Shown: positions 1 through 64,000 of the stretch, in pieces
Layout: each line of letters opens with the position of its first letter
Position numbering within the stretch: position 1 is the stretch's first letter
From: Acytostelium subglobosum LB1
Taxonomy: Eukaryota > Evosea > Eumycetozoa > Acytosteliales > Acytosteliaceae
Direction of reading: 5' to 3'
NCBI RefSeq assembly: GCF_000787575.1
Contig: NW_012236507.1
Location: 130,253-194,252, forward strand
Length of the DNA stretch: 64,000 bases
Program-made: the position numbers and the translations under genes
The notes under the pieces: model-generated
Told to the model about the DNA's origin: nothing
Seen by the model: only the letters and a program-made list of their open reading frames with translations
Databases searched by the model: none

Positions 1-242
1 ACTTCTCAACGATTGTTGCCGATCCATCTTTGAGCAATTTCACAACGCTAGAGTACAAGGAGGAGGCCTACTCCATCGAGCTGTTTATGAAGGGTCTTGG
101 ACACCCTTCTGGCGCTGGCAAGGACTTTATCATCTTGTTGGCCGTCATGATCCCCTTGCTGGTGGTCACCATCGTCCTAACCATCGTCTTTATCTACTAC
201 AGAAAGAACAAGCAATACAAGTTCTACTCAAGAATCCAGTAA
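1..242 (+). CDS. C-terminal end of a single-pass membrane protein (5' end outside window)
   Basis: The frame is open from the first bases of the window and ends in TAA at 240-242, so only the last ~80 residues are visible. They comprise a short extracellular-looking stretch with an N-glycosylation sequon (NFT), a strong transmembrane helix (IILLAVMIPLLVVTIVLTIV) and a short basic cytosolic tail (YYRKNKQYKFYSRIQ). This is the tail of a type I membrane protein. The TTG at position 30 is not a real start; the gene continues upstream of the window. I do not recognise the family from this fragment. Its 3' end faces the 3' end of the cyclase gene on the other strand. Confidence 0.7.
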   Translation, partial: FSTIVADPSLSNFTTLEYKEEAYSIELFMKGLGHPSGAGKDFIILLAVMIPLLVVTIVLTIVFIYYRKNKQYKFYSRIQ

Positions 243-435
243 TCATCATACAATACATGTACAATAAACTTGGAGAGAGAACGGCACTCTCTACTCTCAC
301 TCTCTTACACGCTATACTCTTTTATATCTCTGTTAAATAATACATGACAATTGTCACCTCGAGGTCATTGCGGCGAACTGTCTCGGATACTCAACCGCCA
401 TTTGCTCTGCTGCAGACACAACAGAGCATTGATTA

Positions 436-2800
436 TCATGAGATGGCCTGGCCAGAGTGATCAGGAGACTGATGGATCGGGTCCAATACATACACATCCA
501 TGTTACCCTTGCCCTTGATGTCCATACAGTACTTCTGGAATGAGCTCTTTCTCTTCAACAATGAGAAGGTTGACTCGCTTACGCATATCTTATTGGGGAA
601 GCCAGAACTTTCCATTCGACCTAAGTAATGATTGATAGAGTTAGTGATTGAATGATTGAGTGGACTACCAATCCTATACTTACTGGCAATATTAACGGCA
701 TCTCCCCATATATCGAATGAATATCTCTTCTTACCAATGATGCCTGCTATAGCATCACCAGTGTGGATACCGATTCGAAGATGTAGATCGTATCCATATT
801 TTTGATTAAAGTATTCCACCATCTCCAACAGTTTGGATGCAAATATAACAGCCTTGTTGGCGTGGAATATTGTACGCTGGTTTTCATCGTTCTCGTCCAT
901 GTCCTCCAGCAAGTCTGGAGACACAAACTTATAATCTACACAATGCCATTTAAGGCCGCTAACAATCATATCTAGTGGATTGATGTTGTTGTTTGTTAGT
1001 TAGTTGTGGATTCGATCCAAGTTGGTCGATTGATCTAACATACATGAATCACCTATTGTCTTGATCTTTTCCAGGTTCATCGATTCTGATAGATCATCAA
1101 ACAGTGAGTATAGTCTATTCAACATGGTTACCAATTCCTTTGGAGTGAACTTTGGTGCCATTTGAGTAAAGTCTACAATGTCCGCGAATATAATTGTAAT
1201 GCCAGGACATTCCTCTGCAATATGTATATCACCTTGTTTCATTCTTGATATGATTGCTAGTATATAATTGGATTAAGTATTAGTGATTGATCAATAGGTT
1301 GATTGATTGAATGGGCTTACCAGATGGGAAGATTGAGTTGATCAAAGAGTCTGACTTCATCTTCTCTTTGGTCAATGCTGATGATAACTTTAACAACTTG
1401 TCTTTAACTCTTTGGTGAGCAATCGATGTGACTCCAATTAGCAAGAAACATAATATCAAGCTGAACATTGATATACCCTGTGATTGACCAACAAATAAAA
1501 GAATGGGGATTAGTATTGGTATAAGTATTTCAATGGACAATGTAACACTTACAAATGCAATGAATAGATTACTGTTGCTTTTGTCGTAACCCATGTCCAT
1601 GTAATGATATGTTACTGCAAACATTCCAGTGTAATGTAGAAGACATACGGCCATCGCCATGACCAGTGATGCCATGAGGTGCTGAACGTGGTTACTGGAT
1701 GTTCCAAACAGTGATATGTACAGTGACAATGCAGACGCGATCCATGCGAATATGAAAGACAACACGATCATACCCATGTTGTAATGTGCCACAGCATTCA
1801 TACGCATGGCAGACATGCCAGAGTAATGCATTGAGAAGATACCAATGGCCATGAAGAGTGCGCCGAATGTTAGACGAAGTACCAAGTTCCTATCGAATGC
1901 TCTATATGTTGCCCATTGTTGGTGTGGCTTTGGTATCAGCATAGTCTCCATCTCATCCCTGAACAAATCTATCGCAAAACTGTCTTCAATTAATGACTCT
2001 ACATCAAGTGAAACAGTTTGTGAGTGAGTGCCGTCATCGTTTGATCCTGTGTCGGTTGTGTCGCGAAGTGGATTGAGATCGGACAGCTCTCTTTGGCGCT
2101 CACGTTCGCGGTCCGACTGAAGGAAGCGCATGGTGACCTCTTGTTCGGTGGAGAAGGGGTCGGGTGGGAGTGAGTTGGTGGACGTGTTGAGCTCGTGAGG
2201 CGACATGAAGTTGGACATGCTGATGCAATCTGGTGAGACCAGTGATGGTTGTTGTATCTCGGACGATGATGAATTCTTTAGTGATGAAGTCGGTGCCATA
2301 TCCAATGGCTGTTGGAAATATATCAATGGTTTGCCAATACGAAGTGTGTTTGTAATGAATGCCGGCAAGTTATTGGTCAGCATCACTAATCCAAGACGTG
2401 CAGCAACAATAGCCGCCAATCCAGACAATACAGTAATAGTTATATCATAACTGATTGGAATAGGGAATCCACATGCCATCATTCCAATAAAGTGCATACT
2501 CCTAAATGTTGGTGTTAGTCACTGATTGATTGATTGAATGATTGAATGATTGAATGATTGAATGATTGAGGGAATGAGTGGAACATACCAAATTGCACAA
2601 CCACCTAATGTTATTGATGCCAGAGCAAGATAGAGTTCTTTCATCATCCAGCCACGGGCAGTTGGATATTGATCCAACACTTGGAAGTAGGTATAGGAGC
2701 CCATTACACTGACCAAGTAAGAGGCCAAGATTAGGCCCCACGACCAAGTGGCTTCAATGAGCGTGCCAGGCTCAATGTCGGTCGTGTACTCTTGGCTCAT
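436..2800 (-). CDS. MHYT-domain adenylyl cyclase (7-TM sensor fused to class III cyclase)
   Basis: Five exons on the minus strand: 2800-2589, 2501-1321, 1256-1044, 971-684 and 620-436, all introns GT-AG, giving 692 aa. Residues 1-~450 form a membrane domain with three MHYT motifs (SMHFIGM, rebuilt exactly across intron 1; SMHYSGM near 294; LHYTGM near 359), the mark of the MHYT sensor family known mainly from bacteria, where copper-mediated sensing of O2, CO or NO was proposed. A Ser/charged insert of ~160 residues lies between motifs 1 and 2. After a short linker (FPSAIISRMKQG) comes one class III cyclase domain with both metal Asp residues (FADIVDFT; TIGDSYM), adenine-selecting Lys (KIKTIGD) and Asp (FDIWGD), and transition-state Asn and Arg (NIASRM). 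The site looks complete and predicts ATP as substrate, acting as a homodimer. I know of no D. discoideum cyclase with this architecture. Confidence 0.87.
621..683 (-). other. 63-nt stop-free intron inside the cyclase catalytic core
   Basis: Donor GTAAGT and acceptor TTAG flank 63 nt, exactly 21 codons without a stop in the cyclase frame. Splicing joins NIAS to RMES, the canonical class III sequence, so the intron is real. Retention would keep the frame but insert 21 residues between the transition-state Asn and Arg. Confidence 0.8.
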
Positions 2801-3840
2801 CTATAATCTGTTGTTTTTTGTAAATAATATAAATTTATCAAACTGTATCTGTTTAAATATATCTGTATCTTTATCTGTTTGATATATATGATTGTTTGAA
2901 TGTGATTGATTGATTAAATGAATGATCTTTGATGATGACGTGTCTGTTAAAATTTGATAAGATATATATTTGTTGGGTCTTTAGATCTATCTATCTATTA
3001 TTCATGTTGTTTGAGTTATTACTTTAATCTCCTTAACCAGGGTCATGACCCCAAGCTGTACTTGTAGGTGTGAGTGTGGAGTCTAATCGAGGAATCCTTT
3101 GGAGGATCCGTTGTCTGGTCCTTTCTCTCTCTCTCTCAATCCAAATAAAACCCCTTGGTCTTCATCTTGTTTGTGTGTGTACACTCATCTCTCTTGTGTG
3201 TTGTGTATGCGGAGGTAGTGTGTGGGGTGGATGGTGGTCGGTCGGACAAAGGTTGGTGGTGTGTAGGGGTAGGGTAGGGAAGGGGTGGGGTGTGGATGAA
3301 GGCAGGTCTTGCATTGCAGACCAACCAAAAGACAACAAAGATGGTCAACATCGCGATGTTGTAAACACTAAAGCATTATTATAACAACAAAACAATAATA
3401 TGAGTGTCAACAACAACAATCTATAAAATTGCCTAAAATGGTATCATTCTCAAGTCTAACTCTTTCTATCTCTGTTGTGTTCGACGACAAGTTTGGTGTC
3501 GTCATTGGTTCAGCGAGTCTGTACTGAACTGAGCTTATGCACTAATGACTGACCATGGTCAATGATGAATGTACTGCTTGTGTCTGTCTATGTAGTAGTT
3601 AATCATGTCTAGATCAAGGCCTAATCTACCAAACACATGGTTCGACACTATGATTGCATTCATTGATTCCTTCCTTCCTTCCTTCCTTTGTCCATGTTGC
3701 TACTACTGTTTATGATCTGTTTCTTCTTCTTCTTATTCTTATTCTTCGTGTATGTTGTCGTTAAACAGCATGACAATAATCAATCAATGAATGAATGAAT
3801 GAATGTGTATGATTATCGCTATGCTGCTATAGTATGAGGT
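2801..3840. other. spacer between MHYT cyclase promoter and SmG 3' end
   Basis: About 1 kb without a convincing gene. It holds the cyclase promoter (AT-rich, a short TCTA repeat near 2985-3000), a pyrimidine-rich CTCTCT tract near 3122-3140, a TTCC tetranucleotide repeat near 3668-3690 and TGAA repeats near 3785-3805. Short open frames at 3070-3384 on either strand have no recognisable domain. Confidence 0.5.
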
Positions 3841-4238
3841 TTATTTGCCCATATATGCTTCCAATGGTTCCATCATGACGATTGAGTTGCCTCTGATCAC
3901 CACCATACCAATGTTATGTGACTCTGTCGGTGACACTACCTCTACTGTATCCTTTAAAACAATGTTCATGAATGCATCAAATCCTCGCAGTATTCCAACA
4001 ACCTGTCTATTTCCATTCAGTTTAACTATATGATTGATTGATTGAGTGTTAGTCGAGTTTGATCGCGATCGATAGTAATGCTGCTCGCTCCAATATATAT
4101 ATACCATTCATCTTCTTATCTAACAACCTAAAGGTAAGTTCATATCGTGTGTTAGTAAATGAGTGAAACGAGAGTGATCACATAATGTGATTAAACATAC
4201 TTTGTCATATCAGGATCTTGAGGCTTGCCGAATACCAT
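3841..4238 (-). CDS. snrpG: small nuclear ribonucleoprotein SmG
   Basis: Three exons (4238-4201, 4127-4105, 4025-3841) give 81 aa, close to the usual ~76. The first two exons are tiny (38 and 23 nt) and encode [13 protein letters not shown] and LLDKKMN. The third carries the Sm fold: [20 protein letters not shown] (Sm1) and [20 protein letters not shown] (Sm2), nearly identical to animal and yeast SmG. SmG is one of seven proteins of the heteroheptameric ring around the Sm site of U1, U2, U4 and U5 snRNAs and is required for pre-mRNA splicing in the nucleus. The start was chosen because it restores the conserved N-terminal helix in frame through both introns. Only 265 bp separate its stop from nothing coding upstream but the Spt16 3' end lies close behind its 5' end. 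Confidence 0.95.
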
Positions 4239-4503
4239 TCTTGTCTATATATGTGTATAATATATCAACTTGTAATTAGTTGATATGAATGCAAAGATTG
4301 TTTATATTATTATATGTACAAAGGCGGGAGGGATGTAATGAATCTGATCATTCAATGAGCCGAATGCAACTTCAAATATTAACGTGGGTTATGTGTTTGG
4401 ACTCACGAATTTTGATCAAACATCCAAAGTTCCATGTCAACTGGAACACATGGATTAAGGTACCTAACTGAACTGATATAACATTGTTTAATTATTATTG
4501 TTA

Positions 4504-7500
4504 TTATTTCTTTTTAGATGATGATGATGTACTAGTGGTGCTTGTCTTGCTGCTGCTTGACTTGCTGCTGCTGCTGCTTGGTTTGCTGCTGCTGCCACTT
4601 GGCTTGCTGCTACTTGGTTTGCTGCTGCTACTGCCAGTCTTGCTGCTGCTGCTGCTGGGCTTTGATGGTCTTGTAGCTGATGATGATGAGGAGCTGCTTG
4701 GCTTGGATGAGGAGGAGGAGGATGATGAAGGACCAGTGGTCTTCTTTGGTGGAGGAGGCAGATCTCTCTTTCTCTTGTTGTTGCTATCGACCACTCCACT
4801 GCCACCATTAACTGTTTCATAGTTTGAACGTCTGTCCTCGGCCGCAGCCTTTGATTCCAACACCTCCCAGTCGTCGCCAGATGACTCTGGCTCCTCCTCA
4901 GAGTAGTCTGATGATAGTGATGATTGAGAGGACAACTATATCGGTATAGCCAAGTGTTAGTGTTTGATTGATTTTGGGATTGATTGAAATACATACATAA
5001 TCACTGGACACATCTGATTCATCTTCTGATGGAACATAGTCTTCGTCGTCATCATCTTCCTCATCGTCAGATGATCCATCGGGCTCAAGGAAAGACCATC
5101 CACCATCTTCATTCCATTGTCTGAGGTCTGCATTGATCTCTTGCATGATCTTCTTCCAGTTGAGATTCCTCTCGGACAGGTAGAACTTGATGTTGCACTG
5201 GTCAAGCCACTCCTTGATGTGCTCAAAGTACTCTCTGGGGATGGTGCTGATACGGATGGGCACACGTGTAAAGTCCTTAAAGACAAAGACCAGATCTAGG
5301 TTACGCAGGTTGCGGCTCACACGCTCAAAGCATGCAATCTCCAGCTCGTCCAGCGTAAGTACAAAGAAGGGCGTCTCTAGCAGGTTGACCAGACACTGGA
5401 CACTGGGTTGCAGGAGGACGGTGGTGACGTTGGGCACACCGTAGAAGGCCAGGTCGCGGTAGGGTATGTCAAACTCAAAGCCACCGGGCACAATCTCCTC
5501 GACACGCTTGACAAATGCCTGGTACTCGTTGTTGAGCTTCTTCTTGAACTCGCGCTCTCTCACCTCCTCGTCCATCTCGTCGTTCATCGAGCGGCTGTTC
5601 ATGTCGAGCGACTGCGACATCTCAGAGATCTCCGAGTAGAACTGGACGTCCTTGGACTTCTTCTTTCCGATCATCAGCGCATTATGCAGATGGAAGTGAA
5701 CCAACACGGTGGACTCCTGGTCGGCCTGCTGGAAGAGCGCGTGCTTGATGTTCTTGTACAGGATGTCGATGGGTGTCTTGTCTTTGTTGCCAGTTGGGGT
5801 GAATCGCAGACCGTTCTCGTGAGCCTCAAGGTTGCCGAGCGAACGACGGCCCGAAAGAGTTGGACGCACTGATGTATCGGACAGCTTGGGGATGCGGCCC
5901 TTGGTCAGGATCAGCTTCTCCTGGGCAATCAGTGTGCTCTTCTCTCTGTTCTCAGACTCGCGCGATGTCACTCGCTTGCGCATCTCCTTGATGAGACGAA
6001 GGTAGTTGTTCAGCGACTTGGCGTCCAGGATACGGTAGGTGACCTCGCGGATGAACATAAGCTGATGGGGGATGGTCTCCCTCTGCTCGGGTGTGTACGA
6101 GTTGGGGTTGTTGAAGTTGATACGCAGGTACTCCTCCATCTTGGACACGTTCTTGATGGTCGAGATATGGAATGGCACAATGTAGCCGTAGATTGGAAGC
6201 AGGATTGAGTCCTTCTTCTGATCGATCGTGATCTTGTTCTTGACGACCTCGGCAGGGTAGCCTTGTGTGCCATTGGCGTAGAGCTCCAACTTGTTGTCCA
6301 CGCTCGAGTAGTCGTCGAGGAAGGCCTGCTTTGAGCCTGTATTGTCACCCTTGTTCTCCATGGCCCTGATTCTGGCCTCTGTCTCTTCGAGCTTCTTCTG
6401 GGCCAGGTATGATTGATGGTCCTTTCTCTTCTCCTCCACCGTTCTCTTGATGTCTCTCTTCTTGCCAGAGATGGCCTTGAGGTCGTCGGTCATCTCGAGA
6501 ATCAACGACGGGTCCTTGGTGCTGAGCTCGTCCACGTCGCCATTGGCCTCGTCCTCGATAAAGTAAAAGACGTCGGATGACTTCTTGCCAGACTCGCTCG
6601 TTAGCACTGACACCTTGGACTCCTCATCGATCGACACCGTATCGGACAACATCATTGAGTACACCTTTGACTTCTCGTCCTTGAACTTCTCGGCCTCAAC
6701 ATTCTGGAAGCCAACCACAATGTTAAAGACCATGCCTGCTTTGATAACCTTTTGGTTTGTTGCGCTGAATGCAGCAAATGACTCTTGGAACTCAAGACCA
6801 ATCTATTCATTATCATCATCATCGTCGTTAGTATACTATTGTCGCGCTCCCTCGATCAATCATTCATACTTACACCATAACCACAGTTCTTTAGGAAGTA
6901 CTTGAGCATTGAAGGCTTCTGTTGCTCGATAAACTGAGTGGCCTTCTCGTAGACCTGGTTGAACTTGACGCCAACCTTTAGGTTCTTGATGATGGTGTTG
7001 AGCACATTGAGGAGGAGTGCATAGTTGGACTGTTGCTCCTCGACGGGATCGATAAAGTAGGTACGGGCAATGTTGGAGCAGTAGCCCTTGTATCGCGAGC
7101 CCAGCGATACGACGATTGTTCCAAAGTGCAGAGTGTCGTCGTTGGACGTGGCGTTGAACTTGAGGTCGTAGACACCGCCACTCTGAATGATGGGCAGGTA
7201 GGCGTAATCGACTGTGTCTTTGGTGAGACGAGTGCTGATCTTCTCTGGTGTGTTGAATATGTCGAGCGTGTAGTTGGTCAGCTCAGAATGTGTTGCCTTC
7301 TCCTCCTTATCAATGATCGTCTCGATCCTTGGCAACAAGAATGACTTTAGCACCTTATCAGTGATCTTTGCCGAGTATATGATGTTTTTCTATGATGTCA
7401 CGTGACATGATTGCGGTGTCAGTTGTCCTGTCGTCTTGTCATCACGTCGTCCTAATCAATTAGTCAATGAATCTTACAATCTCTAATGGGTCCTTTGTGG

Positions 7501-8257
7501 CAAGGAGTGAGGACAGTCCTTGAGTGATGTCGACCTTGTTCAAGCCTGAGCCATCCATGGCCTCCTCCCATAACCTGGCGAACTCACCAATGAACTTCTC
7601 CTTGAGTATGACACCTAGGTTCTTCTACGAAACATTCGAATGGTTAGTACGGACATTCATTCGTTCATCCATCTATCCATCTGATACCTACTCCTGACTT
7701 TGACTTCTTGACATCGTCCAATATAGCCTCAAAGTTGGCCTTGTTGTTGTCTGCTTTGTTTATCGTGTGGAAGTGGAATGGCTTGGCCTCGCCTGTCTCT
7801 GGTTTCTCAATTGCCTCAAAGATTGCAACTGATTGATTGGTCATTCGGGAAGTCAGTCAACATGTACAACACACTCGCTCACTCGTTCATTTAAACTGGG
7901 ATGCTTACTCTTCTTCTGACTTGAAAGGAAGTGAACGCTCTTCTTGAGGAAGACAACGATGGTATCACGTAGCTCGTAGCCAAAGAGCCATGATTGGAGC
8001 ATTACAACCTTTTGGTATGGGTTCTCGTCGTCTGGCTGACCGAGTGCCAACACCAGGGCATCGGCACCCTTCCAAAAGGGCTCATTCTCAGCATTGTCCC
8101 ATGAGTCGTAGATGCACTTTAAACGAGCATGGAATACCTTGCTCTCTATCTTTGCGTTTGAAGCAGCCGTCGTTGAAGTTCCATTCGATGCTGCTCCTCC
8201 TGCTGCTGTCGATGTCGTCGATGATGTACTAGTTGATGTTGACTTTGTTTCAGACAT
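4504..8257 (-). CDS. spt16: FACT complex subunit Spt16 (histone chaperone)
   Basis: Six exons (8257-7909, 7828-7692, 7624-7478, 7389-6874, 6802-4997, 4935-4504) join in frame to 1,128 aa. After a short Ser/Thr/Ala-rich leader the N-terminal half is the aminopeptidase-like (M24-fold) domain (FWKGADALVLALG; CGYGIGLEFQES across intron 4). Then come the dimerisation and middle domains (PIYGYIVPFHISTIKNVSK; VHFHLHNALMIGKKKSKDVQ; FTRVPIRISTIPREYFEHIK) and an acidic C-terminus (SSDDEEDDDDEDYVPSEDES). Spt16 with Pob3/SSRP1 forms FACT, which handles H2A-H2B during transcription and replication. The last exon is unusual: after the acidic, WEVLE-containing segment it encodes ~75 residues of almost pure Ser/Lys/Pro/Thr ending SSSSKKK. 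A TTCGCGCC element lies ~130 bp upstream of the start. Confidence 0.95.
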
Positions 8258-8745
8258 GTTTCTTTGTCAGGTAACGTTACTCAATCAATGATGTTGACTT
8301 TCGTTTAAATGAATATATATATATAAAAGTATACTTATGTATGTAATAGGAGGCAACAACACAAATGATATTGAAAGTCAAGTGTTCGCGCCTAAATCAA
8401 CTTCGTGAAGACATTCCTTCAATTTGAAATTAATTCAATTTATTGGAAATTGAAGTTCAATAATTTCATTGGTGTGGGACTAGTGATCGATTCCCGATTT
8501 GATCTTTATGTTCAAACTACGACGAAGAATATTAGATACCTCTTCCGGATTACTTTCAAAGTCAACATGTTGGTAGTGATTGACGAGAATATTATAAAGG
8601 TATTGTAATAGAGATAGAGGTGTACTGGAGAACCATCTAAGTCCTGACTTAGATGAGTGATCTTAAAATGGTTAAGTTGGACAAAAGTTCGAGGACAAGG
8701 ATTGGAGCTAATCATTTTGCCATGTAAGGTGTTCATATCATCAAA
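8258..8745. promoter_or_regulatory. Spt16 upstream region with E2F-like element
   Basis: About 490 bp between the Spt16 start and the stop of the P-loop NTPase gene. It contains TTCGCGCC at 8385-8392, resembling an E2F site (TTSSCGC), sensible for an S-phase histone chaperone but unproven. An AT-rich run (ATATATATA) near 8312-8324 could be core promoter. TTCAATTTGAAATTAATTC-type imperfect repeats lie near 8419-8470. Confidence 0.35.
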
Positions 8746-9563
8746 TTAGAGTGGTTTGAGGAGTTCACCAGGTGATCCAATTCCAGGGAAGAAGTTGGTG
8801 GACTTGGAGAGTGTCCCAGTTAGGAATAGGAGAATACAAACTCCTAGATCATGACAACTGGACATAATATAAGCCAACTCTGACATTTGATGGTATAGGT
8901 CTTCTCCGAAATCGTCAAATTGCATCGCTAGTACCAATGGACTCTCATGAGTAAAGTTGAACTTTCTTTGAATCAAAGACATCACTTTTCTAATGTGGAA
9001 TGAATCAAGGTCGACTCCAACATGGCCAGGTGTATAGAGAAAGGGAAAGGCAACATTTGGCGGTTGACGAAAGAAGAAATGGGAGGCTATGTACAGACCC
9101 AGGTTGATTGCCATGTGGTAGTTATTACCATCACACATTGGATCACTTGTTGAAAGATTGAAGTGTATACTTGCAAAGTGAGGTGACCAGTTGAGTGATC
9201 TAATTCTTTCGCACAACTCGAGTCCTATCCTTGACTTGCCAATCCCCAATTGACCATGTATTACTGGACAGTTATAGAGTGTGTAATCTCTTTGGCAAAC
9301 TTCAAAGTTGTTAAAGTTATATTCAGCATACTTTACCAAAGAGTCTAGAGTGTCTTGTCTTCCAAAGAATGGAAATTTTGTATCAATGTTTACAGAATCC
9401 CTCTGCTCCAGTACACATTTGTATTGAGGGTTGTTGAAGTATATTTGTTTAATCAACTCCTCAACTAATGTTTGAGAATGTAAGTAAGCATGTATGTATT
9501 GAGGAGATTGAGATACATACGAGATTGGCCACCTCCTTGAGAGATATTGGTAGTGGTAGACAT
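8746..9563 (-). CDS. compact P-loop NTPase, STAND/CRN-like family
   Basis: Two exons (9563-9521 and 9464-8746) join in frame to 253 aa beginning MSTTTNISQGGGQS; the donor is GTATGT and the acceptor CATTAG. The start was chosen because the open frame further upstream reads like spacer. Visible motifs are a FFGR box (near residue 43), a Walker A (HGQLGIGKSRIGLEL), a Walker B-like strand (LVLAMQFDDF) and a sensor-like LFLTGTLSKS near the end. This order resembles the P-loop ATPases fused to effector-like regions that are numerous in dictyostelids, oomycetes and chytrids. Homologues I can recall are longer, so this copy may be truncated or decayed. Function unknown; nucleotide-driven switching is inferred from family only. 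Confidence 0.55.
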
Positions 9564-9837
9564 TCGTATAGTAGTTGTTGTTGAAGTAGTTTGGTAGAGA
9601 TAATAAGAAAGTTGAGTGAATGAAAGAATAAATGAGTAGCTGGAAATAAAGATAACAGATTGCAAGAGTGAGGAGTGAGTTGACAAGTGAATCCCACACT
9701 ACCAACCAATCAATAAACATGTTACCAACCCTACAGACTAAGGTGAATGATGGATCTAATCTAATAACAAAACGAGAGTAGGGTGTTTATTAACATGGTG
9801 ATAATAATAATAATAATAGGACGTGACGAGGGAGTGA

Positions 9838-12800
9838 TTAGGACAGATGGAACGAGGACTGTCCCTCCTTCATGGCGTACAGCAACTTGGATTTCATAAT
9901 GTCCCTGGACGAGTAGTCTGGCAGTTTGATGTAGTTGGTGCATGACATGACACTGAGCAGTGAGTCGTCGGCGGCTGCCAGTGTGTTCAGATGCTTCTTG
10001 ACAATGGTAAGACGCGGGTTCAAGCCCTTGAAGCCTTGGATGGGGAGGTGCGGACTGCCCGTGATGAACAGCAGGAACTGCTTGCGCTCCTCGGTCGAGA
10101 ACTCTGACATGATCTTGAAGAAGTTCTGAACAGCGATGCTCGAGTTAGTGTAGCCGTGGTCGCATTTGGTGCTCTCCATCAGCGCGTCCACGGTCCAGTC
10201 GCTGTCACTGCCGGTCAGCGCGCCACACAACAGTGACTCTACCTCGGCCACTGAGAATGGGAACAGACTGGTGATGGGGAAGATCTGGTTGAAGCCCTCC
10301 TTGAACGCATCCACCTGCTGGATCACTCCACTATATAAAAAGTTCATCACAATTAAGTTGAGATACTCTTCCAGGTTAAATATATTCACTGATATGTTTG
10401 ATCCATTATCCTATTATGATTGATCGATTGAGTGGTTAGTATTTGGTTGATTGATTGATTGAATGATTGATGTCAATAACATACTTTGAGCTCCCATTGT
10501 GGATGACCTGGAAGTACAAAGTCTAGACAAAGGTCATCAACCTTGGCACCGTCGATCCTGAGTGCGGCTATATCTGTTTGCTTCTGCTGATCGTCTATAC
10601 TCTTGGAAGACTTGATCGCTTTGATCTTGAGAACAAGGGCATAGAGGTTGTTCAATGATGACGCCATGGATGGAGCGATCACCGCCAGATCGCCAAACTC
10701 CAAGTCCTTGTTGGCCATATACTTGTAGAAGGGCTTGGAGAAGGGGAGGTCCACCAGCCTCTGGTCGTAGAAGGCCTTGGCAACAAAGGTGCCCAGGAAC
10801 TTGAAGTAGTCCAACGTCTTCTTTGGCAGGGTACCTGGTCGCACAGGCTTGGGGAAGAGACCACCGGCGTTGAACACGTACGGTGATGCGTCGGTGGAGG
10901 CTGCGTTCGACTCTGTGTCGGAGTACCACAGGTTGAGGTCCTTTCGTCGAACCTCTCGCGAGACCAACGTAAAGAACTCCAGTGTTGGACCCAGACCAGT
11001 GCCGACCTCGCCAAAGTACTCGACCTCCAAGATCGACTTTGTCTTGCCGTACAGCTCCATCACCTTGATCGCCGAGTCCAGGATGCGGTTGCGATAGATC
11101 CTGACCTTCTGGCGAGGTATCCTACCAACTCTGACCTCTCCTGGATTGTTGTTGCCATTGCGAGAACTCTCGCTTGTCTGACGGATGAGGTCCTGGCGCT
11201 GCTGCAACGTGGAGAGTGCACGGGCAATGCCAAAGGATGTGGAATAGAAGAACAATCGCTTGCACTCGAATGGGAACAGGAAGGGGCAATAGGTAAGCAA
11301 CTGTTTGCACCAGTCGGGCAGGGCGCCGCCACACAGGGCCAGCGGGTCTTGCAGCTGTCTCATGACCTTTGCCGTGAGCTTCTGCGAGATGAACTCTGTC
11401 TGGCCGACATGAGTCCTGTCTGCTCCATAGATCGCTTGGTAGCTCGAGTCCATGTTCAGCTTGTACAATATCCTCAGCAATGAGATGATCTCGTAAGTCG
11501 TATCATTTGAAGACAATGGGAATGAGTGTCCATCCTCCAGGAATCCAATGATGTTCTCATCGCCCAATCCTTTGACTATGGTTGTGGTGCAAGGTGGTTA
11601 GTCCATCATTGTTCAGGCCACAAGAGGATGACAACAATGATTATACATACTTGATGGCTTGGTTGTTGTTGTTGCCGATTGAGAGTTTGGTTGGTCCATT
11701 TCGGATGCAGTCAGGTATCTATACTTCAACGTGTGCGTGCCTTCCCACAATCGACTTGTTGGAACACTTCCTTCGTTCGATTGGTCAATTCCATAGTAGT
11801 TGTTTGCATTATTATTGTTGTTGTTGTTGTTGATGTTTGATACTAATGGTGATACGTTTGACTTGGCTATCTTCTGGACAGCCTGGAAGATGGTAAAGGT
11901 GGGAAGCAAACGTTGGCCATCCACGAATATGGCCAACTTCTGTTTGTTTGATGGTGCCTGTTGTTGCTGTTGTGAGGGTGGAGTGTGTGGCTGTGGAGGC
12001 GTGGTGTTGGTGGGCGACGACGACAATGGTTGCGTGGCCGACGTCGATGTCGCCAGAGATGATGATGAGGATGCCGATGTTGATGTCTGTGGTGGGATGG
12101 TGCCTGAGGAGGACAGGGAGTCACTGATCTTTACATCGTGCACTGGCTCTGTCTCGCCCTCTGCCTGGTCCTCCTGATTCTGAAGCAACTCATCGTCTTC
12201 ATAGTCATCGTGGTACTCCTCCTCGTCGTCCTCTGTGTCTGTCTTTGTCTCCTTTCCGCTGCCAGACTTGGAGTCCTTCATCTCGGATGCGCTGTCTGAG
12301 TGTGCAGCAGTTGGTGACGTGGCCACATCCTTGTTGATCACTCTTGACAACAAGAACTCCTCAATCGCAGTGATAGTGGCCAGTGGCTCGATGAGTACGA
12401 CGTTGGCGGCGTAGTCGCGCAGTGACTCGTCGCCTCCCTCTCTGGAGAGCTTGAGCTTAAATGGCTGTGCAAGATACTTGAGACCTGTGCTCGTACCGCC
12501 GACGTCGTTGATGTTGATGGCGAACCTCTCGACCTTGGTAAGTGCGTCGTGCAGCTTGTTGACCAGCAGCGACAAGAGGAGCAGGGAGTTGCCTGACTGC
12601 TGCTTGATCGATGTGGATGACACCATGGCTGAGCGCTCGTCCAGCTTGATTGGGACCAAGAAGACCTTGCAGAAACACTCCACGTGCTTCCTGACGTCGC
12701 CTCTTGTCAAGTACGAGAGGATGCTGGACACCAGTCCGCTGTGCAAGAACTCAAACGCAGACACACCCTCCTTGGTTGTGATGCACTTGCTGATCTCTTG

Positions 12801-15584
12801 CAACACCTCGATGCCAGCTTCGTTGTAGCAGCCATTCAATCTATCGCTGAGGTTCTTGAGTGTCTTCAATTCGTCAGTCGAGAGACTGTCGGTGGCACTG
12901 GTCGACTCTTTGGAGAAGTACTTGGTCTTGAAGCGACGTGCCTCCCTGCACACTGTAGACTTCATGTCATCGGTAGCAGTCTGTTGTGTGGGTGATGTTG
13001 GCGACGCGGTGGTGGTCGTCGACGAAGTTGGTGTTGATGGAGGGATCTGCATTGGCGAGCCAACAAAGAACGAGTTGGCAAATGGTGAACTAGCCAAGGG
13101 TGGAGGAATGCCAGCGCGCTGTGGGGTGCCTGGAATCGAAATTGGCGCACTGCCATGCGACTTGGTGGGCGAGGGAGTGGGCGAGGGCGATGTGGACGAA
13201 GACGATGCAGCGTCGTTGATGATGGGCTCCAGCTTGGAGAGACGATCAATCTCATAGATGACTCCCTCTCGCTTGAAATAGAGTGTGAATATCTCTGGCA
13301 GCTTGTCGAGCATCATCTCTGAGATCTTAAGGGCGTTGGACACGATGGTCATGTCACGTGAGCCGAGCAGGCCGGCCAGGAACGAGCTGAAGGCAAAGTT
13401 CTTCAGCAGCTCGGTGAGCATCGCCGGCGTCGAGAAGTAGAGCATCTTGCAGATGCAGCCCAAACACTTGTAGCGGACCACTGGATTCACAGTGGAGGTG
13501 AACATCTCGACTAGCACGCCAAACAGGCCCTGGCCCATCGCCAGCAGCAGGTCTGGATGTGCCTTGAACATCTCGATGCGCGGGTCGTCCTTCTCGCTCG
13601 TCTCCTTCTTGCGGCGGGACACTGATCGCTGATTGGGCAACAGAGCACTGAACTCTGCGGGCAGGGGTGGCAGCAGCTCGTTGATCAATGAGAGGATCTC
13701 GTAGCACTGCTGGCTCGAGCGGTTGAACGCGCTGGGATCCGAGTCGTTGGGTTGCAGGATCGCCTGTATAATCGATGAGATGCCCTCTTGCAAGAGAGTG
13801 AGCGTCAGGGGTGGGCAGCCATGACACAGACTCGACATGATCCTGATCACCTGTGTGTAGGTGGTGGGGCTGAGTGAGATCGAGCTATTGTTCATTCCAG
13901 ACAGAATCCTAACCAGATTGGTTACCAATCCATCGCTGGTGATCGCCTGTAGCTTTGTATCCGAGTCATAGAAGCTGTCCACGAGCCTTGAAAAACATAA
14001 GCAAGCAAGTTCAACAACTAGAGTGATGTGTTTGTGTTAGAGAGACGCAATGACAGGCAGGAAGGGAGACTGAGGACATACCTTTTGAATCAGAGTATGT
14101 GAGGAGGTTGGTTAGGATGGGGACGCTGTCTTTGACCAACTCGAAACAATCTTGTGGCACTTGTCGACATATGTTGGCTGCGGTAGACACGGCCATTCGC
14201 TGGACGCCTGTTGAGAAGAAGTCGAGGTAGGAGAGCACGGCCATGAGACCACCTGCACGCAGGACTGCTGTGGGCTGCTCGATTGATATCTTCTCCAGTG
14301 TCTGCAGCGATTGCTCGGCCAGGTCGATGTACTCGATCGAGAGCAGTTTGGCGCATAAAACGCCAACAGCTCCGTGGTTGACGACGGCTGACACGGAGCC
14401 GGGAAGCGCTTCGATCATGTTGGACAGCGCTCGACAGGCCATCAGCATCATGTCTGGGTTGTGCTCGGCACCGAGCATGTTGACGAGTGCGGGTGCGAAT
14501 AGATCGGAAGGGAAGCCTGCCATCGTCTCCTCGGTGGCAATGGCCAGCAGCTCGCTCAGCTCGATGAGAGACTCCATCTGGATCGACTCGTCCTCTGAGT
14601 TCATTCCTTGCAGGATCTGCTTGAGTCGCGCACGTCCCTCTATCAGTGTGTTGAGGAGGCCGTCGCGGGATCCACCTCTGAAGCCGCCCTGTGAGTGGGC
14701 CAGCTCATCCAGGAGCGCACCGGTCAGGCCCCGCATGAGGCCGTGCAAGGTGGAGCTCCCGGGAGAGGCGGCATTGTTGTTGTTATTGTTGTTGTTGTTG
14801 TCGGAGCTCGTGCTGGTCGTCGATGTTGCCGTTGCTGTCGTCGTTGTGGATGGCGGTGTTGTGGTGGAAGTTGTGGATGTCGAAGCGTTCTGATCGTCGT
14901 CCGACATGTCGGTGTTGCTGCTGCTGTTGATGCTGCTCTTCTTGGAAGTCATTCTTTTCTTTACAGGTTGTTGAGGAAGAGCTGGCTGTTTCTTCTTTCT
15001 CTTGTTATCTGTTGCTGATGCTGCTGTTGTTGTGGTTGTTGATGTAGTTGATGTTGCTGGTGCTGGCGCAGTTGAAGTTGTTGTTGTAGTTGTTGTAGTT
15101 GTAGTTCTACCCTTCTTCTGTCTGTTATTCATTGATTGATTGATTGAATGTTAGAGGACAAGTTGATGGACGGGCAAGGATGTAGACGGATGACTTACTT
15201 TTGCTTCTTGGTTGGGGGAGGAGTGTTCTCGATTATTGGTGTTATTACTTGTGGTGCTGATGCTGCTGCAAGTGAGGAGGTGCTGCTTCTTGTTCTTCTG
15301 ATGCTGCCGCCGCTGCTGGTGGATGAAGTTGATGTTGTTGAAGTTGTTGATGTAGTTGATGATGATAACGTTGATAAGACCGGTGTTGTTCTGCTGGGTT
15401 CAGCTGCGGCTGCGAGTGCTGCAGCGGTCTGGGAACGAGTCCTGATTATAGAAGAGAATAGTGATTGTGGTGATGCTGGTACTGGTGCTGGTGAAGCTGG
15501 TGCTGTAAGGCTACTGCTGTCGGCAGAGACGGATAAGGAAGAGCTACTCTTTCGTTTTTTGTTAGGCTGTTTGTCCATGCACAA
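9838..15584 (-). CDS. HECT-type E3 ubiquitin ligase, TRIP12/UFD4/UPL3 class
   Basis: Five exons (15584-15199, 15121-14082, 14017-11651, 11575-10485, 10410-9838) join in frame to about 1,818 aa. The splice at 14018/14081 is fixed by recreating VVELACLCFSRLVDSF, the armadillo segment conserved in TRIP12. Order: Ser/Ala- and Thr-rich N-terminus (~1-220); armadillo repeats (LMRGLTGALLDELAHSQGG onward) reaching into exon 3; a long disordered middle with Pro/Ser, acidic (DTEDDEEEYHDDYEDDE) and poly-Asn tracts; and the HECT domain in exons 4-5 (FEVEYFGEVGTGLGPTLEF-type N-lobe start; GGLFPKP). The catalytic cysteine sits in SVMSCTNYIKLPDYS, about 33 residues before the end (near 1785). This class ubiquitinates N-terminal ubiquitin-fusion and other substrates for proteasomal decay. 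All key HECT features look intact. ATG 15578 is an alternative start six bases inside. Confidence 0.93.
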
Positions 15585-16462
15585 CAGTGGCTACTGCTCA
15601 CGACACAGGCTAATGGTAAGGACACTCAACACAACTTGGAACTGCTTCTTTGTTGTATAGTGTGTCGTCTCCCACTGTGTTTAAACAACATAAAGAAACA
15701 GATATATAGTTATTGAGTAGTTGTAGTAGATGTTGTTGTTGTTGATATAGAGGTGTTTGATTGATTGATTGATTGATTGAATGATTGAATGAATGATTGA
15801 ACTATAACATCAAATCAAACAAACTAAATATACAAGTCAAGTTGAATGACTGACTAAACTATTGTTGTGTTCTTGAAGATAGAGAGAGTAGAGGAGGAAT
15901 GTAGAGTATTGTTGATGTTGATGTTGTTGTTGATGTTGATGTTGGTGAAGTGAGTGAGCTCACGGATGTATATATATGTGTGTGTCGTTATATGTTATGT
16001 GTGTGTTCGTGATTGAATGAATGTATATGAGTATGTGTATGTGTGTGTGTATGAATGAATGAAAGAGAGGAAGTGTGAATAAGCCTGTTGTTGTTGTTGT
16101 TACTCAATCAATTGATTGCGTGTGTTCAACCAATATTTAATTAATTATTAATAATAAATAATTTCAATCTGATGGGACAGACAGTCTGTCAATCATTCTT
16201 TGTGAGCTTGCAAGCATTGATAAATGCTGTTGTTTGTTGGGTTGGACGACGGAGAGTATTATTCATCCCATCACAGTGACCCATATTCCAGGTCATCCCC
16301 ACGCACACAAGCGGAAGTAGCAAGCACACTAACTAGGTGGGGCACGTCTTGTTTCCATTTGTGTCAATTTCCACAAGGAAGGACACTTCACATCGTCGAA
16401 GTGACTTTGGGACCCAAGGTGCGGTGCAGACGCGTTGGTCAATGTTGATAGAGAAGAGCCCT
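15585..16462. other. spacer upstream of the HECT gene
   Basis: About 880 bp without a supported gene, containing the HECT promoter and the 3' flank of the G-patch gene. It holds TTGA tetranucleotide repeats (15760-15800), GTTGTTGAT-type repeats (15910-15950), a TG/TATG-rich microsatellite zone (15965-16060) and an AT-rich block (16130-16165). A 74-codon frame at 16224-16448 on the plus strand has no domain and looks spurious. Confidence 0.5.
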
Positions 16463-17230
16463 CTACTTGAATTCTTGAAGGAGATGTTGTTGACGTTGTT
16501 TTTGTCGTTGTTGTCGTTGTTGTCTAAGCTTGGCAGAGATGATTGGGGATATTGCGGCTTGACTAATGCGTCCAGCTCTCTTTGATCGTAGGATGTCCGA
16601 GAGTGTATGTGAGACCTTGGCCTTGGCAGTCGGATTGCCTACACCCTTATAATCGTTCTTTAGTCTGGTGGGAATGGGATCGAGTGCACCTTGATTCTCA
16701 ACTCCTAGACCTTGTTCTTCCTCCCAGCCAAACTGATCCTTCATCATTCTATAACCCGGATTGTCCATTGGTATATGATAGTATTTCTTTGGAGTTATCG
16801 TGCTGGCTGACAACAAATGAACAGTAGATGATAGATGTTGCATTCTACATTGCATTGGTATTGATACATTGCATGAATCACATTCAAACATCTCTTGCAA
16901 TTCTTCTTCGACTTCTTGATGTTGCTCCTCCTGAGGAGGTTGATGATGTTGTTGTTGTTGCTGTTGTTGACGAGCCTCTAGCGATTCAATACGATTCTTC
17001 ACAAGCAATGAATGAGGTACTTGTTGCTTGCTGTTTGCAACATGGTCTCGGTAGAATGATGATGTATCTTGGCCTATCTTCTTCTGTTGCTGTTGCTGTT
17101 GCTGTTGTATTTGGCTGTTGTCATCTATATCATTTTGATACTGATCCTCTATGTCATATCCACCAAATACAAATCTCTTGTTGTTATTGTTATTGCAGTT
17201 ATTATTACTTGTTGTTGTATTTGAGCTCAT
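16463..17230 (-). CDS. G-patch protein resembling GPANK1 C-terminal half
   Basis: Single-exon gene, 255 aa. The N-terminus is Asn/Gln-rich (poly-N, two poly-Q tracts). A Cys pair with later Cys/His (FECDSCNVSIPMQCRMQHLS...VH) forms a likely zinc-finger-like module near 118-145. Then comes a diverged G-patch: NPGYRMMKDQFGWEEEQGLG followed by LDPIPTRLKNDYKGVG, the arrangement seen in vertebrate GPANK1 and fungal relatives, where G-patch motifs usually contact DEAH-box RNA helicases. The C-terminus is basic with heptad-like RQQRQKQRQQ. Probable nuclear RNA-related role, inferred from the G-patch only. The ankyrin repeats of vertebrate GPANK1 are absent. Confidence 0.75.
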   Translation of the reverse strand: MSSNTTTSNNNCNNNNNKRFVFGGYDIEDQYQNDIDDNSQIQQQQQQQQKKIGQDTSSFYRDHVANSKQQVPHSLLVKNRIESLEARQQQQQQQHHQPPQEEQHQEVEEELQEMFECDSCNVSIPMQCRMQHLSSTVHLLSASTITPKKYYHIPMDNPGYRMMKDQFGWEEEQGLGVENQGALDPIPTRLKNDYKGVGNPTAKAKVSHTLSDILRSKRAGRISQAAISPIISAKLRQQRQQRQKQRQQHLLQEFK

Positions 17231-17295
17231 TGATTGAATGAAGAATATTCACTAAACCTTCCCACTTCATTTCTAGATATTATAATTTATTAATA

Positions 17296-17749
17296 TTAAT
17301 AAGTAGGAATGTTTTTTAAACTTCTTATTTTCTCTTGCTTTTTATGAAGATCTTTGATTCTTTGGTTGATATAGATGATCTTGTTCTCTACCTCCTCCTT
17401 GAGTTCCTTGTAGTAGGCTTGATCGGCAGGAGTATTTCCCTGGGGAATCCGGTTGAGTGATTGTCTAAGATCATCAAGCTCCTTGTTTTTTTGTTGAATT
17501 TCCTTCTCTACCAACTCTATCTCTTTGTCCAAATTTGCATTCCTTCTATCTTGATTTGTTTGTACTTGGTTTTGATTGTAATCTTGTGGAGTTTGATATC
17601 GATCAAAGAAAGGAGCAGAGTTTGGGATATTGACAAGATTGTTTTGATTATCTTTAATGAATGGATGGGTATGCAGGGGCACCAATATAATTACTGGATG
17701 CCACTGCAATCATGGCAACCAATAGGATGAACTTTGGGATAAGAATCAT
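17296..17749 (-). CDS. small secreted coiled-coil protein
   Basis: The start encodes a clear signal peptide (MILIPKFILLVAMIAVASS-like). That frame stops after ~32 codons, while the adjacent frame carries a long charged coiled coil (DKEIELVEKEIQQKNKELDD; ELKEEVENKIIYINQRIKDL) to the stop at 17296. A 43-nt intron (17694-17652, GTAATT...AAAG) joins them in frame to 136 aa. It is short for this genome but the splice sites are acceptable; a one-base frameshift is the alternative. I do not recognise a family. The mature protein would be ~115 residues, Asn/Gln-rich and then helical, perhaps an oligomerising extracellular or vesicle protein. Confidence 0.6.
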
Positions 17750-18057
17750 AGTAATATTGGTCGAATCATTCAAGTTTGTAATTTTTGTAATATTGTATAC
17801 AATATTACAACTCTGGACGGATTTGTGATAATATAAATGTTTCCGGAATAACTCGTTAATAATTGTCCATAAAAGATAGAATAAAAGAAAATGGATTATT
17901 AATAGATCAACCAATAAGGTGGGGTTGTGTGACCATAGCAAACTTACATTCCACAAAGCAATGAATATATAATTAATGTATTTGTTTATATGTTGATTGT
18001 AAGTTTATTGTGATCACCAGGGCAGGCCTGGGATAGAGCAACATAACTACCGTTTCA

Positions 18058-18124
<67 letters not shown>
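17750..18124. other. spacer with 26-bp palindrome and a silent Gln-repeat tail
   Basis: This 375-bp stretch holds a perfect 26-bp palindrome at 17785-17810, 36 bp upstream of the secreted coiled-coil gene, then AT-rich DNA. From 18124 down to 18050 lies the untranslated continuation of the CAA/CAG repeat of the next gene. Confidence 0.6.
17785..17810. repeat. 26-bp perfect palindrome
   Basis: Half-site TTGTAATATTGTA read identically on both strands, with no spacer. It sits 36-61 bp upstream of the small secreted coiled-coil gene, in promoter or 5' UTR position. It could be a dimeric-factor site or a cruciform/hairpin. Confidence 0.85.
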
Positions 18125-18126
<2 letters not shown>

Positions 18127-18136
18127 ACTGTTGCTC
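18050..18136 (-). repeat. (CAACAG)n microsatellite spanning a stop codon
   Basis: A hexanucleotide repeat, read CAA CAG on the minus strand, runs from the last codons of the 18125-19102 gene through and beyond its stop. The stop TAA (18127-18125) occupies exactly a CAA position in the repeat. After it the frame stays open for 22 more Gln codons, then L-K-R and a TAG at 18049-18047. Confidence 0.85.
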
Positions 18137-19102
18137 TCTCTTGACGTAGATGGCCTCCTCATCCACTTCGTCATCCTCGTCGCAGTTGATTGCATCTTCG
18201 ACTAGATTGGATGGCTCCCTTTTGATCGGTCTGTAGGGGCTGTCTTGAGCTCTGGGTTCCCTGTACTCCAATAGATAGTCCGAGATACGTGGACCCGTTG
18301 GCTCCTCCTGAACGCGGTAACCATCGATGTAGAGTTCGTTGGTCTTCTTGTCCCTCTGGGTCTTCGATCGATCAATGATGAGCGAATACAGGATCAAATT
18401 GACATCTACATTATTGGGGATGGGTGAGACAATGTAGTGCAACTGTTTGGACAACGTAAGCATCCGGTTGAGGTCATCGTTGTTGGCGGTACTACTCTCC
18501 AACAGTTCTTGAATCGACTTCGGTGTTAGGCACATCGGTGAGGTGGAAGTCGTGGACGTCGTGGACGAGCTCGAGGTGGACGTTGTGGAGGTGATGGGCG
18601 GGTTGATTGGTGACTCGCCTTGGGCCATTCTCCTCCTCATGTCTTCAATCGATGACCTGATCTGGGCATCCAGATTTCCAACATCGAGCATGTTGCTTAA
18701 GGCCTGGTTGACTCCAGGCGATATAGGTGAAGCCCTTATGCTATGAGCGAAATTGGTGATGTTCGCTATCGAATTGTATGAAACAAGAGTCAATATGTGT
18801 CAAATTCAGTCGACTGGTGACAATTGAGATTACTTACCGACTCTCTGGTTCTGGCGAGCAAGATTAATCTCTTTGGAGCTTTGTTGGTTCAACGAGGTCA
18901 ACTTCTTGAGTTGAGCAGTGAGCTCATCTGCAACCTTGGTGAGAGCAATCTCACTTGGGTTGGGTTGAGCATTTGGAGACTTGCCGTGCTTGTTGGACTT
19001 GGTTGGTGGTTCAACATCAGACTCCTCATCTTCAGAGTAATCTCTACGACGTTTCTTATCCAACTGGCCTAACATAGTGGCTTGTCGGTCCACAGTGTCC
19101 AT
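18125..19102 (-). CDS. unrecognised nuclear-type protein with coiled coil and acidic C-terminus
   Basis: Two exons (19102-18838, 18765-18125) join in frame to 301 aa. The N-terminal part has a basic patch and acidic stretch (KKRRRDYSEDEESDVEPPTK) typical of a nuclear signal, followed by a predicted helical segment (IALTKVADELTAQLKKLTSL). Exon 2 has a Ser/Thr linker (near 140-170) and a conserved-looking block LYIDGYRVQEEPTGPRISDY. The tail is acidic and contains two sumoylation-type motifs (IKRE, VKRE). The frame is open upstream of 19102 for ~35 codons without an ATG, so a further 5' exon is possible. The C-terminus ends in QQ just where a CAA-to-TAA-type change cuts a polyglutamine run. Family not recognised. 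Confidence 0.6.
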
Positions 19103-19708
19103 GGCCTTGGCTTGGGGTGTTTTGTGACTCTTGTGGTGACACTTCTTGCTTGACTTGGTGCATCTAAGATCGTGGTATACTAAATGCCTAGGTTGGTGGT
19201 TAAGAGAGGATTATTAAATAAATGTTATTAATATCCATGCACCATTTGTTGTTATTTAATTTTTTAAATTTGAATCTTATTTATAATAATGTTGACTATT
19301 CGTAAATAAAGTAATAATATTCAAATTTACAAAAAAATTACAAACTTGAATGATTCGACCAATAATAGTATTATTATTAATAATAAAGATATTAAGAAGT
19401 GATTAATTGAATGATAGATAATATAAATTATTTGATTAAATACTTTTTGTTGATTTTAATTGAGTATATTCTATTGATAATTGAATCTACATAAAATTGG
19501 AACTAATTATACTAGAGTGTAAATCAATTCCTATAAACTTTTTAATTTATTTTAAAAATAAAGTAAACTATCACTGGAATATTCTGATGGATAACTCCCT
19601 ACCAATTGCAAACTTACAATTCCCTTCAAATGTCTCTTTTCGCCCACTTTATTCGCACTACTCTATCATACATGTACTAAAGTAGAATACATTTAACTAG
19701 ATAACAAT
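19103..19708. promoter_or_regulatory. AT-rich divergent promoter region
   Basis: About 600 bp between two divergently transcribed genes. It is strongly AT-rich (homopolymeric A/T and TAATAATA runs 19255-19400). It may hide a short 5' exon of the minus-strand gene near 19150-19200, where CATTTAG could be an acceptor. No other feature seen. Confidence 0.4.
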
Positions 19709-20431
19709 ATGGATAATAATAAACGCATTGAATTACAACATATAACAATTTTTTTTAAAGTTGTCTCTAATCAAAGGAATTATGGAATAGGGACAGGATT
19801 AAGAATTAGCAATAGATATGTATTGTCAACCTACAAAGTTGTTTATCCAAAGGAATATGAAAGATATAGAAATAGATGGATATGTCCGGACAAGACTCCA
19901 ATATTATATTATATTGGCCTAAACTATACTATGATTAATTGGTCACCTGCAAGAATAATCAGTGAGAAAGGCAAAGAAGAATATGACCTTGCATTGTTGG
20001 AAATAGAGAATGAGTTGGTTCAAGATGTTCCGACAATAGTCATTGCAAACCAAGATGAACGCCTGACATTGAACAACATAATGATGAGTGGATACCCTCC
20101 ATCAAGAGTGTCAAATGAGTTGAGGTGCCAACTTCATACAAGTAGATCACTAGATCCTCCAATACCATTGATACAAAGAGGCTACGTATCATGCTCTACC
20201 AACGATATTCTAGAGGTTGTCTTGACAGACTTAAAAGCTCAACAAGGTCTTGCATCATACCATGAAGGTGAATTTGTAATTGACCGTCAAGGTAGATTAT
20301 GTGGAATGATCAAATATCAAACGGATGAAGATCCAAACATGTATCAATGTGTGACACAAGGCCACATTGCCACTTGGGTCAATCGAACACTTAGAAGTAT
20401 GACGCCACCTAGAGATATCCTTTGGCAATAA
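19709..20431 (+). CDS. trypsin/S1-fold protein lacking the catalytic His (probable pseudo-protease)
   Basis: Intronless, 240 aa, no signal peptide. The pattern follows the chymotrypsin-fold serine protease family (HtrA/plant-like subgroup): GIGTGLRISNRYVLSTYKVV aligns with the GSGfvi...vLTAAHvv strand; YDLALLEIE matches the Asp-bearing DiALLki block; and EGEFVIDRQGRLCGMI matches the C-terminal barrel after the catalytic Ser. In place of the His of TAAH there is Lys (STYK). The GxSGG nucleophile loop reads QQGLASYHEG, not canonical. So the fold looks kept and catalysis probably lost; a binding role is inferred. Codon use is more AT-rich than neighbouring genes. Assignment rests on pattern recognition only. 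Confidence 0.55.
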   Translation: MDNNKRIELQHITIFFKVVSNQRNYGIGTGLRISNRYVLSTYKVVYPKEYERYRNRWICPDKTPILYYIGLNYTMINWSPARIISEKGKEEYDLALLEIENELVQDVPTIVIANQDERLTLNNIMMSGYPPSRVSNELRCQLHTSRSLDPPIPLIQRGYVSCSTNDILEVVLTDLKAQQGLASYHEGEFVIDRQGRLCGMIKYQTDEDPNMYQCVTQGHIATWVNRTLRSMTPPRDILWQ

Positions 20432-20626
20432 CTTCTCGACACTCGACAACATCGCAGCACCTAGTTACTGGTGATGGTTTATTGGAAGTGATTGATTGCT
20501 AATACTTTACAGTCTTGTGCCATAGTTACCTGTGATGTGATGGACGAGATGGAGGGATGTTGCATTAGTATCGTTGCCAAACAAATAAACAAGCAGACAG
20601 GCCTCTCGCCGGCCCGCCCGCCCGCC

Positions 20627-21310
20627 CTAGTATCTCATACCTTTGGACTCATCAACAGCGTCACTCGACGATGATGGTGATGGCAACACCAACTGTGATG
20701 GGTCTTTGTTGTCAATGAGCACGCTGTTCAATATATAATCGACACGCTTCTTGACTGTAGCCTCGTCTTCGGACGATGATGATGTGTTGCCACTTTGATT
20801 GCGACCATCTACTATTGCTTGGGTCAGAGCATTAATCAGTGACTCCTTGCTCTGCTTCAGTTCGTCACGTTGCTCGACCAGCTGACGAAGACGCTCCCAC
20901 TCGCCGTCAAACTCCTTCTGTGCCTGTTGCTTGCGCCAGTAGTCGCGTGCGAATACGATGCCGCCCAGCAAAGCGCAGATACCAACCAGCAGTATAGTCT
21001 TGCGCTCACCAGCCTGATGTTCCTCAAACTCCTCTCTCTGACGACGCATGTTCTCCTCTGTGATCTTGATCTGTTCTTGCAGCGACTCCTCGCTCATGCC
21101 CTGTGTCATCTTTCTAAGTTTCTCCTCAGTGTCTCGCAGATGTTCTTGCTCTTGTCTAACGTCTTTATGCTTTGATGATGATGATGATGTGGAGGAGTAT
21201 GATAGAGACTTGTGTAGCAAGGGTCTGGCGATAGACATTGCTCCTGTTGATGATATCGATTGCCACATCAGAGGGCATGTTTGTTTCAATGATCTACCCA
21301 ATGTCAGCAT
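20627..21310 (-). CDS. mitochondrial-type single-pass membrane protein with coiled coil
   Basis: Intronless, 227 aa. The first ~45 residues are rich in Arg, Lys and Ser and nearly free of acids (MLTLGRSLKQTCPLMWQSIS), as in mitochondrial presequences. A long charged helix follows (DTEEKLRKMTQGMSEESLQE; ENMRRQREEFEEHQAGERK), then one membrane helix (TILLVGICALLGGIVFARDY) and a second coiled segment (EWERLRQLVEQRDELKQSKE). The C-terminus is Ser/Asp-rich. Location in the inner membrane is inferred. I do not recognise a named family. Confidence 0.65.
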   Translation of the reverse strand: MLTLGRSLKQTCPLMWQSISSTGAMSIARPLLHKSLSYSSTSSSSSKHKDVRQEQEHLRDTEEKLRKMTQGMSEESLQEQIKITEENMRRQREEFEEHQAGERKTILLVGICALLGGIVFARDYWRKQQAQKEFDGEWERLRQLVEQRDELKQSKESLINALTQAIVDGRNQSGNTSSSSEDEATVKKRVDYILNSVLIDNKDPSQLVLPSPSSSSDAVDESKGMRY

Positions 21311-21416
21311 TGTTCTCTATCTGTATCTGTATATATTTTGTGTAGGGCTGATTGATTAATGATTAATTGCTGGATTGATCATCAATTTCTTCAGAAATAT
21401 GCGAATGCGTGTGCCA

Positions 21417-21456
21417 GGGCGAGGGCAAGGGCAAGGGCGAGGGTTGAGGGCGAGGG
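21417..21456 (+). repeat. G-rich tract with seven GGG runs (quadruplex-prone)
   Basis: Seven GGG triplets spaced by 2-4 nt, built from GGGCAA/GGGCGA/GGGTTGA units, lie between the mitochondrial membrane protein start and the aminotransferase stop. A similar GGGCAA array occurs at 52156-52187. Confidence 0.75.
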
Positions 21457-21479
21457 TTGAAGGTACTCCTCAATCATAT

Positions 21480-22857
21480 TTAATACAACTTATTTAACTT
21501 TAGTAAGGCCTTGTTGGCATTGTCTAATACTTGATCTTGCTTGCAGAAGGTGAAGCGAGCGTAGTTGGCAGCTTCGTGAGCATGCTCGTCACTGTAGAAG
21601 GCGGATGGAGGGATGGCCGTCACTCCAATGTCGGTGGTCAGCCAACGACAGACATTCCAATCACGCAAATGCTTGCCAATGCCTGTGATCGATGTGTTCT
21701 GACCTTGATCACCCTTGAGTTTGATCTTGGAAGTGTCGGCCAAGATGAAATAGGTGCCCTGAGGACACACCGGGTCCAGACCAGCTTCAGTCAGTCCCTT
21801 GAAAAGTCGGTCGCGCTTGCCCTGGTACATCTCGCGCAACTTCTCATAGTAGCCTTGCTTGCCGGCGTTCTCAAATGCAACGGCAACTGCCTCCTGGCTC
21901 ATCGTGGACACGCTGAACGGGATGTACTGATGGGTGTTGGCAATCGCTGTGATGATGGGCTTGGGGCCAATGACCCAGCCGATCTTCCAGCCGGTCGAGC
22001 TGAATGTCTTACCCGAGCTGCACACGGTGACCGTGCGCTCAAACATGCCAGGCAGTGTGGCGACACGCGTGTGCTTGGCATCGTCGAATGTCATGAACTC
22101 GTAGACCTCATCACTGACGAGGACGATGTTGGGGTGTCGCTTTACAATGTCGCATAGACGCATCAGCTCCTCGCGAGACCATACCTTGCCCGTTGGGTTG
22201 TGCGGGTTGTTGATGAGGATCATCTTGGTCTTGGGAGTGATTGCGCGTTCCAGCTCGCTCCAGTCGATCTGCCACTGTGAAGCAAGACGCGCACCATCTG
22301 CTCCGCGTGCACCGCGCTCCTTGAGTGACACGTATCGCAGCTCGCCACCAGCCATCAGCACGGCACCCGTGTAGATGTCAAAGAATGGCTCCATCAAGAT
22401 GACCTCATCGCCACGGTTGACAATCGATTGGATCGTCGCAAACAGACCTTCTGACGCGCCTACAGTAGTGGCGATCTCTGTCAATGGGTCGAGCTGACGA
22501 TCAAAGAGTGACGAGTATGTGTTGGCCAGTGCATTCACTAGTCTCATATGTCCAGCACTACGTGTGTACTGATGGAAGCCACCTTGATCCAGAGTCCTAC
22601 GCAGGGCATTGATCAATAGCTCAGGTGGGTCAAAGTCAGGGAAGCCCTGTCCCAAGTTGATGGACTTGTGTTTCATGGCCAATGGTGAGAACTCTATTGA
22701 TTGATTGATTAATTGGTGAGGGAATGAGTGATGGTCATGGGATCATTCCATCTTCATCGTCATACTTACCTGACCATACTGAGGGCGCGAATGAACTCAC
22801 TTGCACACTTGGCTTAAAGACAAAGTTGGACAATGGTGTTAATGACTTCCTGATCAT
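21480..22857 (-). CDS. PLP-dependent class I aminotransferase, kynurenine/glutamine transaminase type
   Basis: Two exons (22857-22770, 22693-21480) give 433 aa. Exon 1 encodes a basic, Ser-rich leader (MIRKSLTPLSNFVFKPSVQV) suggesting mitochondrial import. Diagnostic blocks: NLGQGFPDFDPPELL; TVGASEGLFATIQSIVNRGD; EPFFDIYTGAVLMAGGE; INNPHNPTGKVWSREEL; LVSDEVYEFMTFD; and the PLP-binding Lys in SSGKTFSSTGWKIGWVIGP. The C-terminal Arg for the substrate carboxylate lies in NYARFTFCKQ. Such enzymes convert kynurenine to kynurenic acid and act on glutamine or cysteine conjugates with 2-oxo acids as acceptors. Length and motifs agree with KAT/CCBL; exact substrate is inferred. Confidence 0.92.
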
Positions 22858-23899
22858 GATGGATGTTGTATATGTATAAAGTTTGAACTTGATGTTCTAC
22901 ATCTAAATGACAAAGTTGATGATGAATATTCTTTCATCCACTCAATCAAAAAGTTGGGACTGTGCCAGTTCCAAGGCCAACCACATCCCATCACTCATTC
23001 AATCAAAATTGATCAATTAATCCATTAGACAGATACAATACTTATAAGTATACTATAGTGATAATCATAGCTTATTCAATCAGTGAGTAGCAAGTATGTA
23101 TAAGTGATAAGCCATCATCCAGGTTTAACTTGTGGGCGTGCCTGTACATTGATTGGAAGGCAACTTACAAGGTGTATCGAGACTTGAGCCATGTACTTTG
23201 GTGCATGGACAGAGAGTATGTGTACTCTGAACTTACAAGTTGTGTTCCGTACCATACCCAACAAACACATCTGCAGCATACCCCAACAATATTATCGATA
23301 TAGATTGATAGATACCAATTGATCGCCCAATAATCAATGATTACCAAGGCCTTGGTATGTTGGCTGGTGTTCCCCATTTGATTGATGGATGGGTACCTTC
23401 CAAAGTTCAAATGCATTATTGCATTCATGCATTCCCTTTGTTTGTTTGTATGAATGAGTGATTGATGGGGAAAGTGAATGATGGATGATGGAGCGAGTAT
23501 CTGTTCAAAGTTATCCAATCAGAGTAGATGTTGAAGTATGTTGAAAAATTATTTGAACAGAGCTAGGTCCAAGTGGCCTTGGCCAATCACTCTGCAAAGA
23601 TTGGACCTCCGATTCCCACTTGGCAATGATCACTGTGTGTTTGAGGGTTGTTGAGTGTGTTTGATGATACCCCACTGATTGATCAATCACTCAATAAACA
23701 GATCCATTTACATAGCCAATGATCATTGAATATCATGAGTCCATGAATGAGTGAATGTTAATGATCATCAGTCCAGCGCTAAACTACCAACCATTCTATC
23801 AATCAATCACTCAAACAAACATTCATTCACATTCAATCAAAGAGATACAGCCAGGCCAGTCACTTCACCCACTCAATCAATCAATCAAACAATCAATCA
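22858..23899. promoter_or_regulatory. divergent promoter region (aminotransferase / BTB-WD gene)
   Basis: About 1.04 kb between divergent genes. It carries many scattered TCAATCAA/ATTGATT tetranucleotide repeats, GGCCTTGGCC-like elements and a 16-bp perfect palindrome at 23342-23357. A 117-codon minus-strand frame (23165-23518) has no domain and is probably chance. Confidence 0.5.
23342..23357. repeat. 16-bp perfect palindrome TACCAAGGCCTTGGTA
   Basis: Perfect, spacer-free palindrome in the divergent promoter, about equally far from both starts. CCAAGGCCTTGG suggests a dimeric factor site. Confidence 0.7.
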
Positions 23900-26346
23900 A
23901 TGATGTCAACAGACACTGGCAGTAGCTCAAGGAGCTTGGTCAAGTTAAACATTGGCGGCACAAAGTATCTTACAACACGCGACACTCTGTTGAGTGCACA
24001 GAGCACATTCTTTACAGCTTTGTTGAGTGGAAGTTGTGGAAATGCGATGGACAGCGACGGCCACTACTTTATCGATAGAGATGGAGACATCTTTGCACAT
24101 ATATTGAGCTACATGCGCACGGGATACTTCAACGCCAGCGATCACATACAACAGAGACGCGCACTGATATACCGCGAAGCAGACTTTTACGGAATACGTT
24201 CACTAATCTCGTTGCTGGAACCGGCAACATGTTCAGCCGGCGGTCATCACTTTGTGGCCTCCATCACCACACGCGAGAATCGCTCGCCCATAACCAACGC
24301 CATCACCAAGGCCAACTTCCTAATCATAACCTATGCCGATGGTGCCATTGAATGTTGGGTGTAAGTATCTCAATGCTCCAGTCACGTGATTGATCCCAAC
24401 CCTTACCTTGCCCTCCATCTCTTCCCTCTACCGTCCATTCTTCCGATGACCCTCAGGTACAAAGGACTATCTTATCACTGGGCTCTGTTCTTCACGCTGC
24501 ATAGCAAGCTGCCACACCTCAATGGACTGGTGCTGTCAATCACAAAGAACAAATACAATGAAGTTGCCAATCTGATACTTTGTGGATTCACCAAAGACAA
24601 GCAAGTGGCACTCTGGAAGATCAAAGTGGAATACATTCAGTTCCAGGCTATGATTGTAAGTACCCATCACTCCACTCCTTGATCATGGTCTAGTGTACCA
24701 ACCCTCCATCACTGGTATAGATCAGGGAACATGTATTTAGCGTCGAGCATTACATCCACTTCATTCATTTCTTGGTCAATGGTTACTTCTTAGCCATCGT
24801 ATCAAAGCTTGGCAAGTTGACAATTGTGGACATTGCCAATGATCAACAGACACCAACTCCTGGAGTGGCGCCACTCCTACAAGCTCTACAGCCACAGACA
24901 ACTCAGACAACACAGTCCCAACAACAACAACAATTGCCTCCACTTCAGATGAAGACATTGACAATCGATCATCAGGTGACAGCCATCGCAGACATTGAGT
25001 ACTCTTTGTACTTGGGATGTAGTAATGGCACGGTCATTGAGCTCAAACAGAACATTAGGGACAACTGGGACTGGAAACTCGAGGAAGTTTACAAGCTCAA
25101 CAACGTCGAGTATCTTCACAACCCGATGTTTGCATCGCCCGCCAACTCTGAGGGCATGATCATTGGCCAGAAACTGCGCAACTTGGACTTAGGCCTTGAC
25201 GATCATTCATCTGGCGGCCCGCCAATCCCTCACACACGCACCGCCTCCATGCCCGACGACGGCGAGCTTGTCAGCGCAGAGTCACTGCTGCGCACATTCG
25301 ATCATTCCTCACCCGACAAGATCATCACGTGCATCTCAATCGCCAACATTCAGCTGGGCGCCGTAGGTAACGGCCGCGCAGCAATGGTCATTGGCACACT
25401 TGAGGGCACAGCCCACCTTTGTTTCCGAGCGACACGCGGCCGCACCGACCCCTACATGCCAGGCGCCAAGATGGTCATCACCGATGCCGGTGCCAAGCTG
25501 CATGGCACCACACACCAACTCGACCCGATCACCAGCGTCGTCGTATCTGGCGGCAACGAGGGCGTGTTCATCACCGCACACACACAACAGCGACTCACCA
25601 AGTCATGGCAGTACAAGTACACCAACCCCACCTACCCTCACATGATCAAGTGTCTGAGCGTGCACTCATTGGTCGCCAGCAACGGCTTTGCAGCCCCCGC
25701 CTACGCCGACATTGCCAAGTTCAAGTGCTTCCACCACCTGCACTACGCGACGCCCAAGTCACAGGGCATACATGTGCCGCTGCTCAATCACACCAACTCA
25801 TTCCAGTCGTCCACTGTCTCGCAGGATGGATCGTCATCTGGTTCGCCCACCAACGGTGGCCACCATCACTTCATCAATGGCACAATCAAGAAGAACTCAT
25901 TGGCTTCACAACATCGATCGTCGTCGGGCAGCCACAACACTGGCGGGGGGACGACAGGAGGCAGCGGCGGGTCCAGTCCCCAAATCACACCCAACTTCAC
26001 ACCAGAAGAGCCGGACAATCCGCGATTGAGTGTTTCGCCCTACAACCAGGTGTATCTGAGTACGGGCGAACCAGGTGGCAGTCGCGAGTTGGTCGTCTAC
26101 GCGCAGAGCCATCGAAGACTAGGTGAAGCGTTGCCAACCAATGTCGAGCTGGGCACGGCAATGACCATGCCACTGGCACGTATCCCACTGATTGACAGCA
26201 CGCCCATCATCAAGGTGCTCACCGTCACGTTTGGTGGCGTCGACCCTGTGCTCAGCGACCTAGCCTACCTCATGTTGACCATCCACGAGTCCAATGGTGT
26301 CTACTGTTGGGATCTGCGAGATATCGATGACTCATTCGCAAAGTGA
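23900..26346 (+). CDS. BTB/POZ-WD40 protein of the KCTD3/SHKBP1 family
   Basis: Three exons (23900-24360, 24457-24655, 24721-26346) join to 761 aa. Residues ~12-110 form a T1-type BTB domain (VKLNIGGTKYLTTRDTLL; YFIDRDGDIFAHILSYMRTG; EADFYGIRSLISLL). The rest is a beta-propeller-like region (FLIITYADGAIECWV; CGFTKDKQVALWKIKVEYIQ; YSLYLGCSNGTVIELKQN; YLMLTIHESNGVYCWDLRDI) interrupted by Gln/Thr, Gly/Ser and His-rich inserts (residues ~260-290 and ~580-650). The same BTB plus WD arrangement occurs in animal KCTD3, an HCN3-channel partner, and SHKBP1. KCTD-type BTB domains often recruit Cullin-3, which is inferred here. ATG 23903 directly follows the first ATG. Confidence 0.85.
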
Positions 26347-27546
26347 TTATAAAAGATACATGTATTATTATTATTATTATTGATTGATACTTTGACCAAG
26401 TTTGTTGTTGTTGTCATTGAAGGGTTGGCGTCGTCTCTCCCAGAGACCTTTGGCGATCGCCAAAGTATTCGCCAAAGTATACTTTGGTGAGTGACAAAGT
26501 AATCGACAGGAACAACAAACGATGTCATAGACCACTGCCATTGACAACCCTGGAGAAGAAATATTACATCCACCGACCAAGGGTATATTTGGATCATGGT
26601 AACACCATTGAGACAAGGCAATAACCCATTTCTTATTGATTAATGGTTAATCCAACAACATTGTTGTTGTTGTCAACATCTTTGAAGAGTTCAGAGAGCA
26701 GCACTATGATCACCAACAATCCAAAGAGAGAGAGATAGAGTTAAAGTTAGAGTGTGTTCACAATATTTGAATGAATGAGCGAGTGAATGAATGAGAGTAT
26801 GAAGGTGAGATAGTATGAAAGGACGCGTTCAAATACTAATGACTATTGTACAACTTGACCAACCAAATAGGTAGGTGTACATGTCTGAACTTGATATTAT
26901 CACTTTTGGGCTTGCAGCAGCAACAGCTGACTCCCATTAGTCAAGGTGCACTGCCCATCCCATGGTAAGCAAAAGGCAAATAGAAGAGTGAGCTGCTCTC
27001 TGACGCAACCTTCGTGTGTGTGTGTTTGTGGATTCAACTTCCAGCTCCATTCCATGTTATAACTCTCTCCTCTCTTTCTCTCTAACTGAATGAATCACAA
27101 CAACACATAATAATGATCGTGCGACCAACTTAAGGTCACTTTAAGATCTGAGATTCGGACAATCTACAGGGCGTTCAATGAAAAAATCCATCATCACGGT
27201 GCACTGTAAATTATGATATGATGGGTGTGTTTGTGGTAGGATTGATCAATCAATTCAAGTTTACCCAACACACAAGCCTTGCGAAGTGGGCAGGGCATAG
27301 GTGGGAGTTAGTTTCTTGTTTGGTCTTTGATGAGCTAAGGAATGCAAGCTGCTTCGACTCAAAGGTGGTGATATTTTAGACATGTGTGGTCCCAAAACAA
27401 TTGATTTGAATTAAATGTTCACTTAAAGTACTCCAAGGAATGATCAAATGAATGACGACCAACTGATATTTAACATCATCAAGTCAAACAGTCACTAATC
27501 ATATCAAACATATCCAAATTATAACTAATATATACACTTTTAAAGA
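26347..27546. other. 1.2-kb spacer with a palindrome cluster
   Basis: No supported gene. At 26448-26487 two perfect palindromes (18 and 16 bp) overlap a tandem 12-bp repeat. A minus-strand frame over this region is spurious. From ~26660 to 27540 there are scattered TGAATGAA and GAGAGAG repeats and the promoter of the His-rich gene, AT-rich from 27370. Confidence 0.5.
26448..26487. repeat. tandem perfect palindromes with direct repeats
   Basis: CTTTGGCGATCGCCAAAG (26448-26465) and CCAAAGTATACTTTGG (26472-26487) are both perfect palindromes. TCGCCAAAGTAT occurs twice head to tail at 26457-26468 and 26469-26480. The block lies ~100 bp past the stop of the BTB-WD gene. Confidence 0.85.
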
Positions 27547-27852
27547 ATGGTAAGTTGTGTTATCTTTATTTCCAATTACCTCAATCAATCATATCACTAA
27601 CATTCAATGATGGATCATCCAACTACTACTTAGACTCACCACTACGTTACTTACTGGCACCACGACGGCCGTCTCCACCACCAGACTCATCACCATGAGC
27701 ATGATGCCCACAAGGAGTACGAGCACAAGAGAGCCCACGGACACTCATGCGCTGTCCTGCATCACGGCAACGTCGTCCACATCCACCACGGTCATCATGG
27801 TCACCAGTTCGAGCATGAGATCAAGCACCACTTCAGCCACCACGGCTGGTAA
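27547..27852 (+). CDS. 73-aa histidine-rich protein; start codon isolated in its own exon
   Basis: The coding part of exon 1 is only ATG (27547-27549), followed directly by GTAAGT. After an 84-bp intron ending in TTAG, exon 2 (27634-27852) encodes 72 residues and TAA. The product is 73 aa with 27 His (37%), arranged as HH and HHH clusters between Tyr/Trp/Gly/Glu (HHYVTYWHHDGRLHHQTHHH; VVHIHHGHHGHQFEHEIKHH). Codon use is strongly C-ending, as in highly expressed dictyostelid genes, and there is no stop in this frame, so the reading is not chance. No signal peptide or membrane helix; one Cys. Metal (Zn, Cu, Ni) or pH-dependent binding is inferred from composition. It does not match hisactophilin, which has a beta-trefoil of ~118 residues. 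Family not recognised. Confidence 0.75.
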
Positions 27853-28215
27853 ACCACCAGTCTACTAGTCTAGTCTCTGTCTCGCCACACAGACAACAAG
27901 ACAATAAACACCAAAAGTACACATCTCTGTTGCAGCAGAAAGTGTGCATATTTGGTCAGTTGTACAACTAAACTAAAAAGTTTGATTGATTGATTGATTG
28001 CAGCACATGGATGGATAGGAGTAACAATCACTTCCCAATCGGGATAGGGGTACATGTTCAACTCACACACTGGCATCCTTCATTCATTCATTCTCCCACT
28101 CACTCACTTCACTCTTTCATTCACTCACTTCATTCATTCATTCACACTTTGACTTGTTATTACAACAAGGTAGAGATAGGTATTACATTATAATCAATCA
28201 ATCAAACAAATAATA
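27853..28215. other. spacer between His-rich gene and LMBD1
   Basis: About 360 bp with TTCATTCACTCA-type repeats (28078-28150), then an ordinary AT-rich promoter. The short open frames here encode only translated repeat. Nothing else seen. Confidence 0.5.
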
Positions 28216-30006
28216 ATGTTAAATATTGGCTTTGGCTGGGCCTCTTTGGTCTTGGTCGGTGTTGTATGTATAGAACGAACGAATGAGCCCATTACATATG
28301 GTCGGGCCGGACAACCTTACAGGTTCAATCATTAATTAATAAATTAATATATATATATTGACTAACACAACACTAACATATAACATTAGTTTACAGTATT
28401 ATTGAATATATTCATTGTGAAGTACTACTCGGATAGACATCAATCAGAGACACTCACTACTGTTGTAACAGTGATTGCATTATCCATCACACTGTTATGT
28501 GTGTTGGTCATCCCAGTAGACATACTCAATGTCTCCACAATGTCAAATGCAGCAGGCAATCATACAATCAATCAACATGATATTGATCAACGCAATCTAT
28601 CAATTGCAGTCACCTACTATAGTAAGTAACTGTAATCAATCTTATTACTACTCCTTCATTCATTCACTGACTCCAAACAATCTACAGTACTATACTCATT
28701 GATCATACTGTTTGCATTGATCATCATACCATTCGTTTACTTCTATTATGAAGAGGATGATGTAGACGTATCGATAAGGGATAGGGTGGTTGGTGCGTGT
28801 AAGTACACTGCCTTCCTTGTGGTCTTCACCGTTGTGATGCTTGTCGTGGGCATCTTCATCAGACCGGGCTCGAGCAAGCCTGTTGGCAATGAGAATGTAA
28901 AGGATTGGATCCAAACAGAGATACTTAGTCAGAACGCTGCACAAGGCTCACTCATGTTCTCCGTGGCTATCCTCACACTGCTCGGCTTTGTCGTGTGGAT
29001 GGTGTACACTGCCTATGGCCTGGCGGCCATGCCCATCGACATGATCAAAGGCATGCGTCGCCTCTCTGACGATCGTCGACAGATCAGCGAGAGTCTCTAC
29101 GACACGCGCTCACAAGCCAGCTACTACTCGTCCAAGTACGCAAGCGGCAAGACCATGTCGGCCAAGGAGGAGCACACACTCAGCTTGCTCCGATCCAAAG
29201 AGAGAGCGTTGGAGAAGCACTCAGAGAGGATGGAGGCCTCCCACTCGGGTCTGCGAAGAATATTGATCGTCTTCAAACCATTCACATTCATCTTTGGATT
29301 CTTCTTCCTCTTGGTCTCCATTCTCATTGTCATTTCAATCATGCTCTCACTGATTGACAAGGTCACCAACTCAATCTGTGGATCGTCCTGTGGCTTCCTC
29401 ACCGACTATCCAAAGCTCAAGAACCCAATCGATCTCTTGCTACAGTCCACCGCACCAGTATGTTACCCACGCTCATTCATTCTATCAATCAATCATACTA
29501 ACCTCTGCTCTTAGTATTTCCCACTGGATTATATCATCTTGGGATTGTTCATTGTGTATATCTATGCAGTGACAGTGTCTGGCGTCGTGAAGATTGGTAT
29601 TAGATTCCTCTGGATCAAGTTATATGAGTTCAATGCACAAAAGACAATGCCACAGGGCTTGCTACTGTGCTCCATACTCTTAATGCTGTCCAACCTCTGC
29701 CTCAACCTGCAGATTGTTCAGCTTGCCCCTCAGTACTCAATGTTTGGCACACAAGTCTGGTACAACGCCACCAGCGACTCAATCGAGCCCTGCTCAATCA
29801 ATGCGCCAGCAGACTCGTGTGTCATGACTCAGATCGGCCTGATCACCTCGCGCATCGTGATGGGCACCAACTTCTTTGGCATCATCTACTACTATGCCAC
29901 TTGGGCAATCATTGGCGCATTCCTCATTGGCTCAATCATAGCTGTTGTCAAACGTCGTCGATCAAACATCGTATCATACGCAGATGATAGTGATGAGGAG
30001 ATATAG
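28216..30006 (+). CDS. lmbd1: LMBD1-like lysosomal membrane protein (LMBR1 family)
   Basis: Four exons (28216-28263, 28390-28621, 28688-29457, 29515-30006) give 513 aa. The first exon encodes MLNIGFGWASLVLVGV and supplies the first membrane helix. The typical LMBD1 N-terminal signature follows (FIVKYYSDRHQSE...LVIPVDI). About nine membrane helices, a basic cytosolic loop (MRRLSDDRRQISESLYDTRS) and an acidic end (YADDSDEEI) fit LMBRD1. In animals LMBRD1 with ABCD4 releases cobalamin (vitamin B12) from lysosomes; a similar role is inferred. The start was chosen because the frame at 28390 is open only after an acceptor, and the 28216 exon joins it in phase with GTATGT/TTAG sites. Confidence 0.88.
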
Positions 30007-30761
30007 ATGGATAGATTGATGGATAGACCCCTTACAGATTAGATGAATGGCATGTCTCGTGTGTCCAACCTTCCATCAACACTCAACTAAATGTATATAA
30101 CAAATTATTTAATATTGAATATTGTCCGCCCCCAACGAATGATATCTCCATTATCTTTTCATTACTTCCACCAATCAGATGTCATCGTTCCATTGGACCG
30201 GTCTACGACAACTTCAGTGTGCGCCACGAACAGTGTGGCGATCGATCGATTCATATCAAATGGAGTGCCAAAGGTTGGTCATCCATCCACATTCAAATCC
30301 GGCGATGTCATCCGCAGCGACCTACCAATGTCTTCTGATGGCACGTCAATCACCACCTCACACTCAGGCGCATTCACCATCATTCACTTTGTGATTGCGA
30401 ACACACACACACACATGATCACTTCAACATGGACGACATCAACACAAAACACACACATACACACTGTCTGACTTTGGGTTGTAGTTGACCAGACAACCAT
30501 CATGTCAATCACCCACAACCCTGGGTGATCACTGTCTTGACTGACTATCGACATGGAGCATACATCAGTCAATCCCATCCATCTATACAACTGCCACTAC
30601 TACCCACCACCTCCATTCAACGACCAACACAGCTGATTGACACTACTACCTACTGCTACAGTAAGTGTGTTTGGTTAGCAAGAGATTAGATCATAGGGAA
30701 ATCATTGGTAGTGGAAATCAATCAATCAATCATTCAATCAACTCAAACAGACTCAACAAGG
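30007..30761. other. spacer and 5' UTR of the CudA-like gene, with a UTR intron
   Basis: No coding gene supported. A donor at 30661 (ACA|GTAAGT) and an acceptor near 30750 (AAACAG|ACTC) suggest a ~90-bp intron in the 5' UTR, only 12 bp before the ATG. ATCACCCA and TGGGTGAT near 30508-30530 form an 8-bp hairpin stem. A CA-rich microsatellite lies near 30400-30470. Confidence 0.45.
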
Positions 30762-32138
30762 ATGTCAATCAACACAACACATCATAATACTTTGATGCTA
30801 CATAAGCCTGGATCAAAGGGCGAGTCATATTCACCGTATATAGAGATTGTTGAACAAGAGTGTATATCAGTGGAGAGCGCAATATTGAACAATCGCAATG
30901 CCAATGTACATATAGTAGTGAAGAACACATCGTTCGTACTAAGGTTGCGAAGTGTGGACATGTCCGTTGTCAACTTTAGCACGTTCCATGTCAAGGCAGG
31001 CTTGTACTACGCCAACGAGCCCATGAAAGAGGTCAGCTTCATCCAGACACCGCCCATCACCTACGTCGGCAGCAGCTGTTCGACTGGCGAGTACTTCACC
31101 CTGGACGTCAAGATATCGATCCTGTCCAGCCAGCATCAGGGCAACCTGTTCTACCTTATGTTGCACACGACTGACACTGCGGCCAAGCATGCGCCCGGCC
31201 ACGTGTACTTGTCGCACCCGATACGAGTCGTGTCCAAAGTGGACCACATCAAGAAGGACCCGAATGGCATGATCGAGAAGAAGCAGACATTCATCGATAT
31301 ACTCACAGAGAGGTTCAGCATACTAGAGAGAATGTACAGCTCACAACAGAACATCCTCACTTCGATGTACCGAGATCGTGACCTCGAGGGAGGCACAGCT
31401 GTGGCGTATGATGGCGATGTGAAGGAGGAAGACTCACACAATTCACCATCACACTCTCGCTCATCCTCTCCTCCATCATCCCCGCGCGATGCTCAAGGCA
31501 AACATCTCAAACGTCACAAGGTAAAGCATCATCCTGACGAGTCCTCATCTTCTGCCGATCAGCAGATGAGGGTAGAGAATGGCGGTGGTGGCACCAAGAA
31601 GAGTCGAGCCGAGATGTTCCTGGACAGCTTCAACAAAGTGATCAACTTGTATAAGGAGGAGTATAGCGCAGTTGATCAATCATCCGGTGGTCATCAGGAC
31701 ACAAAACAAGCTGCGCCCAGGTCATTACAACTCGCAAGCCTCTTTGCCAGCCTGTCAACCGACGAGAAGTCTACTCTGCGAGACCTTTTGGATGCATTCA
31801 CATTCGATGACACTATTGTCAAACATCAACAACACCAATATCAGCAACAACAACATCATCAACATCAGTCACCAATGTACCAGTCGTCGACAGCATCCTC
31901 ATTCAACTTGGCATCAGTCAATCATGAGACGACACATTGTGGATGTCCAGACTGTCCGTACAGGAAGCAGGCGGAACAATTCATGTTACTCTCACCGATA
32001 ATGATGCCATCACCTTCACCTGCATCAGTGGAAATATTGATCACACCTCACGACTCTCCATTGATCTCACCAGACTTTGCTCCAGTCGTATCCAAACACT
32101 CATTATACGAATTGACCATGGAGACCATCACTGAGTGA
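30762..32138 (+). CDS. CudA-like (STAT-related DNA-binding) transcription factor
   Basis: One coding exon, 458 aa; the true start is ATG 30762, not the upstream TTG frame. Residues ~15-165 form a compact domain: YIEIVEQECISVESAILNNR, VHIVVKNTSFVLRLRSVDMS, KEVSFIQTPPITYVGS, VKISILSSQHQGNLFYLMLH, SHPIRVVSKVDHIKK. This resembles the core of CudA, a dictyostelid/Entamoeba factor with distant similarity to the STAT DNA-binding region, which drives prespore and culmination genes. The C-terminal half is low complexity (Ser/Pro, Gly/Lys, Gln/His) with a Cys cluster (HCGCPDCPYRKQAE) near 390. Assignment to CudA is from memory of motif layout, so moderate. Lys-rich KRHKVKHH may be a nuclear signal. Confidence 0.6.
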   Translation: MSINTTHHNTLMLHKPGSKGESYSPYIEIVEQECISVESAILNNRNANVHIVVKNTSFVLRLRSVDMSVVNFSTFHVKAGLYYANEPMKEVSFIQTPPITYVGSSCSTGEYFTLDVKISILSSQHQGNLFYLMLHTTDTAAKHAPGHVYLSHPIRVVSKVDHIKKDPNGMIEKKQTFIDILTERFSILERMYSSQQNILTSMYRDRDLEGGTAVAYDGDVKEEDSHNSPSHSRSSSPPSSPRDAQGKHLKRHKVKHHPDESSSSADQQMRVENGGGGTKKSRAEMFLDSFNKVINLYKEEYSAVDQSSGGHQDTKQAAPRSLQLASLFASLSTDEKSTLRDLLDAFTFDDTIVKHQQHQYQQQQHHQHQSPMYQSSTASSFNLASVNHETTHCGCPDCPYRKQAEQFMLLSPIMMPSPSPASVEILITPHDSPLISPDFAPVVSKHSLYELTMETITE

Positions 32139-32478
32139 TTGAGTGAGTGTGAGTGATCGAGCGAAGCCAATGTGTAATATTCGTATTGACCAATAAATAG
32201 TGTACTAACTCAGAAGTATGAGAGTTGATTGTAGTGTTACAGTGATTGAGTGGGTCACCCCATCACATCTGAGATATACAATCGCTGGGCCCTCTCTCAT
32301 CAGATAATGTAGTGGGGGAGTCAGGGCAGGTAGATGTATTACCACTTACAACTAAGTATACACCATGTTAATGGATTACACTACATTTATAATTGAAGTA
32401 ATATATGCAAACATCAATATCACTTCATATGATTATATTATACTTATAAGTATAACATAGGAATTTCTATTCTTAAAA
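32139..32478. promoter_or_regulatory. spacer / alpha-mannosidase promoter
   Basis: 340 bp, with TGAGTGA repeats at its start and an AT-rich core promoter region (32380-32470). Nothing else seen. Confidence 0.45.
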
Positions 32479-35400
32479 ATGATTGGGCTTGAATCCTTGA
32501 GATCAAGATATATCTTTATATTATTATTTGTTGGATTAGTTCTAGCCAATGACCCGAATGTACAACAACTACAACAACCACAACAACCACAACTATATCC
32601 ACAGGATCAACTACAGGGACCTCTTTTGAACATTCATATCATATGTCATTCACATGATGATGCTGGATGGAAGGATACCATTGAGGCATGTATAAATATC
32701 CTTGTCAATTTATAAATACTTACCTGTATTCCTTCAATATTATTTAGGGATACTATGATATCTATGTTCACAGAATACTTTCATCATTGACAGACGCTCT
32801 TCCTTTAAAGCCAAAGAGGAAGTTTGTTTGGTCAGACATGTAAGTTTAAATGAATATAATAATATTGTTAAATATTAAAATTATTTCTTTTATAAGTGGA
32901 TTCCTTGAGAGATGGTGGATAGATCAAGATAATAACACCAGGAGTATATTCACAGGTTTGGTTCAATCTGGAAAGATTGAATTTGTTAATGGTGGATATG
33001 TTATGAGTGATGAAGCATGTACCACAGCTGATTCATTCATCAATAATCTTCACCAAGGAAACAAGTTTATTGCCAATACCTTTGGTGAACTATATGTAGC
33101 AAAGAAGTATGTATCAATATAATTATCTAATCAATCAAAATAACAATGATCTAATATAATATTCGGGAAATTAGTGGATGGCAGATAGACCCATTCGGAC
33201 ATGCAGGAAAGACAGCTGCTTTGGAATCATTCGCTGGATATGAGAATATTGTGCTACATAGGGTGGATGAGAGGACAAGAGATCTGTTGGGATCGACCAG
33301 GGATTTGGAATTCATTTGGCGTGGATCAAATGGTTTGAACTCAGAGTTGTTTGCACATATCTTGGATGATATTTATTACAAACCTGATGATGTCGATCTT
33401 GATTGGACTGATCCCATCACTGGAGTTCCTAGATTCCGAGATGAAGTCATTCGTTTAGCATCGAAGAAAGGACGTCACTATCGATCACCTCATATATTAT
33501 TACCACTTGGTGCAGATTTCAAATATGTCAACTCTTTAAACGCTTTGGAGTTTATGGATAATCTCATCGATCATTTCAATTCCAACCCTCAATATGGATT
33601 CACTGCACACTACAGTACACTCAGCGAGTATTTCTCCGCCACCAGGCAGTGGTACTCACAAACCCAGACACCAATCAATCACATGTACTCTGACTTCATT
33701 CCATACGTCTGGAATCACTTTGGTACCAATGATCTATGGGTTGTAAGTAACACAAACAACATAATTAAGATTTAATATTGACGATGTATCCAACCAAATA
33801 GGGATACTATGCTTCGAGACCAGAACTCAAGATGTTGAGCCGAAAAGCTGACTCTACCCTTCGCATGGCCAGGGTATTCAATGCCCTTGAGAGAATTCCA
33901 AAGGATCAACAAGAACTCCTAGACCAGGCCCAGAATGTAAGTGATTGATTGCATGAACTTTGGTCATTTATTCAACTAACCTTGTTAAAAAACGAAGCAA
34001 TGCTCATTCATCATGCACCACGATGCGATAACTGGAACAAGTCAACAATTCGTGGTCAATGATTATTTTGTTAGACTTGGTCAAGCTATCCAGTTGTCTA
34101 AACAAGTGATCAATGAAGCTATCCAGAACTCACCAGTTGGTGCATTCCCTGGTGATCTAATTGATACACCAATATTGGATATAGTCGATAATATGTATAC
34201 ACCAGTTATAGTTATCAACTCATTGGCATGGAGAAGGAATGAGATATATACTGTCAAGGTACCACATTGTGCAGTACAAGTCTTTGATGGAACAGTGTTG
34301 ATGAAATCAGATTGTAACAATATCAAGATGGAGCCATTTGGATATGAACTATCATTCTTGGTTGATGTTGGATCAATTGGATTCCATGTCTATCATGTTT
34401 TGGGAGTGCCCATTCCTTCAAACGTCAAGAGTTCAGCCAACTCAGTTCTTCATGTCACCGATGGTACCCAATCATTATGGAACCATCATTTCAATCTTCA
34501 TATGTCCAACTCTGGTTTGATGGGTTCAATTGACATCAGGAATCTGACCATCATACTCAAACAAAAGGTGAGTGATTGACCTGTCTTTGTTGGTTGATAT
34601 TCAATCATACTAACAAAATGAATCCAAGTTGGTGGAATATGAGGCTATTTATCCAAGTGGAGCATATATTATGACAACAAGATATCCAACACCAGTGGAG
34701 GTTACATCGAGATCATCGATAGTATGGACTGATGGTACTTTGTCAAAGTCGATAAAGGTTACAACTGGATTGGACTTTGATGCTACGATTAGAATATACC
34801 AAACGAATATCTCAAGTATAGACCAATTCATCGATATAGAATATGATGTAGTTGGAAAGGATGACACTGAACGTGTTGTCCAATTCGAGACATCATTGAA
34901 CTCTGACACTCTATACTCTGACGACGGATATGAAGTTCGAAGCAGACCAATCATTGACGATTACACTGGACATCTTGAATCATCATTATTCCCATCAGTA
35001 TACATGTCCTACATTATTGACTCAATCACAAAAGAATCATTAATAGTAAGTACCCCTTACATTGACATATGGAATCATTCCAGAATATTAATATTTTTCT
35101 GATCACTTGATTCAGTGTTATGGAGATAGGAGTAAGGGTACAGCGGCAAGAAGAGGAGGAATGGAGATGCCATTACATAGGAGTCATACTAGAGATGATC
35201 ATGCAGGTTTGGACCAACCTCCAATCAATCATGCAAGAATCAATGTCAAACATAGATGCAAGATTGATCAACTTAAGAATATTCAAGACTCATCAAACAG
35301 AGACTCAATACTCTTTGATAATCCATTGGTACACCTAACATCCACTCCTGTCTTTTCATCTCACAGATTCGTTCTTAATGGATTATGTATGTAGTTTGAT

Positions 35401-35909
35401 TGAACTCAATATTTGTTTGACACATGGATTAGACTAACACTTATTATTCTTAGATTCGGCACCAGACAATATACATGTTATGACTTTCACTAGGATAGGA
35501 GGGGAGTATCTCTTGAGATTGGCAAACATAAGATCAAATGGTCCAGCAACTTCAATTGATCTCACTAGATTATTACCATCATATATTTTTCCAGGATCTA
35601 TCCGTGAGACCAATATTCATGGTTTTGGAAGTATGTTAAATTTATGACAATATTGATTAATTGATCACTACTAACAATATTGTTGATGGCATATATCTAG
35701 GACCAAACTATTCAGCACCGAAGGATGAATGTAATAATGGATTTGTTTGCACACATCAATCAATCAACTTTATACTCAAGGACAAAATTGTAAACTCAAC
35801 TGCTAGAACATTGGGTCCAAATCCAGTCCCACTCAAAGGGACTTTAGTAACATTGAATCCAATGGAAATCAAGACAATAAGATTCGTCAACAACAATAAG
35901 TTTAATTAA
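32479..35909 (+). CDS. lysosomal-type alpha-mannosidase (glycoside hydrolase family 38)
   Basis: Ten exons (32479-32685, 32748-32839, 32897-33106, 33175-33742, 33802-33936, 33998-34567, 34629-35045, 35116-35386, 35454-35630, 35701-35909) join in frame to ~951 aa. A signal peptide (YIFILLFVGLVLANDP) and a Gln/Pro linker precede the catalytic domain. GH38 hallmarks: zinc ligands in CHSHDDAGWKDTIEGYYD, the nucleophile Asp in NGWQIDPFGHAGKT, the zinc His in MHHDAITGTSQQF, GYYASRPELKMLSR, and SDRSKG-type GDRSKG near the start of the C-terminal beta domain. It hydrolyses alpha-mannose from N-glycans in lysosomes; D. discoideum ManA is the model. Intron 1 has a GC donor (GAG|GCATGT), the only one that keeps DTIEGYYD intact. 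Several N-glycosylation sequons are present. Confidence 0.93.
32686..32747 (+). other. GC-AG intron (first intron of alpha-mannosidase)
   Basis: Exon 1 must end with GAG and exon 2 start with GGA to give DTIEGYYD, conserved in GH38. The 62-bp intron therefore begins GCATGT and ends TTTAG. GCATGT differs from the common donor GTATGT by one base. Alternative GT donors nearby give stops. Confidence 0.75.
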
Positions 35910-35945
35910 ATATAAGTAATGGAACTCCCAAAACAAAATGTAAAA

Positions 35946-35954
35946 TTTGGCGCC
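35946..35954 (+). promoter_or_regulatory. E2F-like element TTTGGCGCC
   Basis: Exact match to the E2F core (TTTSGCGC), 37 bp after the alpha-mannosidase stop and 54 bp before the next open frame. Confidence 0.3.
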
Positions 35955-36007
35955 TTAAAGTTGATCATCAATCACTCAATGCCATATTCTTCAATACTTG
36001 TATTACT

Positions 36008-36464
36008 ATGTACACAGATAATAACAGATCAAAGGGTGGAGTACCAACACTGGACTCTTTAAAGATTGATGGAGCAAAATATATTATCTCTGTTTGTTCT
36101 TTGGAGAGGGAGTATCCCTATCTGGTCAAGCTTGGTTGCATGATTGGATATTCACCAGCTGGGAGACATTGACAAGTTCGTTGGCACTCAGATTCTGAAC
36201 AATCAACCTTGGCAAAGCAGGAACTACTACACAATCATTGGCAACACTGGAAAGATAGTTGGATTGCAAGTCCATGATCAAGATGATCCCGCACCCTACA
36301 ACAAGAGAACAATCAGAAGAATCGAATATTGGTACGAATCAACAGAGGACTGCGATGGTGGTCACGATATATGGTATATGTTGCCAGTGCAGGCATTCAA
36401 ATCTGCCCTCGCAGCTCGTGAGGTGGACTATGATGAGCTGGATCGTTACAAAGTTAAGTTATAA
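36008..36464 (+). pseudogene. unrecognised small protein gene with one +1 frameshift
   Basis: ATG 36008 opens a frame (YTDNNRSKGGVPTLDSLKID, ISVCSLEREYPYLVKLGCMI) that ends at TGA 36170. The overlapping +1 frame continues to TAA 36464 with equally protein-like sequence (FVGTQILNNQPWQSRNYYTI; RRIEYWYESTEDCDGG; AAREVDYDELDRYKVKL). The two meet at a GGG run (36161-36163); with one G fewer the frames would be continuous through GYSPAGDIDKFVG, about 151 aa. No GT-AG pair of usable length explains the shift. Either a recent mutation or a base-calling error. Only ~100 bp separate it from the alpha-mannosidase stop. Family not recognised; alternating hydrophobic strands suggest a beta-rich domain. 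Confidence 0.55.
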
Positions 36465-37097
36465 TACACTCACTTATTCAATCAATCAATGAAACAATCA
36501 AACAATCAACTTAATATACCATATGCCAACATCTTAATGTACCTTGGTAACGTTGCATCACTCCAGGAGTTGGCTGCAATGAATGAGATCACTGCACTGC
36601 GATCACATAGACTGGCCTCCAGAATGTTCTTAACTTACACACATGCTCTACAAGTGTACCTTATTATGTAGCCTGTGGTCACAATGTGTGTGTGGATAAT
36701 CAAGTTGTATTGGGTTGTTGGGAGGTATATATATCAAGCAAACAGGGGCTGGTGGATAAGTTCCAGCAAAACAAACAGTCAACCCACAACTTGTTGATCA
36801 CAGACCCACCACTACCACCATCATCATCATCACTACTCAAGTGAATTACTTACAGCGGGCATCAAATGAACATGAATGAACACAAGCCCTGTTTACCTGC
36901 CATCTATACCTCCATCATAATACAGGATATGTTCCAGCCCCATCATGTTCCAATCCAATATCAGTGAGAGAGTGTGTAATTTTAATAGTGATTGTATGTA
37001 TCAACAACATTACACCAATAATACACGTTCACTTCATTTATTACATTCTACATAATATTGGTCTAATATAATTATTATTATTATTATTATTAATAGA
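36465..37097. other. spacer
   Basis: About 630 bp without a supported gene. CAATCAAT repeats lie at the start. ACCCACAA at 36782-36789 resembles the dictyostelid DUSE promoter element of small RNAs, and 59 bp downstream CTTACAGC begins a possible imperfect hairpin (36852-36892). AT-rich promoter 37040-37095. Confidence 0.4.
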
Positions 37098-37827
37098 ATG
37101 AATAAATTATTCATATCTATATTATTGGTTTTATTACTCTTAGGAGAAACAACTAATTCTGTTTATGGTAAGTATAATGAATCAATCAATCAAGGTAAAG
37201 GGTTAGTTCTATTATTATAGAACTAAGTTCAACTTAATTAATTAAATTATAATATTGTACATTAAAGCACAACTCCTTGTGGACTTGGAGTTTGTGATGA
37301 TAATACTCAAGTTTGTTGTGGAAAGGAGTTTGGACCAGGGTTCACTCCAAAATGTCTCCACAAATGTACTTTCTTGAGATGCCATGGTAACCTAGTTTGT
37401 GCAATATCCAATGCTCAACCAATTTGTATCCCCTTTGCCAACTACCGGCACAACTGCAACATCTGCAACAACAACTTCTGCCACGGCCTCCACAACGGTC
37501 TCAACTCAATCAACTGTTGCTAGTACTGTGGCTTCAACTGTATCACAGGCTACTGCCACCACGGCTACAACCACTGCTTCGCCCACGGTAACGACAACAG
37601 TGTCAACTCAGTCAACAGTTGCATCAACGGTATCCCAAGCTACTGCTACAACTGCCACTGCATCTACTGTTGCTACTAACACTGCTTCGACCACAGTGTC
37701 TACTACCTCCCCCGCGTCCACCATCACCCAGACTACCACTGCCACCACCACAGTGTCGAGTATTGCCACTGCCACAGGTCCAGTAACATCAACAGTAGCT
37801 TCCACAACTGGTCATCATTCAGTTTGA
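37098..37827 (+). pseudogene. secreted Cys-rich protein with mucin-like Thr stalk; frame broken at a C run
   Basis: Exon 1 encodes a signal peptide (MNKLFISILLVLLLLGETTN). Exon 2 begins at 37268 with a Cys-rich module (TTPCGLGVCDDNTQVCCGKE; CLHKCTFLRCHGNLVCAISN), about 10 Cys in 55 residues. Then a Thr/Ser/Ala-rich stalk (STTVSTQSTVASTV repeated, with SQATATTATT) reaches TGA 37827, but in the +1 frame. The shift lies at CCCC 37430-37433; CCC would give PICIPLPTTGTTATS. The strongest donor (37168, GTAAGT) does not match the exon 2 phase, while a weaker GTTAGT at 37202 does. Dictyostelid cell-surface and matrix proteins often have such O-glycosylated stalks. Either a real null allele or a sequence error. 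Confidence 0.6.
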
Positions 37828-38512
37828 GACTATCAACATCATGACCAGCGGTTGGTGAGCAGATAGTGCTGCCAATGAACTCCTCGATAGACGTACACGA
37901 TTTGATGATAATCTAAAGATCTTTAGATTATCAATATCTAGATCAGTTGTTATTGTTGCTGCTGCTGCAGTGTTTGTGGAGATTGTAGTATTCTCCTCAC
38001 ATTATTATCTCTTTTAGTATTTATCTCTTATAACTCTTGAGACATAATGAGTGAGTGAAACAACCGAACTTTAACTTAAATAATTGCGCGGGAAGAACTT
38101 AGATTCAAAAGTGTTGATTTCGATGAAGTTCAAAACCCATAAAAGGTGTGTGTTTGGTGAATGATGTGGGGGTTGAACATCCATGTGATAGCACTAGCTC
38201 ATCTTATCACTACCATTCATTCTTTCATTCACACCATACTCATACACACACACACAACCATTGAGCCAGTATAAGTCACAGAAGAGTATAAACAAACGAC
38301 AACGAGTGTTAGAGTTTGGTTAGGTTGATCACTTATCTCACTGCTTCAACTATCATTCCCATTCATTCTTTCAATTGATACAATGATTGATAGACTGACT
38401 GACTGACATCATCATAATCATAATCATTCATAATCATAATCATTATCACTTCATTCATTATTAATCAAGAGTTATAAAAAGATAATATTATTATTATTAT
38501 TATTATTATAAG
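37828..38512. other. spacer with 28-bp palindrome; UDP-glucose pyrophosphorylase promoter
   Basis: About 685 bp. Features are the 28-bp palindrome at 37906-37933, an E2F-like CGCGGGAA near 38086-38093, CA microsatellite (38245-38260), CATAAT repeats (38410-38455), and a poly(TTA) run directly before the ATG. ACCCATAA at 38135 resembles a DUSE but no small-RNA structure follows. Confidence 0.45.
37906..37933. repeat. 28-bp perfect palindrome
   Basis: Half-site TGATAATCTAAAGA with its exact complement follows without spacer, 78 bp after the stop of the Thr-stalk gene. The chance expectation of a given 28-bp perfect palindrome in 64 kb of random sequence is below one in a thousand. It may act as 3' hairpin or factor site. 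Confidence 0.9.
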
Positions 38513-40144
38513 ATGTCCAAAACTACAACAAGTACAACAACAACTTCAAAGTCTTCAAAAGAGACTTTTGAATATAATGAAGATGAGTTATATCCACCTC
38601 TGGATCATAGTGCCCGCTATGCATCGGATCTGGATGAATCCGTTTTAAAGACCTTGGGAATGTTGCCCGACGAGATTGCAGCCTTTGTCAAACAACGCCA
38701 CATGTACATAAACAAGGATGTTATCCTTAAGGACCAGGTCAAGACTCCGGACAAGTCGTCATTCGTCGACTACAAGCAGTTGCACATCAAGTCCCCGGTA
38801 AACAACGCACGTGCCATCGAACTACTCAAGAAGTTGGTCATTGTAAAGTTGAATGGAGGCCTTGGCAGCAGCATGGGTTGCAAGGGCGCCAAGTCCTCGA
38901 TCGAGGTTGCACCCGGAGTCACCTTCCTTGACATGGCCGTCGCACATATTGAGCAGATCAACCAAGACTATAATGTTGACGTGCCATTGGTCTTGATGAA
39001 CTCATTCAAGACAGACACCCAGACCACAAAGATCATTGAGAAGTACAAGACACACCGCGTGACCATCAAGACATTCGTCCAATCCAAGTTCCCAAGAATG
39101 TACAAGGACACCCTAAACGTTGTTCCAAAGCCCAGTAACGAGGCCAACCTAAAGGACTGGTACCCACCAGGAAGTGGTGATGTCTTTAGAAGTCTCCACC
39201 GTTGTGGACTTCTTGATGAGTTCATCGCTCAAGGCAAAGAGTACATCTTCATCTCCAATGTTGAGAACTTGGGAGCAGTCACTGATTTGCGTATGTATAA
39301 TTACCCAACATCCCTCGCCTGATTAGTCCTCTAACAAACAAACAATCAATCAATCAAATAGATATCCTTAACCATATGGACAATGAGAAGATTGAGTTTG
39401 GTTTGGAGGTGACAACAAGGATCAGCACAGATACAAGCGGTGGTGTGTTGATGTCCTACTTGGACAGACTACACTTGTTAGAGCTCTCACAGATCAAGCA
39501 CGACAAGCTAAAGATGTTCAAGGACTTTAAGTTCTGGAACACCAACAACATTTGGGTCAGTCTCAGGTCCTTGAGTCCATTGATCAAGAGTGATAAGCTA
39601 GTCCTTGATTGGATTGTCTCATTCCATGTATGTTATTTCCATGATGTGTTTACATACGTATATCTTTCTAACCTGTACATTAATCAACTAGAATGAGAAC
39701 CACAAGGCATTAGTTCAATTGGAAACACCAGCTGGAATGGGTATCCAGAACTTTAGCAACTCAATTGCCTTCCTTGTCCCAAGAGGAAGGTACAGACCGA
39801 TAAAGTCCACAAGCCAGCTGTTGATCTCACAGTCTAACCTGTTCCAATTCGAGCATGGCAAGATGTCGATCAATCCAAAGCGTGACTCATCCGACATTCC
39901 TCTTGTAAAGCTTGGCGAGGAGTTCACAAGCGTGTCTGAGTACGAGAAACGTTTCAAGTCCATTCCAGACCTGCTCGAACTCGATCATCTGACAGTGTCG
40001 GGTGATGTCTACTTTGGTGTCAACACCAAACTAAAGGGCACCGTCATCATCGTTGCCAATCACGGTGAGCGCATAGAGATACCCGATGGTGTTACGCTAG
40101 AGAACAAGATCATCTCTGGCACTCTTAGGATTATGGATCACTAA
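38513..40144 (+). CDS. UTP-glucose-1-phosphate uridylyltransferase (UDP-glucose pyrophosphorylase)
   Basis: Three exons (38513-39290, 39362-39627, 39692-40144) give 498 aa, the normal eukaryotic length. A Thr/Ser-rich leader precedes the catalytic Rossmann-like domain. Signatures: the nucleotide-binding loop [35 protein letters not shown], the uridine-contacting [27 protein letters not shown], the sugar-phosphate region [14 protein letters not shown], and [11 protein letters not shown]. The C-terminal beta-helix ends [18 protein letters not shown]. The enzyme makes UDP-glucose from UTP and glucose-1-phosphate for glycogen, cellulose and glycoprotein synthesis; D. discoideum uses it heavily in development. 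Enzyme family certain; which paralogue is not. Confidence 0.96.
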
Positions 40145-40259
40145 GACCCTCCACTAATCCATCAAATAAGTCTTTTGTCTAGACATAATGTACCATTCAT
40201 TCATTCATTCAATCATTCAATGTAATCGCCAGTTTATACACGGTCTTTGTTGTTGTTAT

Positions 40260-42451
40260 TTATTGAGTCTTGATCTTGTTGCTGCCACTGCTGCTGCTAC
40301 TGCTACTGCTGGTGATGACCAACTTCAATGTTAGGATATTAAGTGGTATGTATATCAAAGTTAGGAATGGTAGCCAGAGTGTGGAGTAGAGCTGGTATTG
40401 TCGAATGAGTGTGCCGATCAGTGTATAGACATTCTGGTTGAGGTACAGTCTCGCCAGAAGATATAAAACGATTGGTGGAGAGATGGCCAGTGTAACCAAC
40501 GCCTGGAAAATTCGCAATATCGGCCAAGAGGAGCGCATTGGGAGTATACATAGAGGGACGACGAGAATGGCTGCAATCGTCGAAAAGGAGAAGTTGAGCA
40601 GTGACATGGTGGTGATGAACAGTAACACTGGGAGGCATGTGAACACCTTGAAACTGGATCCGCCTCGGGGCGTGGTTGGGAGTGGTCCTGTTCCTGATTC
40701 CGTTGATGATAATGTTGATATTGATGACGGATAAAAATAGCTATCCAATCGAGGATAGACGAGCGTGAAGATTATAAGGTAGACGGTGGCGAATGAGACA
40801 AAGAGCACAGCGTCGCTGACCAGGCTATTGGAGTGTGTCGACAGGTCTTGGAGTAGGGAGAGTGTGGCGCGAGGGAACGTCAATGGAACCAAAAAGAAGA
40901 GAAGGCCAATTGTGAGTGTCACACCAACCATTGTGGCTGAGTACAATATATCGATTGGCGTGTCTGTCACTGTGATTGGCTGTTGTTGTTGTTGTTTTTG
41001 TTGTTGTGGTTGCTGCTGATCAACCAGATCAGCATTGGGTTGCTGTTGTCGTTGTTTGATCAGCTTCATCGAGGGAGGTTTGAATGTGGTGGACAAGGAG
41101 AAGAGGAGCAGGAGCACTAGGATGATCAACGGACCGACGATGGCACCGAGTGAGATCATGTACTCGCCAATCGACACGTATCTGAATGGTGAGGGCAACA
41201 GATAATAATAGAACGACTGATGCAGATGCTCCAGCAGGTTATTGAGACTGCGTATCGTTCCAATGACCATCACAGAGTTCTGATGGATGGTGTGGCGCTG
41301 CTGTTGTGTCGGCAGCGCAATGGTGACGGCGTCGATGTGATAGTCGTTGAACAGACCGTGGTCGCCCGTCGGCACGCCCATCGCCTGGTTGTACATGAAT
41401 GTGGCCAGAGTGGCCATGTCGGAGGGAAGATGACGGTTGATAGGCGATTCATTCAGAGCGAGCTGAACAGTGTCAGTGACGCGCTCCTTCGCTGCCATGC
41501 GAGCAATCGTGTTGATGAGGTCGAGGTTTGGCAGCTGGCCATTGGAGCCCTCCGCCAGGATATTGAATCGATTTGTACGATATGTTTCATTGATGTCAAT
41601 GTTGAGCGCTGCCTGGATCATGCCAGCGCGACGGAAATAGCTCTGAGCCGAGCGTGCGTCGTTCTCCCCACTCGAGTGATAGTCTGACAGCCAAGCCTTC
41701 ATTCCCAATCCGCCAAAGTGGCCATCAGTGATCACAATGATAATATCCTTTGCCATCCAAGTCCTAGCTCTCCTCTGCAAATTGGATGCCATCGCCAATA
41801 TCCATCCTACACCAGTAACATCGCCTTCCTGTAGTCTAATCGCTTTAACTTTATGAGGTCATTCGAATGAGTGAGTGAGTTGATACCAGGCACGCGCGGC
41901 ACTGACTACAACCTACCGTTAAACTTGGTCGTCAGAGCCAATGACTCGGTGCCATCTGACTTGGGCGCACGGATAACACTGTACAGGTTGTAACCCTTTT
42001 GTTCGCTAACATCACCATCGTCGTGGCCAGCGATGGAGAATACATGTGTATATGTCTCAAGTCCAATGTCTCGCAGTTGTTCTTCAATCCATTTGGAAGC
42101 CTCTACTCTACAATTCTCCACGCTATCCTTCTTATTGCACTTTGCTATATATTGATTCCATTGTTGTGAGTATCTAATGGCTGCATCTACATCAGATCTA
42201 TCAAACTCTACGTTTGCTGCACCCGGTAACAATGCATTCTCCGACATATAAGTCTTGTGTGACTGTGCCGGGAAGTATGATATTGATACGATGCCTCCAA
42301 AGTACATCACCAATCTGTTTGTTGAGTTGATTGAGCGATTGAGTGATTGGGAGTTGAGTGAGTTGAGTGATCAATCAATCACCTCTTCTGATGAGTCATA
42401 CCCTACAATCACAAGGAGTAACCTCGTCTTTTTGTTATTGATGTCAATCAT
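40260..42451 (-). CDS. gpaa1: GPI transamidase subunit GPAA1 (Gaa1)
   Basis: Three exons (42451-42402, 42314-41917, 41842-40260) join in frame to ~676 aa. The N-terminal hydrophobic anchor (RLLLVIVGLVMYFGGIVSIS) is followed by the Gaa1 signature HKTYMSENALLPGAANVEF, and the lumenal M28-peptidase-like domain (KDIIIVITDGHFGGLGMKAW; ARSAQSYFRRAGMIQAALNI; TDTVQLALNESPINRHLPSD; NDYHIDAVTIALP). Then come about six membrane helices with a Gln-rich cytosolic loop (QRQQQPNADLVDQQQPQQQK). It is part of the ER complex with PIG-K, PIG-S, PIG-T and PIG-U that attaches GPI anchors. The frame is open upstream of 42451 (RKQQKRLLGLEVDA), so the true start may lie in an additional 5' exon. Confidence 0.9.
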
Positions 42452-42670
42452 CGCATCAACTTCCAGCCCCAGTAATCGCTTCTGTTGCTTTCTAGTGTAT
42501 AAGTATATGTATAATATATAAATTATGATCAATTAATTTAACAAATGATGATGTGGGATTGAATAAAAGTGATCATCACTTTCTCTCACTTTTTCCATAA
42601 TTCACTGATTGGGCAAATCAACCAATCAATCAATCAATCACTGATTGATACATTTATATAATACGAATAT

Positions 42671-43792
42671 CTAGGATTGTCCAAGAATCTTTAGATTCTT
42701 CAATATTCGGTTATACTTTTGTACTGATTCTTGATCATCACCAAGCATATCCATTAGCCAAATGCAGAAGGAAAAGGCATAGAACTTGATCATTGCCTTT
42801 TGTTCCTCTGTGAATGCTCCACAGCGACCGTCGTCAACACTGTTATTACAATATCTCTCTTCAATAGCCTCGACGAATCGCCAGTCTCCATAACAATGTG
42901 ATAGTATTCTTCCAATGTCATAGAGTCCATCGCCTGCAAGACAGTCGGCAAAGTCAATGATGCCAACCACAGTTACCGACTGATTGTTGTCTTCTTCCTC
43001 CTTGGTCTTTACACGTATGTTTCCACTGCACATATCGGCATGTACAATGCATGGACGATCGAACTTCTTGAGATATTCTTTGACGCTCTCAAAGTATTTG
43101 GTGAGTGTGATGGCCGCCTCATCCTGGCTGCTCAGGCCATGCAGAGCCAGGTCAAAGAGCCCTCGAGACTGACAGCTCGCTATCTGATTGGGAATGTCCC
43201 TGTCAAAGAATGTCAACCAGTCTGGGAGTGCGCCTTGAAACTGCTCGTTGATGAGCTCGCCATAGCCTGTTGCGCTAGACGGACGCGGGACACAATGAAA
43301 CTGCCGCAGTATCTCTCCAACACGGTTGAATACACTCTTGATGGCATGCGTCGGCATGTCCAACGGAGTCGTGTATATATCTGACAGGTCGCAACTTTCG
43401 ATAAATGACTCGATCACATAGTTCTCTGTCTCTGCCAACAGTCGTGGCACTGGCAACATATGTTTGTTTAGCAATGAAAGCATTGCGGCTTGCATTCTAG
43501 CAGTATGCATTGCAGGGCCTTCAGAGCAATCTCTAGGCAATCTTAGTACTACTCTATCGTAGTCTGGTTCATTGGGAATGCCATATGATACGATATATAC
43601 ATCATTGTCATAACCCTTTGAACTATCTTTAATCGATATTCTTGTAGCATAATCAACATTATCACCATCATTGATTGCTACTTGTTTCCAAGGCTCTGTA
43701 GTCAAATGCTTTCTTATTATCCCAATGATACAATTAGATCGATCTGGTTCATTTGATGGAAGTCTAGTAGTTTGATTATTATTATTATTCAT
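42671..43792 (-). CDS. aminoglycoside-phosphotransferase (APH)-fold kinase
   Basis: Intronless, 373 aa, with a poly-Asn start. Kinase-like signatures: VVLRLPRDC (lysine-equivalent strand region), YVIESFIESCDL (hinge), the Brenner motif IVHADMCSGNIRV with catalytic Asp and Asn, and the metal-binding Asp in VVGIIDFADCLAGDGLYDIG. This is the APH/choline-kinase-like superfamily, which phosphorylates small molecules such as aminoglycosides, homoserine, hydroxylysine or methylthioribose; the true substrate cannot be read. Codon use is like its neighbours and shows no clear sign of recent transfer. No signal peptide, so cytosolic. Confidence 0.85.
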   Translation of the reverse strand: MNNNNNQTTRLPSNEPDRSNCIIGIIRKHLTTEPWKQVAINDGDNVDYATRISIKDSSKGYDNDVYIVSYGIPNEPDYDRVVLRLPRDCSEGPAMHTARMQAAMLSLLNKHMLPVPRLLAETENYVIESFIESCDLSDIYTTPLDMPTHAIKSVFNRVGEILRQFHCVPRPSSATGYGELINEQFQGALPDWLTFFDRDIPNQIASCQSRGLFDLALHGLSSQDEAAITLTKYFESVKEYLKKFDRPCIVHADMCSGNIRVKTKEEEDNNQSVTVVGIIDFADCLAGDGLYDIGRILSHCYGDWRFVEAIEERYCNNSVDDGRCGAFTEEQKAMIKFYAFSFCIWLMDMLGDDQESVQKYNRILKNLKILGQS

Positions 43793-44557
43793 TGTATATT
43801 ATCACTTGTTAATATTGTGAATGATTCAGTCTCGAAGAGAATGGTGAATCATGATTAAATAATGTAAACGAGTGAAGCCTATTACTTGGTTGGCTCAACA
43901 TGAGAGCTGCAATTTCTCTGTCTTGTGGTTTTGGGAAGTTCATTCTTTTGAATCCTCTCCTCCCCATTCACCTCATTATTCACAATTAATTAATTAATAG
44001 TGTGTGGTGCACGTTCAGATTGTTCGAGATTAGATCTTGTTCTTGTCATTTGACGACATCATTTGCTAGCAAATCTGTGTTGATTATGTACGATCACATA
44101 TTCTTTTAACCGGTTACAATAATAAATAGTCTGTCCTCAGGATTTTAAAAAAATTTTAAAATTAATGATCGTATTTTTAGAGACATCCATGGGACATATC
44201 CAAACTTTTTAAATGTGGTAGGTTGCAATCTACAGATTTGGGTGTGAGTTTGTAGACTGACCAGTCGCGTGACCTCGAACCATTTTGTGGGGACCTGATC
44301 ATTAAATTCCAAATGTGTGGACACGGGACGTCCGTGTTCTACAGCATCATGTCTCAAAGTTACAGTGAGACAGCCACTGGAACTAGAACGACTATTTATA
44401 AGCGAGAGGGAAAGTATGGATGTTCTATCAAATCAACCAAGGTATTATTCCCTAGTACAGCTACTCCTTCATATGATACATACATATATATATATAGTTA
44501 TTATAACATATAATTAATTATTATTATTATTACTATTAAAATTATTTTTATTATTAA
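43793..44557. promoter_or_regulatory. divergent spacer
   Basis: About 765 bp between the APH-fold gene and the isoprenoid-synthase-like gene. AT-rich blocks occur at 43985-44000, 44140-44175 and 44480-44555. An interrupted inverted repeat ACACGGG-ACG-TCCGTGT lies near 44331. A ~66-codon frame at 44313-44513 lacks any recognisable domain. Confidence 0.45.
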
Positions 44558-46247
44558 ATGCCAGTTGAAATAACAACAAAGACATCATCACAGCCACAAC
44601 CATCACTCCTCAATCTGTACAGATTGTGGCAGAGTATTTGGTTGTCTAGGCCAGATGTCATAACAAACTACACCTACACCAACTCACAAACAAAGAATGA
44701 TAATATAATGAGTGTGGAGGAGTTGTCCAAACAGCTCAGACAAGATACCCCACATAATCTACAGATGCTTGATCATAAACATTGGGAGAATGTTGTTGAC
44801 TCACTTTGTCATCACCTTCAAACTGGTCAACTGTCTATAGGCCCATCCGCTCCAACTTGCCCCGACACTGATCTTGTAGGTCCATACAATCCCCGCACTG
44901 GCAAGTGCACGTGCAAGTGGGACTCCATCCCCAACGACCCCAGTATCTCGGATATTCAGGTCCACTCAGGATGCACTGCCATCAAGAAAGTTCTCGACTC
45001 ACTCGAGTCGGTGGCCTCAAGAGATAATGAATGGCTAACAGACATCTTCACAGTTGACGACCTTCGTGTGGCCGTTGATGAGGTGTTACTCTCCAATACA
45101 GACATCCAGCCAGCACCCACTACATGCCAGGGTGCCATCACCAACACTGTCGCTCTACCAATCGAGGCCCCCAATTGCAAATGTTGACCCACAGAACGAC
45201 ACCAACATATCAATTTACAATGAGTTGTACCCTACAGCCGAACAGATCAAGATGTTTGCCGATGCCAAGTACTTCCATTCCATCGCTTGTTGTGCAAGTC
45301 AGTGTGATGATGGCCTTGCACGGGCAATTGCCTACTGTGGCAATGACATTCTGATGGCTGACTACTGTGAGGCCGCCGACGACAAGACCCTGGCACTCTG
45401 CCAGAGATTGAGTGGCGCCTCAATGGCCTTCCTCAAACTTTGCAACCTAGCTGGTATCGTCTCGGACTGGCAACTGGGCAACATGGCTGCTGGTATAGTC
45501 CTCTTCCGTGTACTTGGATAATACCGCGATCACTCACGCTCCACAATGCCAGAGGGAATATATGGCAGCCGAATGACAGGAATCACCGTCCAGAGATACG
45601 TTGATATTGGAATATTCAATGGTGTAATCTCAGCCTCACTATCATCCGGTGGAGAGCAGATCACCCGTGATCAGTTCCGTGCGCTGTCCGAGTCGACGAC
45701 TTTGATCAACGACCTGATCGACCTACGCAGTGACACCATGCGCAAGACCCGTGAGAACCCAGTACTACGTGGCGCGCGCGGCAATCTCTGCACCTACCTT
45801 GACAACATGATCAGTCGTAGTGTCCTTGTCGTTGCCAAGACCATTGCCGACAGTCGAGTTTGTGCACTGGTGATCATGGCACATTGCAACTGGGTCCTGA
45901 TGGCCTCGCACCACAAGTTGCATGAGTTGGCCATGCAGACCAAGGAGGTTACACTCTACCCCACATGCACATACAAGTCACTGGTCAATCATAATGAGTA
46001 CGAGCAGTTGCTGGTGGCCCTGAAGCCTTATGGTACTCTTGGCAAGAAGGTCGGCCCATGTCTGACCAAGACTCGTAAGGAGTTGGACATGCTCTACCAC
46101 ACTCAAAGAACTGATCCAAAGACCCATATGGCTTGGATAGCAGATGCAACAAGAATAATTCTCGACCCAATCAATATGAGAAAGTGGATTGATGTGGTTC
46201 ATTACAAGTGGGAGGGTAACACTGGAGATGTTGACTATTGTCCGTAA
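44558..46247 (+). pseudogene. isoprenoid/terpenoid-synthase-like gene with broken frame
   Basis: Three protein-like segments follow one another: 44558-45187 (209 aa), a segment from ~45170 to the TAA at 45519-45521, and 45522-46247 in the same frame as the second. The first and second differ by +1 at the C5 run 45168-45172; with four C they would read LPIEAPIANVDPQNDTNIS. The TAA falls between VLFRVLG and YRDHSRSTMPEGIY. Uninterrupted length would be ~563 aa. The last segment (YGSRMTGITVQRYVDIGIFN; TTLINDLIDLRSDTMRKTRE) has the helix pattern and NDxxD-type motif of terpenoid-synthase-fold proteins, including dictyostelid and fungal ones; the usual Asp-rich DDxxD motif is not obvious. No GT-AG introns explain either break. 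Family call tentative. Confidence 0.45.
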
Positions 46248-46872
46248 TGTTTTAAAAGCGACAATCATTATTAAATTGACCCTCTATCATTGATATCAAC
46301 ATTATAAATAATAAATTACAATCGTTCAACTTAGTGGCCCACGACCTCTACCTCAATAGTTGGCTAATTATCCAAAACGATTCAACAACTATTGGTAATA
46401 TAAAAGTGACAAATAATTGATTGATTGATTGATTTAAATCTATATATATATTTTTGATAATTGCCAACAATTCGAAATAATTATTTCTCCAATAAGAAAT
46501 TTACATTTCTTTGTAAATAAGGATAATCCAGATAATATTAAACTCTCGTCCCATATTACAATATATTCCAAATTGTAAGATCAACACAACACTCAAACAA
46601 AATCCGGAATGATTTGATTCCAAACAACCTTTGATCAAATTGAATTATAATTATTAATTACAATGTGACAGACAGAGATAAGCAAAGATATTAAATTAAC
46701 TGTTAAGTTAATAACATCAATGTGGTGATCATTCCAAAAAAAAAGAATTGAGACAAGGACAAGATTGACCAACTTCTTCTTGGGATTTTTGAAAGAATGA
46801 GTGGATCACAACCTTAGATTTGATCAGGGCACTAACATTCATTCATTATAAATTAATGTAACTTTCAAATAT
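46248..46872. promoter_or_regulatory. AT-rich spacer
   Basis: About 625 bp, strongly AT-rich, with TGAT repeats (46414-46430) and TATATATATT (46440-46450). No gene or RNA seen. Confidence 0.5.
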
Positions 46873-47520
46873 ATGTTTAAACAGATAACAACACAAAGAT
46901 ACATACATACTACAATATACAATACATTTAATACACCTAAAGTACAAAGAATGACAAAGGATATTATAAACTTTTACAGAGAGAGAGATGATTATGGATG
47001 CTTCAGTAACTTCTCACATCACGTAGTCAACTACAATGGTGATGATTGGCTGACCAGCGAGCATTACTTCCAAGCAATGAAGTTTGAGAAAACACCATTG
47101 TACAATCAGATTAGAGACGCAGAGTCTGCCGCAGTCGCCAAGAAGCTGGGTGGCTCTAGAGAATACCCACTGCGACCAGACTGGGAGAGAATCAAAGACC
47201 GCGTCATGTATGACATTGTTCTGGCCAAGTTCAAACAACATCTAGACATCAAAAAGGTTTTGCTGGGAACTGGAGACGCCAAGATTGTAGAGCATACTAG
47301 AAATGATAGTTACTGGGGCGATGGTGGAGATGGAAGGTAAGTAATAATGTAGTTGGTTGGTACGTTGATTGGAATACTAACATATTGTTGTATGATTGAA
47401 TGATTGAATAGTGGAAGGAATCAACTTGGTCTTACTCTAATGGAAGTTAGAACTCACCTCCGCGCTGAACAACAACAACAACAAGAACAACAGCAACAAC
47501 AACAACCAGATAATAATTAA
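46873..47520 (+). CDS. NADAR-domain protein (YbiA-like N-glycosidase family)
   Basis: Two exons (46873-47336, 47412-47520) give 190 aa from the first ATG or 164 aa from ATG 46951. The domain is clear: INFYRERDDYGCFSNFSHHV, the conserved WLTSEHYFQAMKF helix, RDAESAAVAKKLGGSREYPL, DRVMYDIVLAKFKQHLDIKK, LLGTGDAKIVEHTRNDSYWG. In bacteria and plants NADAR enzymes cleave N-glycosidic bonds of riboflavin-pathway intermediates, and some reverse ADP-ribosylated guanine; both roles are possible here. The upstream extension (MFKQITTQRYIHTTIYNTF) is basic and hydroxylated, like a mitochondrial presequence, so two starts may give two locations. The C-terminus is a Gln tract ending QPDNN, added by exon 2. 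Confidence 0.88.
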
Positions 47521-47909
47521 ACTTCTTATCTCTAGTAGTCCTGTGTTTGAGATGGTGGAGAGGCCTCGAGGCCAACTCCTTATCCTTGGGCAAAGGATTT
47601 ATTATGTCAACTATAACAACAACAACGACATGACAATCCACGTTCCTCCACGTCTTTGATTGAGACGACATGGATGTCATCCACAACACTCTGAAGGATT
47701 GGATAGTTTGAAAGACATTTCCAAAGGTGTAGCTAGCTCACCATAATCAGTGAGCGCTCTTAATGATGGAGAATGAATGTGATCGATCAATCCATCCAGT
47801 CTCCTTCCTCTTTCTCCTCTTGCTGTTTTTGGAGTGAGCCTAGGCTGCGAAGCCATGCTCACTCATAGATGTGCGGCGTCCATCCACGATAGAGATTGAG
47901 AGGTTATTC
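47521..47909. other. convergent 3' spacer (NADAR / WDR5)
   Basis: About 390 bp between convergent genes; a small AACAACAACAACGAC repeat near 47610. Nothing else seen. Confidence 0.5.
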
Positions 47910-49400
<1,491 letters not shown>

Positions 49401-50025
49401 ATGTCGGAAAGTTTACCAGCAGACTTGGAGAGCGATATTGGAGAGTTTGAAGGATTGCTAGACAAGATTGAGAATCAACTAGAGCCATATTTCAAGCATT
49501 CGTTAAAGGACCATCAGGATGAATTATCACCTCTACAAGCAGCTCAACTAGATATCTCTGTTGCCTATGCACTCAACTCATTGTTCTATAGTATGTGTCC
49601 ATGCTAACATTCATTGATATTGGACATTGGCCCTGCATCCTTACTAACTAATCACAAATATTACCTCAGTGTACTTACAGACTCAAGGTGTGTCACCGCA
49701 TGGACATCAGGTCAAAGGCGAGCTGGACAGGATCAAACATTATATCGTCAAGCTGCAAGGAATGAACACACAACAAGAGATTGATAAACGTATGATTATG
49801 ACTGAGTCGGATAGGTGGATAAAAATGATGGCCATGGCTTGATGTGGGATGGATACTGACTTATACTAATTATACAACCAATCAAATGTAGCCAAGATGA
49901 CTGTAGACACAGAAGCAAGCAAAAGAATGATAAACCACTCATTGAACGCCAATCAACCATCAAACAGTATGATAAATACATTGAATGACACTCAGATATC
50001 GAGTCCAGCTATACTAACTCAATAA
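49401..50025 (+). CDS. c1d: C1D/Rrp47-like nuclear exosome cofactor
   Basis: Three exons (49401-49590, 49670-49789, 49892-50025) give 147 aa (human C1D 141). The Sas10/C1D domain is recognisable: DIGEFEGLLDKIENQLEPYF, LSPLQAAQLDISVAYALNSL, and FYMYLQTQGVSPHGHQVKGE, with the basic helix LDRIKHYIVKLQGMNT. Lrp1/Rrp47 binds Rrp6 and helps process 3' ends of rRNA and sn/snoRNA. The C-terminus is short and Asn/Ser-rich, lacking the Lys-rich tail of yeast Rrp47. All introns are in phase. Confidence 0.9.
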
Positions 50026-51058
50026 CAATCACTTTCACAATATGACAGAGGAGAAGGAACAGAAGAAGAGAAAGAAATAAATAGATATATTATGTACAAA
50101 ATATCGATTATATCAATCAACCAAACAGGCCTGTCACATACTCCAAACATGTACATGTTTGGTTGTCAATATATGCACTCACATTCATCCCGACCCCGTG
50201 TCTGTCTTGGTCCGACGACTCTAGACATCCATTACATTTCCTCATTGTTTCCAGCAGCCAACAACAACATTCAATTATTGGTAATGAATGGTTACGATAC
50301 TGACATGGACATTTCAAAGATTGCCTTGCCAACAATGATTCACCACGAAGTTATATTGCTGACAAGTTTGGTTGGCAGGCGGAAGGACCTGTCAATATCC
50401 GTCCAACAGGAGGAATGATTGGTAGTGACCAGTAGTTTCATTCAGTTCTTCGTCAATCGATGCGTCGTCGATGTCGTCAACGACTCTATTGCTCGATGTG
50501 GATGTGTGGTTGCACCATTAGTAAGTGCAAAGGTCACCCCACAGAAACAACTTTGAAATTGATGTGTGATGGATATTTGATCGGATTTATTTCGTGTTTT
50601 ACATCTTTCATCACGACTTTAAATCTTTTTTTGACGTGTGAGTGTGTCAGATGTCCAAGCTACACACTCATGGGACCTGTCTGTCTATTTGCCTGCCCAT
50701 CTTCTTACTCTACCTGATTAATTTCTGATTCGATGTACACATCATCAGTCAGGTCAGTCCTTTCATGTTTGTCTGTCAAACTGTTTGGATCGTGGTTGGA
50801 TTCCTGTCCTAAAAATATCCGAAATAATATATTATTGATTTAGTTTCTGTTTATGTTTAGATTAATGTGTTCATTTTGGTGGATCATGAGGTGGAGTGAT
50901 GATGATGAATTATGATGACTTACCTACCAATATAAATTGCACTCCGGAGTCATCCAATCATTCCATCATCACAAATCAAAGTGTTAATATAACAATCAAT
51001 CAATCAAACAACCACCTAGTATTTTAATTTACTACTCCCCTCCAATATATAATCAATA
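50026..51058. other. 1-kb spacer with 20-bp palindrome
   Basis: No supported gene; several ~80-110 codon frames on both strands have no domain. A perfect 20-bp palindrome lies at 50143-50162. AT-rich promoter of the next gene 50980-51055. Confidence 0.5.
50143..50162. repeat. 20-bp perfect palindrome CCAAACATGTACATGTTTGG
   Basis: Spacer-free perfect palindrome about 120 bp past the C1D stop. Confidence 0.85.
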
Positions 51059-51966
51059 ATGCCACTTCCATTGACCATCAGAAAGAGCCTCAGAGGTAAG
51101 TTTTGGAATAATAATCCAACAATGACATGTCCAACCTTACTGATCAATCAAATATAATATTAGACAATGAGGAGCACTTGACCCAAGCCGTCGAGAACTT
51201 GAAGGCCACCACAGGACAGGACTGGACCTTTGAGTTTGACTTTGAGACCATCTACGAGAAGTTGGCCAAGGACTGCGACTACCCAAGAAACAACGCCGGT
51301 GACTTCTTCTACAAGACCATCGCCCTCAACGTTGCCGACTGCATCAAGTCGACCTGTGCCAAGGACGAGATTGCCAAGGAGGCTCTGATTGAGGCCAACT
51401 CCAACAACAAGGTCATCGTCCGTGTCAACGAGGAGAAGAAGAACGTGCCATACTGGAAGTACATCTTTGAGAACAACTCCCTCGTCCTGTTGTTCAACCC
51501 AAGCGTTGCCAACACTAGCGACATCTCCTACTTTGACCTTGCCGCCATCATCCCATCCCCAGGCGTCATGTCATTGAAGGCTCGCATGGACATTCGTGAG
51601 AACACCGAGGCCATCAACGAGGAGTTGGAGAAGATCAAGGCCGTCACCAAGCGTGACTGGACCTACGACGAGGCTTCCCTCGAGCAGTGCTACGCCACCT
51701 TTGGCGACTACCAGGAGCGCATTGGTTCCATCCTCAAGGACATCATTACCAACGTCTCCTACAACATTTGCAACCGTTGCAAGGACGAGATGATCCTCGA
51801 GGCCTTTGACGAGGTCACCCAGAACTCCAAGATCGTTCTCCGTGTCGTTCCAAAGCAGAGCGAGTACTGGGTCTGGTCTTTCGAGTCTGGCAACGTCGTC
51901 GTCTCCTTCAAGTCCATCTGCAACGTCGGTGACATCAGCTACTTGGACTTTGAGAAGTTGTTGTAA
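51059..51966 (+). CDS. unrecognised cytosolic-type protein made of two tandem ~125-aa repeats
   Basis: Two exons (51059-51095 encoding MPLPLTIRKSLR; 51164-51966), 279 aa. A rival unspliced start at ATG 51127 (MSNLTDQSNIILDNEEH) is also in frame and gives the same length, so the 5' end is uncertain. The body is an internal duplication: ATTGQDWTFEFDFETIYEKL with AVTKRDWTYDEASLEQCYAT; NVADCIKSTCAKDEIAKEAL with NVSYNICNRCKDEMILEAFD; NKVIVRVNEEKKNVPYWKYI with SKIVLRVVPKQSEYWVWSFE; SDISYFDLAAI with GDISYLDFEKL. Each unit has an alpha-rich half, a CxxxCxKDE-like motif and a beta-rich half. No signal peptide or membrane helix. Codon use is strongly C-ending, so expression is probably high. Family not recognised. 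Confidence 0.75.
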
Positions 51967-52752
51967 ATTATCATCACAGTCTTGCTTCGTCCGTCAACCC
52001 AATATCATCAATCACACATGTCATCATTAATTGATTGATCGATTGAGTTGACTAACTTGTTTGATAAATAGATCAATACACTAATAAACATAATGATGTT
52101 GATCGACATAATATAGCAAAGAGTACTTAATTGACATGACAGATTCAGATGGCAAGGGCAAGGGCAAGGGTTAGGGTAAGGTAAGGGTTAGTTCATTATT
52201 CAGATGGACTTGTGCTTGAAGTGAACAAGAAGATGGGTGGTGGATCTGGATTAGTTTGAAAAGAAAACAGGGTGTAGTGTGCATTCATGAGGGGGTTGTG
52301 TTCAAATGATCTGAGCTCAAAATATTGGGGTAGTGCTTTTGGTAAGACGTTTGCAAAAACCAAAGCAAAACAGTGTTGAGGTAATAGTGTGGGTTGGTGG
52401 TAGATGGCAGTCGACTGAGTTAGTGTGTGTGTGTATGTGCCCACTATTGTGAGAATAACAAATAATAGACAGGCTCTAGCCACTTTGGTCTACTCAACAC
52501 AAAGGATCTCTCAATCTCTATTCTCTCTCTCTCACTCCCACCCATTCATTCATTCATTTATTCATCCATTCCCATTCAAACCTAGCACTTTAACATCTTC
52601 TTACTTATTCAATATTCAAAGATTGTTGTTTAGTCGTTCGCGTGACAACATTAATTTAGAAATCAGATAGACAGACATATACAGACACACATACTCAATC
52701 AATCAATCAATCAATCAACCAACACATTATAACAAGGAATCAAATATACATA
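51967..52752. other. spacer with G-rich telomere-like tract
   Basis: About 785 bp. G-rich tract at 52151-52190; a TG microsatellite (52421-52440); CTCTCT and TTCATTCATT repeats (52520-52575); CAATCAAT repeat before the next ATG. No gene seen. Confidence 0.5.
52151..52190 (+). repeat. G-rich tract, five GGG runs, GGGCAA then GGGTTAG-like
   Basis: GGGCAA repeated, then GGGTTAGGGTAAGG and GGGTTAG. Quadruplex-prone and partly telomere-like, but only a few units long. Confidence 0.7.
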
Positions 52753-54361
52753 ATGAAGGACCCTGTTGTTGTGTCTACCCCAATGTCCCCAGAAATAGAC
52801 ATCTGTGGACTTGATGAACCAAACAGCAACAATAACAATGGTAGTAATGGTAGCAATAGTATGGCCATTACACCATCATCAACATCTACGAGTGCACCAA
52901 TGAATATAGAGTCATCACCATTGAGCACATTCTTTAACAAGTCTGTGTTTGACTCACCGTCCAGACCGTTTGGTGACGGGTTGGTGGGCACGCCTGGCAG
53001 CTTTGGCACAAGCGCCGGAAACACATTCTCCTACTTCAAGATGGAGGGCATGGGCGGTGGCAACAACATGAACAGCTTCTCGCCCAGCAAGCTGCTGCTG
53101 CACTCATACGATCTGCAGAGTATCTACTCCAAGTCGCCCCTGCTCTTCCCTCTCAACACCTCACTGCTCACACCGCCACAACATGGCAACATGTTTCCAA
53201 CAGTATCACCTCGTAATCATATCATTAGTTCACATAGTTATAATAACAAAACAGATAATAGTAATAATAATAACAATAGTAATAATAATAATAGTACATC
53301 AACAACATCATCATCTTCAACATCATCATCCAATGTAATCAATATAACAAATATCCATTCGAATGGTAACAGTAACAACTCAACACCCGAGAACTTGGTA
53401 ATGCGTATCAATAGTGGACTGCAGCCACAGTCAAACTCGCACCTGACCTCAGCCAACACATTGATGAACATCAACACGGCCAACCACTTGTTGCCAAGTG
53501 TCGATCGCCATGCAGGCCATCGCCCAAGATGGCAGCGATACGACACGTCCGATGAAGAGGACGACGAATCATCCGACGAGTACTCCTCCGACATGCGCAT
53601 ACATCACGTGCACATCGAATCGGATTTGTCCATGTCCGAGGACGACATGTCTGTGTCATCGTCGACGCCGTCCTCCTCCTCCCACGCCGGCGTCCACTCC
53701 TCCTCGAGTGAGATGATGCTGGCATCGGCATTCCCCACGATCAACGGGTCGCTGCCCAGCGTGCCACCCGCGTCCTACTCCCTGTCGTCCAACTCTAGCC
53801 ACCAGCCATCACTCGAGCGTCAGATCGACCAGGCGATGGCACAACACGGCATGGTGGACGTTGGCGGTGGTCACCAAGAATCGGACCAATCAACTGGCAA
53901 CGACACGCCAACTACATCATCGCGAGCCAATAACAAGGGACAATCAAACAACAACAATCAATCGACCAACTCCAACACCAACGCAAACAACAAAAACATC
54001 AACAACAACAACAATGACGTTGCTGTCAAGAAGCGCAAGAAGAACAATGCAGATGCAGGTCGCTGGTGTCACCAATGCAAGGCTCTCAAACAAGAGTATA
54101 TTCAATGTCAGGCGGCACAGGCTGGACGTCTAAAGTGCAACAAACGCTTTTGTTCCACCTGTCTCACCAAGCATTACAACAAAGAGATTCCGGCACTAAA
54201 GGCACGCACCAAGCCCTGGGTGTGTCCATTCTGCAAGGGCACCTGTTACTGTGCTGCATGCAAGAGGAAGAGGGTAAGTGGTACAACGTTGGCGCGAGAG
54301 AGTGTTGACACTTTGGAGACTAACAATAACACAAACACAGGAAACTCCACCATCTAATTAG
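52753..54361 (+). CDS. CDCA7/R1-type CXXC-R1 zinc-finger protein
   Basis: Two exons (52753-54273, 54341-54361) give 513 aa; reading on without splicing gives 534 aa with an alternative tail. Most of the protein is low complexity (Asn, Ser, Gly tracts) with an acidic segment (TSDEEDDESSDEYSSD) and a bipartite basic signal (KKRKKNNADAGR). Residues ~435-507 form a Cys-rich domain RWCHQCKALKQEYIQCQ, RFCSTCLTKHYNKEI, WVCPFCKGTCYCAACKRKR, the zf-4CXXC_R1 pattern found in CDCA7 and some JmjC proteins. CDCA7 activates the HELLS/LSH nucleosome remodeller and recognises hemimethylated CpG. Here the last Cys-x2-Cys is followed at once by the end, so the tail is shorter than in animals. Developmental or chromatin role inferred. 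Confidence 0.82.
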
Positions 54362-55589
54362 TGAATGACTTGGCTTTGCTTGGCATGGAATGGCATAGCT
54401 TGGCATTCATTCAAACTTATACATTATTGTTATTACTATTCACATTGATTGGATATCATCCAATCTCAACCTGCACCCTGCAAGGGTACACTCCCTTTGT
54501 CAACAACAAACAATGTCATTCATTCATTCATTTATCTCATTCGCTCAATCAATCATCAACCAACAACAAAATTATCAACATCAAGGAAGCCAACAAGATG
54601 GACCAATCACCTAACTTGAACAAACAAGTAGCATCCTTCAAGATAGTGATGTTCACGCGACTTGGGCCTTGGCACAGTGACTTGGTTCACGTGCGACCCC
54701 ATTTGCCTCTCTACTCGGCTCAATCAACGTGCTTGGCCCTCAGGAGGATAATAATATTATCCTGAACAGGTGATTGGGCGATGTATACTCCCCATCACAC
54801 CTGGATCAGGAACAGGCCAAGCAGGAGCAAACGAACGAAGGAAAGAGTAGCTCCCAGGAGGGAGGTGGAACTATATGGTTGACCCCAGAGTCCACTCGTA
54901 TCACTCATACTTCCCTCGGCTTCCGCAAAGGATCTAGGAATGTTCTCGCCCTCACCCACAAACAGTAACACACTTCATCCTTGGTTGCAAAGTAGGTAGT
55001 CGCCACAACTTCCTCATAAGGTATTTGTCATCAACAACAACAACAAAACGATGGAACGACGAACGAATGTATGAATGAATCAATAAATCTGAAATGATTC
55101 AATCAATCAATCAGTGCACTGAAGGCTGATCGTTAAGGCCACAAACCAATTGGTGATGCTCCAAGAGTCGCAGCGCACGACGAGCTGATGGGATAATCAT
55201 ACCAACAACGATCAGGGCACTCGGACAGACGATCACATGACATCGAATTGATTGAATGAAGGGTGGTGGGAGTACCATCTCAAAATTTGAGTTTTGGCAA
55301 TGACAGGCCATCATTGATTGGATGGAGGGCCAACTTGAGCTGAGGACAATGGACGAAGAGTGTGATGCAGGGGGTTAGTCCGAAGTGAGGACCAACCTGA
55401 ACTAGATATTTACAGATGGCCCAATCCCAATCATCGAATTAACTTGTTGTGGTTGTGAAGGTTGGGGGAGAGACACTAACTAATGAATTGAATTGAATGA
55501 ATGAATGAATGTGAAATACCCGTTGACCGCCAATCAGTTATCTAATATCAACTCTTAATATATACTATTACACATACATATAATAACTA
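54362..55589. other. 1.2-kb spacer
   Basis: No supported gene. AGGATAATA-A-TATTATCCT (54745-54763) is a 9-bp-arm inverted repeat. Duplicated GGCATGGAATGGCAT-like units lie near 54375-54405. AATGAATGAATG repeats and an AT-rich promoter precede the next gene (55490-55585). Confidence 0.45.
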
Positions 55590-57087
55590 ATGTACAATTA
55601 TAAGTTTGTTGTTGCCACTACATTGGTGGCAATGATTGCGATGATGAGCATTGCTTCAGTCAGTGGTGGTGCTGCTGGCCCAGCCCCAAGCGCACTTGAG
55701 GACTTTATCTACGCCCCCGACTCGGGCTACTCATACTCCCTCCATCACTCTGTTCAAGGCAACGGCTACACACAATACACGCTGAACCTGACCTCGGGCA
55801 ACTGGCTCGATGCCAACCGCACCAGCAACCCAGTCTGGTGGCACTTGCTCCAGGTCTGCATCCCAGACTACCCACTCGCCACCAACACTGCCTTCCTCTG
55901 GAATGAGGGCGGCTACTTCACCACATCGACAAACGTGTCGCTCAGCCCACTCATCGCCAGCATGTGCGCCAACTCCAATACTGTGGTCGCGTCGCTGCTG
56001 CAGAACCCCAACCAGTACATTGTGTTCAATAACAATGGCACACCAAAGAACGTGAGCGAGGACGGTATCCTGGCCTACTCGTGGCGCCAGTTCATCGCCA
56101 ACAACACCGATCCATCGCAGCTCGCCAACTTCCCAATGGCTCGCGCCGTCGTCCGTGCTATGGACGCCGTGCAGTCGTTCGTCGCTCAGCGCTCATACTA
56201 CATCCGCGTCAAGAACTTTGTCATCTCGGGTGCCAGCAAGCGTGGATGGGCCGCCTGGCTCGCCGCCGCCGTCGACGACCGTGTCAAGGCCGTCATCCCC
56301 GTCGTCATGCCAATCGGTGCGCTCGAGCAGCAGATGAACAACCACTTCCGCGCCTACGGTGGGTTTCTCCTACGCCTTTGGCAACTACTACTCCGAGGGC
56401 CTCATGGTCAACGTCAACCAGCCCGGCTTCTCCTACCTGGCCAAGCAGCTCGACCCATTGATGTACGTGTCCGGCCTCACCATGCCCAAGTACATCGTCA
56501 CCGCCGTCTCGGACCAGTTCTTCATCCCCGACTCTAGCGTTTACTTCTTCAACGGTCTGCTCGGCGCCAAGCACCAGCGCATCCTCCCCAACGAGGACCA
56601 CTCTCTGAGCCACAACTTCCCCCAGGTCATCGCCGACATCACCACATACTACAACATGATCGTCTTCAACCAGAAGCTTCCCCAGTTCCAGTGGTCCGTC
56701 GTGCCCGACCCCTCGACCAACACCACATCAGTCACAGTTGTGATTGGCGGTCAGGGATTCCAGGCCCAGCCACTCAACGTCGTGCTGTGGACCGGTAACT
56801 CGGTGACCACATCGATCAAGCGCGACTGGCGTCTGATTGCCGGCCCTGGCAACGTCCGCCAGAACATCACGTTCACCCCAGCCACCCTCGAGCCTGTCTC
56901 TGCCGGTCTCTATCAAGCCACCATTACCGCACCACCCACCGGATACATTGGAGGCTTTGTCGAGCTTACCTTCTTCTCATTCTATGGCGAGCAAAAGTAC
57001 ACCACCGAGTTCTTCTGGGCTCCCTACACCTTCCCATTCAAGTCATGCGTTGGTGTCGCCTGTACCCAGGTTCCATTCCCTCAATAA
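55590..57087 (+). CDS. aprA: AprA / PhoPQ-activated pathogenicity-related family secreted protein, with one +1 frameshift
   Basis: A signal peptide (MYNYKFVVATTLVAMIAMMS) is followed by an alpha/beta-hydrolase-like domain of the PhoPQ_related family. D. discoideum AprA, the autocrine proliferation repressor, is the known member. Catalytic-type motifs are visible: FVISGASKRGWAAWLAAAVD (nucleophile Ser), VTAVSDQFFIPDSS (Asp) and PNEDHSLSHNFP (His). The C-terminal beta-rich part ends QVPFPQ. The first 55590-56360 is one frame and 56359-57087 the +1 frame. They meet at GGTGGG (56358-56363), where one G fewer gives YGGFSYAFGNYY, ~499 aa. No intron fits. The rest shows no decay and codon use is strongly C-ending, so a sequence error is the simpler explanation. 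Many N-glycosylation sites. Confidence 0.85.
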
Positions 57088-57439
57088 CTTATAATATTAT
57101 ATTATTATTATTACGTACACATGATCTTCCATTAATAAATCGAACGATCGATTCCCATTACATTACATTACGATTGATTGATTGGCAAACTCTGGATTGA
57201 CCTGGATCAACTTGATTGATTGAGTGAGTGGACATATTGAAATTCTAATGAAATTTCGTTTGGAATTATCATTCATATTTCTTCAAGTTCCACGTGATGA
57301 CCAAACACTCAAGGACCTTGAGATGGGCATGACCAACCTTTGTTCTTCAATCAAACCTTTGAGTGTTCATAACTATCTCTTGATACTTGTACATACATAT
57401 ATACACACATACATCGATACTTTATTATTATTATCAATC
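57088..57439. promoter_or_regulatory. spacer / STI1 promoter
   Basis: 350 bp with TTATTATTA, GATTGATT repeats and a TACATACATATATACACACATAC run just before the STI1 start region. No gene seen. Confidence 0.45.
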
Positions 57440-59364
57440 ATGTCTCAACAACAAGTATGTAATTGATTGATTGATTGAATGAATGAATGATTGAATGAAT
57501 GAGACATGAGAGTACTAACTCTTTGAATGAACGAACGAACATATAGGCATTGGAAGCAAAGAACAAGGGAAATGCAGCATTCACTGCAAAGAAGTTTGAA
57601 GAGGCTGTTGGACACTTTACCGATGCTATTGCTTTGGACCCATCAAATCATATCTTGTACAGCAACAGATCGGCATGCTTCAATAATATGAAGCAGTTTG
57701 AGAAGGCATTGGAGGACGCCAACAAGACTGTCGAGCTGAAGCCTGACTGGGCCAAGTCTTACCTGCGTCTGGCCAACGCCTTTGTCGGTCTCACCCAGTA
57801 CGACGACGCTGACAAGGCCGTCAAGAAGGGACTCGAGCTCGAGCCAGAGAACGAGCAGCTGATCGACCTGCAGATCGATGTGGTCAACTTCCTCAACCCA
57901 ACGCCACCTGGACAGGTCAAGAACATGTTTGGACCAGAGGGAATGACCAAGTTGATGTTCGACTCACGCACCAAGGACTTTTTGAAGCAGCCAGACTTCA
58001 TGGCCAAGATGCAGGATCTCGCCAAGACACCAGGCAACATTACCAAGTACATGGGCGACAAGCGAATGGTGACTGCACTGAGCGTCATCATGGGCATCGA
58101 CCTCTCGAACGCCACCTTTGACAATGACCCCAACGCCGACCCATTCAAGGATGACGACGAATCAGAGGCACCCATGCCATCCAAGCCAGCCCCACAGCAG
58201 CAGCCACCACAACAACCACCACAACAACAACAGGCACCACAACAGGAGAAGCCAAAGCAGCCAGAGCCCACCAAGGCCAAACCCGCTGCACCAGAGCTCC
58301 CAGAGTCTCAGAAGGAGCGCGAGCTCGGCAACCAGTTCTACAAGGAGAAGAACTTTGACGCAGCCATCAAGCACTATGAGCGCGCCTTTGAGCTGGATCC
58401 AAATGACCTGTTGGCTTTGAACAACAAGGCAGCAGTATTCATGGAGCAGCAGCGATACGACGAGTGCATCGAGCTCTGCACCTCAGCCATTGAGAAGGCG
58501 CGTGAGATTCGCGCCGACTACAAGATCCGCGCCAAGATCTACACACGTCTGGGTAACGCCTACATGAAGAAGGACGACCTTGACAACGCACTCAAGAACT
58601 ACAACCACGCCATTGTCGAGGACAAGACCGCCGACACCATCGCCAACCTGAGCCGCGCCGAGAAGTTGAAGAAGGAGCGCACTGAGAAGGCCTATCTCAG
58701 CACTGAGCTGTCGCTCGTCGCCAAGAACCAAGGTAACGAGCACTTCAAGAAGGGCGAGTACCCCGAGGCCATCAAGTCGTTCGACGAGGCCGTCCGCCGC
58801 AACCCCACCGACCACACAATCTACAGCAACCGTTCGGCCACCTACGCCAAGCTGACCGAGTACCCACGCGCTATCAAGGACGCCGAGAAGTGCATGGAGC
58901 TTGCACCAAACTTTGTCAAGGGATACATCCGCAAGGCCAACGCACTGTTTGCCATGCGCGAGTATCAAAACTCTCTGCAGATCTGTGACCAAGGTCTGAG
59001 AGTCGAGGAGAACAACCCAGAGCTGGTCGATCTCTCCCAGAGAAACCTGCTTGCACTCAACAAGCAACAGAGCTCAATGACTGACGAGGAGCGTCTTGCC
59101 GAGGCCGCCAAGAATCCAGAGATCTTGGAGATCCTCCAGGACCCAGTCATGAATCAAATCTTGAAGGATATGTCCACCAACCCAGGTGCAGCTCAAGAGT
59201 AAGTGTTACACTTTAATGATGTATGATTGATTGATTGAATGGAACTTATACTAACTTGTTTGTTCGCACTACCATTCATTCACAGTCATTTGAAGAACCC
59301 ATTGGTTAGAGAGAAGTTTGAGAAGCTTGTCAAGGCCGGTGTTGTCAAGATTGGTGGAAGATAA
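57440..59364 (+). CDS. sti1: STI1/Hop co-chaperone
   Basis: Three exons (57440-57454, 57547-59198, 59286-59364) join to 581 aa. Exon 1 encodes only MSQQQ. Order: TPR1 (ALEAKNKGNAAFTAKKFEEA; to ~115), DP1 (FLKQPDFMAKMQDLAKTPGN), a Pro/Gln-rich linker (PQQQPPQQPPQQQQAPQQ), TPR2A (ERELGNQFYKEKNFDAAIKH), TPR2B (AKNQGNEHFKKGEYPEAIKS) and DP2 (NPEILEILQDPVMNQILKDM). The last intron cuts DP2 just before DHLKNPLVREKFEKLVKAGV. STI1 links Hsp70 and Hsp90 through C-terminal EEVD peptides and passes clients between them. All TPR carboxylate-clamp blocks look present. Strong C-ending codon bias implies high expression. Confidence 0.96.
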
Positions 59365-59494
59365 GAAGATGCATTAATTATTCGAAACAAAGTCATCCAT
59401 CAGGGAGCCAAGCAAGCCTTCAGAGGCAACCCTTGTCTCTCTGTATGTCTATCAATTCAACTCATCTGGTTTAGTCATGTATGTTGTCAGTTTA

Positions 59495-61257
59495 TTACAT
59501 CGATTCGACAAGGGCACGGATGTTGTTAAGGTGATCCTGGACCTGCTGGATCTCCTGGAGCAAGGCAGCTTTGGTTGGGTTGGTGGTGGAGCCAGTGGTA
59601 GTGGCGCCAGTTGTGGTTGTCGCTCCAGTGGTGGTAGTGGCAGGGGCAGTTGTTGTTGCCGTTGTGGCGCCAGTGGTGGTAGTAGTAGCAGGGGCAGTGG
59701 TAGTAGTGGTAGTGGCAGGGGCAGTTGTGGTAGTTGTTTGGGTACCGGTTGTCGGGGTATTTCCATTGCAAGTGGCTTGCACACCGTTTGGTCTGTAAGC
59801 AACCCACATGTTGTTAGAGAAGTCTGAGACGTATCCACCAGTGTTGGCAGCGGTGCCATGGAACTGAGGGAATCTTCCACCTCCTGGTGCAGCAACAGTG
59901 TGTTGGATAGTCCAATGGTCAGGTTGAGACCAGTATCCAAAGTTTACCCAACGATCAACATAGTCCATGAACAATGGAGCTGAGTTTGTGTTAGTTAGTG
60001 ATTCATTCTATAAATCAATATCTTTCCAAAAGTGAACATACAGTTAAAGATACATTGGAGTTGTGGAGCCAATCTGATGGAGAGGGCTGTTGCCTTCCAG
60101 GCCATTGATGTGCAACATTGTTGGTAATTGTTGGAGATCCAACCTCCATCAATCCACCCATCTGGATCACGGCAAACATAGTTTGATTCATCGACTGATC
60201 CAGTCTTCCAGTAGTCTCCATCTTCACAAAGTTGACCCCAGAGTGCTCTCTTGGCATTTGTTCCATAGAATATTTGACCATCCTCTTGGAATGTGTTGTA
60301 AGGTGCTAATCTAACTAGATCGGCCATCTTTGTATCACCAAGCAAGGCTGCGGCGAATACAATTGGAAGCTTACGACCAGAGAAGATACCACCGTTGGCA
60401 CCCCATGTCACACCATTGTCCAACATACCTGCAAAGTCTATTCCTGCTTGGATGTAGGCGATCAAAAGGGGCATCTTTGATGCCAAGGGATCATTGAGCA
60501 TCAGACGAAGGACTGCGTCTCCACTGTCACTCGCAAACTGTGCACCATAGAATGCCATGTTGTTCAGTGGATGGAGATGGGAGACTGGCCAATCAGCCAG
60601 ATAGTCGATCTGGACACGCTGGAATTTGAGCAACATTTCACTTAGTGATGGAGTTCCGGTGACTGGCGCAAGACTCTGGAGCAATCCAGTGTTCAAGTTG
60701 TTGGTTGATTGGAACTTCTTCTTAGACCAAGCACCAAAGTATGCAGGACGGAATGAGTTGGCGGGTGGAGGGGAGGCTAGCACGGTTAGGACACCAGCAG
60801 TTTGCAATGCTCCATAATGTTGCTGACCACGGTTTGGTCCAAGCAATGAGATACACTTGACAATTGAAGTGTTTGGTGCGGCAAGGTAGGGAAGGGCAGG
60901 GACGAGTGCTGGGCTGAACGAGTAGCTAAGTGATCCGAATTGATCAGCACTGTTGGTGCCATTGTCAAGACCTTGCTGGGTGAATGAGATGGGGTTGGCC
61001 TGCCATCCATTGGTACCATTAGATGCGATGTAAGGTGGATTGATCTGAGTTATCTTGACCTTTCCGCCAGAGGTAGTGGTCGGAGTTACCCAGAAGTCAC
61101 CATTTGCAAAAGTACCACAAGGGTAGGCTCGATCAAAAGTGTATGTTATTCCCCATTGGGAGATTGAGCTGGCAGAGCCACTAGAGCACTGTGCCGATGC
61201 CAAGTGCATTTGAGCAGCACATATTGATAGTGCTACCAATGTAAAGAGTATCTTCAT
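59495..61257 (-). CDS. large secreted protein with Thr-rich stalk, family not recognised
   Basis: Two exons (61257-60042, 59979-59495) give 566 aa. A signal peptide (MKILFTLVALSICAAQMHLA) is followed by ~400 residues of mostly helical-looking sequence with motifs such as WGITYTFDRAYPCGTFANGD, NGWQANPISFTQQGLDNGTN, GVTWGANGGIFSGRKLPIVF and CRDPDGWIDGGWISNNYQQC. The order of helices and GD/NG loops recalls an alpha/alpha-toroid glycosidase or lyase, but I cannot name a family. Exon 2 adds a compact segment with many aromatics, a mucin-like stalk of ~65 Thr/Ala (TTTTTAPATTTT, GATT repeats) and a short helix (AALLQEIQQVQDHLNNIRAL). Probably an extracellular matrix or carbohydrate-active protein. 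Intron sites are standard. Confidence 0.7.
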
Positions 61258-61638
61258 TCTTTGTATAATTGATTGATTGGTTGTTCAAAGTCGAATGAAG
61301 TGAACTTGTAATGTTAGGACTCCAAAAGGGATGACCCGTCGCCTCCATGTTGGGTTTGAGGAGAGAGTGTCGGTGGGTCGGTTGTCCCACCAAGACTGTC
61401 TACCAATCATCCGGCTGACGCGAATAGTAGTAGATATTTAAGAGAATTCAAGTTGATCTTTATTATTATAATAATAACCTTCAAAGACTCCTGTTTGACC
61501 AAACACGCGACCAAAACGAAACGACGTGGTATGGTCAACGAGGCGTCGTTTGATTAAAATATCTTGGTGTCCAAATATGGGTTCTGATGGAAAGATCTTG
61601 AAAGTGAACTGGGTGGGTGACTGATTGATTGAACGAGA
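61258..61638. other. spacer
   Basis: 380 bp between the fimbrin stop and the start of the secreted-protein gene. AT-rich in the middle (61455-61475). The short minus-strand open frame here looks spurious. Confidence 0.45.
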
Positions 61639-63494
61639 TTAATTACGTCTTTCAACGGCAATCACACCTGCAAAGATAGTGAGCATCACCTTTGCCTTGA
61701 CCTCAACAATGTCCTCTGGGAAGGCGTAGACAATGGCGCCAATCTTTCTGGCACAGGAGATGGCTAGCTTGGCGTTGAGAAGGTTGTCCTCGGCGCTGCC
61801 CGACGAGGTCACCAGCGATTGATCAACGGAGCCAGGACGGATGGCCTCGATAAGCTCCAGTAGGGCACGGCCAGTGCAGAGACCAGTGTCGTTGAAGCCC
61901 GAGATCTTGGCCTTCAACTTCTGGTTGACCATCTCCAGGATACCTTCTTCGTTCGGTACCTTGACTCCCTCCATCAGTGGAACGATATAATACGATCTCA
62001 TCAATTGCATGACAATTGACAATAGTGTATATATGTTCTTGTTGTAGATATCTGGGCCTAATAATCCTATAACCGAGTACTTCACCATCTTTGTGAGTGA
62101 GATCAGATAGTCGCAGTTCTCAATCATTTTGGCCTCGCTCCTGAATGGTGGATAGCTCACTTTCTTCTGGTCAACCAGGCCCGGGAAGATACGGTCTACA
62201 ATGTTGATCGGTGCAATAGCATCGCGGCAACCTTCGTGGAGGTTGTTGATGACAGGCTTGGTGTTGAGTGAGTTCATCCAGTTGCGGTAGATCCTCTCCT
62301 GGCGAGTCTCTGGGGTGATCGCTGCCTGATCAACGGGCTCGAGAGCTGGGTACTTGTTGAACAAGTTGGCAACAAAGGCAAGGTTGAGCTTCAAGCTTCC
62401 ACTGACAATGTCGCGGGGACGAAGGAATTGGCGGCATCCGATCTTCTCGGCATTCTCCAGAACGAGCTCAGCCCTGCGCTCGGGGAGGAGCTCAAGGGTC
62501 TTGTTGAGATTGACGTCCTTTGGTGCGATTTGCTTCAAAAGGATGGTGTAGCACTCGCTGTCCTTGATGTCGTGAGTGAAGTTGTTGACCTTGCGCAAGT
62601 GACCGGCCGCATGGAGGTGGAAGTTGAACCAACGTAGCAAGATATCCTCAGTGGACCTGAGCAATACATCATTGGTCTCACCATCCTTTAGCAAACGGCG
62701 GAGCTCTGGATGGTTGATCAAGTTGATCTTTTCAAACAGACCAATCTGAATGATCTGCCAAGCAAGGCCCAAGATTACTTGCTGTCAATGTTTGATGATA
62801 GTCAATACATGTTAGCGAGATGAACCTTCTGTCCGTCTGTGACATCAATCAATATATTACTTACAGAATTACCTTGAATAAGATCAGTGGCTTTGATTTC
62901 ATCGACGCAACAGCCGATGGCGCGGGCAGAGTAGATACAGAGCACGTTGTTCTCTTTGATTCTGACGTCGGTCAGGTCTTGCTTGTTGAGGACACGCTCC
63001 TCAATGGTGTTGGGCACGACGATGTTGATAAGCTTGCAGAGAAGGAGACCGTCGTGGCAGGCCGTGACAAAGGCATCGCTCTCGGTGGAGACTGGTAGCC
63101 TGTCCTTAAGGTCGGTGTCGTTGGCCAAAACAGTGTTGATCCAGTTGATAATGGCAAACCTCACATCCTCCTTGACAGTGTTATCTCTGAGGAGGGTGGC
63201 CCTCTCGACCATCTCGACGACGCTGGCAAAGCCGGTGTTGGTGCCCGACTGCTTGGCATTCTCCATCACCTTGAGGAGCTCGTCAAACTCGATTGAGCCA
63301 TCATGGTTGGTGTCGACTTCTTTCATAAGGGTGGTGGCAGACAAGCCACTGACGACCTCTCCCCAATTCTCCAAAGAGGTCATTGTCATTGCCAAGTCGA
63401 TCATATCAATCTTTCCATCTCCTCTCCTATCAAATACATTGAACAAAGTTCTGAACTTCTCTGTCTCGGCTTCAGTCAAAGATGATGACATCAT
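61639..63494 (-). CDS. fimA: fimbrin (plastin), actin-bundling protein
   Basis: Two coding exons (63494-62865, 62781-61639) give 590 aa (D. discoideum fimbrin ~610). Residues ~10-85 contain two EF hands: DRRGDGKIDMID, with Arg at position 3 and so perhaps weak, and DTNHDGSIEFDE, canonical. Four calponin-homology domains follow in two actin-binding modules (CHDGLLLCKLINIVVPNTIE; LGLAWQIIQIGLFEKINLIN; INIVDRIFPGLVDQKKVSYP; RALLELIEAIRPGSVDQSLV). Calcium-regulated cross-linking of parallel actin filaments in the cortex is the known role. Upstream, a donor (ACAAT|GTAAGT near 63565) and the acceptor TTAG directly before ATG 63494 indicate a 5' UTR intron. Confidence 0.96.
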
Positions 63495-64000
63495 CTAAGT
63501 TTCAAAGGTTAGTCATTCATTCATTCATTCATTCAATCAATCAATCAAATCAATTCAACTTACATTGTTATTTGTTATATTACTAGTAGTATTAACAAGT
63601 TAATGTTTAATATAATGATCACATGTTTGATTGTAATTTATATATATATTAGGTAGTCATACAACTTTGATACTTTATGTAATATAAAGGTCTAAAATAC
63701 AAGATATCTTGTGGTCATTCTACAAATCATTTTGTTTGCCCCTTAACGAAAGGGCAAAAGGGTGACTTTACAGTTGAGTTGGACGGTGTAGTTCCAATTT
63801 GTAGTTTGGTCATAATCGACCACTTATTACATGTAATAATATCTTTAGTGTTATACACAGAAATGTGATAAATTGATTAATTCATTGATCGCGAATGATA
63901 ACTTAACACAAACAAACATAGTATTAATATATAACATTAAATAAGTGACTCATGAGTCACTAGAGAATATATCAAACAACAGTACAGCAATGAACTTGTT
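63495..64000. promoter_or_regulatory. fimbrin 5' UTR intron and promoter
   Basis: Holds a likely UTR intron (63495 to ~63565, with CATTCATT/CAATCAAT repeats), AT-rich promoter, and the 16-bp palindrome GTGACTCATGAGTCAC at 63945-63960, which contains two overlapping TGACTCA (AP-1/GCN4-type bZIP) sites. No gene seen before the window edge. Confidence 0.5.
63945..63960. promoter_or_regulatory. palindromic bZIP-type element GTGACTCATGAGTCAC
   Basis: Perfect palindrome with TGACTCA on each strand overlapping at the centre; matches the AP-1/GCN4 consensus. About 450 bp upstream of fimbrin. Confidence 0.5.

Follow-up and report, generated by a model that had tools for sequence, protein, structure and literature searches.

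On balance, we favour the reading that a single gene encodes a membrane adenylyl cyclase equipped with a seven-helix MHYT sensor, through which a gas or copper ligand at the outer face of the cell would govern the production of cAMP. The gene lies within the 64,000-nucleotide stretch of DNA that was analysed as a whole (the window), and its complete coding region occupies 436..2800 on the minus strand, reading from 2800 to 436 as the sequence-only reading had placed it. The start ATG at 2800 abuts an upstream in-frame stop, the coding sequence ends at 436, and a splice model with six exons gives a single reading frame over 667 codons, as befits an intact intron-containing gene. The 667-aa product was recognised by Pfam in both of its halves. 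Three repeats of MHYT (PF03707) together scored 102.4 bits (E 1.3e-29; cut-off 21), and the profile for class III cyclases, Guanylate_cyc (PF00211), scored 173.3 bits (E 5.1e-51; cut-off 21.9).

Exon 1 (2589..2800, on the minus strand like every feature of the gene given here) encodes the N terminus, the first transmembrane helix (TM1), and TM2 as far as Trp71. Exon 2 (1553..2501) carries MHYT motifs 1-3, TM3-TM6, a cytoplasmic insert and the start of TM7, while exon 3 (1321..1477) encodes most of TM7 and continues through the linker helix into the cyclase transducer element, as far as SIFPS. The remaining transducer element is encoded by exon 4 (1044..1256), along with the metal residues Asp465 and Asp509 and the adenine-type Lys505; exon 5 (684..971) provides the middle of the cyclase with Asp597 and Asn604, and exon 6 (436..620) Arg608 and the C terminus. 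The five predicted introns are all GT-AG, 63-87 nt in length and have a GC content of 0.30-0.38. Four of them are required, because the frame and the domain matches are otherwise lost: intron 1 (2502..2588; 87 nt, GT-AG, phase 2), intron 3 (1257..1320; 64 nt), intron 4 (972..1043; 72 nt) and intron 5 (621..683; 63 nt). The remaining one, intron 2 (1478..1552; 75 nt, GTAAGT...CACAG), is newly recognised, in frame and stop-free, and its addition at 1552-1478 corrects the earlier count of four introns to five. Intron 1 contains a tandem repeat at 2523-2569, with 5.9 copies of TGATTGAA and 97% matches, and AATC/ATTC stretches resembling this repeat were also seen in the 64-nt and 63-nt introns.

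The segment 1552-1478 looks like an in-frame intron whose retention would add an eighth membrane helix. A scan of the exons for hidden introns gave several candidates, of which this was the most conspicuous (75 nt, GC 0.32, GTAAGT/CACAG). For comparison, we chose 15 of the 24 other long ORFs listed for the window and trimmed their ends; across the 17,406 nt of these ORFs, no GTAWGT..YAG stretch of 55-95 nt was found. The synonymous-codon score of 1552-1478 was equalled or undercut by 7 of 5,427 segments from the 15 ORFs and by 10 of 668 segments from the gene itself, the segments in these counts, and in those for GC, being overlapping. GC content was a weaker discriminator, since values as low were seen in 81 of the 5,427 segments of the other ORFs and in 29 of the 668 segments of the gene. 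The four-intron product of 692 aa also matched the Pfam MHYT (1.1e-29) and class III cyclase (5.6e-51) domains, and contained eight hydrophobic segments, seven with a Kyte-Doolittle mean above 1.5 and a weaker TM1 at 1.37, which exceeds the number in bacterial MHYT domains by one. Once 1552-1478 is excised, LFIAF runs straight into GISMFSLILCFLLIGV, the two making up one seventh helix in a protein of 667 residues, whereas eight helices combined with an outside N terminus would mean that the cyclase ended up outside the cell.

Profile scores had little to say on this point. The Pfam MHYT profile does not separate the two models (102.5 bits for the four-intron and 102.4 bits for the five-intron product), and a bacterial MHYT profile gave 148.2 bits with five introns and 146.9 bits with four, a slight gain of 1.3 bits. 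In the AF2 prediction of exon 2 with the intron retained, the extra segment was helical, with a pLDDT of ~63-79; the conserved helices mostly reached 90-97. This prediction is compatible with either reading, and structure prediction alone would leave eight helices possible. What decided against the four-intron model was the number of helices, the codon usage of the segment, and its intron-like composition and splice signals, the profile scores being nearly neutral.

Going by the domains recognised, what is new is the combination of two known modules, an MHYT sensor and a class III adenylyl cyclase. MHYT domains had been described at the outset as known mainly from bacterial signalling proteins; MHYT is also found in fungal histidine kinases (PMC4007546). 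The outputs of MHYT proteins listed in the available part of one account are histidine kinase, GGDEF, EAL, PAS and DNA-binding domains, with class III adenylyl cyclase not listed there (PMC11347149). In six sets of bacterial genomes, MHYT was found in 25/244, 5/195, 21/247, 140/299, 6/201 and 21/296 genomes, centre genomes included. At most 30 loci, some of them overlapping, were examined per genome set, which covered a minority of the hits in the 140/299 set, and the sampling included the best 80 of at least 538 confirmed stretches. This provided 228 MHYT ORFs (209 distinct, with 186 distinct MHYT segments) from 226 of 241 loci. A class III cyclase in the same ORF as MHYT was present in none of the 228, and all three cyclase loci used as positive controls (L210-L212) were detected. 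A bacterial fusion as the direct source of the gene was thus considered and not found among the 228 MHYT ORFs examined. Plasmid matches to the 692-residue query numbered 289, and the 40 listed all lie from residue 412 onwards, on the cyclase side; no plasmid record showed 80% cover, an unfair test given that some 25% of this query consists of the insert and the retained intron. There was no pattern match to exon 2 in viral contigs.

An MHYT-class III cyclase fusion was not found among the matches listed in a search of the running text of papers, and within the same scope the text that pairs MHYT with Dictyostelium concerns bacteria only. The word MHYT is absent from the genome papers of Acytostelium subglobosum and Acrasis kona. 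Nucleotidyl cyclases number 5 in D. discoideum, 64 in Physarum and 67 in Acanthamoeba (PMC4758236), and the available part of the text reports no MHYT fusion among the five counted in D. discoideum. An already described cyclase of the same architecture, a case that the sequence-only reading had itself raised, therefore finds no support in the literature text searched. It is possible, although we doubt it, that the fusion has an ancient origin, occurs in many protists and has simply gone unnamed in print, which would make this gene a routine family member. The fungal MHYT histidine kinases lend some colour to this suggestion, as they place MHYT in other eukaryotes, but the amoebozoan cyclase papers do not name MHYT in those portions of their running text that were available.

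We then consider the combination as a new one and turn to its sensor half. All three MHYT motifs reported earlier are present, but they read MHFI, MHYS and LHYT, with Leu in place of Met in the third. Motif 1 (SMHFIGM; 2480..2500, residues 72-78, with His74) is immediately preceded by Trp71, the codon of which is split by intron 1 and restored on splicing. Motif 2 (SMHYSGM; 1814..1834, residues 294-300, with His296) and motif 3 (LLHYTGM; 1622..1642, residues 358-364, with His360, and Leu359 for Met) lie within exon 2. We compared these motifs with 163 distinct bacterial MHYT domains, drawn from 202 MHYT ORFs, 196 of which were within the limits set for length and E value. In 163/163 domains, His stands at the positions of His74, His296 and His360 and Met at that of Met78, and the frequency of Met among these domains at the positions of Met73, Met295, Met300 and Met364 is 161, 162, 160 and 159 of 163, respectively. 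The aromatic residues Phe75, Tyr297 and Tyr361 are the commonest ones at their positions (147, 161 and 158 of 163). Of the Met, His and aromatic positions of the motifs, Leu359 alone departs from the residue prevailing in the bacterial domains (Met in 151/163 and Leu in 7/163), and its presence means that one possible metal ligand is missing. His is therefore kept in all three motifs, the first Met in two of the three and the second Met in each, and the candidate metal-binding histidines singled out earlier all appear to be conserved, at positions that are invariant in the bacterial set.

Overall identity to the bacterial MHYT domains is low (median 0.29, best 0.34), and alignment with seven plasmid-encoded bacterial MHYT proteins gave 24-33% identity across the domain. 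In a tree built with the 163 bacterial domains, the support for the placement of this MHYT domain was 0.09, and its terminal branch was 1.87, compared with a median of 0.38. The NCBIfam model T2SS_HK fell below its cut-off on the MHYT part (78.8 bits against 450) and was not used.

With the fifth intron spliced, seven membrane helices are indicated by hydropathy, partly by charges, and by the model of a bacterial homologue, and as read from the sequence the motifs sit in helices 2, 4 and 6, near the same end. For L010, a bacterial relative found in Pseudoxanthomonas, AF2 predicted seven long helices and one four-residue helix (mean pLDDT 95.8), with the motif histidines 60, 123 and 185 (A4 numbering) close to the termini of helices 2, 4 and 6. 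When a bacterial MHYT model was used in a fold search of the PDB with Foldseek, 389 matches were obtained at E <= 10 and none, to rhodopsins or otherwise, at E <= 0.001; by this test, the modelled MHYT fold does not look like that of a GPCR or rhodopsin. An N-out/C-in topology with seven helices and a cytoplasmic C terminus fits the distribution of charges in part. Residues 406-440, which follow TM7, are basic (7 K/R, 3 D/E), and residues 1-18 are without K/R. Counter to this, the TM3-TM4 insert, which is expected to lie inside, has 13 K/R and 25 D/E, and the TM5-TM6 loop is uncharged, which limits what the charges can say about topology. The insert (1928..2365, approximately residues 117-262) comprises ~150 residues, mostly of low AF2 confidence, with one helix above a pLDDT of 80 (residues 188-212, 83-84) and weaker helices in addition. 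It has no counterpart in the seven bacterial MHYT proteins aligned and may bring other control to the enzyme.

In the mechanism that we favour, the His, Met and Tyr residues of the motifs would bind copper at the outer face, and a small ligand (O2, NO, CO, or copper itself) would bind to or leave this copper site. The change in ligand would shift TM7 and the linker, turning the cyclase up or down; the enzyme would be a dimer, with ATP converted to cAMP at two active sites formed between its chains. In an amoeba, a gas or metal signal from outside could in this way pass straight into cAMP/PKA. We infer gas/copper sensing, and the relay of the change from the copper site to the cyclase dimer by way of TM7 and the linker, by analogy with two systems. 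CoxC, a bacterial MHYT protein, shows copper-dependent CO sensing, and O2 competes with or displaces CO (PMC11347149), while the CqsS-Rv1625c chimera is a precedent for a class III cyclase under the control of a membrane sensor foreign to it (PMC12414865).

An adenylyl cyclase whose MHYT domain has lost gas/copper sensing, and now acts as an anchor or dimeriser or responds to a lipid, quinone or partner, with control exerted via the insert, seems to us unlikely. The predicted helix within a large insert that is absent from the bacterial proteins, and the Met-to-Leu change in motif 3, would be in keeping with such a protein, and the receptor role of cyclase membrane domains is still debated (PMC12414865). 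However, despite the low identity of the domain, each motif has kept its His and its second Met, and since such retention would otherwise be unexpected, the conserved site argues against lost use.

In the proposed gas- or copper-responsive enzyme, the output half follows a basic linker of ~30 residues that joins TM7 to the transducer element, which is followed in turn by the class III catalytic domain (PF00211; 484..1212, residues 455-652, with introns inside). D465 and D509 align with their equivalents in the first cyclase domains of AC9 and AC5, and K505, D597, N604 and R608 with their equivalents in the C-terminal cyclase domains of the same enzymes. Following adenylyl cyclase structures, we take D465/D509 to be the metal residues, K505/D597 the adenine residues and N604/R608 the transition-state residues; the alignment thus confirms both metal Asp, the adenine-type Lys and Asp and the transition-state Asn and Arg named in the sequence-only reading. 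The full set of metal, base and transition-state residues is present on one chain, as it is in homodimeric class IIIa enzymes, and judging from these residues the cyclase is expected to act on ATP, as a homodimer. In the PDB, this half was most closely related to the membrane adenylyl cyclases 9, 5 and 8, followed by single-domain enzymes, for example 5o5k, and adenylyl cyclases ranked ahead of guanylyl cyclases. A match to the Pfam HNOBA tail on residues 409-445 was below the cut-off (12.4 bits against 23.4; E 0.11) and gives a hint that the linker resembles guanylyl cyclase linkers. Other sub-threshold Pfam matches, to Cation_ATPase_C (17.5 bits against 27.3) and Jagunal (10.8 against 25.4), were not used.

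Production of cGMP in place of cAMP is very improbable. Receptor guanylyl cyclases are also close to this half of the protein (ANP receptor, E 4.7e-35), but Lys505 and Asp597 are the residues of AC9 and AC5 at the aligned positions, and guanylyl cyclases have Glu and Cys at these adenine positions. A guanylyl cyclase identity was rejected on Lys505 and Asp597, which point to the adenylyl-type specificity expected from the first reading.

The fusion of an MHYT sensor to an adenylyl cyclase is confirmed by Pfam matches far above chance and by the exon 1477-1321 that the two halves share. Because this uninterrupted exon encodes most of TM7 as well as the linker and the transducer start, two separate genes are very unlikely, and the possibility raised earlier, that the halves belong to separate transcripts, is judged unlikely as well. 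Beyond intron 3, the transducer motif resumes in exon 4, which also encodes the catalytic Asp residues. That the splice model has joined two genes, or describes a decayed gene, is highly improbable: the introns were inferred from sequence alone, but TM7, the linker and the transducer start fall in a single exon, the frame is intact across all codons, and the introns are alike in their borders, length and GC content.

Other genes of the window encode SPT16, a HECT ligase, GAA1, UDP-glucose pyrophosphorylase, and STI1-type TPR, calponin-homology and PhoPQ-related proteins. Genes such as SPT16, GAA1, UDP-glucose pyrophosphorylase and the STI1-type and calponin-homology genes indicate a eukaryotic nuclear genome and support the eukaryotic host that had been assumed. 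Poly-N/Q/T tracts in some ORFs of the window, together with short AT-rich introns, suit a dictyostelid. The GC content of the window is ~0.44, and that of four dictyostelid transcriptomes lies below this, at 28.1-35.7% (PMC5282741). The host is thus probably a dictyostelid, conceivably an Acytostelium, although in all likelihood not one of these four species. Rfam at gathering thresholds gave no match in the window, and a tRNA scan set for the bacterial code found nothing. The PhoPQ-related protein (PF10142) at 55587-57087 (+) is represented by two overlapping ORFs that cover profile positions 1-228 and 223-367, and the pair is probably one gene with an intron. At 51115-51966 (+), a 283-residue ORF has two apparent diverged repeats (DWT..., ...DISY...D) and no Pfam match at E <= 0.001. 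The 429-aa ORF at 59995-61284 (-) looks secreted, with a signal-like N terminus by eye, and has no Pfam match above cut-off; a 346-aa ORF at 8746-9786 (-), without a Pfam match, contains a P-loop-like GQLGIGKSRIG by eye. The ORF at 45522-46247 (+), of 241 aa and without any Pfam match, contains NDLIDLRSDTMRKTRE, a sequence reminiscent of the NSE motif with which terpene synthases bind metal. Terpene synthases have been reported in dictyostelids (PMC6156593).

In dictyostelids, cAMP governs encystation and the formation of spores and stalk (PMC5055082; PMC8067170). One oxygen-sensing system is well documented in Dictyostelium, the prolyl hydroxylase PhyA, which acts in terminal development, and the same account describes the mechanism of aerotaxis as not identified, with mitochondria, NO and oxidative stress excluded (PMC10307954). 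We suggest, tentatively and with some doubt, that a social amoeba possesses a one-protein gas/copper-to-cAMP switch, by which O2, NO or CO would feed into the encystation and fruiting pathway, and which might represent the type of oxygen sensor used in aerotaxis. If true, a direct gas-to-cAMP enzyme would be a testable candidate type for the amoebal aerotaxis sensor, and, with sensor and cAMP read-out on one polypeptide, it would also be a convenient system in which to test MHYT chemistry. Its use for the aerotaxis question would first need an MHYT-adenylyl cyclase gene in a tractable species.

Several known systems share one or other half of this protein. Rhodopsin-guanylyl cyclase fusions, which occur in fungi, likewise join a polytopic sensor to a single class III cyclase, and their cyclase half is related to the one described here (6aoa, E 2.8e-29); they differ in having cGMP as output, and the MHYT model had no rhodopsin match at E <= 0.001. 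Enzymes of the mycobacterial Cya/Rv1625c type (5o5k and 7yzi, presumably both mycobacterial class IIIa adenylyl cyclases) share the transducer element and the complete homodimeric catalytic site, and have a six-helix membrane domain without MHYT motifs. AcaA, AcgA and AcrA are dictyostelid enzymes that make cAMP, as the present cyclase would. By their descriptions in the part of the text available, they are set apart in that none is reported with MHYT, AcgA having an extracellular osmosensor and AcrA containing two response-regulator domains (PMC5055082). CoxC and CoxH of Afipia carboxidovorans (MHYT-LytTR) share the MHYT sensor but are bacterial and have a DNA-binding output, CoxC being compared by description (PMC11347149). 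The bacterial MHYT-GGDEF/EAL proteins MucR, NbdA and DgcW, and the MHYT histidine kinases, have the same N-terminal MHYT domain, with three His motifs and an output placed behind TM7 (PMC11347149); compared with these, again by description, the protein reported here has a class III adenylyl cyclase as its output, an insert between TM3 and TM4, and a gene with eukaryotic introns.
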